From: a virus
Virus record (IMG/VR): IMGVR_UViG_3300042301_001935
Location: 1-39,280 of that record
Reading direction: 5' to 3' (one strand)
DNA length: 39,280 nt
Under the pieces are notes generated by a model, which was not told the DNA's origin, ran no database searches, and was given only the letters and a program-made list of their open reading frames with translations. The position numbers and the translations under genes are program-made. The number at the start of each line of letters is the position of its first letter. Within the stretch, counting starts at the first letter, position 1. Below are positions 1 through 39,280 of this stretch, piece after piece.

Positions 1-1633
1 TGAAGCCTATCTTCTTTAGCTTATCTAAAGCCTCGGTGTCTAACGAGCCGTCTGCTTTTTTCCAATTATCGTGGTATATAGTTCCCAAGTCTTCTAATAC
101 TCTAATAGGGTCTTCGGGATGTACAAAGTTTCCGTGCGCGTCTGTATAAGCAATCTCGCTATCCCTACCTGCTGTTGGGTCATAATCTTGCATCACCCAT
201 TTACCTTTAGAATCCTTTACCCACTCGTACTTCATATTACCCTTGTTATCTCTTTCTATACGCATCCCCGAAAAATCGCGTAAAAGAGTAGGGTTGACAG
301 GACCTTCTGATTTAAACTTGTCTGTGCTTGTTATTAAATCGTGAACCTCTTGGTATGCCAGCTCTCTATTTTTCATAGGGTCTGTCGACGCCTGCTCCGC
401 AAACTTCTGAAGCGAAGGGGACGACTTGATAATTTCTAGCGGCGCTTTTGAAGAACCGCCCAAACCATTAACATTTGACTTACTTTCTATTGGAGAAATA
501 ATAGGCGAATCTTTCTTGCCAACCACGCTTAACAATTCAGGCGCTTTAGCTACCATTTCAGCGGTTATTGGTTTTTGAGGCAATAAAGGCGCTTCTTTTT
601 GTGTAATCTTAGTAATGTTGGGCTGCTCAATAACACTAGGCGCTACTTGCGGGGCATTAGCAGTATTACTCTTGCCAACCACGCTTAATAATTCGGGCGC
701 CTTAGTTATTATTTCAGCAGTCATTGGCTTTTGAGGTAGTAAAGGCGCTTCTTTTTGAGCTATTTTAGCAATACTTGGTTGTTCAATAACATTAGGCGTT
801 ACTTGCGGGGTATTCATTGCCTTATTCTGCAATACCCCAAGAGGCTTTCCCAAGCCTAATCCGTTATCAAATTGAGGTTGACCGTATTGATTGTAGCCCG
901 TAATATTTGGGTTCAAAATCTTAGATAACGAAGTAGCGTTTGCTAAACTATTGGCAAACTCTTGTGTGCTTTTAGGCGTATTTACTGAATAATTTTGAGT
1001 CAATGCATCTGCGGATAAAGAAGATTGGTTGCCTTGAAACGCTTTTAACCACGCCGCATTATCCTCATTTGCGTTTTGCATTTTCATCCCCATCACTCCC
1101 GCGCCAACTACTCCCTTCATTCCCTCGTACTTGTTTCTCATTCCAGCTTCACCTAGTGCTTGTGCCGCCGCTGCTTTCTGTTGAAACGGTTGGTTCACAT
1201 TGTAATCCCACGCCTTATCTTGATATTCCGCATACTTATTCAACTCTCCTAACACCGCATTTTGACGTAATTGGTAGTCTTGGGCGGCGTTCAAACCTAA
1301 TTGGTTCTCTTGTCCCATTTGGTTAGAGTAAACTCCCGATAAAGCCGCTAGTGCCTCTACTCCGCTTGACGAATTTTGGTTAATGTCGTACAAGGCGTTT
1401 GCACTCGCTTGGTCAAGCCGTTGCTCCACGTTTGCTTGTCCCGCCATATTCATTGACGAAGCTAAGTTCTTTGAGCGATTTAACGCTTGGGTTTTTGCTT
1501 CGGGAATATTGTATGTAGGGCGTTCCAAGTTCTTTAAAATGTCCTTGGAACGTTGTGATTGCACGAGACCTGTAATTCCTTGCGTAATCGCGGGAATTGA
1601 ACTTATCGCAGCAAGAGCTAGGGGCGTAATCAT
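1..1633 (-). CDS. Virion-associated protein, C-terminus cut by window edge
   Basis: An open frame of 544 codons starts at an ATG at 1633-1631 and runs off the left end without a stop. The N-terminal 190 residues are Ala/Gln/Asn-rich and mostly helical, beginning MITPLALAAISSIP, the style of internal or ejected proteins of short-tailed phages. Residues about 270-373 are two copies of a 52-residue repeat, each containing APLLPQKP and APELLSVVGK. The last 130 residues change character and are charged (KYEWVKDSKGKWV). It is the last structural-type gene in the leftward series and has its own -7 boxes just upstream. Role as an internal virion or tail-tip protein is inference from position and composition; I do not recognise a named family. 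Confidence 0.7.
   Translation of the reverse strand, partial: MITPLALAAISSIPAITQGITGLVQSQRSKDILKNLERPTYNIPEAKTQALNRSKNLASSMNMAGQANVEQRLDQASANALYDINQNSSSGVEALAALSGVYSNQMGQENQLGLNAAQDYQLRQNAVLGELNKYAEYQDKAWDYNVNQPFQQKAAAAQALGEAGMRNKYEGMKGVVGAGVMGMKMQNANEDNAAWLKAFQGNQSSLSADALTQNYSVNTPKSTQEFANSLANATSLSKILNPNITGYNQYGQPQFDNGLGLGKPLGVLQNKAMNTPQVTPNVIEQPSIAKIAQKEAPLLPQKPMTAEIITKAPELLSVVGKSNTANAPQVAPSVIEQPNITKITQKEAPLLPQKPITAEMVAKAPELLSVVGKKDSPIISPIESKSNVNGLGGSSKAPLEIIKSSPSLQKFAEQASTDPMKNRELAYQEVHDLITSTDKFKSEGPVNPTLLRDFSGMRIERDNKGNMKYEWVKDSKGKWVMQDYDPTAGRDSEIAYTDAHGNFVHPEDPIRVLEDLGTIYHDNWKKADGSLDTEALDKLKKIGF
515..826 (-). repeat. Two tandem 156-bp repeats inside the left-end virion gene
   Basis: Two units start at 515 and 671 (plus-strand coordinates), both with CTTGCCAACCACGCTTAA. 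The period is exactly 156 bp, or 52 codons, so the reading frame is kept. The copies differ at scattered positions, many of them silent or conservative, which suggests an old duplication under protein selection rather than an assembly artefact. Confidence 0.85.
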
Positions 1634-1639
1634 AATAAA

Positions 1640-1660
1640 CAAATTTAAGATACAAATTTA
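1640..1660 (-). promoter_or_regulatory. Two tandem -7 boxes for the left-end virion gene
   Basis: On the minus strand TAAATTTG occurs twice, at 1660-1653 and 1647-1640, both matching the Bacteroidota -7 consensus TAnnTTTG. The nearer box lies 6 nt before the ATG at 1633. Each has a TTG 15 nt upstream, shorter than the usual 19 nt. They stand back to back with the plus-strand promoter of the non-coding RNA. Confidence 0.5.
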
Positions 1661-1672
1661 AGCAAAATTTTG

Positions 1673-1702
1673 TTGCAAATGTTAAAAATTCACATATCTT
1701 TG
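1673..1702 (+). promoter_or_regulatory. Consensus Bacteroidota promoter for a non-coding RNA
   Basis: TTG at 1673-1675, a 19-nt spacer, then TATCTTTG at 1695-1702. This is an exact match to the TTG-N19-TAnnTTTG promoter of Bacteroidota. It predicts a start near 1707-1709, exactly where the 5' arm of the RNA helix begins. It is one of only two plus-strand promoters I see. Confidence 0.8.
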
Positions 1703-1707
1703 TAACG

Positions 1708-1838
1708 GTCAATGTTATTGGATATTTAAGTGCTTACATTCGCGCAATGAAATTCCTCGAAAGAGGCAAAGAACCCGCAAGCAGATGTAATCATTTAATC
1801 TTGCAATAGCATTGACCCGCAAATAGCGGGTTTTTTGT
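1708..1838 (+). ncRNA. Phage-encoded structured small RNA, about 130 nt
   Basis: The transcript predicted from the promoter folds into a long imperfect rod. Its 5' end GGTCAATGTTATT (1707-1719) pairs with AATAGCATTGACC (1805-1817): 13 bp with one G-U pair. Inside, after a small loop and a bulge, TAAGTG pairs with CATTTA, then TTACAT pairs with ATGTAA. The tip is CCTC-GAAA-GAGG, a GNRA tetraloop hairpin, flanked by a large asymmetric bubble. A terminator hairpin plus T-run follows at once. No gene-length frame is present; a 20-codon ATG frame (1747-1809) lies inside the fold. I do not recognise a family. A 6S-like RNA-polymerase decoy, an antisense regulator or an RNA acting on host defence are possibilities only. 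Confidence 0.7.
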
Positions 1839-1841
1839 TTT
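1816..1841 (+). terminator. Intrinsic terminator of the small RNA
   Basis: CCCGC-AAATA-GCGGG (1816-1830) followed by TTTTTTGTTTT. The first stem base is shared with the end of the RNA's basal helix, so the two stems stack or compete. Confidence 0.85.
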
Positions 1842-2090
1842 AGTTACCTAGACCAACGAAGTAGAGGGACAAACGAAAGACCTAGAACATATCTAGGACA
1901 CCAACAGTCAAGGGTGAGGAAGATGACCAAACTTCAATCAGAAACGATTGTTGGAACGAGTAAATGCCTCTTTAGGGGCGGAGAATATACTTTTCGACTA
2001 GGGGCTTTTCTTTCTTCTCTCTTTACGTTTGTTGGTTCTTGCTTTTCTCTGTTCTTTCTTTGTTTAATCACTTCACCGCACACTTATTAA
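1842..2090. other. Non-coding stretch with several small hairpins
   Basis: No convincing coding frame. Read on the plus strand it can form CCTAG/CTAGG (near 1890-1907), CCAACAGTC/GATTGTTGG (9 bp with one G-U pair), an alternative CAATC/GATTG, and GCCTC-TTTA-GGGGC (near 1968-1981, one U-G pair). The G-U pairs would be mismatches on the other strand, so any RNA is more likely plus-strand. Positions 2005-2070 are a pyrimidine-rich tract. No clear promoter of its own; it may be read through from the RNA gene upstream. Confidence 0.4.
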
Positions 2091-2123
2091 AACAAAAAAA
2101 CCACCTCAATCAAGAAGTGGTTT
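2091..2123 (-). terminator. Intrinsic terminator after the DUF1508 gene
   Basis: On the minus strand AAACCAC pairs with GTGGTTT (stem 2123-2098), followed by a T-run with TTTTTTTG. It lies 20 nt past the stop of the gene at 2143-2436. Confidence 0.8.
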
Positions 2124-2142
2124 CGTTTCATCTTTCGTGAAA

Positions 2143-2436
2143 TTAGTTCGTTTGTTTCACTATTTTGAATAGCTTGTAAATGGCTTCGGATTTGCCTTCA
2201 TACCTTGCATCAATAGAATCCACGTAGGTTTCAAATATCGCTTTATCCGAAGTACAAGAATTAAACATTTGCGACAAACCCGTTCTATACACCGCCACCA
2301 AATTAACCTTCACCGCCTTCGGACTTTCAAGCACCTCGCTAGTCATTAACGGTTCACCATTGCCAGCAACAAGTTGCGTTCTAAAGCCATTCTTAGCGTC
2401 TTTGATAAGAATGTAAGGGAATTTCTTTTTTGCCAT
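2143..2436 (-). CDS. DUF1508 (YegP-like) small protein
   Basis: A 97-residue protein starting MAKKKFPYILIKDAKNGFR. The pattern of a beta-strand, KDA.NGFR, then L.A.NGEPL..SE.L.S is that of the DUF1508/YegP fold, usually a compact alpha/beta unit of unknown function. Here a single copy is followed by a helical tail. The ATG at 2436 is chosen because an upstream in-frame TTG at 2457 lies inside the -7 promoter box. It has its own promoter and terminator, so it is a one-gene unit between two virion genes. The role is unknown; a minor virion or assembly factor is conceivable from position. Confidence 0.7.
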   Translation of the reverse strand: MAKKKFPYILIKDAKNGFRTQLVAGNGEPLMTSEVLESPKAVKVNLVAVYRTGLSQMFNSCTSDKAIFETYVDSIDARYEGKSEAIYKLFKIVKQTN

Positions 2437-2446
2437 TTGTGTAATT

Positions 2447-2462
2447 ATTTTGAGCAAATGTA
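2447..2462 (-). promoter_or_regulatory. Late-type promoter, extended -7 motif
   Basis: TACATTTG (2462-2455, minus) followed by CTCAAAA. The same TAnnTTTGCTCAAA core lies before the 1227-aa tail gene and before the portal gene. It puts the start of transcription about 13 nt before the ATG at 2436. Confidence 0.65.
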
Positions 2463-2502
2463 TAGCAAGTTGGTTAGCAGAAAAGCCAAAATATCTTAAT
2501 TA

Positions 2503-5500
2503 TCACTCCACACTTTCACTTGGCACATAACTAACCTTTATGCTAAACAGTATCACCCTCTCACTACTCGTAACACTTATCTTTTGTAGCGAACTATAAC
2601 ACCTCAATATCCTACCGTTTACCCTCGCTAGTTCCGTAGTTTTCAAGTATGGAACACCAGCCGCTACGTTTAATTCATCCCTAGTTACATCACTCCAATA
2701 GCCGTTTTCGTACAACTTGAATAGAGTGTTTGCGATAGTGGTTTTCATTGCGCTATAACTTGCTTGGGCGCTTACATCTATCTCGACAGTCGGGGCTTGG
2801 TTAATTCGCAGTCCTAGATTCAATGGTACTTTCATATAATTAGGTACTGCATTGAAGGGGTTTGTTACCGAGAATGTTCTTGGCACACCAAAGAAGTCAA
2901 GAGGGTCGCCACCGTTACTTTCATATAACTCCCCGCCTAGAAATTCTACCGAGTAGAAACCTAGATTTTCAGTCCATTCGGGGAAGTAGTCCACCTCACT
3001 TCTCCATCTGCCGTCTTTGTAATTAAACACCGCTCCGATAGCAGTTTCCCCTTGAATAAAGTAGCAACGGTACTCGTTATTGAATGAGTCGATAGCACTA
3101 TTTAATTCAGCACCCGCTTGTACGAATTGGGTTAGTTCTAAAGTCCTTTTATTGAACTTAAACTCTCCATCCGATATATCTTGTTGCCCGTTGTTTAATG
3201 AGCGAATAAAGACACCGCTATGGAAGTCGTAGTAGAATAATTGTCCGTCCACCACTCTTACGCTTGTCTTGTGGATAGTTCCGTAGAGCGTGTCGTAAGG
3301 GTTAACACCACCGAATGTTTGGTTTCTCGGAGAGTAGGAGAGTTGGTTTTGACCATCCGCACCTACCGCTAAAGTTCTTTGTATGTAAATGCTTGTTTCC
3401 TTTCTTTCTTGTAAGACCTTTAGGGTATATCCGTTAATTATTATTCGGGTAATTTGACCGAACTGTTCGTCTAGGTCTACTTTGTTAAGAACGTCGAAAT
3501 CAAAAGAACAAATATTATTTTGAGTGGTATTGTCTATGAATGAGCCACCGTGAAGAACAGACGCCTTTAGTTGAGTTCTTTTGAAATTAGCGTTTTGAAT
3601 ACCTATGCGCCCGTAGTCACTTGCTTGTGATAGGTAGTAGTCGGAAACGCTTGGGTCTTCCACGTAGAACCTCCAAATAGAATCAACCGTTAAGTTCGTG
3701 TTTACTCTTTGAGATAGTCTAGGTCTAACGTACACATCACCAAAGTCTAGGTTCAAGAGGGCGTTAGTAGTGTCAGTTTGGTCGGTGCTAAAACTCATAC
3801 TAAGGTATGAAGCTAGAGTAGCATTGTTCGCAGTAGTAATCGTTGTTGTGTTAGTTGCGGGGTCGTAAACCGCGTCGGTTGCTACCGTAATTAATGGCAA
3901 ACCAACTAGGGGTGTAAACGTAAGGGTAAATGGAGAAACCGTTAAATAGTCTAAATTCCCCTCAACAACCCACACGTTATTACCTATTCCAGCTTGGGTA
4001 ACTATTTTTATAAAGTAGTCTTGACCTTCGTGCGCCTTTGTGTCGGTACTTGCGTTCAATATCCTTTTAATCTCCCCTATCTCAAACCACGGTTCTTCAA
4101 TAGTTTGTAAGTTAGGGGTGTAGATTTCAATTAAGAAACCCGTAGTTTCTCTATTGATAGTTTGGTAGTCGTATAATCTTACCCACACCGCTTCTTGACC
4201 ACCTACACCACCACTTGCATCGTATCTTAAAACTTCTAACTCGACATATCCATTTGCATAAGCGGGTAAGGATTGAACAAAAGAAGCGCTATCGGTTACT
4301 ACCCTTACAATATCACCTACTTGAATTTGGTGATTGATATTAGCACCATAAGCCGTTTCATAGTAATTGTCTAGGCTTAATTTATAAAGATTAGGAGAGG
4401 AAGGGTCGGTTGCTAGGTCGGTAACGGTTCGGTACTGAAAATCACGAATATTAGTTACCTTCCTAGTCATTATTTGGTAGTATTCCGCCCATTCGGGGGG
4501 TTTGTGACTTATCGTTAATCTAGGATAAACTGTATAAGGGCTATGAGTGTCTGCAAAAGTTGCAAAATCTTCTTGTGACGGGAATGGGACTTCTAAATTC
4601 ATATCGCTATTAGTAAGCACTCCGCCGCTTCTTAACCCCCTATCGTAGTATTGTATTCCAAACTCGTGTCTTGCCCCTTTTTTTAATGATTTCTTAGGTC
4701 TCGTTGGATAGAGAGAACCCATCGATGTTAGCGGTTGAACTACTAAAGCGGGGCTAATATCTAACTCCATTTTAATAGGCGAAGTAACTAGGTTTGTTGT
4801 TACCGTATAGCCTTGCGTTATTAAATAAGCAGCTAAAGCATCACCGATTGTTTCAATAATATATTCAGTCGCATCCGTAACACTTAATCCACTAACCGCC
4901 ACCATATCCGTTTGTGTGACGGTGTAAGTGAAGGTCTCGGTTAATCCACCACCTAAAGACGGATTATTTTTAAAAGTAAAAACGCAAATATCGCCTTCTT
5001 GATAAGGAAAAACCGCGCCCGCCAGCAAACTGCTTTGATTGATAATATCAAATGTATCACCTATACCCCCTAACCATTGATAAGCCACTCTAGGTGTCAT
5101 TATCGTAGTACCTCTTATTTCCTCTAAAACTCTTTCAGCCACTATGCTAATCTCAATCGGGTCGTAACCTTCTACAAAGTTTCCAAAAGCAATTTGATTA
5201 GTAGGCAATTTCTCTAAGTCGTCAGCCACTTGCGGAACTCTATCATAACCCCTTAATGTTTCCATCAAGCCTAACGGTTTAATAGCGTTGTTGCCGTCAA
5301 ATACTACGGGGTAAGTCGTGTCATTTGCTATACCCAAAATAGTCTTGTCCAGCTCCGTAAATATTCCGAATTGACCGTTGTTCAAGTTTCTTACCGCAAC
5401 CCGAATAGTTTTCACTAACTCGCTACCCGTCGGAATGCTTAGATTTAACACGTTATCGGCGTTAGGGTCTAAATAGTTCCTTCCGCTTATAAACTCCCAC

Positions 5501-6186
5501 TCTTGCGGCACTATTAGCTTAGAGATAGGCGACCACGTACTCTCTTGGTTCTCTTGGTACACCCATTGAACCGAAAATTGGTAGAGCGACCCGTACAGTT
5601 TGTTTGAATCTCCACTACTATCAAATTCCAACAAATCATTTGAAGTATAAGAAGGGTATTTTATGAAGTCTAGCAACTGCTCGGTAGTCGTGTACGTGCC
5701 ATCTATTGCCGCTTGAATGTTTAGATTTCTCGGAGGATTGAACTGCCATATACCATCTACGTTCTTCAAGTAAGACTCGAAGTAACCATCCGTCCAATAT
5801 AAAATTCCATTCACCACCCTTGCGCCTACTATCTTATTCGCTATTTGCAAATTGAGAAGCGCGTCCGTTAGAACTAAAGTAAAAGTATTGTCAGTAGTGT
5901 CGTACTGAAAGATAGAATGGTCGTCGTTTGAGTTGTGTACGAAGAAAATAATTGAGTTTGCTTCCACCCACGGGCAAGACCCTATAATGGTATTAGTACC
6001 CGCTGGTAAATCCCCGTTCTCATAAAGAAGGTTTCCCGTCATTGATACTAGCGCACCATCTTCACCTTCGGATGCGTTACCGCTACGGGCGTAAAGGGCG
6101 GTTCTATAATCTCCTTGCGCTATTGCTCTTTCGGTGCTATCGGTGTCTATACCGCCGTAGAAGAACGACTCTTGACTTTCTTTCAT
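2503..6186 (-). CDS. Giant tail protein (1227 aa), muzzle/hub-like
   Basis: The largest gene of the window, ATG at 6186. The N-terminus has the pattern GGIDTDSTERAIAQGDYRTA, followed by NASEGEDGALVSMTGN. I recall this layout (a G.D.D......G.YR.A motif then a GxLxxxxGN motif) from large tail proteins of short-tailed Bacteroidota phages, including crAss-like ones; this is memory, not a search. The rest is beta-rich with many Tyr/Asn/Thr residues and no cysteine cluster or transmembrane segment. It follows the three adaptor/ring-like genes, the right place for a distal tail or muzzle component. It is transcribed as its own unit from a late-type promoter. It could instead be a receptor-binding or tail-hub protein. 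Confidence 0.65.
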   Translation of the reverse strand: MKESQESFFYGGIDTDSTERAIAQGDYRTALYARSGNASEGEDGALVSMTGNLLYENGDLPAGTNTIIGSCPWVEANSIIFFVHNSNDDHSIFQYDTTDNTFTLVLTDALLNLQIANKIVGARVVNGILYWTDGYFESYLKNVDGIWQFNPPRNLNIQAAIDGTYTTTEQLLDFIKYPSYTSNDLLEFDSSGDSNKLYGSLYQFSVQWVYQENQESTWSPISKLIVPQEWEFISGRNYLDPNADNVLNLSIPTGSELVKTIRVAVRNLNNGQFGIFTELDKTILGIANDTTYPVVFDGNNAIKPLGLMETLRGYDRVPQVADDLEKLPTNQIAFGNFVEGYDPIEISIVAERVLEEIRGTTIMTPRVAYQWLGGIGDTFDIINQSSLLAGAVFPYQEGDICVFTFKNNPSLGGGLTETFTYTVTQTDMVAVSGLSVTDATEYIIETIGDALAAYLITQGYTVTTNLVTSPIKMELDISPALVVQPLTSMGSLYPTRPKKSLKKGARHEFGIQYYDRGLRSGGVLTNSDMNLEVPFPSQEDFATFADTHSPYTVYPRLTISHKPPEWAEYYQIMTRKVTNIRDFQYRTVTDLATDPSSPNLYKLSLDNYYETAYGANINHQIQVGDIVRVVTDSASFVQSLPAYANGYVELEVLRYDASGGVGGQEAVWVRLYDYQTINRETTGFLIEIYTPNLQTIEEPWFEIGEIKRILNASTDTKAHEGQDYFIKIVTQAGIGNNVWVVEGNLDYLTVSPFTLTFTPLVGLPLITVATDAVYDPATNTTTITTANNATLASYLSMSFSTDQTDTTNALLNLDFGDVYVRPRLSQRVNTNLTVDSIWRFYVEDPSVSDYYLSQASDYGRIGIQNANFKRTQLKASVLHGGSFIDNTTQNNICSFDFDVLNKVDLDEQFGQITRIIINGYTLKVLQERKETSIYIQRTLAVGADGQNQLSYSPRNQTFGGVNPYDTLYGTIHKTSVRVVDGQLFYYDFHSGVFIRSLNNGQQDISDGEFKFNKRTLELTQFVQAGAELNSAIDSFNNEYRCYFIQGETAIGAVFNYKDGRWRSEVDYFPEWTENLGFYSVEFLGGELYESNGGDPLDFFGVPRTFSVTNPFNAVPNYMKVPLNLGLRINQAPTVEIDVSAQASYSAMKTTIANTLFKLYENGYWSDVTRDELNVAAGVPYLKTTELARVNGRILRCYSSLQKISVTSSERVILFSIKVSYVPSESVE

Positions 6187-6195
6187 TGGGAATTT

Positions 6196-6210
6196 CTTTG
6201 AGCAAAGATA
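6196..6210 (-). promoter_or_regulatory. Late-type promoter of the giant tail gene
   Basis: TATCTTTG (6210-6203, minus) followed by CTCAAAG, the shared extended motif. The ATG lies 16 nt downstream. The box directly abuts the T-run of the preceding terminator. Confidence 0.7.
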
Positions 6211-6211
6211 A

Positions 6212-6244
6212 TAAAAAAAGGGTGCTAACCGTAGTTAAACACCC
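6212..6244 (-). terminator. Intrinsic terminator after the adaptor operon
   Basis: On the minus strand GGGTG pairs with CACCC (6244-6220), and inside it TAAC-TACG-GTTA forms a UACG-capped stem. Seven T follow. From here to 6397 I see no gene. Confidence 0.85.
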
Positions 6245-6397
6245 TCTCTTTATCTATGATAACACGCAAGTTTCTAATCTGTTCACAAAGATGCAATGTT
6301 CAAGGAAAGTGAACAAGCCAAGAAAAGTTAATAGATAGCTTTACGAGTAAGTGATAAAAGCAAGTATATAGCTTTACAAAATACATAACGCATTGAC

Positions 6398-7132
6398 TTA
6401 TCTGAGCGTAAAACCCGAACTTTTGTATAAATTATCTAGTAACTCACTGACTGTCGGTGACTTAGCAAGAATATTAGCGTCCCAAACAGTTTCCTTATAT
6501 TGTCTTTCGTAGTCCTTGCTCATACTAAACAATCTTTCGTTATCGCTTAACTCCGCACATTTCCACATCAACAAATTTCTAAAAGCATCCACGTAAGCAA
6601 GTGGTACAAACGTATCTTCATTCACGTTCCTACCCATACTCAAATACTCAATTACTCCCAAACCTATCGGAATGCTCTCGCTAAATAATATTCTTCTTCT
6701 TTGCCAGTCTACTCTGTAATAATTGACGTTCTTACCTCCGCCCTCTCCATATCTTGTGTATTGTCCCCAAGCGTAACTTGGTACTCCACCGCTTGTCTGC
6801 GCTAGGTTATTTGTTGGGGCTTCACAAGGTTCGGGATAATCCGTTAAATCTAAAGTGTCGTCTTGCGTTAAAGTCCATATTCTTTTGTTGTCACGATAAC
6901 CAACCTTTCCTAACGCTACAAAGTCAGACGGTAAGTTCCAAACCCTATTCGCTAAATTGATAGGAATTTCAATAGTAATAACCGACGGCATATTAAAGCC
7001 TTGCATCTTCTCGGAATAAGAAGAAGTTGCTACCTCTAAAATATCCATATAATCCGTAGTAGATACCCCGAAGTTCTTTAATCGGTTTATCGTACTCAAT
7101 ACTATATTTCCTATTGTCTTTTCAGCGTCCAT
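6398..7132 (-). CDS. Adaptor/ring-like tail protein 3
   Basis: 244 residues, ATG at 7132, sharing one base with the stop of the previous gene. It starts with a helix-rich segment (TIGNIVLSTINRLKNFGV), then a beta-rich core with WNLPSDF and a C-terminal helical part (FRNLLMWKCAELSDNERLF). A helical N-terminus, beta core and late helix with 'pLa..DA.rnLLmwkcAE' is typical of head-to-tail connector proteins of podoviruses. It is the last of three such genes in a row. The function is inferred from order, size and fold pattern; no specific family can be named with confidence. Confidence 0.5.
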   Translation of the reverse strand: MDAEKTIGNIVLSTINRLKNFGVSTTDYMDILEVATSSYSEKMQGFNMPSVITIEIPINLANRVWNLPSDFVALGKVGYRDNKRIWTLTQDDTLDLTDYPEPCEAPTNNLAQTSGGVPSYAWGQYTRYGEGGGKNVNYYRVDWQRRRILFSESIPIGLGVIEYLSMGRNVNEDTFVPLAYVDAFRNLLMWKCAELSDNERLFSMSKDYERQYKETVWDANILAKSPTVSELLDNLYKSSGFTLR

Positions 7133-7725
7133 TATTTAGCGGGTTGTGTTGGTTTATCCGTATCAGCGACTTTATTGTTGTAAATTTCTTCTAACTGACT
7201 CACGTTCTCACGCATCTTAGCCATAACCATTGAGAAGATTTCACTCTCCACTCCCTCTACACACACATTTGAATCTTCACCCAAATTAGCAAAGTCAGGA
7301 AGAATATCTAAAGTAACGGTAGTAGTATTAGGGTCGGAACTAAAGTATAATTTATTCTCTACTATATTCTTTGCCGTACACGTTACAAAAGGCATAATCT
7401 TAGCCATTATATTCGTTTGCTCTAGTCCGTTGCTTATTGGAATAAACTCCCCATTTAGCCCCGTAACCCAAACCACCCCATTCAAAAGATTAAGTGGTTT
7501 AACTGGAAGAACTACGTAGTAAGTATTGTTAGAAGTAACTACCGTTGCCGTATAAGACAAAGCCATATTGCGGACTTTCTTCTTGTTTTGAGTCGCTATA
7601 TCCGCGTACACCAAAGCAATAAGCCTATCTATTACTTGTTTAGGGTATTTACCTTGAACGTCGGCGGGAGCATCACCACCCGCTAGTCTGTTCTGTATAA
7701 GTTCTATCAATACTCTTTTCGTCAT
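7132..7725 (-). CDS. Adaptor/ring-like tail protein 2
   Basis: 197 residues, ATG at 7725, overlapping the upstream gene by 4 nt and the downstream gene by 1 nt. An N-terminal helical region (KRVLIELIQNRLAGG) is followed by strands (NTYYVVLPVKPLNLLNGVVWV) and a C-terminal helix that ends in a polar tail. Unrecognised, but its tight coupling to the two flanking adaptor-like genes suggests a stacked ring in the neck or tail. Confidence 0.45.
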   Translation of the reverse strand: MTKRVLIELIQNRLAGGDAPADVQGKYPKQVIDRLIALVYADIATQNKKKVRNMALSYTATVVTSNNTYYVVLPVKPLNLLNGVVWVTGLNGEFIPISNGLEQTNIMAKIMPFVTCTAKNIVENKLYFSSDPNTTTVTLDILPDFANLGEDSNVCVEGVESEIFSMVMAKMRENVSQLEEIYNNKVADTDKPTQPAK

Positions 7726-8444
7726 TGTCCTTGTGTAGTTGGTGAGGTTTGTAAGGTAAATTCACTACGTATCTTCTTAGAGAAGTCTTGGATAATCAAA
7801 TTAGCCAAATCGTTATACACCGCCAAAGGATACTCAAACTCCACACTTTGACTTGGTGTGCCAGCGGGTAAAACAGAAGAGTTTACGTGTACTTCATTAG
7901 GCGGCAAGTAAACAACTACTCCGTCAATCAAGTCGTAGTCGAAATTAGGATTGGTCGGGTTCTTTACATACGTAAAAGCTACCGATTGAATACCTAGAGG
8001 TCTAACCAAGAACTTATCATTCTCGTCTACTGCGATTGGATTGTCCATTGTAGGTGCGAGTAGTTCGGTTGAAATTCGGTAATTGAAATCTTGTTGGTCA
8101 ATGAACTGAACCATTCTTGCGTTGGACGAGAATCCTCCGCAATTATTAAGGTACTGCATATAACTTGACCTCGCAAAGTAGTAGTAGTCTTCGGGGTATT
8201 CTCCATAGCCATAAGAATCTAAGGTGATAGCGGGGTAATCGGGGCTGCCTAGAGTAATAATAAACGGTTGAAGGTCGCGGGAAATCTCCCTCTTTTCTTC
8301 AAACACCTTCAACAACTCATTCATCTTGATAATGTTTACCCAAGATATAGTGTTATTGAAGTTGTACGGGGTTACATACGCCCCGTACTGGTCTTTATTG
8401 AGTATCTCTAGTACCCTTGTGTATATATCCCCTAAATTGAGCAT
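7722..8444 (-). CDS. Adaptor/ring-like tail protein 1
   Basis: 240 residues, ATG at 8444 overlapping the stop of the Ig-like gene by one base (TAATG). It opens with a helix (GDIYTRVLEILNK), has a Tyr-rich stretch (YGEYPEDYYYFARSS) and ends with a helix plus a Ser/Thr/Gln tail. The pattern 'L..P.DYYYF..s.Y' recurs in connector proteins of Bacteroidota podoviruses as I remember them. Assigned as a head-tail adaptor by position and architecture, not by a proven match. Confidence 0.5.
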   Translation of the reverse strand: MLNLGDIYTRVLEILNKDQYGAYVTPYNFNNTISWVNIIKMNELLKVFEEKREISRDLQPFIITLGSPDYPAITLDSYGYGEYPEDYYYFARSSYMQYLNNCGGFSSNARMVQFIDQQDFNYRISTELLAPTMDNPIAVDENDKFLVRPLGIQSVAFTYVKNPTNPNFDYDLIDGVVVYLPPNEVHVNSSVLPAGTPSQSVEFEYPLAVYNDLANLIIQDFSKKIRSEFTLQTSPTTQGQ

Positions 8445-10210
8445 TATATCAATGATTTAAGTGCTGAAATTTTCAAGTTGGTGTAAGAAGTCTTTGCTGC
8501 CGCACCCGCAAGAACGGGAGTGAAATTTAGAACTAAGTCGTCACCACTCGCCAAGATATTAGTAAAGAACGGATTAAAACTTTCAGACTCCATTGATTCT
8601 AACACCCTATTATTGTAAGTTGTGTTTTGAAGCACCCAAGTCAACATATCAGTACCTACCTTTTGGTTTCTAATTACAAGTTTAGTAGTTAGTTCAACTC
8701 CTTCGTCCGTTATTCCAAAGTTTCTGCTATACAAAGCAACGTCGCCATCTACCAAAGTTACCCTTGCTTGACCACCCGTGCTTAATGTTTCTGCTTTTAA
8801 TTGAATCTCAATAGCTTTTGAACCAAACGCTCCCTCTACCGTTGGATAATCCAAATAAGAAGCTGGAATAGTTATCGCCGCTATATTAGTGAAAGCCAAA
8901 GGAGGGTTGTTAAAACTATCGTCGTAACCGTAAAATTGTGGGGCTTGGAACAACGTCGTTTCTCCATAAGAGGCAGAAGCCGCTAACGCTTGAACTTGGT
9001 CGTACAAATCTTGAAGAACCGTTTGTGCCGAGAATCCCGCGTTGTTTATCCATTGTGGAGTGTTAGTTTCATCGCAACAACCGCAATTACAATATCCGCT
9101 TTCATCCAAGATAGTTTCTAGTTGCAAAACAGTAGCCGCATAATTAGTTAAATCACCACAAGTTTTGTACTCTTTGGCTAAAGTCACAAGTTGAAGGACA
9201 TTCAAAATAAGCGGTGTTAGACCGCTATCTACGCCTTGAACATAACTAGCTTGGAACTTATCGTAGATACTCGCTATACAAGGTGTTAAACCGCATAGAG
9301 TACCCGCGCAAGATACTACAAACTCCGCCGTTTTAGTTTCAGAGTAAGTGTAAACAAGCCCGTCTACTTGCGTAACCGTTACGTTACTTACAAGTGAGTA
9401 CGTCCACGTTCCCGTTGCTAAACTATTAATCGTCAAACTAGACAATGAAGTAGTTTCGGGGTTGGTTTCGGGTGCGGGGTTAAGCCCGTTTGGATACCAT
9501 ACCGATATTGTTCTTGAAGTGATTTCTTGACCGTTATAATCCGTTGTGTCTTGTACTATTAATTGTCCAAATTGTGTGCTTTCGCAATCAAAGGTAGTAG
9601 TAACATCTAACGTCACTATGTTACAACCGTTCCAAGTGTAAGAATCTCCCGCAAAAGCCGCCCGTGTCACATCGAATGAATAAGTACCCGTTGCAACCGC
9701 TTCGTTTACCAAAGTGGTTTGCGTCACTACAATGGTTGAGTTGTCAATTCCTTCGTCAAAAGCCGCCGTTGCAACCGTAAACGTTCCGTTGTTCTCGGTT
9801 TCTGTATTAGCCGTTGTTACCAAGCTATCTCCCGCGATTAACACTCTACCAGCGTTGGTAAACTCTAGTTCAAAAGTAGAGGTAGTTGATACCGAATTAA
9901 CAACACCCGCCGTTACCGCGTATCTCAACGAGTAAGTAAACGAGTAAGTCCCGTTCAAAATCTCTCCGTTAGAATCTAATGGCAAGTCAAACCAAGCGCT
10001 CGTTGTTGTAGAAACAAGGTTTACCAAAGGCGAACCTACCGTGCTGCCGTTGACAATTATTGCGCCCGTTGGACTATAAACATTTCCTAGTCCTTTAGCT
10101 TGATATTGAGCAAGCACAATACCTTCTGCGGTGTAGTTACTAGCGTCCACTATTCTACCCTTTTTGGTAGTGTTATTGATTTCTAAATATACGTTTGCCG
10201 TAAGTGCCAT
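8444..10210 (-). CDS. Beta-rich Ig-like virion protein with a Cys cluster
   Basis: 588 residues from ATG at 10210 (MALTANVYLEINNTTKKG). An upstream in-frame TTG at 10252 precedes the promoter box and is rejected. The first 320 residues are Thr/Ser/Val-rich with repeated strand patterns (GTYSFTYSLRYAV, GTWTYSLVSNVTV) like Ig or fibronectin folds. A middle helical part holds a cysteine cluster, CNCGCCDE, near residue 380, with four more Cys before it; this could bind metal or form disulfides. The C-terminal 180 residues are again beta-rich. It heads the operon that carries the three adaptor-like genes. A capsid-decorating or fibre role is inference. Confidence 0.6.
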   Translation of the reverse strand: MALTANVYLEINNTTKKGRIVDASNYTAEGIVLAQYQAKGLGNVYSPTGAIIVNGSTVGSPLVNLVSTTTSAWFDLPLDSNGEILNGTYSFTYSLRYAVTAGVVNSVSTTSTFELEFTNAGRVLIAGDSLVTTANTETENNGTFTVATAAFDEGIDNSTIVVTQTTLVNEAVATGTYSFDVTRAAFAGDSYTWNGCNIVTLDVTTTFDCESTQFGQLIVQDTTDYNGQEITSRTISVWYPNGLNPAPETNPETTSLSSLTINSLATGTWTYSLVSNVTVTQVDGLVYTYSETKTAEFVVSCAGTLCGLTPCIASIYDKFQASYVQGVDSGLTPLILNVLQLVTLAKEYKTCGDLTNYAATVLQLETILDESGYCNCGCCDETNTPQWINNAGFSAQTVLQDLYDQVQALAASASYGETTLFQAPQFYGYDDSFNNPPLAFTNIAAITIPASYLDYPTVEGAFGSKAIEIQLKAETLSTGGQARVTLVDGDVALYSRNFGITDEGVELTTKLVIRNQKVGTDMLTWVLQNTTYNNRVLESMESESFNPFFTNILASGDDLVLNFTPVLAGAAAKTSYTNLKISALKSLI

Positions 10211-10228
10211 CTTATGATAATTTGATAG

Positions 10229-10236
10229 CAAATATA
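10229..10236 (-). promoter_or_regulatory. -7 box of the Ig-like/adaptor operon
   Basis: TATATTTG on the minus strand at 10236-10229, with a TTG 21 nt upstream. The ATG at 10210 follows after 18 nt. It lies just past the preceding terminator. Confidence 0.65.
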
Positions 10237-10257
10237 ACACAATTTTAGTCAAGAAAA

Positions 10258-10285
10258 CAAAAACCCCTCGAACTTAATCAAGGGG
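10258..10285 (-). terminator. Intrinsic terminator after the fibre operon
   Basis: CCCCT and AGGGG pair across 10285-10264 on the minus strand, with a T-run after the stem. Confidence 0.8.
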
Positions 10286-10348
10286 CTTTGACAATAACAC
10301 AATTTAACTAACACTTTTTAAACCGAGACAAACATAAGGACAAATATC

Positions 10349-11377
10349 TTATCCTTCCAAGCCTTTAGCATTTTTTAACGATTCGATGCGGCTTAGATAA
10401 GTTTTTCCCGTATTCAAGTCCAAACACACCTCGTACACGTCGTTCTTTCCTTGTGCGGGTTTTAGTTGTGGTTGAAACGATAATATCGCTTGTTTAGTTG
10501 GGTCGTAAGTAAACGTATGGGTGTCGGCATCATAACCTACATTAGTTCCCGCTACGATATTTACCGCAGTTGCTCTTGGGTCAGACTTAGAAGCAATACG
10601 GACTGTTCCCGCCTCTCCAAAGTTTCCTTCACTCAACCAATCTACGCTTTCACCAATCTCGTGTTCGTTATACAATACCCAGTCTACTACAAAGTCTTGT
10701 CCCGACTTGCCAAATGGAAATGTCAAGCTACCGAAATTATACTCGGTGAAACTCTTTCCGTTTACTAGCAAGTCAGCCAAAGCAACTCCGTTATCTACTT
10801 TTAGCGTAGAGAAGATATTAGCTACGTGAGTATTTGTGTCTACTTTAACACCATTCCATATCCATCCTAACCCGTTCAACCACTTAATCACTTCTCCTTC
10901 GGGTGAGCTTAATTTCTCCGCTATTTGAGCTGAATTGTATGTGCTTTCAAGAGTAGTTGTTACTCCGTTAGTTCGCATAGAGGTAGTAAACGTCTTAGAA
11001 CGGATACCGTTGTCGATAGTCATTGTGAACTTATCGCCAATATCCAATCGCATCTTAGTTCCATCTCCCTTCACAAAAATGAAAGCATCTCCGTCTTTAC
11101 CGTCATACGAGTACCCGTAGTCTAGTGTGTAAAAAGCAATCATATTGAGAAGTCCAATACCAAAGACACCATTGGAGAACGAATGAGACAAGTTATCCAC
11201 CCATATTCTTTCACTTTTAGTAACGGTTCGGTTAGGAATAGTCGGGTGAGGGACTTTAGATGTAACTACTTTTGCCGTTACGCGGTTAGTAATCTTATGT
11301 TCTTCTTTATTGGTAATAACCTTGTCTATTGCAAGGTCGTACAATTCTTGTGGAATTTTTAATAGTTCTGCACTCAT
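10349..11377 (-). CDS. Putative structural protein, unknown family
   Basis: 342 residues, ATG at 11377. The N-terminal 60 residues are charged and helical, followed by a long mixed alpha/beta region with repeated strands (DAFIFVKGDGTKMRLDIG, KTFTTSMRTNGVTTT) and a beta-rich C-terminus ending in KNAKGLEG. No signal peptide, membrane segment or catalytic motif. It sits in a virion operon after the fibre gene and a small gene, and ends at a terminator. I do not recognise it; a minor capsid or tail component is the simplest reading of the context. Confidence 0.6.
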   Translation of the reverse strand: MSAELLKIPQELYDLAIDKVITNKEEHKITNRVTAKVVTSKVPHPTIPNRTVTKSERIWVDNLSHSFSNGVFGIGLLNMIAFYTLDYGYSYDGKDGDAFIFVKGDGTKMRLDIGDKFTMTIDNGIRSKTFTTSMRTNGVTTTLESTYNSAQIAEKLSSPEGEVIKWLNGLGWIWNGVKVDTNTHVANIFSTLKVDNGVALADLLVNGKSFTEYNFGSLTFPFGKSGQDFVVDWVLYNEHEIGESVDWLSEGNFGEAGTVRIASKSDPRATAVNIVAGTNVGYDADTHTFTYDPTKQAILSFQPQLKPAQGKNDVYEVCLDLNTGKTYLSRIESLKNAKGLEG

Positions 11378-11391
11378 TTTATTTTATATAA

Positions 11392-11703
11392 TTAAATTTC
11401 ATTTGGTGGTATTTCTAAATGAGAGGTTTGCGACAACTCTTCTTCTAAAGCAACTACATCAACTTCTATTGCTTCGGGAGTTTTTACTAGTGCATTGTAT
11501 TGCGCTAAAGTAAGCGTCACCACATTATTAATCATATCGGGTTCTACATCACCACACATTCTTTTAGCAGTAACTCTTGCCACAATAATTGCTTCATCTA
11601 AAGTTTCTTGATAATCAGCATCTAAACATTGCAATGTTATAGTAAGTGTACTTTGATTTCCGTTAGGAAGATTAAATGTTGATGTAAGTTTAAAATAAAT
11701 CAT
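11392..11703 (-). CDS. Small protein between fibre and structural gene, unknown
   Basis: 103 residues, ATG at 11703, overlapping the fibre stop by 4 nt (coupled translation). The N-terminus is a strand pair (IYFKLTSTFNLPNG, STLTITLQCLDADY), then a helix and an acidic C-terminus (EVDVVALEEELSQ). The size and place directly after a fibre gene would suit a fibre chaperone or attachment accessory, but nothing in the sequence proves this. Confidence 0.55.
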   Translation of the reverse strand: MIYFKLTSTFNLPNGNQSTLTITLQCLDADYQETLDEAIIVARVTAKRMCGDVEPDMINNVVTLTLAQYNALVKTPEAIEVDVVALEEELSQTSHLEIPPNEI

Positions 11704-13988
11704 ATTCTTGCTCCTTTAATTGTTAAACCGATATAATCAATGTCCGCAGTAACAGAGTTAATTCCTACTGTTTTTAGAATTGCTACTAAGGGCGCTCCAC
11801 CGTAATTACTTGTTACTCTAACAAATTTGCTATCGACGGTATAGGTCATTCCTCCATCAGAGGAATATACAAATACCGTATCGCCTTGTGGATTTGGGTG
11901 GTATGTTGCTAATACAATATCAGTATTTAATGTTACTGCCAAACCACTTGTAACATCACTAACTATGGTGCTTGCTGTATTAGCAGCATAACATTTCCAA
12001 TTTGCATTTGCAGATGTACAGTACCAACCCATCATTCCCGTTATTGAAGGGGAAAGGCTATTTGCACTTGCATTCAATCCCGTTTGAAATCTAAAATCTT
12101 GGAGAGCCGTTGGAAGAGCCTCCAATCTTATTCTTGTAACAACCGCAAACTGATTGTATTGAGTTGTTCCCGTGCCAAACCCCGTGCCGCCTCTACCGTT
12201 CATTGTTATTCGAGCAAACCCCGTAGCAAGAGTACCAGTGGTAAGACCGATAGTACCTATTGAGTTACCCATAGCTGATTCATTTCTTACTAATGCTCCC
12301 GTTCCCGAAGCAAATGCATATCCAGTTTCGCCAAAATATGATGTGAAAATATTTGAACTTAAGTTATTTGGTCCACCCATATCATCAAACAATGTATGAC
12401 CATTCTTCGTGTTGCCGCTAAGTTGCGACCATTGTACGCCGTTATGAAGTAAGGTAATATCATCATTTGGGAACAAGAAATATGCGCCCCTTCCGAGAAA
12501 CTTAAATCTATTTGCGGCTGATGAATTGGTACTATTAAGTTCAAGTATTACTAGGTTATCAGTTGATGTGTTAGTTATAGTAACAATCCTTCCACTAGTA
12601 CCGTCCGTAAGCCCTGAAATAACTTGAACTTTATCTACATAGTTAGCATTAAGTTTAATAACTTTAATTACACTAGCGGCGGTATTAGTCCACCCCGTGG
12701 GAGACCAATTATCTAGTCTTGCGGTTGTTTCCGTTACTGAAATTGATGATAAGTCAACGTTAGGTGTGTTTTGATTTTCCCACAAACTTGTGGCAGAATT
12801 ATAAAATAATCCTTGAAGGTTTTGAGGGGATGTTAGTTTTACATTGTGTAGCTGACCTAACTCATATCCGTTATCTACCTTCACAAATATTTTACCATTA
12901 ACCGCGTGGGCGTGTTCCACATACCCCACAACAACCGAATGGTTGGGTGCTACGGGTTGAATATTTGTAATACTCCCCGCAGTAGTTGGCGACAAGAACA
13001 AAGTGTCGCCGTCCGCCCACGTCTCTCCTTGTAAAGACCCCGTAGTATTTATACTTCTTATTGTGCCAAGAACGGTTATAAAACCTTCTTGGTTTTGCGC
13101 TATATCCTCCGTAACAATACCTAATGTACCGTCGGAGTTTGCGCTATTATTTCCTTGTGCTAGTCTAACAAATAGCCTTTGACCCGTTGCTCCCGTAATA
13201 CGAACAACTTGATATGCCGACTCTAACAAGTCAATAAGGGGTACTGTTTTATTTACCACCCTAGCAACTTGCTCTTGACCGATTTGAAGCGTTACGTTGT
13301 TACCCTTCAACCTCAAATCCATCGTGCCGTCGGTATCGTTCCATCGCATCCTCCCTACTTGTAAAGCATTAGTAGGAGTAAGGTCAGCTTGAAAAAAATC
13401 TGACGTGATTCCGTGAGTACCCAAGTCAACATCACCCGTTGCGCCCGTATAAGGCACAAAACTTCCTCCTCCGCCAATTTGAACATACGCCGCACCGTCC
13501 CATAAGAACAAAGCTGGAGTTGCCATATCAACGTACAAGGTTTCTACAATTCCCGTTGCGGGGAAACTCGCCTCGTCCGCATACCACAAAATACTATCAG
13601 TTGCCGTATTGCAACAACCAACAAAAATATTACCAACCAAATACTCATACGCATCTCTCACCTTAGTGAGATAAGTATTCATATCGTAGTCGGGTTGAGT
13701 TAGTGCCGTGTAAGGTTTGCCGTCAATATCCGTTAAGCCTACTACCGTAAACTTGTAGAACGAACTGTTAAACCCCATTGGAGTATTAGACACTCCACTT
13801 TGATTAGGTACGCTCGTTCCACCGCCATCTTGTATCACGTAAATATAACCCCCGCTATACTGCATTTGTATTTGGGAAGTTTCACTTAGACCTAATACAC
13901 AAACACCGTCGGCATCAAAAAATAACACACGACCTTTTGCCGATTTGCTAATAGTAGCTATATCCGATTCTAGTTGTTGGAAGTACAT
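11700..13988 (-). CDS. Fibre protein with lectin-like C-terminal domain
   Basis: 762 residues, ATG at 13988. Residues about 170-215 contain YTGATGDVDLGTHGITSDFF, a motif common in phage tail and head fibres, followed by a beta-rich shaft repeatedly rich in Gly/Asn/Thr. From about residue 550 on, the pattern changes to a globular beta-sandwich-like region (FRFQTGLNAS, GMMGWYCTSANANWKCY, DTVFVYSSDGGMTYT) that looks like a concanavalin/LamG-type lectin domain. That part is the likely host-binding module. No chaperone-type autocleavage motif is obvious. The gene starts a three-gene operon behind its own terminator and promoter. Confidence 0.7.
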   Translation of the reverse strand: MYFQQLESDIATISKSAKGRVLFFDADGVCVLGLSETSQIQMQYSGGYIYVIQDGGGTSVPNQSGVSNTPMGFNSSFYKFTVVGLTDIDGKPYTALTQPDYDMNTYLTKVRDAYEYLVGNIFVGCCNTATDSILWYADEASFPATGIVETLYVDMATPALFLWDGAAYVQIGGGGSFVPYTGATGDVDLGTHGITSDFFQADLTPTNALQVGRMRWNDTDGTMDLRLKGNNVTLQIGQEQVARVVNKTVPLIDLLESAYQVVRITGATGQRLFVRLAQGNNSANSDGTLGIVTEDIAQNQEGFITVLGTIRSINTTGSLQGETWADGDTLFLSPTTAGSITNIQPVAPNHSVVVGYVEHAHAVNGKIFVKVDNGYELGQLHNVKLTSPQNLQGLFYNSATSLWENQNTPNVDLSSISVTETTARLDNWSPTGWTNTAASVIKVIKLNANYVDKVQVISGLTDGTSGRIVTITNTSTDNLVILELNSTNSSAANRFKFLGRGAYFLFPNDDITLLHNGVQWSQLSGNTKNGHTLFDDMGGPNNLSSNIFTSYFGETGYAFASGTGALVRNESAMGNSIGTIGLTTGTLATGFARITMNGRGGTGFGTGTTQYNQFAVVTRIRLEALPTALQDFRFQTGLNASANSLSPSITGMMGWYCTSANANWKCYAANTASTIVSDVTSGLAVTLNTDIVLATYHPNPQGDTVFVYSSDGGMTYTVDSKFVRVTSNYGGAPLVAILKTVGINSVTADIDYIGLTIKGARI

Positions 13989-13992
13989 TTAG

Positions 13993-14000
13993 CAAATTTA
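13993..14000 (-). promoter_or_regulatory. -7 box 4 nt from the fibre ATG
   Basis: TAAATTTG at 14000-13993 (minus), then CTAA, then the ATG at 13988. If it works, transcription starts at or within a few bases of the ATG, so the mRNA would be leaderless. Confidence 0.55.
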
Positions 14001-14002
14001 AC

Positions 14003-14027
14003 AAAAAAAGGGTAGCAAACGCCACCC
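14003..14027 (-). terminator. Intrinsic terminator after the 309-aa gene
   Basis: GGGTGGC-GTTT-GCTACCC (14027-14010 on the minus strand) with one G-U pair that only forms on this strand, then seven T. Confidence 0.85.
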
Positions 14028-14052
14028 TCTTTCATTATTATTTTACTAATTA

Positions 14053-14982
14053 TCAGTTCAAATATGACTTCAAAGTAGTTTCTTCGTTTGGTTGCGAAAT
14101 AAGCCAATCAACTAAATGAGTGCGCTTTTCTCCCGCGTTCTCTCCTTTAGCCAATACAAGAGTTCTATCTTCGTTGTTTACCGAAGTAATCCACCACCCG
14201 TCTTTCTCTTTCAAAATCTTAGCCTTAGCCAAGTCTTTTACTAGATTAGTCAAGTCGTCAATCTTGTTTGAGCCATCACGAGCCGACAATGCTTCAATAT
14301 TCTTCTTAGCGTGTTCGTAGCGTTCACGGAACTTATGAGCGTTGGTTTCAGATGCGTAGTCGTAAAGAGTTACTCGGTCGTCTTCCTCTACTCCGATTGA
14401 TGTCATACTCAATGCGTTGAACATTGATAAAATCCACTTGTAGTCTTTACGAGTTCCCTCTACCAATAGTTCGTTAGCAAACGTAGCCTTCATTGAAATA
14501 TCACTTGCCTTAGCTTTCGCTTTAACTGCTGGAATTTCGAATTGGTATCTTGCACCTTCACGCTTTTGCTTACCGTTAGTAAACTCGTTAGAGAAGTAAT
14601 AAAGGAAGATAATTTTTTCTAGGTCTACCGTTCCGTCAATTACCATATCGTCCTTTAACTCAAATCTACGAAGGTTATTGAATAGATAATTGCCCGCCTT
14701 ATCCGTTGAAGGAGGTGTCTTAGTATAGATAACCTCTTTTCTAATACCGTCCTTTGGGTCTATAAACATAACCTTTGGGCTAGTCAAAGAAGGAGGGGTA
14801 GTGATGCGGAAGTTGCGGACGGCGGTATCCGTTTGATTTGGAATAAACACGGGAGCAAACCTAACTACCGAGTTCGATAGCTTGATGCGAACACCGTTAG
14901 TTTGGAAGCTAGGGAACAGACCTTCTAACTCCGCAATTTCGGTTTTGAAATCCGTTTTACGTTTTTCTTCAATGTAAATCAT
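14053..14982 (-). CDS. Putative head protein after the major capsid gene
   Basis: 309 residues, ATG at 14982. The first 150 residues are mixed alpha/beta with FPSFQTNGVRIKLSN and VVRFAPVFIP; the rest is helical and charged, including KFRERYEHAKKNIEALSA and a C-terminal WWITSVNNEDRTLVLAKGE strand pair. It is a single-gene unit with its own promoter and terminator directly after the capsid gene. That fits a head completion, decoration or DNA-binding virion protein, but I do not recognise the family. Confidence 0.55.
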   Translation of the reverse strand: MIYIEEKRKTDFKTEIAELEGLFPSFQTNGVRIKLSNSVVRFAPVFIPNQTDTAVRNFRITTPPSLTSPKVMFIDPKDGIRKEVIYTKTPPSTDKAGNYLFNNLRRFELKDDMVIDGTVDLEKIIFLYYFSNEFTNGKQKREGARYQFEIPAVKAKAKASDISMKATFANELLVEGTRKDYKWILSMFNALSMTSIGVEEDDRVTLYDYASETNAHKFRERYEHAKKNIEALSARDGSNKIDDLTNLVKDLAKAKILKEKDGWWITSVNNEDRTLVLAKGENAGEKRTHLVDWLISQPNEETTLKSYLN

Positions 14983-15006
14983 TTCTTTTGAGTTTTATTT
15001 ATATGA

Positions 15007-15024
15007 CAAAGATAAGCAAAGTTA
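15007..15024 (-). promoter_or_regulatory. Two overlapping-phase -7 boxes for the 309-aa gene
   Basis: TAACTTTG (15024-15017) and TATCTTTG (15014-15007) lie 10 bp apart on the minus strand, just downstream of the capsid terminator. The nearer one leaves a leader of about 20 nt. Confidence 0.6.
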
Positions 15025-15033
15025 TGTCAAAAC

Positions 15034-15059
15034 AAAAAAGCTACCCCCGAAAGAGTAGC
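15034..15059 (-). terminator. Intrinsic terminator of the portal-scaffold-capsid unit
   Basis: GCTACTC pairs with GGGTAGC (15059-15040, minus) around a TTTCGG-type loop; TTTTTTG follows. Confidence 0.85.
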
Positions 15060-15081
15060 CTTTTTAATATAGTTAGTTAGT

Positions 15082-16470
15082 TTATGACAATGATGCGTCG
15101 TAGAAGTATCCACACTGCTTGATTGCAAAGAAGTCAAGACCGAAGTGCGTCAAGTAGTTAGTCACACGGTTGTCGATGTCATTGGTTGGTGTTGGTGCGT
15201 TCGCTCCAGTCTCCCAAATCTTGAACATACGTGATTGACCGTTGTCGCCATTTTCCGCGTAAGTCAACTCCATATTTCTACGCATTACACCCGTTGGGTC
15301 AGTTGCTTTACCCGAAGGCATAAAGTATGCAGTAGAACAGAATTGGTTGAACTCGTGGTCAAGACCGAACAATTCAGGGTCGTATGATACGTCGAACAAA
15401 CGAAGGTTGAACGTCATACCTTCAAGTGTCAATGTTTGGTAGTCAAACGTTGCCATCAAGCCTTCACTCGCTTCACCCGCACCGAAAATCATTTCAGCAG
15501 AGTGACGACGAACCGCCTCGATGTTAGCGTTCTTAGTGTACTCAAACAAAGCACTTTGAAGTGGACGGTTCACGTTACGTGTCAACCAACCCATATAGTT
15601 GTTTGGAACTGCGTTTGGCTTCAATGCGTCAATCAAGTCCTTCATTGTGTCCAAGTCAACACCCGATTGAGTGTCAATAGAGTTTGCTCTTGTTGCAAAG
15701 GTATCCATCATACCGCCCGTAGTTTGTGTAACTCCCGACGCAGTTGATTCTTTACCTAAGATAAGCTGACCCATTGATTGCTTCAAGTGACGGAACTCCG
15801 CTTGTGTGCGTTGAACACCACCCCAATTACCAACTACGTTTCCTAGTTCGTCGGTTTCAGGATATAGTTTATCAACCGCAGCATCACCCGTAATCAAAGC
15901 AGATGTTTTTAGCTTTTGAAGTTTGAAAGAGTATTTAGTCCAAAAACTTGACTTAGCGTCGGGTTGACCCGTGTTCTCGCCGTAAGCGTTGGTGTAAATA
16001 CCGTATCTTTTACCCGCAGATGGAACGGTAGCAGTTTGACCGTTGATTTCTTTTGCATTGAAAGTAAAGTCAGTTCCATCATCAACTTTAGAAGTTACCT
16101 CATAACGTTTGAAAGTTACTGGGTCGATAATGAAATCACCTACGTTCAAGTAGCAAGTACGGATACTACCTACTGTTTCGATTTGTGAAGTAGCAATCGT
16201 AAATTTAAGGGTTGAACCCGTTGTAGATGCGTTTGCTTTAACCTCGATATAAGTATCGTAACGGTCTTCTTCAAAGTGGAAACCACCTTGTGCGTTACGG
16301 ATTGCGCGAGTCGCTTGCATTCTCTTCAATAGAAGGAACTCTTTAGCGAATTGGTCGCCATACTGATTGAACAGTTTTGTTTGAAAGTCGGGACGTACAA
16401 AGTCGGAAGCCGCTAAGATTCCCGATTGAGCGTACCCCGAAGTATTTGGTGCTACACTATTTGGTTGCAT
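15082..16470 (-). CDS. Major capsid protein
   Basis: 462 residues, ATG at 16470, the third gene after portal and scaffold, which is the usual order. The N-terminus is MQPNSVAPNTSGYAQSG. Features typical of an HK97-fold capsid protein are the absence of Cys-rich or enzymatic motifs, long helical 'spine' candidates (QAEFRHLKQSMGQLILGK; LDTMKDLIDAL) and a beta-rich C-terminus ending DFFAIKQCGYFYDASLS. Its codon use looks more ordered than its neighbours (many GTC/AAC/GAC codons in the minus-strand reading), as expected for the most highly expressed phage gene. A strong terminator follows. Identity rests on order, size and pattern rather than a single signature. Confidence 0.8.
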   Translation of the reverse strand: MQPNSVAPNTSGYAQSGILAASDFVRPDFQTKLFNQYGDQFAKEFLLLKRMQATRAIRNAQGGFHFEEDRYDTYIEVKANASTTGSTLKFTIATSQIETVGSIRTCYLNVGDFIIDPVTFKRYEVTSKVDDGTDFTFNAKEINGQTATVPSAGKRYGIYTNAYGENTGQPDAKSSFWTKYSFKLQKLKTSALITGDAAVDKLYPETDELGNVVGNWGGVQRTQAEFRHLKQSMGQLILGKESTASGVTQTTGGMMDTFATRANSIDTQSGVDLDTMKDLIDALKPNAVPNNYMGWLTRNVNRPLQSALFEYTKNANIEAVRRHSAEMIFGAGEASEGLMATFDYQTLTLEGMTFNLRLFDVSYDPELFGLDHEFNQFCSTAYFMPSGKATDPTGVMRRNMELTYAENGDNGQSRMFKIWETGANAPTPTNDIDNRVTNYLTHFGLDFFAIKQCGYFYDASLS

Positions 16471-16495
16471 TTTTTAATTTTTTTATTGGTTAAGA

Positions 16496-17635
16496 TTACT
16501 TACCAAAGTTATTCAAGAACTCCTCGGCAGGGCTTACTACTTTGTCAACGGGTTTAGTTGGGGCGGGTCTATCCGTGATAGGGGCGAGATTATGCTTTTC
16601 AGCTATAATGCGTTCTCGTATCTTCCCCTCTGCCGCTTTGATACCTTCAACCACAAAAGCCTCAATCTTGCTATTCCGCAAGGACGACTCTATCGCTGAA
16701 CGCACGGCTTGGATTCCCTTTTCATCGGGATTCGCCATTCCTAATACTCCGACACTTTTAAGATTTTCAAGTGCTGACGATACTTCTTGTTCGCTAACCG
16801 CGAGTGTAATCGGTATCTTGCCAACTCCTTCAACCTTAGTGTCAACTTCCATAGTTACTGCCTTTACTGAACTCTTCACACTAGGTAGTTGTTGCTCCCA
16901 TTGTGCGTCCCTTTCAGAAGTCAACCGTTGTTGCTCTTGGGCTTGGTTTTGCAAAGTTAAGAAAAAGTTGTCATTTCCTACAAATTCTTCTTTCTTTTTT
17001 TCTATGTTGTTCAATGCTTTAACACCGTCGACTTGAAGTGATACTGGAAGTTCATATCCTTCTTCACCATATTCACTTAAATCTACCCCGTTTTTATTAG
17101 CTACATAGGTTCTTAGTTTGTCTAATCCTATCTTAGCTAATTCGGGGTCGCTAATAGCTTCGTTTAGCACGAGGGCTTGTAGCGGGTCTTTGCTCAACTG
17201 CTCTTTCGTTGTCGTTAGAACTTGTTGTGCAAGGTTAAAATCATTGATGCCCGTCTTAGCAATAAAGTTGTTAATTTGCATAATTGTTTCATTAGCAAAT
17301 GGATTTCTTACGTGTTCTAAAGCGGACGATTCTTGCTTTAATGTATTGTACTCCGTTTCAAGAGTATTGTACTTATCTAGTCTTTGTCTTAATTCATCCT
17401 CACTCGTTACACCAAACTTTGAAAAGTCATAAGACTGCGTTGGTTCGGGAGTAGGCTCTCCGTTTGTCGGCGCGATAGGTTCGGGAGTAGGAGCTGGCTC
17501 GGCTGACGGTGTAGGTTCGTTTTGAGATGATGGGTTCTCTTGTAAATACTGCGCCCTCATATCATCCTCACTACCACTTGGGTTGCGTTGTGCAAAGTCC
17601 ATTGCGTACTCTGCGGGGATTGTTACATTTTCCAT
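16496..17635 (-). CDS. Scaffolding protein
   Basis: 379 residues, ATG at 17635, between portal and major capsid. Residues 35-75 are a Pro/Glu-rich linker with repeated PTPEP units. Residues 80-110 and 190-240 are predicted coiled coil (LRQRLDKYNTLETEYNTLKQ; KKKEEFVG followed by QNQAQEQQRLTSERDAQ). The C-terminus is short, helical and polar (SPAEEFLNNFGK). A charged, low-cysteine, coiled-coil protein at this place is the hallmark of a head scaffold. No serine-protease motif is visible, so a protease fusion is not supported. Confidence 0.75.
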   Translation of the reverse strand: MENVTIPAEYAMDFAQRNPSGSEDDMRAQYLQENPSSQNEPTPSAEPAPTPEPIAPTNGEPTPEPTQSYDFSKFGVTSEDELRQRLDKYNTLETEYNTLKQESSALEHVRNPFANETIMQINNFIAKTGINDFNLAQQVLTTTKEQLSKDPLQALVLNEAISDPELAKIGLDKLRTYVANKNGVDLSEYGEEGYELPVSLQVDGVKALNNIEKKKEEFVGNDNFFLTLQNQAQEQQRLTSERDAQWEQQLPSVKSSVKAVTMEVDTKVEGVGKIPITLAVSEQEVSSALENLKSVGVLGMANPDEKGIQAVRSAIESSLRNSKIEAFVVEGIKAAEGKIRERIIAEKHNLAPITDRPAPTKPVDKVVSPAEEFLNNFGK

Positions 17636-17657
17636 TTATTTTTTGTTTTTATTTGTT

Positions 17658-20000
17658 TTAAATTTTACCTGTTATCTCACGACCTTGCATAGCTTGTAAG
17701 CTACCTTCCAAAGTCATTGTTTCTAGGTCAGCGTTCTTTTGTGCTTCAATCTTCATCAAGTCCGCTTCTAGTTGCGCCCCAATCTTAGCCGTATCTTCCG
17801 TATTTTTAAGTTGCGATATAATTTGCATTTGTTGAGTCTTCATTTGCTCCGCCGCTTGTGCTGACTTAATTTGATTGTCCGCGTTAATCGCGCTCATACG
17901 CTCTTGGTTCGCTTGAATTTGTTTAGCTACTCTTTCCTCACTTATAATGATGAACTTTTGAGCCAACTCGTCGTAACCATCTTCTAGCAATCTTTCTACG
18001 AACATTGCATCTGCACTTGTTACGCCTACTTGACCGTTCTTACCAGCTTTCAAACTCTCGGCAAGAATACCCATTATATAAGACTTTCTTTGAGCCGTAG
18101 TTGTTGATTTTAACTTGATACCAATAGATTCCAAGCTAAGTGTTTCTATACTATCTACCGCCGCGAAGAACATATCCCCAAGAACGCCTTTGTAGTATTT
18201 CTTACATTTAGGGTCTCCCGCGATGTTAACACGAACCTTTTGTATCATCTTCTTTGCCGCCTTCTCTTTCATTCGCATTATTGCAAATCTCAAAGCGTTC
18301 AAAGCATTGTTGGTAGTGTCAATCTCCATTTGAGCCACACCCTTCAACTTCTCCGCACTAGCCATTGGCGTTGCTACCGCCGCGTCCGTCAATCCCGCTA
18401 CTCTTTGCATTGTAGCTTCAATATGGACTTGGTATGTCAACCACTCATCTAATTGCGTACCGATACCGTTTTGAAGTTCCGTAATGGCACTAGCGTTGTT
18501 GTAACGTTGCCCTACTTCATACCTAGAAGCAAAGAATTGATTACCCGTTTCTCTACGTACCCTTGCGATTTCTAAAGCCGTGCTTTTTCCTAGCCCAAAG
18601 TCTACGTTGCTCAAAATACCTACGTCAATAGCCAAACCTTTAGGGGCTGCGGCTAATACTGCGGCACGTAGCTTATAAGTAGCCATTGCTTGGTCGTCCA
18701 ATAGAGAAACCCATCTTTCAACTACGCTTCTACCCGCCATTCTTTCGTGGAAGTAACTTAACGTCACCGCCCCATCCGAATCGCGCATCATATTTTTTTG
18801 CAATCCGTAGTCGTAAACGTGAGGGGTGTTTATAATCCAATACCCTTCATACACTACTTGCTCGTAGAACGTATCTGTTTTTCTTTCACGACCATCCGCG
18901 TAAGATTTCTTTATTCTATCTTCTTGCTTGTAAACGTAGTTACCGTTACTTGCTTTTCTACCTACAAAGTGTTTTTGGTCGTCACTCTTATACTCAAAGT
19001 GCATAACGTCAATCAAGAAGTCATACCATAGGTAACGAGAAGTAACTGGGTCGCGGTTTTCCCAATTATAAATAGTTGGGTCTGCAATACCATTTGCGGC
19101 ACTAAACATTCGTGCAATACCTCTTAGTTCATCGTCGCTAATACTTGGCATCTTTGCCTTAATAACGTAAAGAGGAACTCTTTGTATATACCCCGCAAAT
19201 GGAGGGTCTAAATCAGGGTTATTATCGTCGTAAACGGTAACGTAGTAAGCGGGGTTTAGATACTTTACCCTTACACTTCCGTCATTATGAGTCTCTACCC
19301 TTCCGCAAACAAAAGCAGTTTGCAATCCAGCGTCTAACATTTTATCCCGAACCTTTGACCAATCGGAAATATCAAATCCGTGTTCGGCTATCATCGAGAG
19401 TGCGGTTTCTAGTGGTAATCTAAAACCGTTAATATTTTCATACAGTTCCAACTCCGCTTTTGTTTGTGGAGCAAAATCGGGTTCTTGAAAAGGCACACCT
19501 AATTCTTTCTTTAGCGGATTGAATAGTTTTGCGTCCACATACATTTTCCACTTCTTTACGTTCTTCTCTTTAATAGAAGCGTAGCTATTAGAACTAACTA
19601 CTACTTTATAATCCGATTGTGTAAGAAGTGCTTTAATAGTTGCTAGAAACATCGGTGCGGAACTAACAATAGAGTTTTGGTCAAACCCAATATTGTTATA
19701 TCCTTTTCTATGATTCTCCGAGTATTGATTACCCGCGCCCGCCGCCGTAGAGTTTTTAGCACTCTCTCCGCGATATTGTTTACGGTATCTATCGGGTGAT
19801 TGACGACCTTCTGCGTATGCTTTAATGGTATTGAAGTAGGACAGGTTGCCGTATGGCTGACCACCAGCGCCGTATGGATATGGTGCGGAAAACCAACGAC
19901 CATAGATAGCTTGGGCTATTTGCTTACCATACTCTTTCGTTTCTTTTTTATCCCTTGAAACTTCGTCGCTTGGGAAAGTTGATTGATAGACATTAATCAT
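17658..20000 (-). CDS. Portal protein
   Basis: 780 residues from ATG at 20000 (MINVYQSTFPSDEV); an upstream TTG at 20024 falls in the promoter box and is rejected. Large portal of the kind seen in short-tailed Bacteroidota phages. Residues about 30-110 contain the tyrosine/glycine-rich N-terminus, followed by alternating helices and strands of the wing and clip. The C-terminal 200 residues are long helices rich in Ala, Gln and Lys (QIKSAQAAEQMKTQQMQ; DTAKIGAQLEADLMKIEAQ), the expected crown/barrel. It lies directly between the terminase and scaffold genes. It may form the dodecameric DNA gate on which TerL docks. Confidence 0.85.
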   Translation of the reverse strand: MINVYQSTFPSDEVSRDKKETKEYGKQIAQAIYGRWFSAPYPYGAGGQPYGNLSYFNTIKAYAEGRQSPDRYRKQYRGESAKNSTAAGAGNQYSENHRKGYNNIGFDQNSIVSSAPMFLATIKALLTQSDYKVVVSSNSYASIKEKNVKKWKMYVDAKLFNPLKKELGVPFQEPDFAPQTKAELELYENINGFRLPLETALSMIAEHGFDISDWSKVRDKMLDAGLQTAFVCGRVETHNDGSVRVKYLNPAYYVTVYDDNNPDLDPPFAGYIQRVPLYVIKAKMPSISDDELRGIARMFSAANGIADPTIYNWENRDPVTSRYLWYDFLIDVMHFEYKSDDQKHFVGRKASNGNYVYKQEDRIKKSYADGRERKTDTFYEQVVYEGYWIINTPHVYDYGLQKNMMRDSDGAVTLSYFHERMAGRSVVERWVSLLDDQAMATYKLRAAVLAAAPKGLAIDVGILSNVDFGLGKSTALEIARVRRETGNQFFASRYEVGQRYNNASAITELQNGIGTQLDEWLTYQVHIEATMQRVAGLTDAAVATPMASAEKLKGVAQMEIDTTNNALNALRFAIMRMKEKAAKKMIQKVRVNIAGDPKCKKYYKGVLGDMFFAAVDSIETLSLESIGIKLKSTTTAQRKSYIMGILAESLKAGKNGQVGVTSADAMFVERLLEDGYDELAQKFIIISEERVAKQIQANQERMSAINADNQIKSAQAAEQMKTQQMQIISQLKNTEDTAKIGAQLEADLMKIEAQKNADLETMTLEGSLQAMQGREITGKI

Positions 20001-20014
20001 TGGGCGTCCAACTA

Positions 20015-20029
20015 TTTTGAGCAAATTTA
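20015..20029 (-). promoter_or_regulatory. Late-type promoter of the portal-scaffold-capsid unit
   Basis: TAAATTTG (20029-20022, minus) followed by CTCAAAA, the same extended motif as before the giant tail gene and the DUF1508 gene. It leaves a leader of about 16 nt to the ATG at 20000. Confidence 0.7.
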
Positions 20030-20064
20030 ACGAAAATTTACGTTTGTTGGCAAATTTTTATATA

Positions 20065-22467
20065 TCAATCGTACATTTCAATCAAACCACCACCGTCAAG
20101 TTTGTCCTCATTCCTTTTCATTAACTCCGTAAACTTGCTTTCAGCACCGAGTAGTGCCATACCCCCAGCCGCAAATAAGTCTAAGTCCGTCATATCTTCA
20201 AAACTTTGAGCGTCACCTATTTCCTCTAGCAATTCCAAGTGTCTTGCTCTATGACCTACATTGTTTACGTAGTCACCGTACTTACTAAAGATTCTCTCCT
20301 TAGTCGCGTTATCCGTCCACACACCTACCACCTTTTCAAATTCTCCCCTAACGTGATTAAACATTGGCAATAAAAATGCAGTTGCGTTATTTGCCTTAAA
20401 GTAAGTTATCAAGTGACCAACGTTTCTTTCCGATACTACCATAGAGCCAAATAGAGCCGCCGCCATTAGCATATCTTCGCAATACTCGTCCGTAGTTTCA
20501 GTCCTATTGTTATACGTCATTACAAAGTCTCCCGTGATGTGGTCGGAAGGTGATTTATCCGCAGAGTCAATTAGTGGGTTGCTAGGCATAAACATCGCCC
20601 CACCACCGTTTGACTTTTTCTTACTCGTCGTATCTGCGGCGTTAAAACTAAACGGGTCACAACCGAGGACATACCTACCCAAAAGTTCGGTCTTAGGCTT
20701 AAAAGAGTTTTGTGCGTCGTCCCAAATAAATTGATTTCGATACATCTCGGCTGGCGGTAAACTTAAGATAAACTTCCCTTCTTCTCCTTCGGGCGGGTCT
20801 ACAATCTCTACCGTACTCCACTTCCCTTGCGTCCATTTCAAGTTGACACTTCTCGTTTGGTTATCCACAAACCTTAAGTCTGCCATTCTACCCATCAACT
20901 TGCTAATATCCCAAAAGTTTGTTTTATTAGCCTTGCTTGCCGCTTCTCTCAAAGTGAACGGGTTGTTACGCTTCTCCGTATTTAACGCCACGAAGTTCTT
21001 TTGTTCCTCGTAGAACTTTCTATTTTTTAGCAGATAAGACTTAGCCCCTTCTTCAACCAATAGCCCGTCCAAGTTCTTAACTACGGGGAATGGGTCTTCA
21101 ATTATCGAGTACCCAAACTCATCTACAAAACCGTCGTACCCGTCGTATGCTGGAATAAACAAAGTTACTAGCCCCGACACCGTTTGACCGTTATCGTTTC
21201 TTTTATGACTAAAGGACTGCTTACACAATTCAAAATACTCCTTACCACCTCCGCTTTCAAACTCTCCAAAAGTAGAGGTGTAAACCGCTAGTCCGTGAAC
21301 CTTTTGACCTTGCGCCAAAGCATTCTTAATCGTATCGGCAAATTCAAAAGCAATATCCGCATTTTCCTTTTTACCCGATTCATCGTTTAAGTAAAAGAAT
21401 AATTTATTACCGTCAAACGCTTTGTTAGCTGAACTTCGCGGTATAATCCAACCGCCGTGACTCACTATATCGTCACCGAAATTAGTAGCACCCTTTTTTG
21501 TAAAAACTAGAGCGTTAGTGTCGGACGGATTAGCGGTTGGCTTAAAAAAGAACGGGTAGTGATACCAGCTTTTCAATATCTTGCCTTGATAAACGTCTTT
21601 TGTTGCGGTTTCCTCCGTAAGTGCTTGAATAGCGAAAGTCCCCATCGAGTTGTCTATCGCTACTCTAGTTCCTACGTGCGCTCCCATAAACGTAGCCCCG
21701 ACACGACGACGCTTTGGGAACACCACCCCTAGCACCGTTCTAAAATCCATTTCTACATTCTTAAATCCCTTACCTCCGTTGTCGTCTATGAAATACTCAC
21801 TACCGCTTGTTTCCATTCGGCAATACTGGTTAGCGCTCATCAAATTATTAAAATACTTTACACGCACCTCCCCTCTCTTTCTAAAAGTAGCCTTGTACTT
21901 AAAGTTGGTCTCGGTTGTGGTGTAAGCCCATTTAAAGAAATGGAATATCCTTCTGTCTACATCACGGTAATCGGGAAGCCTATCCCTTCTCCTATCGTTG
22001 TCTATTATCCAATAGTTTAAGTAAGTAAAGTGCCACCCTTCAATGTAGGTAGGGCGACCTTTGATAAAACACCAATACCCTTGTCTACTGCGTTTTATAA
22101 TGACTTTCATCCATTCTATTTCATCTTTGTAGAATAACGGATTGGACTCAATTTCATCAAAAATATCTTCGGTGTATATCTTCTTGTCGTCTTTTATATT
22201 GTACTTGCGACGCATATTTTCCTCTATGTTCGCTAGTTTTGGAGGTAGCTTAAACAAACCGCCATCTCGATAAGTGTCAAACTTTTGCTTTTCGGGTGGC
22301 AGACCGTAACCGTCAATCTCTTTAATTGCTTCTAGCCACGGTTTTTCAAAAAACGATTCAACACTTGGCATCCGTACTTCGATACCCCCTTCAATGGCAA
22401 GGTCAGGGTCTTCGCTATTATACCAAATAGAAGTTTCTTCCTTTACGTATTGGTCTAGGTATTCCAT
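20065..22467 (-). CDS. Terminase large subunit (TerL)
   Basis: 800 residues, ATG at 22467, 3 nt after the stop of the upstream gene. The ATPase half has a Walker A-like PKRRRVGATF (about residue 250), a Walker B LFFYLNDESG (about 365) with the catalytic D-E pair, and a coupling motif AVYTSTFGEFESGGGK. The nuclease half has the metal-binding acidic residues in the right order: VLGCDPFSFN (about 605), VVSERNVGHL (about 690) and MTDLDLFAAGG (about 770). It is longer than the 500-600 residues of most terminases, mainly by an N-terminal extension. It packages DNA through the portal using ATP and cuts concatemers. All catalytic motifs are intact. Confidence 0.92.
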   Translation of the reverse strand: MEYLDQYVKEETSIWYNSEDPDLAIEGGIEVRMPSVESFFEKPWLEAIKEIDGYGLPPEKQKFDTYRDGGLFKLPPKLANIEENMRRKYNIKDDKKIYTEDIFDEIESNPLFYKDEIEWMKVIIKRSRQGYWCFIKGRPTYIEGWHFTYLNYWIIDNDRRRDRLPDYRDVDRRIFHFFKWAYTTTETNFKYKATFRKRGEVRVKYFNNLMSANQYCRMETSGSEYFIDDNGGKGFKNVEMDFRTVLGVVFPKRRRVGATFMGAHVGTRVAIDNSMGTFAIQALTEETATKDVYQGKILKSWYHYPFFFKPTANPSDTNALVFTKKGATNFGDDIVSHGGWIIPRSSANKAFDGNKLFFYLNDESGKKENADIAFEFADTIKNALAQGQKVHGLAVYTSTFGEFESGGGKEYFELCKQSFSHKRNDNGQTVSGLVTLFIPAYDGYDGFVDEFGYSIIEDPFPVVKNLDGLLVEEGAKSYLLKNRKFYEEQKNFVALNTEKRNNPFTLREAASKANKTNFWDISKLMGRMADLRFVDNQTRSVNLKWTQGKWSTVEIVDPPEGEEGKFILSLPPAEMYRNQFIWDDAQNSFKPKTELLGRYVLGCDPFSFNAADTTSKKKSNGGGAMFMPSNPLIDSADKSPSDHITGDFVMTYNNRTETTDEYCEDMLMAAALFGSMVVSERNVGHLITYFKANNATAFLLPMFNHVRGEFEKVVGVWTDNATKERIFSKYGDYVNNVGHRARHLELLEEIGDAQSFEDMTDLDLFAAGGMALLGAESKFTELMKRNEDKLDGGGLIEMYD

Positions 22468-22470
22468 AGC

Positions 22471-23187
22471 TTATTCTCCTACTTCGGGATATATTTTTCC
22501 GCCTTTAGCATTGTGAGGCTTTTCTACCTTGTAATTTTGCATCACCCTCTCTTCTGCTCTAAGCCCTAAAGTAGCGTAAGCAACAAACTCACTTACTTCT
22601 TGCTCTAGTATCTTGCTCTTATCGTTTTCCAAAATTCTTCTCTTACAATCCTCAATCTGCCTTCGTATGTCCTCAATAGCCTTTTGTCTTGCCACTTGTT
22701 TTGTTGGGTCGTCAGGCAACTTCATACTCAACACTTCTTCCAAATCCTCTTGCGACTTTAGCATAATAGCCCAATCGCTTGAACATTGCAATGTTAGAAA
22801 AGCAGCTATCTTTTTTAAAATTAGACGGTTTTTGTTCGCCAACATATCGCTTACGTTCCTATCGTACTTATTCTCTTTGTTAGGTGCAATATTAAGCATT
22901 TCCATTATCTTAGTCTTTCGCTTTCCTATCTTTGGGTAACTGTCGATATAACCGCTTCCTAGCGCGTACATCATTATAATATACCGCATTACTACCTCGT
23001 TATCTAGCCCGTCTAGGGTTACTAGACGTACCTCTTTGCTTGTTTCCCCGTCCTCACCCACTATCTCTACTTCTAGTTCCATTTCGGTAGTCGTAAAGAC
23101 TTCTAATGAGTTTAGTTCTGCGTGAGCGGAAAACACAGACTCGCTACCAAGTCTGTATTTCCCAACCACTTCAATTTTCTTCTTCAT
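22471..23187 (-). CDS. Candidate small terminase subunit / packaging accessory
   Basis: 238 residues, ATG at 23187, overlapping the preceding stop by 17 nt. The N-terminal 110 residues are mixed (GKYRLGSESVFSAHAELN), followed by a long helical region containing KAIEDIRRQIEDCKRRILEN, a likely coiled coil, and a basic tail. The immediate upstream position to TerL with tight coupling and the coiled-coil core fit a small terminase that oligomerises and recognises the packaging site. No clear helix-turn-helix can be pointed out, so this is inference from context. Confidence 0.45.
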   Translation of the reverse strand: MKKKIEVVGKYRLGSESVFSAHAELNSLEVFTTTEMELEVEIVGEDGETSKEVRLVTLDGLDNEVVMRYIIMMYALGSGYIDSYPKIGKRKTKIMEMLNIAPNKENKYDRNVSDMLANKNRLILKKIAAFLTLQCSSDWAIMLKSQEDLEEVLSMKLPDDPTKQVARQKAIEDIRRQIEDCKRRILENDKSKILEQEVSEFVAYATLGLRAEERVMQNYKVEKPHNAKGGKIYPEVGE

Positions 23188-23863
23188 CTTGTTTGTTTAT
23201 TTGCTTTGCTAACACGTCTGCCGAGCGAAAGTAATAGAACTCGTCTAGTTCACTACGATGGTCGTCCTCCAACTTCCCCGCCACTCCACCGTTTGAGTCT
23301 ATTTTGACGGTATCTCCTACCTCGCATCGGATAATTTGTCTACCACTAGCGTATTTACCGTGAAAACTTGGCACGTACACTACTTTAAATCTATCGGGTG
23401 GTGGCTCGGATAAACTTGAAACGCTTAGGTCGATTATACTGCTTTTTACCGCTTCGGTCTTTACCGCAATACACCTATCATTCAAGGCTATCATCTTATC
23501 ACCTCTTTTCGCTAAATAGATTTCGGGGTATGGAATGATGATATACTCTTTGCCATCTACTTCAAATCTTGCGTTCTCTTTTAACAAGAGCAAGTTACCC
23601 GTAGCGTTAGCACTCCACCAAACTTTATCCCCTACCTCCAGCTCCATCTCACTCTTGAAGTCGTAACCCATTTGTAGAATATCAGTATTCACGGGTATCT
23701 TTATAACCAATCCATTACGGGCGGCAAGACTTGAACGTGTTTCGTCACCAACGGGGTTAATGTGGATTGAGCCTATCTTGGACGTTTCAAATTCATCGAC
23801 CAAAATAAGAACGCGCCCGTCTTTCATCACCATTCGGTCAAACTGTTCTTTTGTTAAATTCAT
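23171..23863 (-). CDS. Tandem double-domain GroES-like co-chaperonin
   Basis: 230 residues from ATG at 23863 (MNLTKEQFDRM); an in-frame TTG at 23896 overlaps the upstream gene and is rejected. Domain 1 (about 15-110) has the GroES order: DGRVLILVDEF, a mobile-loop-like GSIHINP, GLVIKIP, EVGDKVWW and a final KEYIIIPYPEIYL. Domain 2 (about 125-225) repeats it: LNDRCIAVKTE, a loop-like SSIIDLS, FKVVYVP, EVGDTVKIDS and FYYFRSADVLA. So it looks like two fused Cpn10 units, twice the usual 95 residues. It sits directly before the terminase genes, the place for a capsid-folding helper acting with host GroEL, like T4 gp31. A further single-domain GroES-like gene lies at 25765. Function is inferred. 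Confidence 0.6.
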   Translation of the reverse strand: MNLTKEQFDRMVMKDGRVLILVDEFETSKIGSIHINPVGDETRSSLAARNGLVIKIPVNTDILQMGYDFKSEMELEVGDKVWWSANATGNLLLLKENARFEVDGKEYIIIPYPEIYLAKRGDKMIALNDRCIAVKTEAVKSSIIDLSVSSLSEPPPDRFKVVYVPSFHGKYASGRQIIRCEVGDTVKIDSNGGVAGKLEDDHRSELDEFYYFRSADVLAKQINKQDEEEN

Positions 23864-23868
23864 TTTGT

Positions 23869-24267
23869 TTATAGGTATAATCCCAGCAATATCCAAATCA
23901 AAGCCATATATCCAATCAAAAGGAAATACAACCTAGTAGAATAGGTAAACGAAAAGATAGCGGTAGTACCGTGACTTTGCGCCTTCCATCTTAATTTATA
24001 TATTGTCGGGTTCAATTTGTTTCTAACTACGTAATAAGCCCCGTCGTGATAGAAAGGGAATGTTAGGGTTGCGGGAATAAGCATCAAATAGCTGCATTTA
24101 AGCCCGTAAATAAGTATTGTTGCTATAATACCTCGGAAAGCCGTAAAGAGTACGTGTATGTGCTTGTATTTGAATCCGAGTTCGGGACGTATGTGGAATA
24201 AAATAGCTTCTTGCTCTCCCAAGATTATCGCTACAACCGTCCATAATGTTAAGAATAACAATTCCAT
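23869..24267 (-). CDS. Four-helix membrane protein, unknown
   Basis: 132 residues, ATG at 24267. Four hydrophobic segments at about 3-20, 38-57, 62-82 and 110-131, so almost wholly embedded in the inner membrane. The loops hold aromatic and basic residues (HIRPELGFKYKHIH; KLRWKAQSHG). It is the first gene of the terminase unit. A holin or an entry/exclusion protein are possible; holins usually have one to three helices, so I keep it unnamed. Confidence 0.65.
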   Translation of the reverse strand: MELLFLTLWTVVAIILGEQEAILFHIRPELGFKYKHIHVLFTAFRGIIATILIYGLKCSYLMLIPATLTFPFYHDGAYYVVRNKLNPTIYKLRWKAQSHGTTAIFSFTYSTRLYFLLIGYMALIWILLGLYL

Positions 24268-24271
24268 AAGG

Positions 24272-24279
24272 CAAATATA
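24272..24279 (-). promoter_or_regulatory. -7 box 4 nt from the ATG of the terminase unit
   Basis: TATATTTG at 24279-24272 (minus), then CCTT, then the ATG at 24267: the same 4-nt spacing as at the fibre gene, again predicting a leaderless mRNA. Confidence 0.55.
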
Positions 24280-24283
24280 GTGT

Positions 24284-24316
24284 AAAAGCCGAACCCCTCA
24301 CGAAAGAGGGGCGCGG
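24284..24316 (-). terminator. Hairpin terminator after the small membrane gene
   Basis: CCCCTC and GAGGGG pair (24311-24294) around a short CTTTCGT-type loop, with outer bases CCG/CGG. On the minus strand CTTTTAC follows, a short T-run, so efficiency is uncertain. Confidence 0.6.
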
Positions 24317-24361
24317 TTTATTAAACAAAACAAAATGAAAACATTTGTACCGAGCGGCACA

Positions 24362-24586
24362 TCATTTCACAAAGTTACGCGCATAATTGCGATAAGCCGC
24401 ACCCCCTCGAAAATAAATTGTAACAATAGCCGCTACAAAGATTATCGGTACTGACCAAACTGCTCTATTCACCAAATACTCATAGTTTTTAGTTATTGTA
24501 ATCACCGAAAATAGGGTGAAAATGGTGAAAAGGACAATTAGACTGGTGTAATTGTTTCGCTTGAAGTATTCTTTTTTAGTTATCAT
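24362..24586 (-). CDS. Two-helix membrane protein, holin-like size
   Basis: 74 residues from ATG at 24586 (MITKKEYFKRNNY), overlapping the NinG stop by 11 nt. Two hydrophobic helices at about 14-33 and 45-61 with a short loop (KNYEYLVNRA) and a basic C-terminus (AYRNYARNFVK). Size and topology match class II holins, but the gene is in the recombination unit and no endolysin is nearby, so I do not call it a holin. Confidence 0.6.
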   Translation of the reverse strand: MITKKEYFKRNNYTSLIVLFTIFTLFSVITITKNYEYLVNRAVWSVPIIFVAAIVTIYFRGGAAYRNYARNFVK

Positions 24587-25205
24587 AAATTCCAATTTGT
24601 TTGTTTAACTCCGTTCTTAATTTGATTCTTTGTTCTGCGGAATAGACTTCATCCGATTTCTCCAACTCTTTCACTATCTTCATTGCTTTAGCCCTTGCGG
24701 TTATCAATTCGGGTATAGTCAATTTTACTATGGGGTATGCTAGTTTTAGTTCAAACTTTATGTACTCAAAGTAATCCTTTCCATACACTCTCACTAAACC
24801 TTCATCGTAGCCGTCGGGGTTTCCACTTAACTCGCTATTACACTTATAACATTGAATACCGATATTATGCAAATTAAAACGAATGCTATTATTACTGCCT
24901 ACCGAGAACCTATGACCGCCTTGCGGCTTCTTTGCCATCTTGTTGCAACTAATACAAGGCTCGTCTTTATCAATTAACCTTGCTATTTTATTTATTAAGG
25001 GTTGTAGTTCGTTCTCGTAATCACCGTGACTTTTCAACTTCTCTAGCCTTTGCTTCTTCTCTACACTCCAAGCCTTCTTTGTTTCCTTAACCACCTCTTT
25101 CTTACCAAATTCTATCGCACACACTACCGAGCAAGTCTTTTGAAAAGAATTACTAGGACTAAACTTGTTTCCGCATTGCTTACATTTCTTTTCTTTAGTT
25201 CGCAC
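24576..25205 (-). CDS. ninG: NinG-like recombination nuclease
   Basis: 209 residues. It starts with a zinc-binding pair CKQCGNKF ... CSVVC (residues about 8-30), then a basic helical region, then CISCNK, a GGHRFSV motif and CYKCN, the HNH-like zinc centre of NinG/Rap (about 95-135). NinG of lambda promotes phage recombination by cutting branched DNA. The start codon is GTG at 25205; no better ATG exists in frame before the first Cys pair, and the promoter box ends 7 nt upstream. Together with NinB at 34897 it suggests a lambda-like recombination accessory set. Confidence 0.82.
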   Translation of the reverse strand: MRTKEKKCKQCGNKFSPSNSFQKTCSVVCAIEFGKKEVVKETKKAWSVEKKQRLEKLKSHGDYENELQPLINKIARLIDKDEPCISCNKMAKKPQGGHRFSVGSNNSIRFNLHNIGIQCYKCNSELSGNPDGYDEGLVRVYGKDYFEYIKFELKLAYPIVKLTIPELITARAKAMKIVKELEKSDEVYSAEQRIKLRTELNKQIGIYDN

Positions 25206-25212
25206 CTCGTTT

Positions 25213-25220
25213 CAAATTTA
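25213..25220 (-). promoter_or_regulatory. -7 box of the NinG unit
   Basis: TAAATTTG at 25220-25213 (minus), 7 nt before the GTG start, so the leader would be only a few bases. No TTG at the 19-nt position. Confidence 0.5.
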
Positions 25221-25259
25221 AGTCAATCTCATTGTAGCAGTAGTAGTGTAAAATGAAAT

Positions 25260-25365
25260 AGAACCGTTGGTTTCGGTAAGATGCGGAGGCTAAGGTTTCG
25301 ACGAAGTAACTTCTTTGTTCTCCGCTATACTTATTCATCCAACTTGCCGAGTGGTCAACGGTTCT
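25260..25365 (+). ncRNA. Structured RNA-like element between SSB and NinG genes
   Basis: AGAACCGTTG (25260-25269) pairs perfectly with CAACGGTTCT (25356-25365). Inside, TTCGGTAAG (25272-25280) pairs with CTTGCCGAG (25343-25351): 9 bp with two G-U pairs. Then GCGGAG pairs with CTCCGC (25283-25288 with 25320-25325), and GAAG with CTTC (25303-25306 with 25310-25313). The two G-U pairs become mismatches on the minus strand, which points to plus-strand RNA, opposite to the neighbouring genes. TTTT follows the basal helix, but I find no -7 box upstream on the plus strand. It is not a tRNA: no anticodon arm or T-loop. Alternatively it is a 3' structure of the SSB mRNA. The gap 25221-25408 has no coding frame. 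Confidence 0.5.
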
Positions 25366-25408
25366 TTTCACATTATTGTTGGGTAATTAGTTCGTGTTCA
25401 CATAGTTA

Positions 25409-25756
25409 TCAAAAAGGCAAATTTCCGTCGTCGTCATTACCAGTACTCTTTCCGTTACTTGCGCCTTCCTTAAAAACACCCCAAGCCTCGCACTTAGTGT
25501 ACCATTGTCCGTTGTATTCGCGGCTTTCGGGTTCGTTAAACTTTACCGTTACGGTATCGCCCAAGTTTACTCCATTCAACGCCTTCATACTGTCAAACTT
25601 ATCAGTTTTCTTTAGTTCAAAAGCCGTCTTTCGAGAGTAACTCTTATCCTTAACTTCCTTAAACCACTCAACAACTACTTGCTGGATTGTTAGTGTGTCA
25701 TTAATTGCTTTTGGTGTTGTTATTGCAATCACCTTTCCTTTCACTTGTAATTCCAT
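25409..25756 (-). CDS. Single-stranded DNA-binding protein, DUF3127-like
   Basis: 115 residues, ATG at 25756. An OB-fold pattern: MELQVKGKVIAITTP, then QQVVVEWFKEV, KTAFELKKTDKFD, GDTVTVKFNEPESREYNG and WYTKCEAWGVF. The C-terminus is acidic and ends DDDGNLPF, the protein-docking tip seen in SSBs. DUF3127 proteins are SSB-like in Bacteroidota. It coats single-stranded DNA during phage replication. It is the last gene of the unit that starts at 26875, 8 nt after the GroES-like gene. Confidence 0.8.
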   Translation of the reverse strand: MELQVKGKVIAITTPKAINDTLTIQQVVVEWFKEVKDKSYSRKTAFELKKTDKFDSMKALNGVNLGDTVTVKFNEPESREYNGQWYTKCEAWGVFKEGASNGKSTGNDDDGNLPF

Positions 25757-25764
25757 TTGTTTGC

Positions 25765-26016
25765 TTATTTGCGTAAAATTAATTTTAACTGTTCATCACG
25801 TATAAATAGTAGTTCTCCATCGTCGGTCTGTACCTTTTCAAAGTCAAACTTACTAAATAATACTTCATCACCAACCATTACCGATGTTTTATTTCCGACA
25901 CCGAATACAACTCCCGAAAGAGATTCTTCTATGGCAATATCGGGGATTTCTAGTATGGTAGATTTTTTTTCGGGTGGGTTTTGCTTAACCGCTACCCAAT
26001 TTCCTAGTACATTCAT
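25765..26016 (-). CDS. GroES-like co-chaperonin, single domain
   Basis: 83 residues, ATG at 26016 overlapping the previous stop by one base. The Cpn10 pattern is clear: LGNWVAVKQNPPEKK, a mobile-loop-like STILEIPD, SGVVFGVG, VMVGDEVLFSKFD and a final ELLFIRDEQLKLIL. It is about 12 residues shorter than host GroES. Such phage proteins pair with host GroEL to fold the major capsid protein. It is unusual to find it in the replication unit, next to SSB. Confidence 0.78.
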   Translation of the reverse strand: MNVLGNWVAVKQNPPEKKSTILEIPDIAIEESLSGVVFGVGNKTSVMVGDEVLFSKFDFEKVQTDDGELLFIRDEQLKLILRK

Positions 26017-26540
26017 TATTTCTCGTAGTTTCTTTGGTTATTCAATGACGTGTATTCTTTCAAGAAGTTAGCCTTAACCATCTTCCAGTCTTTTCTTTCC
26101 GCTAACGGATGTTCTTTCTCGTGAGTCCAAGCAGTCATTTCAAAATCGTCAACTTGCTTTTCCGCTTCATCAACCTCTACCGCGTACTTAGATTCCTCAA
26201 TACCGTACTTCCCAAAGATAACGTCCATCATTACTTGCTCATAGCCCCAATACGCTTTAAATGCGTTTTTTATAGGCTTTGGCAAATTACACAAGTACGC
26301 CTCACTAGCTTTGTTCAACAAGCCGTGTATTCCCATCTCCGAGTTAAAGTCTTTACGTCTACGCAATACATCTAATACTTTTAGAGAGTGCGCGGCAACC
26401 GAAACGGGGACTGGATACTGACCGTTAAACAAGTTAATGCAAGATAGCGCGTGGGCTATATCCTCAATCCGAATGTGTCGAGGGTTCGGGTCGGTGACGT
26501 TAATCATTGCGCCCGTGTATGTTTTAATTACCGCTTCCAT
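26016..26540 (-). CDS. HD-family phosphohydrolase relative with degenerate active site
   Basis: 174 residues, ATG at 26540. It follows the phage HD-hydrolase pattern: TYTGAMINVTDPNP, IEDIAHALS.INLFNGQ, VSVAAHSLKV (H51), then GLLNKASEAYLCNLPKPIK. In active relatives the last block reads LLHDASEAYL; here the metal-binding His-Asp is replaced by Asn76-Lys77. The later acidic helix (YAVEVDEAEKQVDD) is kept. Active members remove phosphate from nucleotides, for example dNTPs. With the HD pair lost, this protein is probably not an active metal hydrolase, and may be regulatory or a decoy. It is co-transcribed with GroES-like and SSB genes. Confidence 0.75.
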   Translation of the reverse strand: MEAVIKTYTGAMINVTDPNPRHIRIEDIAHALSCINLFNGQYPVPVSVAAHSLKVLDVLRRRKDFNSEMGIHGLLNKASEAYLCNLPKPIKNAFKAYWGYEQVMMDVIFGKYGIEESKYAVEVDEAEKQVDDFEMTAWTHEKEHPLAERKDWKMVKANFLKEYTSLNNQRNYEK

Positions 26541-26875
26541 TAGAAATTAACTCCTATAACAACTCCTAGAATAACGCTAAGAACACAAAGAGTAGCTACC
26601 GCTAATGCGTTACTTTGTGGCTCTTCGGCATAAACATCTTCTTCTGAATTTAGCGCCATAGTCTCAATGGTATCTATTAGTTCTAATATCTCTTGCTCCT
26701 TACCAGCCAACTCAAAGTTCAAAGCTTTTATCTCCAAATCCTTTTGCTCGATTTCTTTACGGCTTTCAGTTACAGTATTAGCTATACGCGCGCTTGTTTC
26801 GGGAGACAAATCACGCCCGTTTGAACTTTTGAAGTAGCATCTTACCACTTTGTTTTCAAATATAATCTTTTCCAT
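26540..26875 (-). CDS. Coiled-coil protein with C-terminal membrane anchor
   Basis: 111 residues, ATG at 26875. Residues 30-70 are a strong coiled coil (SRKEIEQKDLEIKALNFELAGKEQEILELI). The last 24 residues (NALAVATLCVLSVILGVVIGV) form one hydrophobic helix at the very end, so it is tail-anchored in the inner membrane with the coiled coil in the cytoplasm. No signal peptide, which argues against a spanin. First gene after a near-perfect promoter. Function unknown. Confidence 0.7.
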   Translation of the reverse strand: MEKIIFENKVVRCYFKSSNGRDLSPETSARIANTVTESRKEIEQKDLEIKALNFELAGKEQEILELIDTIETMALNSEEDVYAEEPQSNALAVATLCVLSVILGVVIGVNF

Positions 26876-26891
26876 CTTGTTTTATTTTTGA

Positions 26892-26921
26892 CAAATCTAT
26901 ATTAGTTTTTTGTTTTAACAA
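26892..26921 (-). promoter_or_regulatory. Consensus promoter of the SSB/GroES/HD unit
   Basis: On the minus strand TTG (26921-26919), a spacer of exactly 19 nt, then TAGATTTG (26899-26892). Matches TTG-N19-TAnnTTTG. It lies just past the stop of the zinc-finger gene and leaves a leader of about 10-12 nt to the ATG at 26875. Confidence 0.8.
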
Positions 26922-26926
26922 CATTT

Positions 26927-27442
26927 TTAACATTCCTTGTGATAAAAATAGAGCGCGGTCATATATTCGGTTAGAATACCCTTTAAGTTCTTTTTTGTAG
27001 TGGTGGAAATGACCGTTAAATTAGGACAACTTATCTCCTTGTCATTCCTCTCTCCGTGAATACTATAATATTCATTTGCACTCATTTCACTTATGTTTGC
27101 CTCATAAAATATGCGCTCATCGTTTATCTCAAAATCTTCTATTCCAAACATTTCTTGTTTTATCTCATAATACAACCTAGCGCAAATAGTTCCCGTGAAC
27201 TCATTAAACTTATCGTCAAGCAAAGTCACTAGGTAATACTTATAAACCGATTTAACTGTCTTATTGAGTATAAAGTCGTACTGTTTTTGAGCATCTTGTT
27301 TACTTATCTTTATACTAATTCCTTTACACGATATACACTCGTGTTGCCTTTTACTTCGTCCGTCAGCGTACTTATATTTCGTTTTATAAAAACTCATTAA
27401 AGGTTTCTCTTTATTGCAACTTGTACATATTTTTGTTTCCAT
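26927..27442 (-). CDS. Zinc-ribbon protein, unknown role
   Basis: 171 residues, ATG at 27442 (TAATG overlap with the helicase stop). The N-terminus ICTSCNKEKPLMSFYK then HECISCKG is the treble-clef-like zinc knuckle often found in front of HNH endonucleases (C-x2-C ... C-x2-C, residues 6-39). No HNH catalytic His-Asn-His follows; the rest is helical and ends YMTALYFYHKEC. Likely nucleic-acid binding, not clearly a nuclease. Confidence 0.65.
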   Translation of the reverse strand: METKICTSCNKEKPLMSFYKTKYKYADGRSKRQHECISCKGISIKISKQDAQKQYDFILNKTVKSVYKYYLVTLLDDKFNEFTGTICARLYYEIKQEMFGIEDFEINDERIFYEANISEMSANEYYSIHGERNDKEISCPNLTVISTTTKKNLKGILTEYMTALYFYHKEC

Positions 27443-29382
27443 TAGAAAGGGGCTTCTTCGTTAGTGTTGGTTGTCTGATATTCGTCGTCGTCAGGGTAAA
27501 TGTTTAAAAAACTAGAGTTTTCCTTAATCTTGTACTTCTCTACGTCCAGCTCTACTTTTTGAGATTCCGCTTTGGGAATAGGGATTGAGGATTGAACTTG
27601 CTCAAACCTTCTCTTTACCTCCACATCAATAGGGTCGTAACCGTCAAACTCAAATCGTCTAGTGACTACATTGTATTGACAATTAAACGAACCCTTCATC
27701 CCCGTTATTTTCTGCTTCTTAATCTTCTTAAATGAGATTTCAGCCGTTGGGTCGTTGGGGTCTTCTTGGTGGTTAGGTCGATGGTAAACCACAATATTGT
27801 CAGCCTTGTTATTCCACATTGCACCGCCAGCTATATCAAACACATCGGGGGTAGAATAGTTTTTTTCTCCATCCTTTCTCAACGCTTTTGGGTGGGCTAC
27901 AATATCCATAAACACATTGTTTATTTGAGCAAACCTCAACATATCTGATAAGAAGGTTTCTAGGTACTTGTCGTCACGACCTCCCGATTTCGAGTAATCA
28001 TTCGCCATTTGGTTAAATGGGTCTATAACACAACCATCTATTTTCTCTTTAACAATCAGTTCTAGGAATTTCTCCTTTATGTAGTCGGGGGTTGGGCTTA
28101 TTGTTTGGGGGTCAATAAAAAAGAAGTGTTTTGATATAAAGTCATACGCCCACTCGAACTTAGCTTCACCCGCCCTTGTTTGATACTTTGGGTCTATCGA
28201 GCCGCCCAGCATCATTTCAGCTAACTCGATATAAAATTCTTCTGCGGGGTTATCTTCGGGGGCAAACACCGCCCACTTCTCTCCAAACTTAATTGCTCGA
28301 AGCAACATTAGGTATTTATTCCAAATACCCTTACCGTAGTTCCCTATACCCGTCAGCAAGGTCAACTCTCTACGTCTTCGCTTAAAGTGCTTGTCAAGTA
28401 TTGGAATATCCCACGCGAGTACATCTTCACGCCCGTTTCGGTAAATATCCAACGCCTTATCTTTTACGTCCTCACCATACATTACATCCTTCGCTTTTAC
28501 ACTTGGGTCATAAAAATCGTCGCTACGGGGTAAGTCAACCTCATTAGAACTTGTTTTATCCACTAAAACACCTTTCGATATAGTAGCGCTACCAAAATCA
28601 TTTTTAGGCGATTTATACGCGCTTAAAATCGCTTGACGGCACTCTGCTTCGCTAAAACTAGAATTACCTATTGCGTACATACCCGAAATCATACTCACCG
28701 CGTTTATTTCGGGAATACCGTACCTACAACAAGCACTTGCTAGTTTATAGACAAACGTGTTTCTCTCGCCAGTTCTGAACGCATCACCCTTATTACTTAG
28801 CCATACATTCAAAGTGTTGTAGATAGTTCCGTAGTCCGTTACCGTTTCCTCTACACGTACAATCTCTCTCTTTTTGTACTTGGTAAAAACTTTCGCCTTT
28901 TCATTTACCACGATTTCAGGGTCGTAACTCTCAAAGCATACACGAGATACATTGATGCCCGAATTATCTACGTCGGGGTGCAACTCTTTTAGACTTTCGA
29001 AGTGTTCGCGGTGCTTAGTTCCGTCAGCTATTTTAACCAACGCTTTCACGCCGTTGTTCCTCGGACTAGCCCAACAAGCATACACGTAGTCTAACTTCAT
29101 TAGTTCATCCTTCTTAGCTTGTACGTCTTCCAGCTCGTCAAAGTCTAAAACTAACAAACCACTATGCTTCGTCAATCCTACATCGGTTCTTTCGGTGAAC
29201 ATACCCGAAAAGCAAACACTAGGCAGGTTCTTCTTTAAGCCGTCTGCACGTTCCTTGTCAATAGCGGTTCTAATTTCCTCTATCTTACCTTGACTATTTC
29301 CTAGCTTAATTCGTTCTAACGCTTTATCTAGGGTTATGTAGTGGGGAGTCTTGTCAAAAAGATTCTTAAATATCGTTATCAT
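27442..29382 (-). CDS. Primase-helicase: VirE_N-like plus DnaB-type ATPase
   Basis: 646 residues, ATG at 29382 overlapping the initiator stop by 4 nt. Residues 1-170 resemble the VirE_N/BT4734 family: SVCFSGMFTERTD, then HSGLLVLDFDELED with two Asp, ASPRNNGVKALVKI, and NSGINVSRVCFESYDPE. I recall this family as related to archaeo-eukaryotic-type primases. Residues 190-280 are a helical linker. Residues about 310-580 are a RecA-fold helicase: Walker A GIGNYGKG, WAVFAPEDNP, Walker B DGCVIDPFNQ, and MDIVAHPKA. The C-terminus (DDDEYQTTNTNEEAPF) is an acidic tail with a final F, like SSB-type interaction tips. It should prime and unwind DNA at the phage fork. Fully intact. Confidence 0.82.
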   Translation of the reverse strand: MITIFKNLFDKTPHYITLDKALERIKLGNSQGKIEEIRTAIDKERADGLKKNLPSVCFSGMFTERTDVGLTKHSGLLVLDFDELEDVQAKKDELMKLDYVYACWASPRNNGVKALVKIADGTKHREHFESLKELHPDVDNSGINVSRVCFESYDPEIVVNEKAKVFTKYKKREIVRVEETVTDYGTIYNTLNVWLSNKGDAFRTGERNTFVYKLASACCRYGIPEINAVSMISGMYAIGNSSFSEAECRQAILSAYKSPKNDFGSATISKGVLVDKTSSNEVDLPRSDDFYDPSVKAKDVMYGEDVKDKALDIYRNGREDVLAWDIPILDKHFKRRRRELTLLTGIGNYGKGIWNKYLMLLRAIKFGEKWAVFAPEDNPAEEFYIELAEMMLGGSIDPKYQTRAGEAKFEWAYDFISKHFFFIDPQTISPTPDYIKEKFLELIVKEKIDGCVIDPFNQMANDYSKSGGRDDKYLETFLSDMLRFAQINNVFMDIVAHPKALRKDGEKNYSTPDVFDIAGGAMWNNKADNIVVYHRPNHQEDPNDPTAEISFKKIKKQKITGMKGSFNCQYNVVTRRFEFDGYDPIDVEVKRRFEQVQSSIPIPKAESQKVELDVEKYKIKENSSFLNIYPDDDEYQTTNTNEEAPF

Positions 29383-30302
29383 TCTTCAAATTTTATTTTA
29401 GTTCCGTTGTCTTGGTATTCAAAGTCACCGTTCTTTTGGCATACATACTTTTGCTTGTCTGCGGAATATACTTTCCAATACTTGCCGCTTGGGATGTGGA
29501 GGAATACGTTGGTCTTATCGGTAGAAACTGAATTCCCTAAACTTACAAAATCTCCGTATTCTTCTTCCCAGCAGCTTTGATTTATGTACGTACTAAAAAC
29601 TTTGTGAGACGGCAAAAACTCATTTCTAGCTAACTTACTATTTCTGTAATCTAAGTATTTAGTGTAGGCAGGAACCAACAAAGGGACAATCTCATCATAA
29701 TTCTTATATTTTTTCTTAAACGCATCCCATTCTTTATCCAAACCTCGCTTTCCGTCACCGACGAACATACGGCGAAATTTATCAAATTCTAACTTAAAAA
29801 AATCTTCCCTTTCTTTATTGTTTATCTTATTGTTTATCTCTTGTATATCTAGAGTACGATTTTCAGACGGTGTTTGTCTGATTTTCGTACTATCGACAGT
29901 CTGATTTTCAGACGGTGTAATCTTATTTTCAGACGGTGTACGATTTTCAGACTGTAACATTTCACTCATTTTAGCACTAATTAATTCGGTGTCGTTACTC
30001 TTTATCCAAATGGCAATTTCTTCTTGTGCGGTTTCAATGTTGTAAATAAATTGAGTACACTTCAAATTGCCTTGTTCGTTAGACATTATATACCCCTTTT
30101 GCTTTAGTGAGGAAATTGCTCTATAAATTGTGTCTCTGCTCAAATCTAGCCATTCAGCCATTTTTTCTTTAGACTTAACACACCAGTACCCATAGTTCGG
30201 ATTTTGACTCATTTGATAAATGTCACACAAGACCGCCATTTCATTTAGGCTAAGTCTTAATGCCTTTCGGATAATGTGCGTATCGCAACTAATCATTCTC
30301 AT
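29379..30302 (-). CDS. Replication initiator (winged helix, lambda O-like layout)
   Basis: 307 residues, ATG at 30302. Residues 15-80 form a winged helix-turn-helix (SLNEMAVLCDIY; KMAEWLDLSRDTIYRAISSL; KGYIM). Residues 120-165 are a low-complexity linker with TPSEN repeated three times and a fourth SEN, encoded by the iteron-like DNA repeats. The C-terminal part (KEWDAFKKKYKNYDEIVPLLVPAYTKYL) is helical, like the DnaD-like or helicase-loading domains of phage replication proteins. The next gene is the helicase, so initiator and helicase are coupled. An N-terminal DNA-binding domain, a linker that carries the origin repeats and a helicase-contact domain mirror lambda gene O. Identity as an initiator is inference from this architecture. 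Confidence 0.7.
   Translation of the reverse strand: MRMISCDTHIIRKALRLSLNEMAVLCDIYQMSQNPNYGYWCVKSKEKMAEWLDLSRDTIYRAISSLKQKGYIMSNEQGNLKCTQFIYNIETAQEEIAIWIKSNDTELISAKMSEMLQSENRTPSENKITPSENQTVDSTKIRQTPSENRTLDIQEINNKINNKEREDFFKLEFDKFRRMFVGDGKRGLDKEWDAFKKKYKNYDEIVPLLVPAYTKYLDYRNSKLARNEFLPSHKVFSTYINQSCWEEEYGDFVSLGNSVSTDKTNVFLHIPSGKYWKVYSADKQKYVCQKNGDFEYQDNGTKIKFEE
29859..29957. repeat. Five iteron-like repeats, candidate replication origin
   Basis: Core ATTTTCAGACGGTGT at 29859, 29904 and 29925 (exact), a variant ATTTTCAGACTGTAA at 29943 and a shorter copy ATTTTCGTAC at 29881. Start-to-start spacing is 22, 23, 21 and 18 bp, about two helical turns, so the sites face one side of the helix. One copy extends to the inverted repeat GTCTGA-TTT-TCAGAC (29899-29913). 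The repeats lie inside the initiator gene. Confidence 0.65.
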
Positions 30303-30309
30303 TTGTTAT

Positions 30310-30350
30310 AAAATAAAAAACCCCCTTTGTTGTAGAGCAAACAAAAGGGG
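30310..30350 (-). terminator. Intrinsic terminator just before the initiator gene
   Basis: CCCCTTTTGTT and AACAAAGGGGG pair (30350-30321, minus) around a loop TGCTCTACA; TTTTTTATTTT follows. The T-run ends only about 8 nt before the ATG at 30302, so it stops transcription between the promoter at 30439 and the gene unless it is overcome. Confidence 0.85.
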
Positions 30351-30433
30351 CTTGGGTTTGTGTAGAGGGTGTTTTACCACCTTACTCGCTACCCTGTTTT
30401 ACGGCTCTACTCATAAAACAATTTAGCTATATG
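30310..30433 (-). ncRNA. Structured leader / small RNA upstream of the initiator
   Basis: About 124 nt between a -7 box and a terminator, with no coding frame. GTAGAG (30410-30405) can pair with CTCTAC (30367-30362) to close a domain, or as GTAGAGC (30410-30404) with GCTCTAC in the terminator loop (30338-30332), a 7-bp loop pairing. Inside, GGGT/ACCC and GGTG-GTAAAA-CACC can form. It is either an attenuation leader controlling initiator expression or a free small RNA; the two readings are not exclusive. I do not recognise a known riboswitch. Confidence 0.6.
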
Positions 30434-30438
30434 TAAGG

Positions 30439-30446
30439 CAAATATA
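30439..30446 (-). promoter_or_regulatory. -7 box of the initiator leader RNA
   Basis: TATATTTG at 30446-30439 (minus); TTG lies 15 nt upstream rather than 19. Start of transcription expected near 30433. Confidence 0.6.
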
Positions 30447-30453
30447 CAAAAAA

Positions 30454-30729
30454 TCAAATTACAACCGCTTCCTCCTTAAAAAATAAATACTCATCTCGAT
30501 TGAGAAAGCGCATAAGCAAGGAAACGTAAAAGGCATCGCATATATCATTTAACTTTACTTTCCTACTCCATTTGTATTCATCACCAGTATGCGTTACGGT
30601 TAAAATATGCTTACCCCTACAATGCTCCTCCCATAATCTGTTGTCAGAATGGTATAAAGAACACTCGTCTTCCGCTTGGATTAGATAATACTCATCTTCC
30701 CATTCCTTGTTTCGAATTACGTACTTCAT
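30454..30729 (-). CDS. Small acidic protein, unknown
   Basis: 91 residues, ATG at 30729 (TAATG overlap with the gene before). Mixed fold with MKYVIRNKEWEDEYYLIQAEDE, a GKHILTVTHTGDEYKW strand pair and a C-terminal helix (FYVSLLMRFLN). Last gene of the accessory operon; the promoter for the initiator leader lies within about 10 nt of its stop. Not recognised. Confidence 0.65.
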   Translation of the reverse strand: MKYVIRNKEWEDEYYLIQAEDECSLYHSDNRLWEEHCRGKHILTVTHTGDEYKWSRKVKLNDICDAFYVSLLMRFLNRDEYLFFKEEAVVI

Positions 30730-30884
30730 TAGTTCTCTAGTTTTTTAGACCACTTCTCTTGAAACTCGTAGATTTCGTCGTCAATTTGATTAGCCACGGG
30801 GACGTTGGCAAACGCACCGCTAAGGGCAAAGGACTTCCAGCTATTTAAGTTTTGGAGGTGTTTGTAGTAGTTGTCTTTGTTCAT
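30729..30884 (-). CDS. 51-aa helical protein, unknown
   Basis: ATG at 30884 (MNKDNYYKHLQNLNSWKSF), preceded by an A-rich stretch as at other starts here. An upstream in-frame GTG at 30944 would add 20 residues but is a weaker choice. Polar, helical, ending EFQEKWSKKLEN. Coupled to the next gene by one base. Confidence 0.55.
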   Translation of the reverse strand: MNKDNYYKHLQNLNSWKSFALSGAFANVPVANQIDDEIYEFQEKWSKKLEN

Positions 30885-31122
30885 AATATTTTGTTTTAAC
30901 AATTCTTTGAGCGTCGGGGCAAGGTTGGGTACTTGCACGAACACTTTGAAATTTACCTACGCACTGTGAGGTAGTGTTCTTCGTCATTCGCATTTCCTTT
31001 TCAAAATGCACTTATCCAAGGTTGCCGTGCGTGTCAATAAGCGTCTAGTTCCGCCACCCGATTTTCTCAAAGAACTTCGCAAATATATCTACAATGTTCG
31101 GCTAAATAAAAGCCAACAAGTG
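30885..31122. other. 238-nt gap, mostly non-coding
   Basis: It holds a minus-strand -7 box TATATTTG (31087-31080) and an inverted repeat GAACACT/AGTGTTC (near 30939-30980), so it may be a leader of the 30884 gene. A 50-codon minus frame (ATG 30993, stop 30841, MRMTKNTTSQCVGKF) overlaps the next gene by 44 nt; I consider it unproven. Confidence 0.4.
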
Positions 31123-31410
31123 TTAAACTTCTTGACGTATTGTTTTATGGTACTTGCCGTCCTTGTTAATTGTGGTTCTTATTGTGGGTAACTCCGATAA
31201 ATCGTAGCAAATATTCAATTCTACCACTTCTCCCCATTCTTCCACCTTTTTATTCCTTACTACGCGCGTTTCCAGTAGGTATTTTTCGCCTATTTTATAT
31301 TTAGAGTTCTCTAGTATGAACTTTCGCTCTAAAGCTATCATTGCGGCTCTAATTTCGTGGTGCTTTTTAATAGAACGGGTGTGTAAGTCTCGCAGTTCTT
31401 GTGACGTCAT
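31123..31410 (-). CDS. 95-aa basic protein, unknown
   Basis: ATG at 31410, overlapping the ribbon-helix-helix stop by 4 nt. N-terminal helix rich in Arg, Lys and His (QELRDLHTRSIKKHHEIRAAM), then a strand-rich half (GEKYLLETRVVRNKKVEEWGEVV). Possibly nucleic-acid binding by charge; no motif recognised. Confidence 0.6.
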   Translation of the reverse strand: MTSQELRDLHTRSIKKHHEIRAAMIALERKFILENSKYKIGEKYLLETRVVRNKKVEEWGEVVELNICYDLSELPTIRTTINKDGKYHKTIRQEV

Positions 31411-31592
31411 TTGATATTATCTAAATAGTTCTCAATGCACTTTTCTATTACACCCGAAAAACTCATATCGGTCTGCACCGCCTTTCTTTTCACTTGGTCT
31501 AACGTTTCTTGACGTACCATAAATCTATAAGATACACGACCTACGCGGGTGCGGTAAGGATTAGTCTTAGCGGAATTGCGCTTTGGGTTCAT
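31407..31592 (-). CDS. Ribbon-helix-helix DNA-binding protein
   Basis: 61 residues from ATG at 31592 (MNPKRNSAKTNPYRTRVG); ATGA overlap with the gene before. A basic N-terminus, a single strand VSYRFMVRQE, then two helices (TLDQVKRKAVQ; SFSGVIEKCIENYLDN): the Arc/CopG-type fold that binds DNA as a dimer with the strand in the major groove. Likely a small phage repressor or autoregulator of this operon; the inverted repeats at 34864 and 30939 are possible targets. Confidence 0.7.
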   Translation of the reverse strand: MNPKRNSAKTNPYRTRVGRVSYRFMVRQETLDQVKRKAVQTDMSFSGVIEKCIENYLDNIK

Positions 31593-31783
31593 TGTTCGTG
31601 TTTTTCTAGGTTTATTAGTTTCTTTGTGTAGACCGCAGAGTCTAATAACTCCTCGTATAGATGTTGCAACCACTCTAACCGAGTAAGGTCTGTTCTATCA
31701 ACTGTGCATCCGTATTCTTTTAAGCCTTTACCTTCGCGTCTTTCGAGGTCAGCGCATATTTCTTTTACTATTTCTGATTTCAT
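31589..31783 (-). CDS. Conserved phage protein, WLQH/EELLDxAVY family
   Basis: 64 residues from ATG at 31783 (MKSEIVKEICADLERR). The motif series GLKEYGCTV, RLEWLQHLYEELLDSAVYTKKL matches a small helical phage family whose usual form is ...KGIxxYGxxV...LxWLQHxxEExLDxAxYLxR. It resembles MazG-like nucleotide hydrolase helices with an E-E-x-x-D arrangement, but activity has not been shown to my knowledge. The upstream TTG at 31810 is rejected because the preceding 51-aa gene ends here with an ATGA overlap. Confidence 0.65.
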   Translation of the reverse strand: MKSEIVKEICADLERREGKGLKEYGCTVDRTDLTRLEWLQHLYEELLDSAVYTKKLINLEKHEQ

Positions 31784-31935
31784 TGCGCTTTGATTACTAT
31801 ATAAGGACAAGCGTTTGGAATAGCGGCAATTAAATTCCCGTTTTTATAAAAGAAAACTTTTATATCGTCAACATTAATGCTATCCGCTTCAAACACAATC
31901 TCGTGCGTGTGGTAATATACTTTGTACGTTTTCAT
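31780..31935 (-). CDS. 51-aa small protein, unknown
   Basis: ATG at 31935 (MKTYKVYYHTHEIVFEADS), stop overlapping the next ATG. Alternating strands (KVYYHTHEIVFEA, IKVFFYKNG, YIVIKAQ) suggest a small beta-rich fold. The 14-nt gap after the glycosyltransferase-like gene and the ATGA overlap with the next gene support it as real despite its length. Confidence 0.65.
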   Translation of the reverse strand: MKTYKVYYHTHEIVFEADSINVDDIKVFFYKNGNLIAAIPNACPYIVIKAQ

Positions 31936-31949
31936 TGTTTAATTTTTGG

Positions 31950-32642
31950 CTAATATACTAGACTCTCTATGTAGTCCAACTCTTCTTTAGAAATTTTAAC
32001 AGTTTGATGGACTTTTAATATTTTTTCTAAACTGTTCAAATCACCTTCGCCCTTAAACATCACCACACTTCCCTTCAACGGGTAAACAAACGGTCTAAAA
32101 AACAATTCAGCGCCCGTCTCACAACCCTTCATTTGATAAGGTCTAAAACCACACTTAACCATAGAAAAATGAGTGAAGCTATTTACTCCAGCTAACAATT
32201 TCAACTCTATCTTGTACCTTAATTTAATCGAATAAGCCTTCATGTCTTCTTTGACTAAATACAACGGGTTATCCATACCTACTCCCGCCATTCCTACCTT
32301 CTTATCCAGCTTTTCTAATTCTTGGAAATACTCTTTACTAGCCAAGTCATTTGCTCCTACTAAGCAATACCAATTACTTAACGGCAAGGTCTTTAGACTA
32401 TCGTTAAACTTTTCTCTTAAAATATCACTCCCCGAACTACTAGTACATAACTCTCCTTGCGGTACTTCTACATATTTAACTAAGTCAGATAGAAACGGCT
32501 CGGCAAATTTCCTAGACAACTCTCCCTCGCTTCCGCAGATATTTACGGGATAACCTAGCTTTGAATAGTGTTTTATTGCGTACTCGTAGGGCTTGTTTTG
32601 GAGTTTTCCTTTAAGGTGGATGGGTATAGCTATGCTAATCAT
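31950..32642 (-). CDS. Glycosyltransferase-like protein (GT-A type?)
   Basis: 230 residues, ATG at 32642 with a 4-nt overlap to the LpxA-like gene. The opening MISIAIPIHLKGK then YPVNICGSEGELS is the first Rossmann-like strand pair of GT-A transferases, and NWYCLVGANDLASKEYF lies where the metal-binding acidic motif is expected (here N-D rather than D-x-D). The C-terminal half is helical with GFRPYQMKGCETGAE. Coupled to an acyltransferase, it may modify a host-surface glycan or lipid. No signal peptide or membrane segment. The sugar and acceptor cannot be told. Confidence in the family is moderate. Confidence 0.5.
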   Translation of the reverse strand: MISIAIPIHLKGKLQNKPYEYAIKHYSKLGYPVNICGSEGELSRKFAEPFLSDLVKYVEVPQGELCTSSSGSDILREKFNDSLKTLPLSNWYCLVGANDLASKEYFQELEKLDKKVGMAGVGMDNPLYLVKEDMKAYSIKLRYKIELKLLAGVNSFTHFSMVKCGFRPYQMKGCETGAELFFRPFVYPLKGSVVMFKGEGDLNSLEKILKVHQTVKISKEELDYIESLVY

Positions 32643-33169
32643 ATTAGTCCTAATTTCTTTTGTAATCTCCAGTTATCCCCAATGGACTTGTGGGGTACAC
32701 CGACGTAAATAGTGAAGGGTTGTCCTTCGCCTTTGAAAAAACAATTAGCCCCTATCATTGTGCCTTCTTTTACGATAGACCATTGGTGGACGGTAGCATT
32801 AAGTCCGACGGTGGAGTGACTTCCGATATGTGAATAGCCGCCTATCTTAGCGCCGCAACTTAAAGTTACGTTGTGTTGTAATACTCCGTTATGCCCTAGA
32901 TGCGCGGATTTCATAAGCGTACAATCCCTCCCAATTATAGTGTATTCTCCCTCTTCGGTAGCGGCGTCTACGGTATTGTGACCAAACAATATACTTCCGT
33001 CGCCGATAATTACCTTTCCGTGTGGTTCACTTGGATGGCGATTTGGATATTCGGGAGCTGAACCTATTATACAATAAGCACCGATGTAAACCCCTTCACC
33101 TAGAACGACGTTGGGGTAGATAATTGCGGTGGGGTGAATAAAGGTTATCTTTTGTATTGATTCTCCCAT
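32639..33169 (-). CDS. LpxA-like acyltransferase (left-handed beta-helix)
   Basis: 176 residues from ATG at 33169 (MGESIQKITFIHPTAI). Hexapeptide repeats run through the whole chain (VVLGEG, VYIGAY, VIIGDG, TIIGRD, AKIGGY, SHIGSH, TMIGAN), giving the left-handed beta-helix. The LpxA signature is present: IHPTAI at the start, MKSAHLGHN with His90 and His93 (the latter aligned to catalytic His125 of E. coli LpxA), AVHQ-like TVHQW, and a C-terminal NWRLQKKLG that matches LpxA's 'glkRrG' end. It lacks the helical C-terminal domain of the 262-residue host enzyme. LpxA moves an acyl chain from ACP to UDP-GlcNAc, the first step of lipid A; here a related acyl transfer, maybe to a nucleotide sugar used by the next gene, is inferred. 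Upstream ATGs in frame (33217) overlap another gene and are less likely. Confidence 0.8.
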   Translation of the reverse strand: MGESIQKITFIHPTAIIYPNVVLGEGVYIGAYCIIGSAPEYPNRHPSEPHGKVIIGDGSILFGHNTVDAATEEGEYTIIGRDCTLMKSAHLGHNGVLQHNVTLSCGAKIGGYSHIGSHSTVGLNATVHQWSIVKEGTMIGANCFFKGEGQPFTIYVGVPHKSIGDNWRLQKKLGLI

Positions 33170-33324
33170 CCTAGTTCTTTTAGTTCTGCGTAAATATTTT
33201 TCAATTCTATTTTCCATAACCGTTGCACAATAGGTGTGTCTTCGGCTAATTCGATTTCGCATAGAATATTTATTCTAAGTTCGAGTAGATGCTCGATACG
33301 GCGGTAACTTTCGTCGTAACTCAT
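33145..33324 (-). CDS. 59-aa helical acidic protein, unknown
   Basis: ATG at 33324 (MSYDESYRRIEHLLELRIN), overlapping the zinc-ribbon stop by 3 nt and the LpxA-like start by 25 nt. Amphipathic helices (RRIEHLLELRINILCEIELA; WKIELKNIYAELKEL). Its frame explains the DNA upstream of the LpxA-like gene better than an N-terminal extension of that gene. Confidence 0.65.
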   Translation of the reverse strand: MSYDESYRRIEHLLELRINILCEIELAEDTPIVQRLWKIELKNIYAELKELGWENQYKR

Positions 33325-33491
33325 TTTCCGTTGATATTTGATATTTCTAATTCATCGTCCTCAATCAAACTGCTTCTGTATCCACAATTACAAACATAAA
33401 CGTTGAAAGTATGGTTGTAAACACCTAGTATTGTTTCCGAGTGTGAAAATGTTGTGGGAGACAAGCAATTTGGGCAGTTGTTTATTTTCAT
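33321..33491 (-). CDS. 56-aa zinc-ribbon protein
   Basis: ATG at 33491, sharing one base with the phosphatase stop (TAATG). CPNC near residue 6 and CNCGYRS near residue 34 form a four-cysteine zinc ribbon, with a strand pair between (TILGVYNHTFNVYV). Similar in layout to small phage restriction-alleviation (Lar-like) and transcription-interfering zinc ribbons; which one cannot be told. Confidence 0.65.
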   Translation of the reverse strand: MKINNCPNCLSPTTFSHSETILGVYNHTFNVYVCNCGYRSSLIEDDELEISNINGK

Positions 33492-34453
33492 TACAATATT
33501 TCGCCGTCTTGAATACGGTAATTAGTTACGTGGTATTTATCTTTGCCACGCCCTTCTATTATTGCAAAACCATGATTATATTTCGCATACTTCGCATAAT
33601 CGGGGCGTAACTCGCTTAAGCAACCTACCGACCAGCACGTAGTCATTTTTCCATTCATATCGGTTTCGGTATGCTCGGAGGTTTGATGCGAATGACCACA
33701 CATAGCAGAAGTTTTCGCTCTCATATAAAGTCCACGAGCGACGTTTACGGGAGAGAACGCACCACCCGACCACTCATGACCGTGCGTCATGTTAAGCCCC
33801 TTGTATTGGGCAGTAGATGAGGGGTCAATCTCTATAATACCGAACTTTTCAAAATCAAACACATTGCAGAAATCAAAAATCTCTATTCCTTCTAATGCAC
33901 TAGCGTTCTTTCTGATGTACGCTTGATACCTAAGGCAGTGGTTTCCAAATAGATAGTAAATTCTAGCCTTTGGAAATTTATATCGCAAGAAACTAAAAAA
34001 TTGCTTTGTAAGTTGTATTTCCTCTTTCCAAGAACGCTTATACTTGCTCTTCTCAAATCTGCTTATTTCGTATGCATCCACAATATCTCCACCTAAAAAG
34101 ATGGTATCGCATTTTCTTCTCACACCTTCGTTAATAGCACAGTGCAATGCTTTTACGTCGTGATATGGTACGTGTACATCATAAAGACAAAGCACTTTGT
34201 TTCCTTCAATCGGCACTATCCCGCGTTCTCTAGCATCACTTTTAGGTAGTTGCTTAAACGTAGGCATAGAAATATCAAAAGTTGGCTCTTGCTTTTTCCT
34301 AGTTACGTGAGTGTGGTATGCTCTACGAACAGTTCCATCACCAACCCCATACTCTTTTGCCAGCTTTCTTAAATAAGCACTTTGACTTTCGTTTTCTTGT
34401 TGCGGGTTGTCCTTAAACACCTCAATCCACTTTGATTGTACTTTGTTGTTCAT
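33491..34453 (-). CDS. Calcineurin-like metallophosphoesterase with N-terminal HTH
   Basis: 320 residues from ATG at 34453 (MNNKVQSKWIEVF); the upstream TTG at 34477 is rejected. The N-terminal 60 residues contain a helix-turn-helix-like stretch (KLAKEYGVGDGTVRRAYHTH). The phosphatase core keeps all metal motifs in order: LCLYDVHVPYHD (D-x-H), FLGGDIVDA (GD), FGNHCLRY (GNH), MTHGHEW (H) and CGHSHQ (GHxH). The substrate could be a nucleic acid end, nucleotide or protein phosphate; its N-terminal DNA-binding-like part favours nucleic acid. It overlaps the preceding gene by 32 nt. Confidence 0.8.
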   Translation of the reverse strand: MNNKVQSKWIEVFKDNPQQENESQSAYLRKLAKEYGVGDGTVRRAYHTHVTRKKQEPTFDISMPTFKQLPKSDARERGIVPIEGNKVLCLYDVHVPYHDVKALHCAINEGVRRKCDTIFLGGDIVDAYEISRFEKSKYKRSWKEEIQLTKQFFSFLRYKFPKARIYYLFGNHCLRYQAYIRKNASALEGIEIFDFCNVFDFEKFGIIEIDPSSTAQYKGLNMTHGHEWSGGAFSPVNVARGLYMRAKTSAMCGHSHQTSEHTETDMNGKMTTCWSVGCLSELRPDYAKYAKYNHGFAIIEGRGKDKYHVTNYRIQDGEIL

Positions 34454-34826
34454 TCGAATCTGTTTTGTTTTCGTCAATACTATTTTGATACACCAACGTA
34501 GTGCCGTATTTACAGTTACTCCACGCTTGGATAAATACGTCGAAGTCTATATCAACGATGTATTCGTGTCCCAAGTCGGTTATAACTTTTGTAATTAAAT
34601 AGGTTGATTCCTCGTCTTCGCTATCGGTGTAGAAATAACCTAGCGCTTCCTTCACACTCATTAGGTCTAGCCCTATCGGATGCCACTCGGCAATAGTCTC
34701 TGCCAGTTCAGGATACATTCTTTGTGCGTCCTCTAAACTAACCCCCATTGACATTGCCTTTTCAGCTATTAGGCTATCGGAACTCTGCAAATATGTAGTA
34801 ACGTATATCTTCGGTGTTGCTTCCAT
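34422..34826 (-). CDS. 134-aa acidic protein, unknown
   Basis: ATG at 34826. Acidic (SMGVSLEDAQRMYPELAETIAEW; FYTDSEDEESTYL), with a strand-rich C-terminal half (HEYIVDIDFDVFIQAW) and a Gln/Ser-rich end. First gene behind an internal promoter. Not recognised. Confidence 0.6.
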   Translation of the reverse strand: MEATPKIYVTTYLQSSDSLIAEKAMSMGVSLEDAQRMYPELAETIAEWHPIGLDLMSVKEALGYFYTDSEDEESTYLITKVITDLGHEYIVDIDFDVFIQAWSNCKYGTTLVYQNSIDENKTDSNEQQSTIKVD

Positions 34827-34855
34827 CGGATTGCTATTTACGAGTTCATTAGTTA

Positions 34856-34882
34856 CAAATATACCCCGATTTTTGGTCGGGG
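34856..34882 (-). promoter_or_regulatory. Internal promoter whose 19-nt spacer is an inverted repeat
   Basis: TATATTTG at 34863-34856 (minus). The 19 bases upstream (34882-34864) are exactly the palindrome CCCCGA-ccaaaaa-TCGGGG. No T-run follows, so it is a weak terminator at best and more likely an operator or a terminator-promoter hybrid behind NinB. The -33 element is not a perfect TTG. Confidence 0.5.
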
Positions 34883-34896
34883 CATTACAATTTGTA

Positions 34897-35322
34897 TTAA
34901 AAAATTTCCATTTGTTCGTTAGGCAACGGTATGATTATGCCTAGTATTTCCGCTCCAAACCGCACAACTCTTTCAATGTACTCACTAAACTCCTCCGTGC
35001 TTAGTGCTGACGTGCCTTTCGGTATCTTAAACACCTCTCCCGTGTTTTCGTTAACCACCTCCTTGTAGTTGAAACTAGCTTTTAGGAAATCGTGCGTTTC
35101 CTCCAAGTCTACGTCGTGACCCAGCTCTATCAATCGTCTGCATACCATTTGGTTAACAACCGCCCATAAATACGAGTTTTGGGAATTACTCCGTTTCTTT
35201 TTCTTCTCCTTAATCTCCATTATGTAATCCCCATCTCTTAGACAAGCGATAGTATCATTGAAAAGCGGACGATTGGTGAGGGCGAGTGAGCCTTTATTTA
35301 CTTTAGCTTGGAATTTGTGCAT
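34897..35322 (-). CDS. ninB: NinB/Orf-like recombination mediator
   Basis: 141 residues, ATG at 35322. The family core is visible: RSNSQNSYLWAVVNQMVCRRLIELGHDVD, then LKASFNYKEVV and STEEFSEYIERVVRFGAEILGI. NinB (lambda Orf) binds single-stranded DNA and helps load recombinase onto SSB-coated DNA. It ends with NEQMEIF. In this phage it is separated from SSB and NinG by about 10 kb, but all three are on the same strand. Confidence 0.75.
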   Translation of the reverse strand: MHKFQAKVNKGSLALTNRPLFNDTIACLRDGDYIMEIKEKKKKRSNSQNSYLWAVVNQMVCRRLIELGHDVDLEETHDFLKASFNYKEVVNENTGEVFKIPKGTSALSTEEFSEYIERVVRFGAEILGIIIPLPNEQMEIF

Positions 35323-35542
35323 CTGTTATTGATTTTTGTATCCTATCAAACAAATCTTGTAGGTCTTGTACGGAGTCTATTGCCCACCCTTCGGTTTTTA
35401 AGACGTAGAAACAACTTTTGTCGTTGTCAATGCCCAGTGAAGATTCGCATTCAATGATAAGTGTTTCGCACCCATTGTTGGGGGAAACGCAATTTGCTTC
35501 TTGGGAAAACTGAAATGTAGCTTTTTCTAATTTTGGTTTCAT
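35303..35542 (-). CDS. 79-aa protein, unknown
   Basis: ATG at 35542, overlapping upstream by 4 nt and downstream by 20 nt. Cys-containing strand region (CVSPNNGCETLIIECESS) then a helix (DSVQDLQDLFDRIQKSI). Not recognised. Confidence 0.55.
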   Translation of the reverse strand: MKPKLEKATFQFSQEANCVSPNNGCETLIIECESSLGIDNDKSCFYVLKTEGWAIDSVQDLQDLFDRIQKSITDAQIPS

Positions 35543-35934
35543 TCCTCACCTCCTTTGATTGTTAGTTCTTCTCCCGTCAAGGCAAAGTAGAGATTTTGGA
35601 GTTGGTGGACGTGTTCAGTTCCGTTAAATGCTAAATCGGTATCTGAACCGCTTAGGAATATTTGTGTCACACTGAACTTTGAAATCTTAACATTCAGTAA
35701 TTCTTTTGGACACCAAAATCCATTTAAGCATTTATCAAACCCAAACTTCAATAGCCATTCTTCGGTTAATGGGATTGGTTTAACATCATCTTGTAAACTG
35801 AATGACTCCCATTTATAAGAACCATCGACTGCTGAAAGACCAACTACTCCTTTAGCGTGTACACGCATTACTTGGCATACTTTTCCTTCAATATCTAATA
35901 CGTTATTTAATACTCTCAATTCTTGTGCTTTCAT
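35539..35934 (-). CDS. Bacteroidota phage protein with PLTEEWLLKFGF motif
   Basis: 131 residues, ATG at 35934. Pattern ELRVLNNVLDIEGKVCQVMRV, then PIPLTEEWLLKFGFDK, then a strand region ending VHQLQNLYFALTGEEL. I recall this family as common in phages and prophages of Bacteroidota with no known function. Four-base overlaps to both neighbours. Confidence 0.75.
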   Translation of the reverse strand: MKAQELRVLNNVLDIEGKVCQVMRVHAKGVVGLSAVDGSYKWESFSLQDDVKPIPLTEEWLLKFGFDKCLNGFWCPKELLNVKISKFSVTQIFLSGSDTDLAFNGTEHVHQLQNLYFALTGEELTIKGGEE

Positions 35935-36209
35935 ATTTTAGATAGTTTTTTAATGTGTTTGTTTAGCCATTTAACACGGTGTTCAATATTGTCTATTGAC
36001 CAATAAAAACGACCACCCCAATTTTCAAAAGCATTCCAACTACTAAACATTGAGGGTCTGTTGTATCTGATGTACCTAGAAATAACAGCGTGTTCTTGAC
36101 TAGTAATAATACGTTGAGAATACAATCTGTCATTAAGATAACAAAGCCCTCCTAGAAGCTGGTGTATGTTAGATAGCATAACTTCAAGAAGTTGTTTTTC
36201 AGTTCTCAT
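35931..36209 (-). CDS. 92-aa helical protein, Bacteroidota phage type
   Basis: ATG at 36209. Helical, with YIRYNRPSMFSSWNAFENWGGRFYWSID and RVKWLNKHIKKL, a pattern I recall from other Bacteroidota phages. Four-base overlaps on both sides. Unknown function. Confidence 0.65.
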   Translation of the reverse strand: MRTEKQLLEVMLSNIHQLLGGLCYLNDRLYSQRIITSQEHAVISRYIRYNRPSMFSSWNAFENWGGRFYWSIDNIEHRVKWLNKHIKKLSKI

Positions 36210-36844
36210 TGCTCACCTCCTTCTTTATTTGGTTTTATGTTGTAATAGTAACTATCGGAATCCTCTGAAACCCACTTGTCGGATTGAGCCTCAACCGACT
36301 CAATGTGAGTGTCAACCTTGAACGTAGAAGGCTCCATAGGGAATTGTTTTGTTACCCAGTTGGAGTCTCTCCAAAATATTCTATTGTTAGGCTGACAAAG
36401 CAAGTACCCATCATCAGCTATGAGTATATGCCCGCACTTGTAGTCAGAAGGTTCATCCGAGTACGGGTTTTTATACCAATCAACAGTCATAAGGTAGGTA
36501 GCCCATATCTTGCTACCGTCTTTTAAGACCACTTGACACCTTTTCTCGTAAAGATAGTCGTAAGTAATTACGCTTACATTTTCAGAGAAACAATCCCATA
36601 GTTGCTTGAAGTGAAACGGAATGTCATTCTTAGGCTCAACCATAAATATCTCGGATATAGGAACTCTTGACCGTAGCATACCGTATTCAGTCATAACGTG
36701 GAATGTAAGTATTTTACCAGCTACCGACTGTATAGCAAAAGCATAGGCTTTGTGGTATGTGCCTTCATCCTCTTCCCTTTTAGTGAAGTGAGATGCCCTT
36801 ACATAGCACTTAAACAGTTCTATGTTTTCGTTTAGTTTACTCAT
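36206..36844 (-). CDS. 212-aa protein, unknown
   Basis: ATG at 36844. Strand-rich (KAYAFAIQSVAGKILTFHVM; KRCQVVLKDGSKIWATYLM), many Trp and Tyr, acidic C-terminus. No enzyme motif. Four-base overlaps on both sides place it firmly in the accessory operon. Confidence 0.65.
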   Translation of the reverse strand: MSKLNENIELFKCYVRASHFTKREEDEGTYHKAYAFAIQSVAGKILTFHVMTEYGMLRSRVPISEIFMVEPKNDIPFHFKQLWDCFSENVSVITYDYLYEKRCQVVLKDGSKIWATYLMTVDWYKNPYSDEPSDYKCGHILIADDGYLLCQPNNRIFWRDSNWVTKQFPMEPSTFKVDTHIESVEAQSDKWVSEDSDSYYYNIKPNKEGGEQ

Positions 36845-37062
36845 TGCTCGTCTTCTTTTGTTGGAGGAATAATTGGTAAATAGTCTTCGTGGTGTATTGT
36901 CTGCACACCCTCTAGGTATGCCTCCACAATCTGCTCACGTTCCATTACCTTAGCCTGTTCAACCAATTCATCAAATGTTGACCAGTCTAAACTTAGATGC
37001 GAGGATGAGCCATATTCTTCAAGCTGTTCCTTTAGCCATTCAACCGCGCTTTCTTTTTTCAT
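36841..37062 (-). CDS. 73-aa protein, 'MEREQIxxAY' family
   Basis: ATG at 37062. SAVEWLKEQLEEYG, then AKVMEREQIVEAYLEG, a small helical protein I recall from many Bacteroidota phages. Overlaps the 56-aa gene before (ATGA) and the next gene by 4 nt. Confidence 0.7.
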   Translation of the reverse strand: MKKESAVEWLKEQLEEYGSSSHLSLDWSTFDELVEQAKVMEREQIVEAYLEGVQTIHHEDYLPIIPPTKEDEQ

Positions 37063-37229
37063 TGTATATAGTAATTAAATAATTGTTCTTTCGACTGAAA
37101 CACCCCATCGCTAGTGGTAAACTTACCACCCACCGTACACACGCTACAAATAATATTATCTCCCTTCATCAAAAGGAAGTAAGAACGGAGAATAGGTATC
37201 AAGGTCATATTGCTTGCTTTTTCCTTCAT
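37059..37229 (-). CDS. 56-aa protein, unknown
   Basis: ATG at 37229 (MKEKASNMTLIPILRSYFLLM), stop overlapping the next ATG. Short helix then strands with two Cys (NIICSVCTVGGKF). The 30-nt gap to the gene before and the ATGA overlap support it. Confidence 0.6.
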   Translation of the reverse strand: MKEKASNMTLIPILRSYFLLMKGDNIICSVCTVGGKFTTSDGVFQSKEQLFNYYIQ

Positions 37230-37259
37230 CGTGGTACGATTTAATGCGATATGATGCTA

Positions 37260-37472
37260 TTATGCCTCATCTGTTTTATATTCAAATCCACACTCATCAT
37301 TGTTTCGAAGAACGTCTAGCAGCTCCCCAACGGTTAACTCGTACTCATCATACTGCTCCCAAGTACCGTTCTTACCTCCGTCTACTGCAAACGAAAAGTT
37401 TACAACCTCCTCTTTAACGGTTATCTCCACCCGATACTTCAAGTCTTTAGCTTCCTTATATAGTAAACTCAT
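37260..37472 (-). CDS. 70-aa protein, first gene of the accessory operon
   Basis: ATG at 37472 (MSLLYKEAKDLKYRVEITV); a longer form would overlap the -7 box. Strand pair (YRVEITVKEEVVNFSFAVDG), then acidic helix (YELTVGELLDVLR). Not recognised. Confidence 0.6.
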   Translation of the reverse strand: MSLLYKEAKDLKYRVEITVKEEVVNFSFAVDGGKNGTWEQYDEYELTVGELLDVLRNNDECGFEYKTDEA

Positions 37473-37487
37473 TGTATTGCGTTTAGA

Positions 37488-37495
37488 CAAATGTA
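37488..37495 (-). promoter_or_regulatory. -7 box of the accessory operon
   Basis: TACATTTG at 37495-37488 (minus); the ATG at 37472 follows after 15 nt. TTG-like elements upstream lie at 10 and 13 nt, not 19. Confidence 0.55.
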
Positions 37496-37529
37496 CGTAG
37501 ATAGACAACAAAAGAGAATGTAAGAAATG

Positions 37530-38159
37530 TTAAAACACATCATTTATAACATCCCTAAACCGCTGGTCAGTAACACCCGTAGTCGTAACCGCAAAACCAC
37601 TTCCCCTCTCTTCCTTCTTCTCTAAAGTAACGTTGCTATCATTAACTACTACATTCTCTTCAAAGCACCTCAACCTACTACCCGAAAAAAACAATGAAGG
37701 GTCGATGAAGTAAACGTCCTTAATCTCGGTAGGCAGTATTATCTTACAAGACTGCAACTCACCTAAAGCGGTCTTTACCGTGTTCAAACTTACATTAGCA
37801 TCGCGCATATACTTAGGACGGTTAAGCCAATACACGTCTTGGTTAGACTCAACAGTATAAACTATCCAAAACAATAATCTCAAACTACCAGCAGACAACC
37901 CTAATACCCGCTCCCGATTATCCTTACTAGCAAACAAAGTAGTTTTAACGTCCCTCTCAACCAAGTAAGTTATCTTACCCACCTCACCACTATCCTTATA
38001 CCCAACACCCTCTTTCCTTATCGCCTTAATCTCCAAAGACGATAGAAACGGATTAACAGTCCTAACCAAATTAATGTTCGGCTTAGCATCAGAACGACTA
38101 CGTTTAGTGCTAGTGTCAGAAAACTGATAATTGACACTTTCATCTTCTCTTACTCCCAT
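37530..38159 (-). CDS. RepL-like plasmid-type replication protein
   Basis: 209 residues, ATG at 38159. A winged-helix core at about 90-160 (LRLLFWIVYTVE; DANVSLNTVKTALGELQSCKI; VYFIDPSLFFSGSR). The final motif 'YFIDPsLFF.GsR' is the one I associate with RepL-type replication proteins of plasmids and Bacteroidota phages. It ends in a Thr/Val-rich tail. The start of the gene overlaps one of three palindromic sites that also occur upstream, so it may bind there to control itself or start replication. A second initiator-type gene lies at 29379; which one drives replication cannot be told. Confidence 0.6.
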   Translation of the reverse strand: MGVREDESVNYQFSDTSTKRSRSDAKPNINLVRTVNPFLSSLEIKAIRKEGVGYKDSGEVGKITYLVERDVKTTLFASKDNRERVLGLSAGSLRLLFWIVYTVESNQDVYWLNRPKYMRDANVSLNTVKTALGELQSCKIILPTEIKDVYFIDPSLFFSGSRLRCFEENVVVNDSNVTLEKKEERGSGFAVTTTGVTDQRFRDVINDVF

Positions 38160-38327
38160 ATAGCTTGTATGTGTTTTAGGTTAATTAGCATCAAGGCTTA
38201 TTATATATATGTAGGGTTACTAATATCCGCTTGCGCTACACAACCCTACTCTAGTAACACTTTGCTAAGATATGTTAAAATCAGAAAATTGACAAGTGTT
38301 GTGAATAAATAGTGTCAAAAAATTGAC
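38114..38327. repeat. Three related palindromic sites near the RepL-like gene
   Basis: TGTCAGAAAACTGATA (38114-38129, within the gene start), TCAGAAAATTGACA (38281-38294) and TGTCAAAAAATTGACG (38313-38328) share TGTCA-rAAAA-yTGACr, an inverted repeat around A4. Candidate operator or origin sites for the RepL-like protein. Confidence 0.55.
38211..38258. repeat. Nested inverted repeats, possible pseudoknot
   Basis: GTAGGGTT (38211-38218) with AACCCTAC (38242-38249), and GTTACTA (38216-38222) with TAGTAAC (38252-38258), arranged a-b-a'-b' with shared bases. Either two alternative hairpins or a pseudoknot, some 50 bp upstream of the RepL-like start. Confidence 0.55.
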
Positions 38328-38415
38328 GGCATTGTGTAAGTGATTGAACTAGAGGTGTTAACTGATAGCTAGGTGAGAGTGAAAAGTGATGGTAGTGGTC
38401 AGATTGAAATGGGAG

Positions 38416-38538
38416 AAAAGTGAACGTACTAAGCGGGGATAGAAACGAACAGTAGGGATAGTCGAATTAGTTTTTAATAAAAGTGAACGTACCGAAAAGG
38501 AATAGCGTGAAATGGTTTTGGGAAAATATGAACGTATG
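38416..38538 (+). repeat. Three spaced direct repeats AAAAGTGAACGTA
   Basis: AAAAGTGAACGTACT at 38416-38430, AAAAGTGAACGTACC at 38479-38493 and AAAATATGAACGTATG at 38523-38538. Spacings of 63 and 44 bp are near whole helical turns. Function unknown. Confidence 0.6.
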
Positions 38539-38551
38539 AGAGGGGTAGTCC

Positions 38552-38584
38552 CCCCACCATCCTACCACCCCACCACCCCCACCG
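38552..38584 (-). other. G-rich tract on the minus strand, quadruplex-capable
   Basis: The plus strand is a run of C interrupted by A and T; the minus strand has G5, G4 and G6 runs plus several GG. A shorter similar tract lies at 38869-38884. Confidence 0.4.
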
Positions 38585-39076
38585 AACTCGGTTTTTACGG
38601 AATGGGTACCCTCGAATAATTGGGAATTGGTAAATGAAGGTTTGAGTAGAAAGGCTTGGTTTTTTTCCGCTCACCTAGAAAGGAAAGAAAACACATAATA
38701 AATAGTTATGTATAGCGTGAATATATGTTAAATAGGTAAAGGGTAGATATCCAGCACAAGGTTGAGCAGTTAACATACCTTATATATAGTATAAAGTATG
38801 GGCGCAACGCGTGCAAAGTAGGCGCAAAGTAGGTGAGAAGGTAGGTAGTGAATAGGTTGAGTAAGTAGCACCCCCACCACCCACAATTTAACCCCTAAAC
38901 ACTCCCCCTCAAAAGGGTGCAAAATTCCATTTACCAGTCGTTTTTTAGAGTACGTTTTTTGCTTTCTTGTGTTTACTTTTGTAAGAATATCGCATTTATT
39001 ACAAAAAATCTTTTGTTGATAATCAACGAGTTACAAGGATAATTGTTAACGAATGTTAAAAAATGGGGTGTAGGTA

Positions 39077-39106
39077 TTGACAATATGAAAAAAGGGTGTA
39101 TGTTTG
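39077..39106 (+). promoter_or_regulatory. Consensus promoter of the lipoprotein gene
   Basis: TTG (39077-39079), exactly 19 nt, then TATGTTTG (39099-39106). The same form as the small-RNA promoter. It leaves a leader of about 33 nt. The palindrome at 39015-39027 is about 50 bp upstream of it. Confidence 0.8.
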
Positions 39107-39144
39107 TCGGGCAATAAGGCACAAACAATTTAATATATAACACA

Positions 39145-39280
39145 ATGAAAAATCAAAAAACACTTTTAACCGCTCTCATCTTAGTAGTAACTATTTCGGT
39201 TCTCTCATCTTGTCAAGGCAAGAGCCTCACCAGTAGCTCACACTATACCAAATGTACAAAGAATGGTTTAGACGGTTGCG
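39145..39280 (+). CDS. Lipoprotein, C-terminus cut by window edge
   Basis: ATG at 39145, frame open to the end (45 residues seen). MKNQKTLLTALILVVTISVLSSCQG is a basic n-region, a hydrophobic core and the lipobox LSSC, so Cys23 would be lipidated after signal peptidase II cleavage. The mature part begins QGKSLTSSSHYTK with two more Cys. The only plus-strand gene in the window. Phage lipoproteins act as outer spanins in lysis or as superinfection-exclusion proteins; either fits, and an endolysin may follow outside the window. Confidence 0.75.
   Translation, partial: MKNQKTLLTALILVVTISVLSSCQGKSLTSSSHYTKCTKNGLDGC

Follow-up and report, generated by a model that had tools for sequence, protein, structure and literature searches.

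The plus strand of the window, the 39,280-bp IMG/VR viral contig analysed here, carries at 1673-1841 a unit made up of a promoter, a rod-like RNA and an intrinsic terminator. We tentatively propose that this element serves a small accessory (moron-type) unit as its attenuator leader, working through RNA alone, and would by default release an RNA of about 130 nt. An attenuator-controlled moron fits the combination of a promoter, a self-terminating leader with an antiterminator, a small ORF and the borders of an accessory island. The analysis is computational throughout, with the main RNA known from one sequence only; it directly gives the promoter, the rod and the terminator, the complementarity of the antiterminator strand, a predicted change of fold and the setting in an island. 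The first-pass annotation of this DNA had described an autonomous unit giving a ~130-nt plus-strand RNA; the sequence agrees with the unit, and the roles suggested for it were not supported. It had overlooked three things, the strand complementary to the terminator, the ORF that follows and the setting in an accessory island, which together favor a cis-acting attenuator.

Portal and terminase proteins encoded in the window belong to families of the head-and-packaging class, and its distant portal relatives are Flavobacterium, Cellulophaga and Maribacter phages; the virus is of the flavobacterial type. Nearly all genes, and all long ORFs, lie on the minus strand, so that the RNA unit is indeed placed opposite to them, as had been claimed. 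The closest relative is IMGVR_UViG_3300017754_002058 (L002, also G001), a record of 66,226 bp with 92% protein identity. Its ends overlap by about 123 bp, and it is therefore apparently a complete circle. Since the two are about 80-98% identical across their shared segments, the window represents about 60% of a genome of about 66 kb. Six segments of the window differ from L002 between flanks matching at about 80-98% (8461-9066, 11421-12840, 24587-25095, 32002-33322, 35325-36213 and 37537-38482) and are accessory or receptor-related islands. A 207-aa hexapeptide-repeat acyltransferase-like protein (32639-33262, minus) lies within a segment missing from L002. Elsewhere on the minus strand, a 241-aa protein (23171-23896) has a GroES-like PHROG match at its C-terminal part (6e-6), and a 209-aa protein (37530-38159) matches the plasmid replication family RepL (1e-5, passing Pfam's cut-off). 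The tail-type gene next to the RNA unit, also on the minus strand, contains two 145-bp direct repeats, 514-658 and 670-814, that are 83% identical.

The promoter (1673-1702) is of the Bacteroidetes type, with a -33 TTG at 1673-1675, a spacer of 19 nt and the -7 box TATCTTTG at 1695-1702. The match to TTG-N19-TAnnTTTG reported earlier is exact, and five such matches are seen in the window where 0.84 are expected. With the start placed 4-6 nt past the -7 box, the predicted RNA spans 1707-1837 and comprises the rod and the terminator (about 125-131 nt). The fold of 1673-1841 has a minimum free energy of -46.9 kcal/mol (z = -3.9), equalled by none of 200 shuffles. The closing helix H1 begins at the predicted transcription start and pairs 1707-1720 with 1804-1817; a helix had been recognized at this site in the first pass, and its length is 14 bp, including one U.G pair, rather than 13 bp. 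Of 2000 shuffles, 2 joined both ends by a contiguous stem as long as H1. Within the rod, 1726-1740 supplies the 5' strands of helices H2 and H3, which pair with 1784-1798; a 9/10-nt interior loop sits near the tip of the rod, and the terminal hairpin has just 4 bp. The 3' strand of H1 has 1814-1817 in common with the stem of the intrinsic terminator (1814-1837), GACCCGC-AAATA-GCGGGTT plus a U-tract, in which 1814-1820 pairs with 1826-1832. A terminator after the 3' arm was thus correctly called, and the same type is common in Flavobacteriales. A full promoter followed by an intrinsic terminator within 330 nt occurs at few loci in about 0.71 Mb of related phage DNA, as does a promoter followed by a terminator in scans of about 0.7-0.8 Mb; among the promoter-terminator loci scanned, 1673-1841 has the densest fold and the sole helix beginning at the predicted start site.

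A long inverted repeat inside an accessory island missing from relatives could also work as DNA, as a replication, packaging or recombination site, or could belong to a decaying mobile insertion, with the RNA incidental. However, folding clearly favors the plus-strand RNA over the minus (-40.1 versus -31.4 for the rod), and the promoter and terminator are exactly placed. No terminal repeats typical of a mobile element are found around the island, and relatives manage without the inverted repeat. We consider this explanation very unlikely. The size of the RNA, its rod shape and the interior loop near its tip invite comparison with 6S RNA, a decoy that would bind the host RNA polymerase, and 6S mimicry was among the roles suggested in the first pass. 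6S-Flavo (RF01685) indeed shares with the main RNA a flavobacterial setting and a rod of about 110 nt. Yet the RNA gives no covariance match to 6S or 6S-Flavo even at E <= 10, it is without the conserved ACUCAAC...GGAGUUU ends of 6S-Flavo, and its own covariance model misses the host 6S-Flavo loci. The RF01685 model works as a positive control, finding the 6S-Flavo of six Flavobacteriaceae genomes and not this RNA, and we reject 6S membership on that ground. Instead of a central open bubble between closing and apical stems, the RNA has its large loop beside the 4-bp tip hairpin. As a mechanism 6S mimicry is unlikely, and a polymerase decoy of this kind seems to us highly improbable.

An Rfam scan, which had been recommended, assigned the RNA at 1673-1841 to no family at the cut-off, 6S-Flavo included. 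Sub-threshold matches to Flavo-1 (which overlaps the neighboring gene's terminator), Trp_leader and isrK were each below cut-off and were set aside. DNA, pattern and covariance-model searches of 32-33 related phage records gave no second copy, nor did a helix-pattern search of IMG/VR. Only chance matches were returned from INPHARED, and sets of 296 and 396 Flavobacteriales genomes gave no homologue of the RNA, only generic CCCGC-loop-GCGGG terminators or 22-24-bit fragments.

What, then, argues for a leader? The strand CAAAGAACCCGC (1767-1778), unpaired at 1767-1776 within the rod's large interior loop and weakly paired at 1777-1778, is complementary to GCGGGUUUUUUG (1826-1837), the 3' arm of the terminator plus the U-tract, at 12 of 12 positions with one G.U. 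The duplex has an energy of -19.1 kcal/mol compared with a shuffle mean of -8.7 (0 of 1000, with the upstream sequence shuffled), although its significance is somewhat inflated by selection, the match having been first noticed in an inverted-repeat list and then tested. None of the other terminator-like sites in related phages, 102 in all, has so strong a pairing; the next is at -13.1 and the mean is -6.3 (sd 2.7). When the full RNA is folded, the rod with the terminator reaches -44.3 and the forced antiterminator -33.5. Deleting the 5' end as far as 1733, so that at least 26 bases at the start can no longer pair, leaves the antiterminator as the most stable predicted structure, with no terminator hairpin in it. 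The unit has two features of a transcription attenuator, an intrinsic terminator in a 5' leader after the promoter and, in the predicted folds, a mutually exclusive antiterminator and terminator. The rod arises earlier than the terminator and is by far the more stable structure, so that switching would require a strong trigger. One candidate, which is speculative, is a possible mini leader ORF on the 5' strand of the rod (1712-1729; AUG UUA UUG GAU AUU UAA, encoding MLLDI), read directly from the sequence, which could recruit a ribosome that frees the antiterminator strand.

The 12-bp match would go unexplained if the RNA were a stand-alone trans-acting sRNA, an RNA moron whose ~130-nt rod acts on host or phage RNA or protein, with the ORF and the antiterminator incidental. 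In favor of such an sRNA are the complete promoter-RNA-terminator unit with its helix starting at +1, the strong and stable rod whose terminated product is predicted by default, and a downstream protein family that is unrecognizable. Against it, in addition to the match, no target was found, the pairing of the apical loop with neighboring sequence is not significant, and the RNA is without conservation. We regard a stand-alone sRNA as possible, if on the unlikely side. Because the ~130-nt RNA is the default product, a Northern blot would see an "sRNA" under either reading.

The attenuator proposed here would control a candidate small membrane-protein ORF at 1923-2090 (+), of 55 aa from the ATG at 1923 (58 aa from the GTG at 1914), which ends with its stop at the right border of the island. 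The purine-rich GGGTGAGGAAG precedes the ATG, and an ORF as long as this one is found in 1.25% of shuffles. Its Kyte-Doolittle maximum over 19 aa is 2.04, which marks a hydrophobic, membrane-like segment, with the caveat that T-rich sequence readily yields hydrophobic codons. Searches of Pfam, PHROGs, PADLOC, INPHARED, GTDB and IMG/VR gave no homologue, and a match in L200 was discarded as a 26-nt chance match antisense to another gene, selected on the same pattern. We treat the ORF as a putative gene. The reading of 1842-2088 as a second structured RNA was unconvincing (z = -1.6; 14 of 200 shuffles). Beyond the ORF, the inverted repeat at 2097-2124, flagged on the minus strand only, is the terminator of the convergent gene 2457-2143 (minus) and may also weakly halt plus-strand read-through.

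The order of elements is that of isrK-orf45, in which a promoter, a short RNA and a leaky terminator are followed by a small ORF (PMC4825925). IsrK of prophage Gifsy-1 (PMC4825925; RF01394) resembles the unit in being a short RNA carried by a phage and flanked by a promoter and a terminator of its own, with read-through to a small ORF and alternative structures. By this model, the short form would be a trans sRNA and the read-through form the mRNA of the ORF, with the short form controlling the long one. Consistent with it, 1755-1768 can pair with 1965-1978 at -18.3 kcal/mol, but this pairing between the short RNA and the read-through form (-19.6 kcal/mol as tested) is equalled in 32 of 300 shuffles. 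By the same count the pairing of the apical loop with downstream sequence is not above chance, and the antisense role put forward in the first pass gained no support. The Rfam isrK score is 15.7 bits for a cut-off of 50, and the phage and the host phylum are different. An IsrK-like dual RNA is in our judgment quite unlikely.

The attenuator leader and its putative gene lie within a moron-like accessory island of about 427 nt (1661-2087), flanked by the tail-type gene that starts at 1633 (minus) and a 104-aa gene (2457-2143, minus). L002 has 72 nt in its place, with about 91-94% identity on both sides, and two outgroup phages (L036 and L038) have a short unrelated spacer at this position. The island is one of several accessory islands separating the window from L002, and among the Flavobacteriales genomes searched no source genome for it was found. 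Immediately beside it, a -7-like box TAAATTTG of the gene starting at 1633 (1653-1660, minus) is divergent from the RNA promoter and is conserved as TATATTTG in L002. A minus-strand reading of the RNA as the leader of the tail gene was rejected, as this box (1660-1653) gives the tail gene its own start signal downstream of the RNA. The 72 nt of L002 align co-linearly to the promoter and the 5' arm (1658-1739), with a score of 13 compared with a shuffle mean of -2.4 (0 of 1000), and when all 78,416 windows of the contig are scored, this position comes out among the best three loci. The promoter in L002 is broken, the TTG being missing and the -7 box one base too long. The co-linear alignment makes it probable that the common ancestor already had the RNA unit and that L002 is losing it; the alternative is that it was gained in the lineage of the window alone. 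The first-pass annotation had counted on related phages to keep the pairing or the promoter. The relatives lack the unit, which to that extent goes against the annotation, and L002 seems to have lost it.

Phage morons, accessory loci with their own promoter and terminator (PMC7067206), likewise lie on the opposite strand between conserved late genes and are missing in relatives. The unit has both signals and is inserted between genes that are adjacent in relatives; it differs from them in that its chief predicted product is an RNA, the protein product being a candidate. With attenuators such as the leaders of amino-acid operons it shares a promoter, a structured leader, a mutually exclusive antiterminator and terminator, a small ORF on the 3' side and possibly a mini leader peptide on the first strand. 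Unlike those leaders, it lies in a phage accessory island, has no biosynthetic gene and no homologue, and its downstream gene is a candidate.

How might the proposed attenuator work? We infer that the unit is transcribed and switches in vivo as follows. On the strand opposite to the phage structural genes, RNA polymerase would start at about 1707 from the host-type promoter. By default the nascent RNA would fold as the rod, the terminator hairpin (1814-1837) would form and a stable RNA of about 130 nt would be released. Occupation of about 1707-1732, the rod's 5' strand, by a ribosome on the mini-ORF, by a protein or by another RNA would free 1767-1778 to pair with the 3' arm of the terminator and the U-tract (1826-1837). 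With the terminator removed, transcription would enter the 55-aa ORF with its membrane-like segment.

In satellite phage P4 the CI RNA, like immunity RNAs of other phages, acts by premature transcription termination of a leader (PMC4825925). The main RNA is alike in being a phage RNA that would work through premature leader termination, but it does not lie before replication genes and is without seqA/seqC-like repeats. A nearer analogue is the RNA at 30446-30314 (minus), exposed by the same promoter-terminator architecture scan, in which a TATATTTG promoter box, a hairpin, a small hairpin and a terminator are followed by the start codon of an HTH_36-type gene (30302-29379). Its fold has a z of -3.6. 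This second RNA is found in seven phages: the window, L159 at 7324 (-), L165 at 19818 (-), L169 at 17675 (-), L171 at 8430 (+), L038 at 526 (+) and L035 at 6483 (+). An HTH-type gene of 270-314 aa directly follows it in six of the seven, and in L035 another gene lies further on. Judging by an HTH_36/DnaD-like match and a neighboring BT4734-like gene, they are probably replication genes. Each of the seven phages has first-hairpin and terminator loops that complement one another, in five different, covarying pairs of sequences: GUAGAGC/GCUCUAC, GGACUAGC/GCUAGUCC, GUACGAGC/GCUCGUAC (three phages), GUAAGGAAU/AUUCCUUAC and CGACGAC/GUCGUCG. When 102 terminators are ranked by loop complementarity, these seven loci are the top seven. 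Between the window and L002 the flanks of the second RNA are nearly identical and the core is replaced. The RNA has no Rfam match above a family cut-off and none in INPHARED. The matched variable loops and the core swapped between near-identical flanks suggest, by analogy, a specificity determinant acting via termination, reminiscent of phage P4 immunity; the module looks like an RNA specificity/immunity or copy-control switch. A promoter-hairpin-terminator unit without matched loops in the relative L019 (17113-17222, +) is a possible further small RNA, and short, weakly folded promoter-to-terminator stretches with 49-63 nt from box to terminator occur in the relatives G005 at 50690 (-), G006 at 38532 (-) and G002 at 14221 (+).

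A wider picture, which we offer with considerable doubt, is that the phages of this clade may control genes via promoter-RNA-terminator modules, each complete in itself, whose terminator is contacted by a loop lying upstream of it. In this picture the main RNA would be a dual sRNA and leader with a terminator-stripping antiterminator in a moron. The HTH-gene module, whose matched loops are hypervariable, would serve as a type-specific switch made of RNA alone, for immunity or copy control, and would be an analogue of the P4 CI RNA without being related to it. To our knowledge, termination-level RNA switching of accessory genes has hardly been described for Bacteroidota phages. If the attenuator reading is right, Bacteroidota phages would possess small regulatory RNA units for switching accessory genes at transcription termination, and a phage "sRNA gene" that folds strongly and runs from promoter to terminator can turn out to be a leader switch and not a mimic of a host RNA. 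With the conserved second RNA, RNA-based phage specificity becomes open to direct testing.
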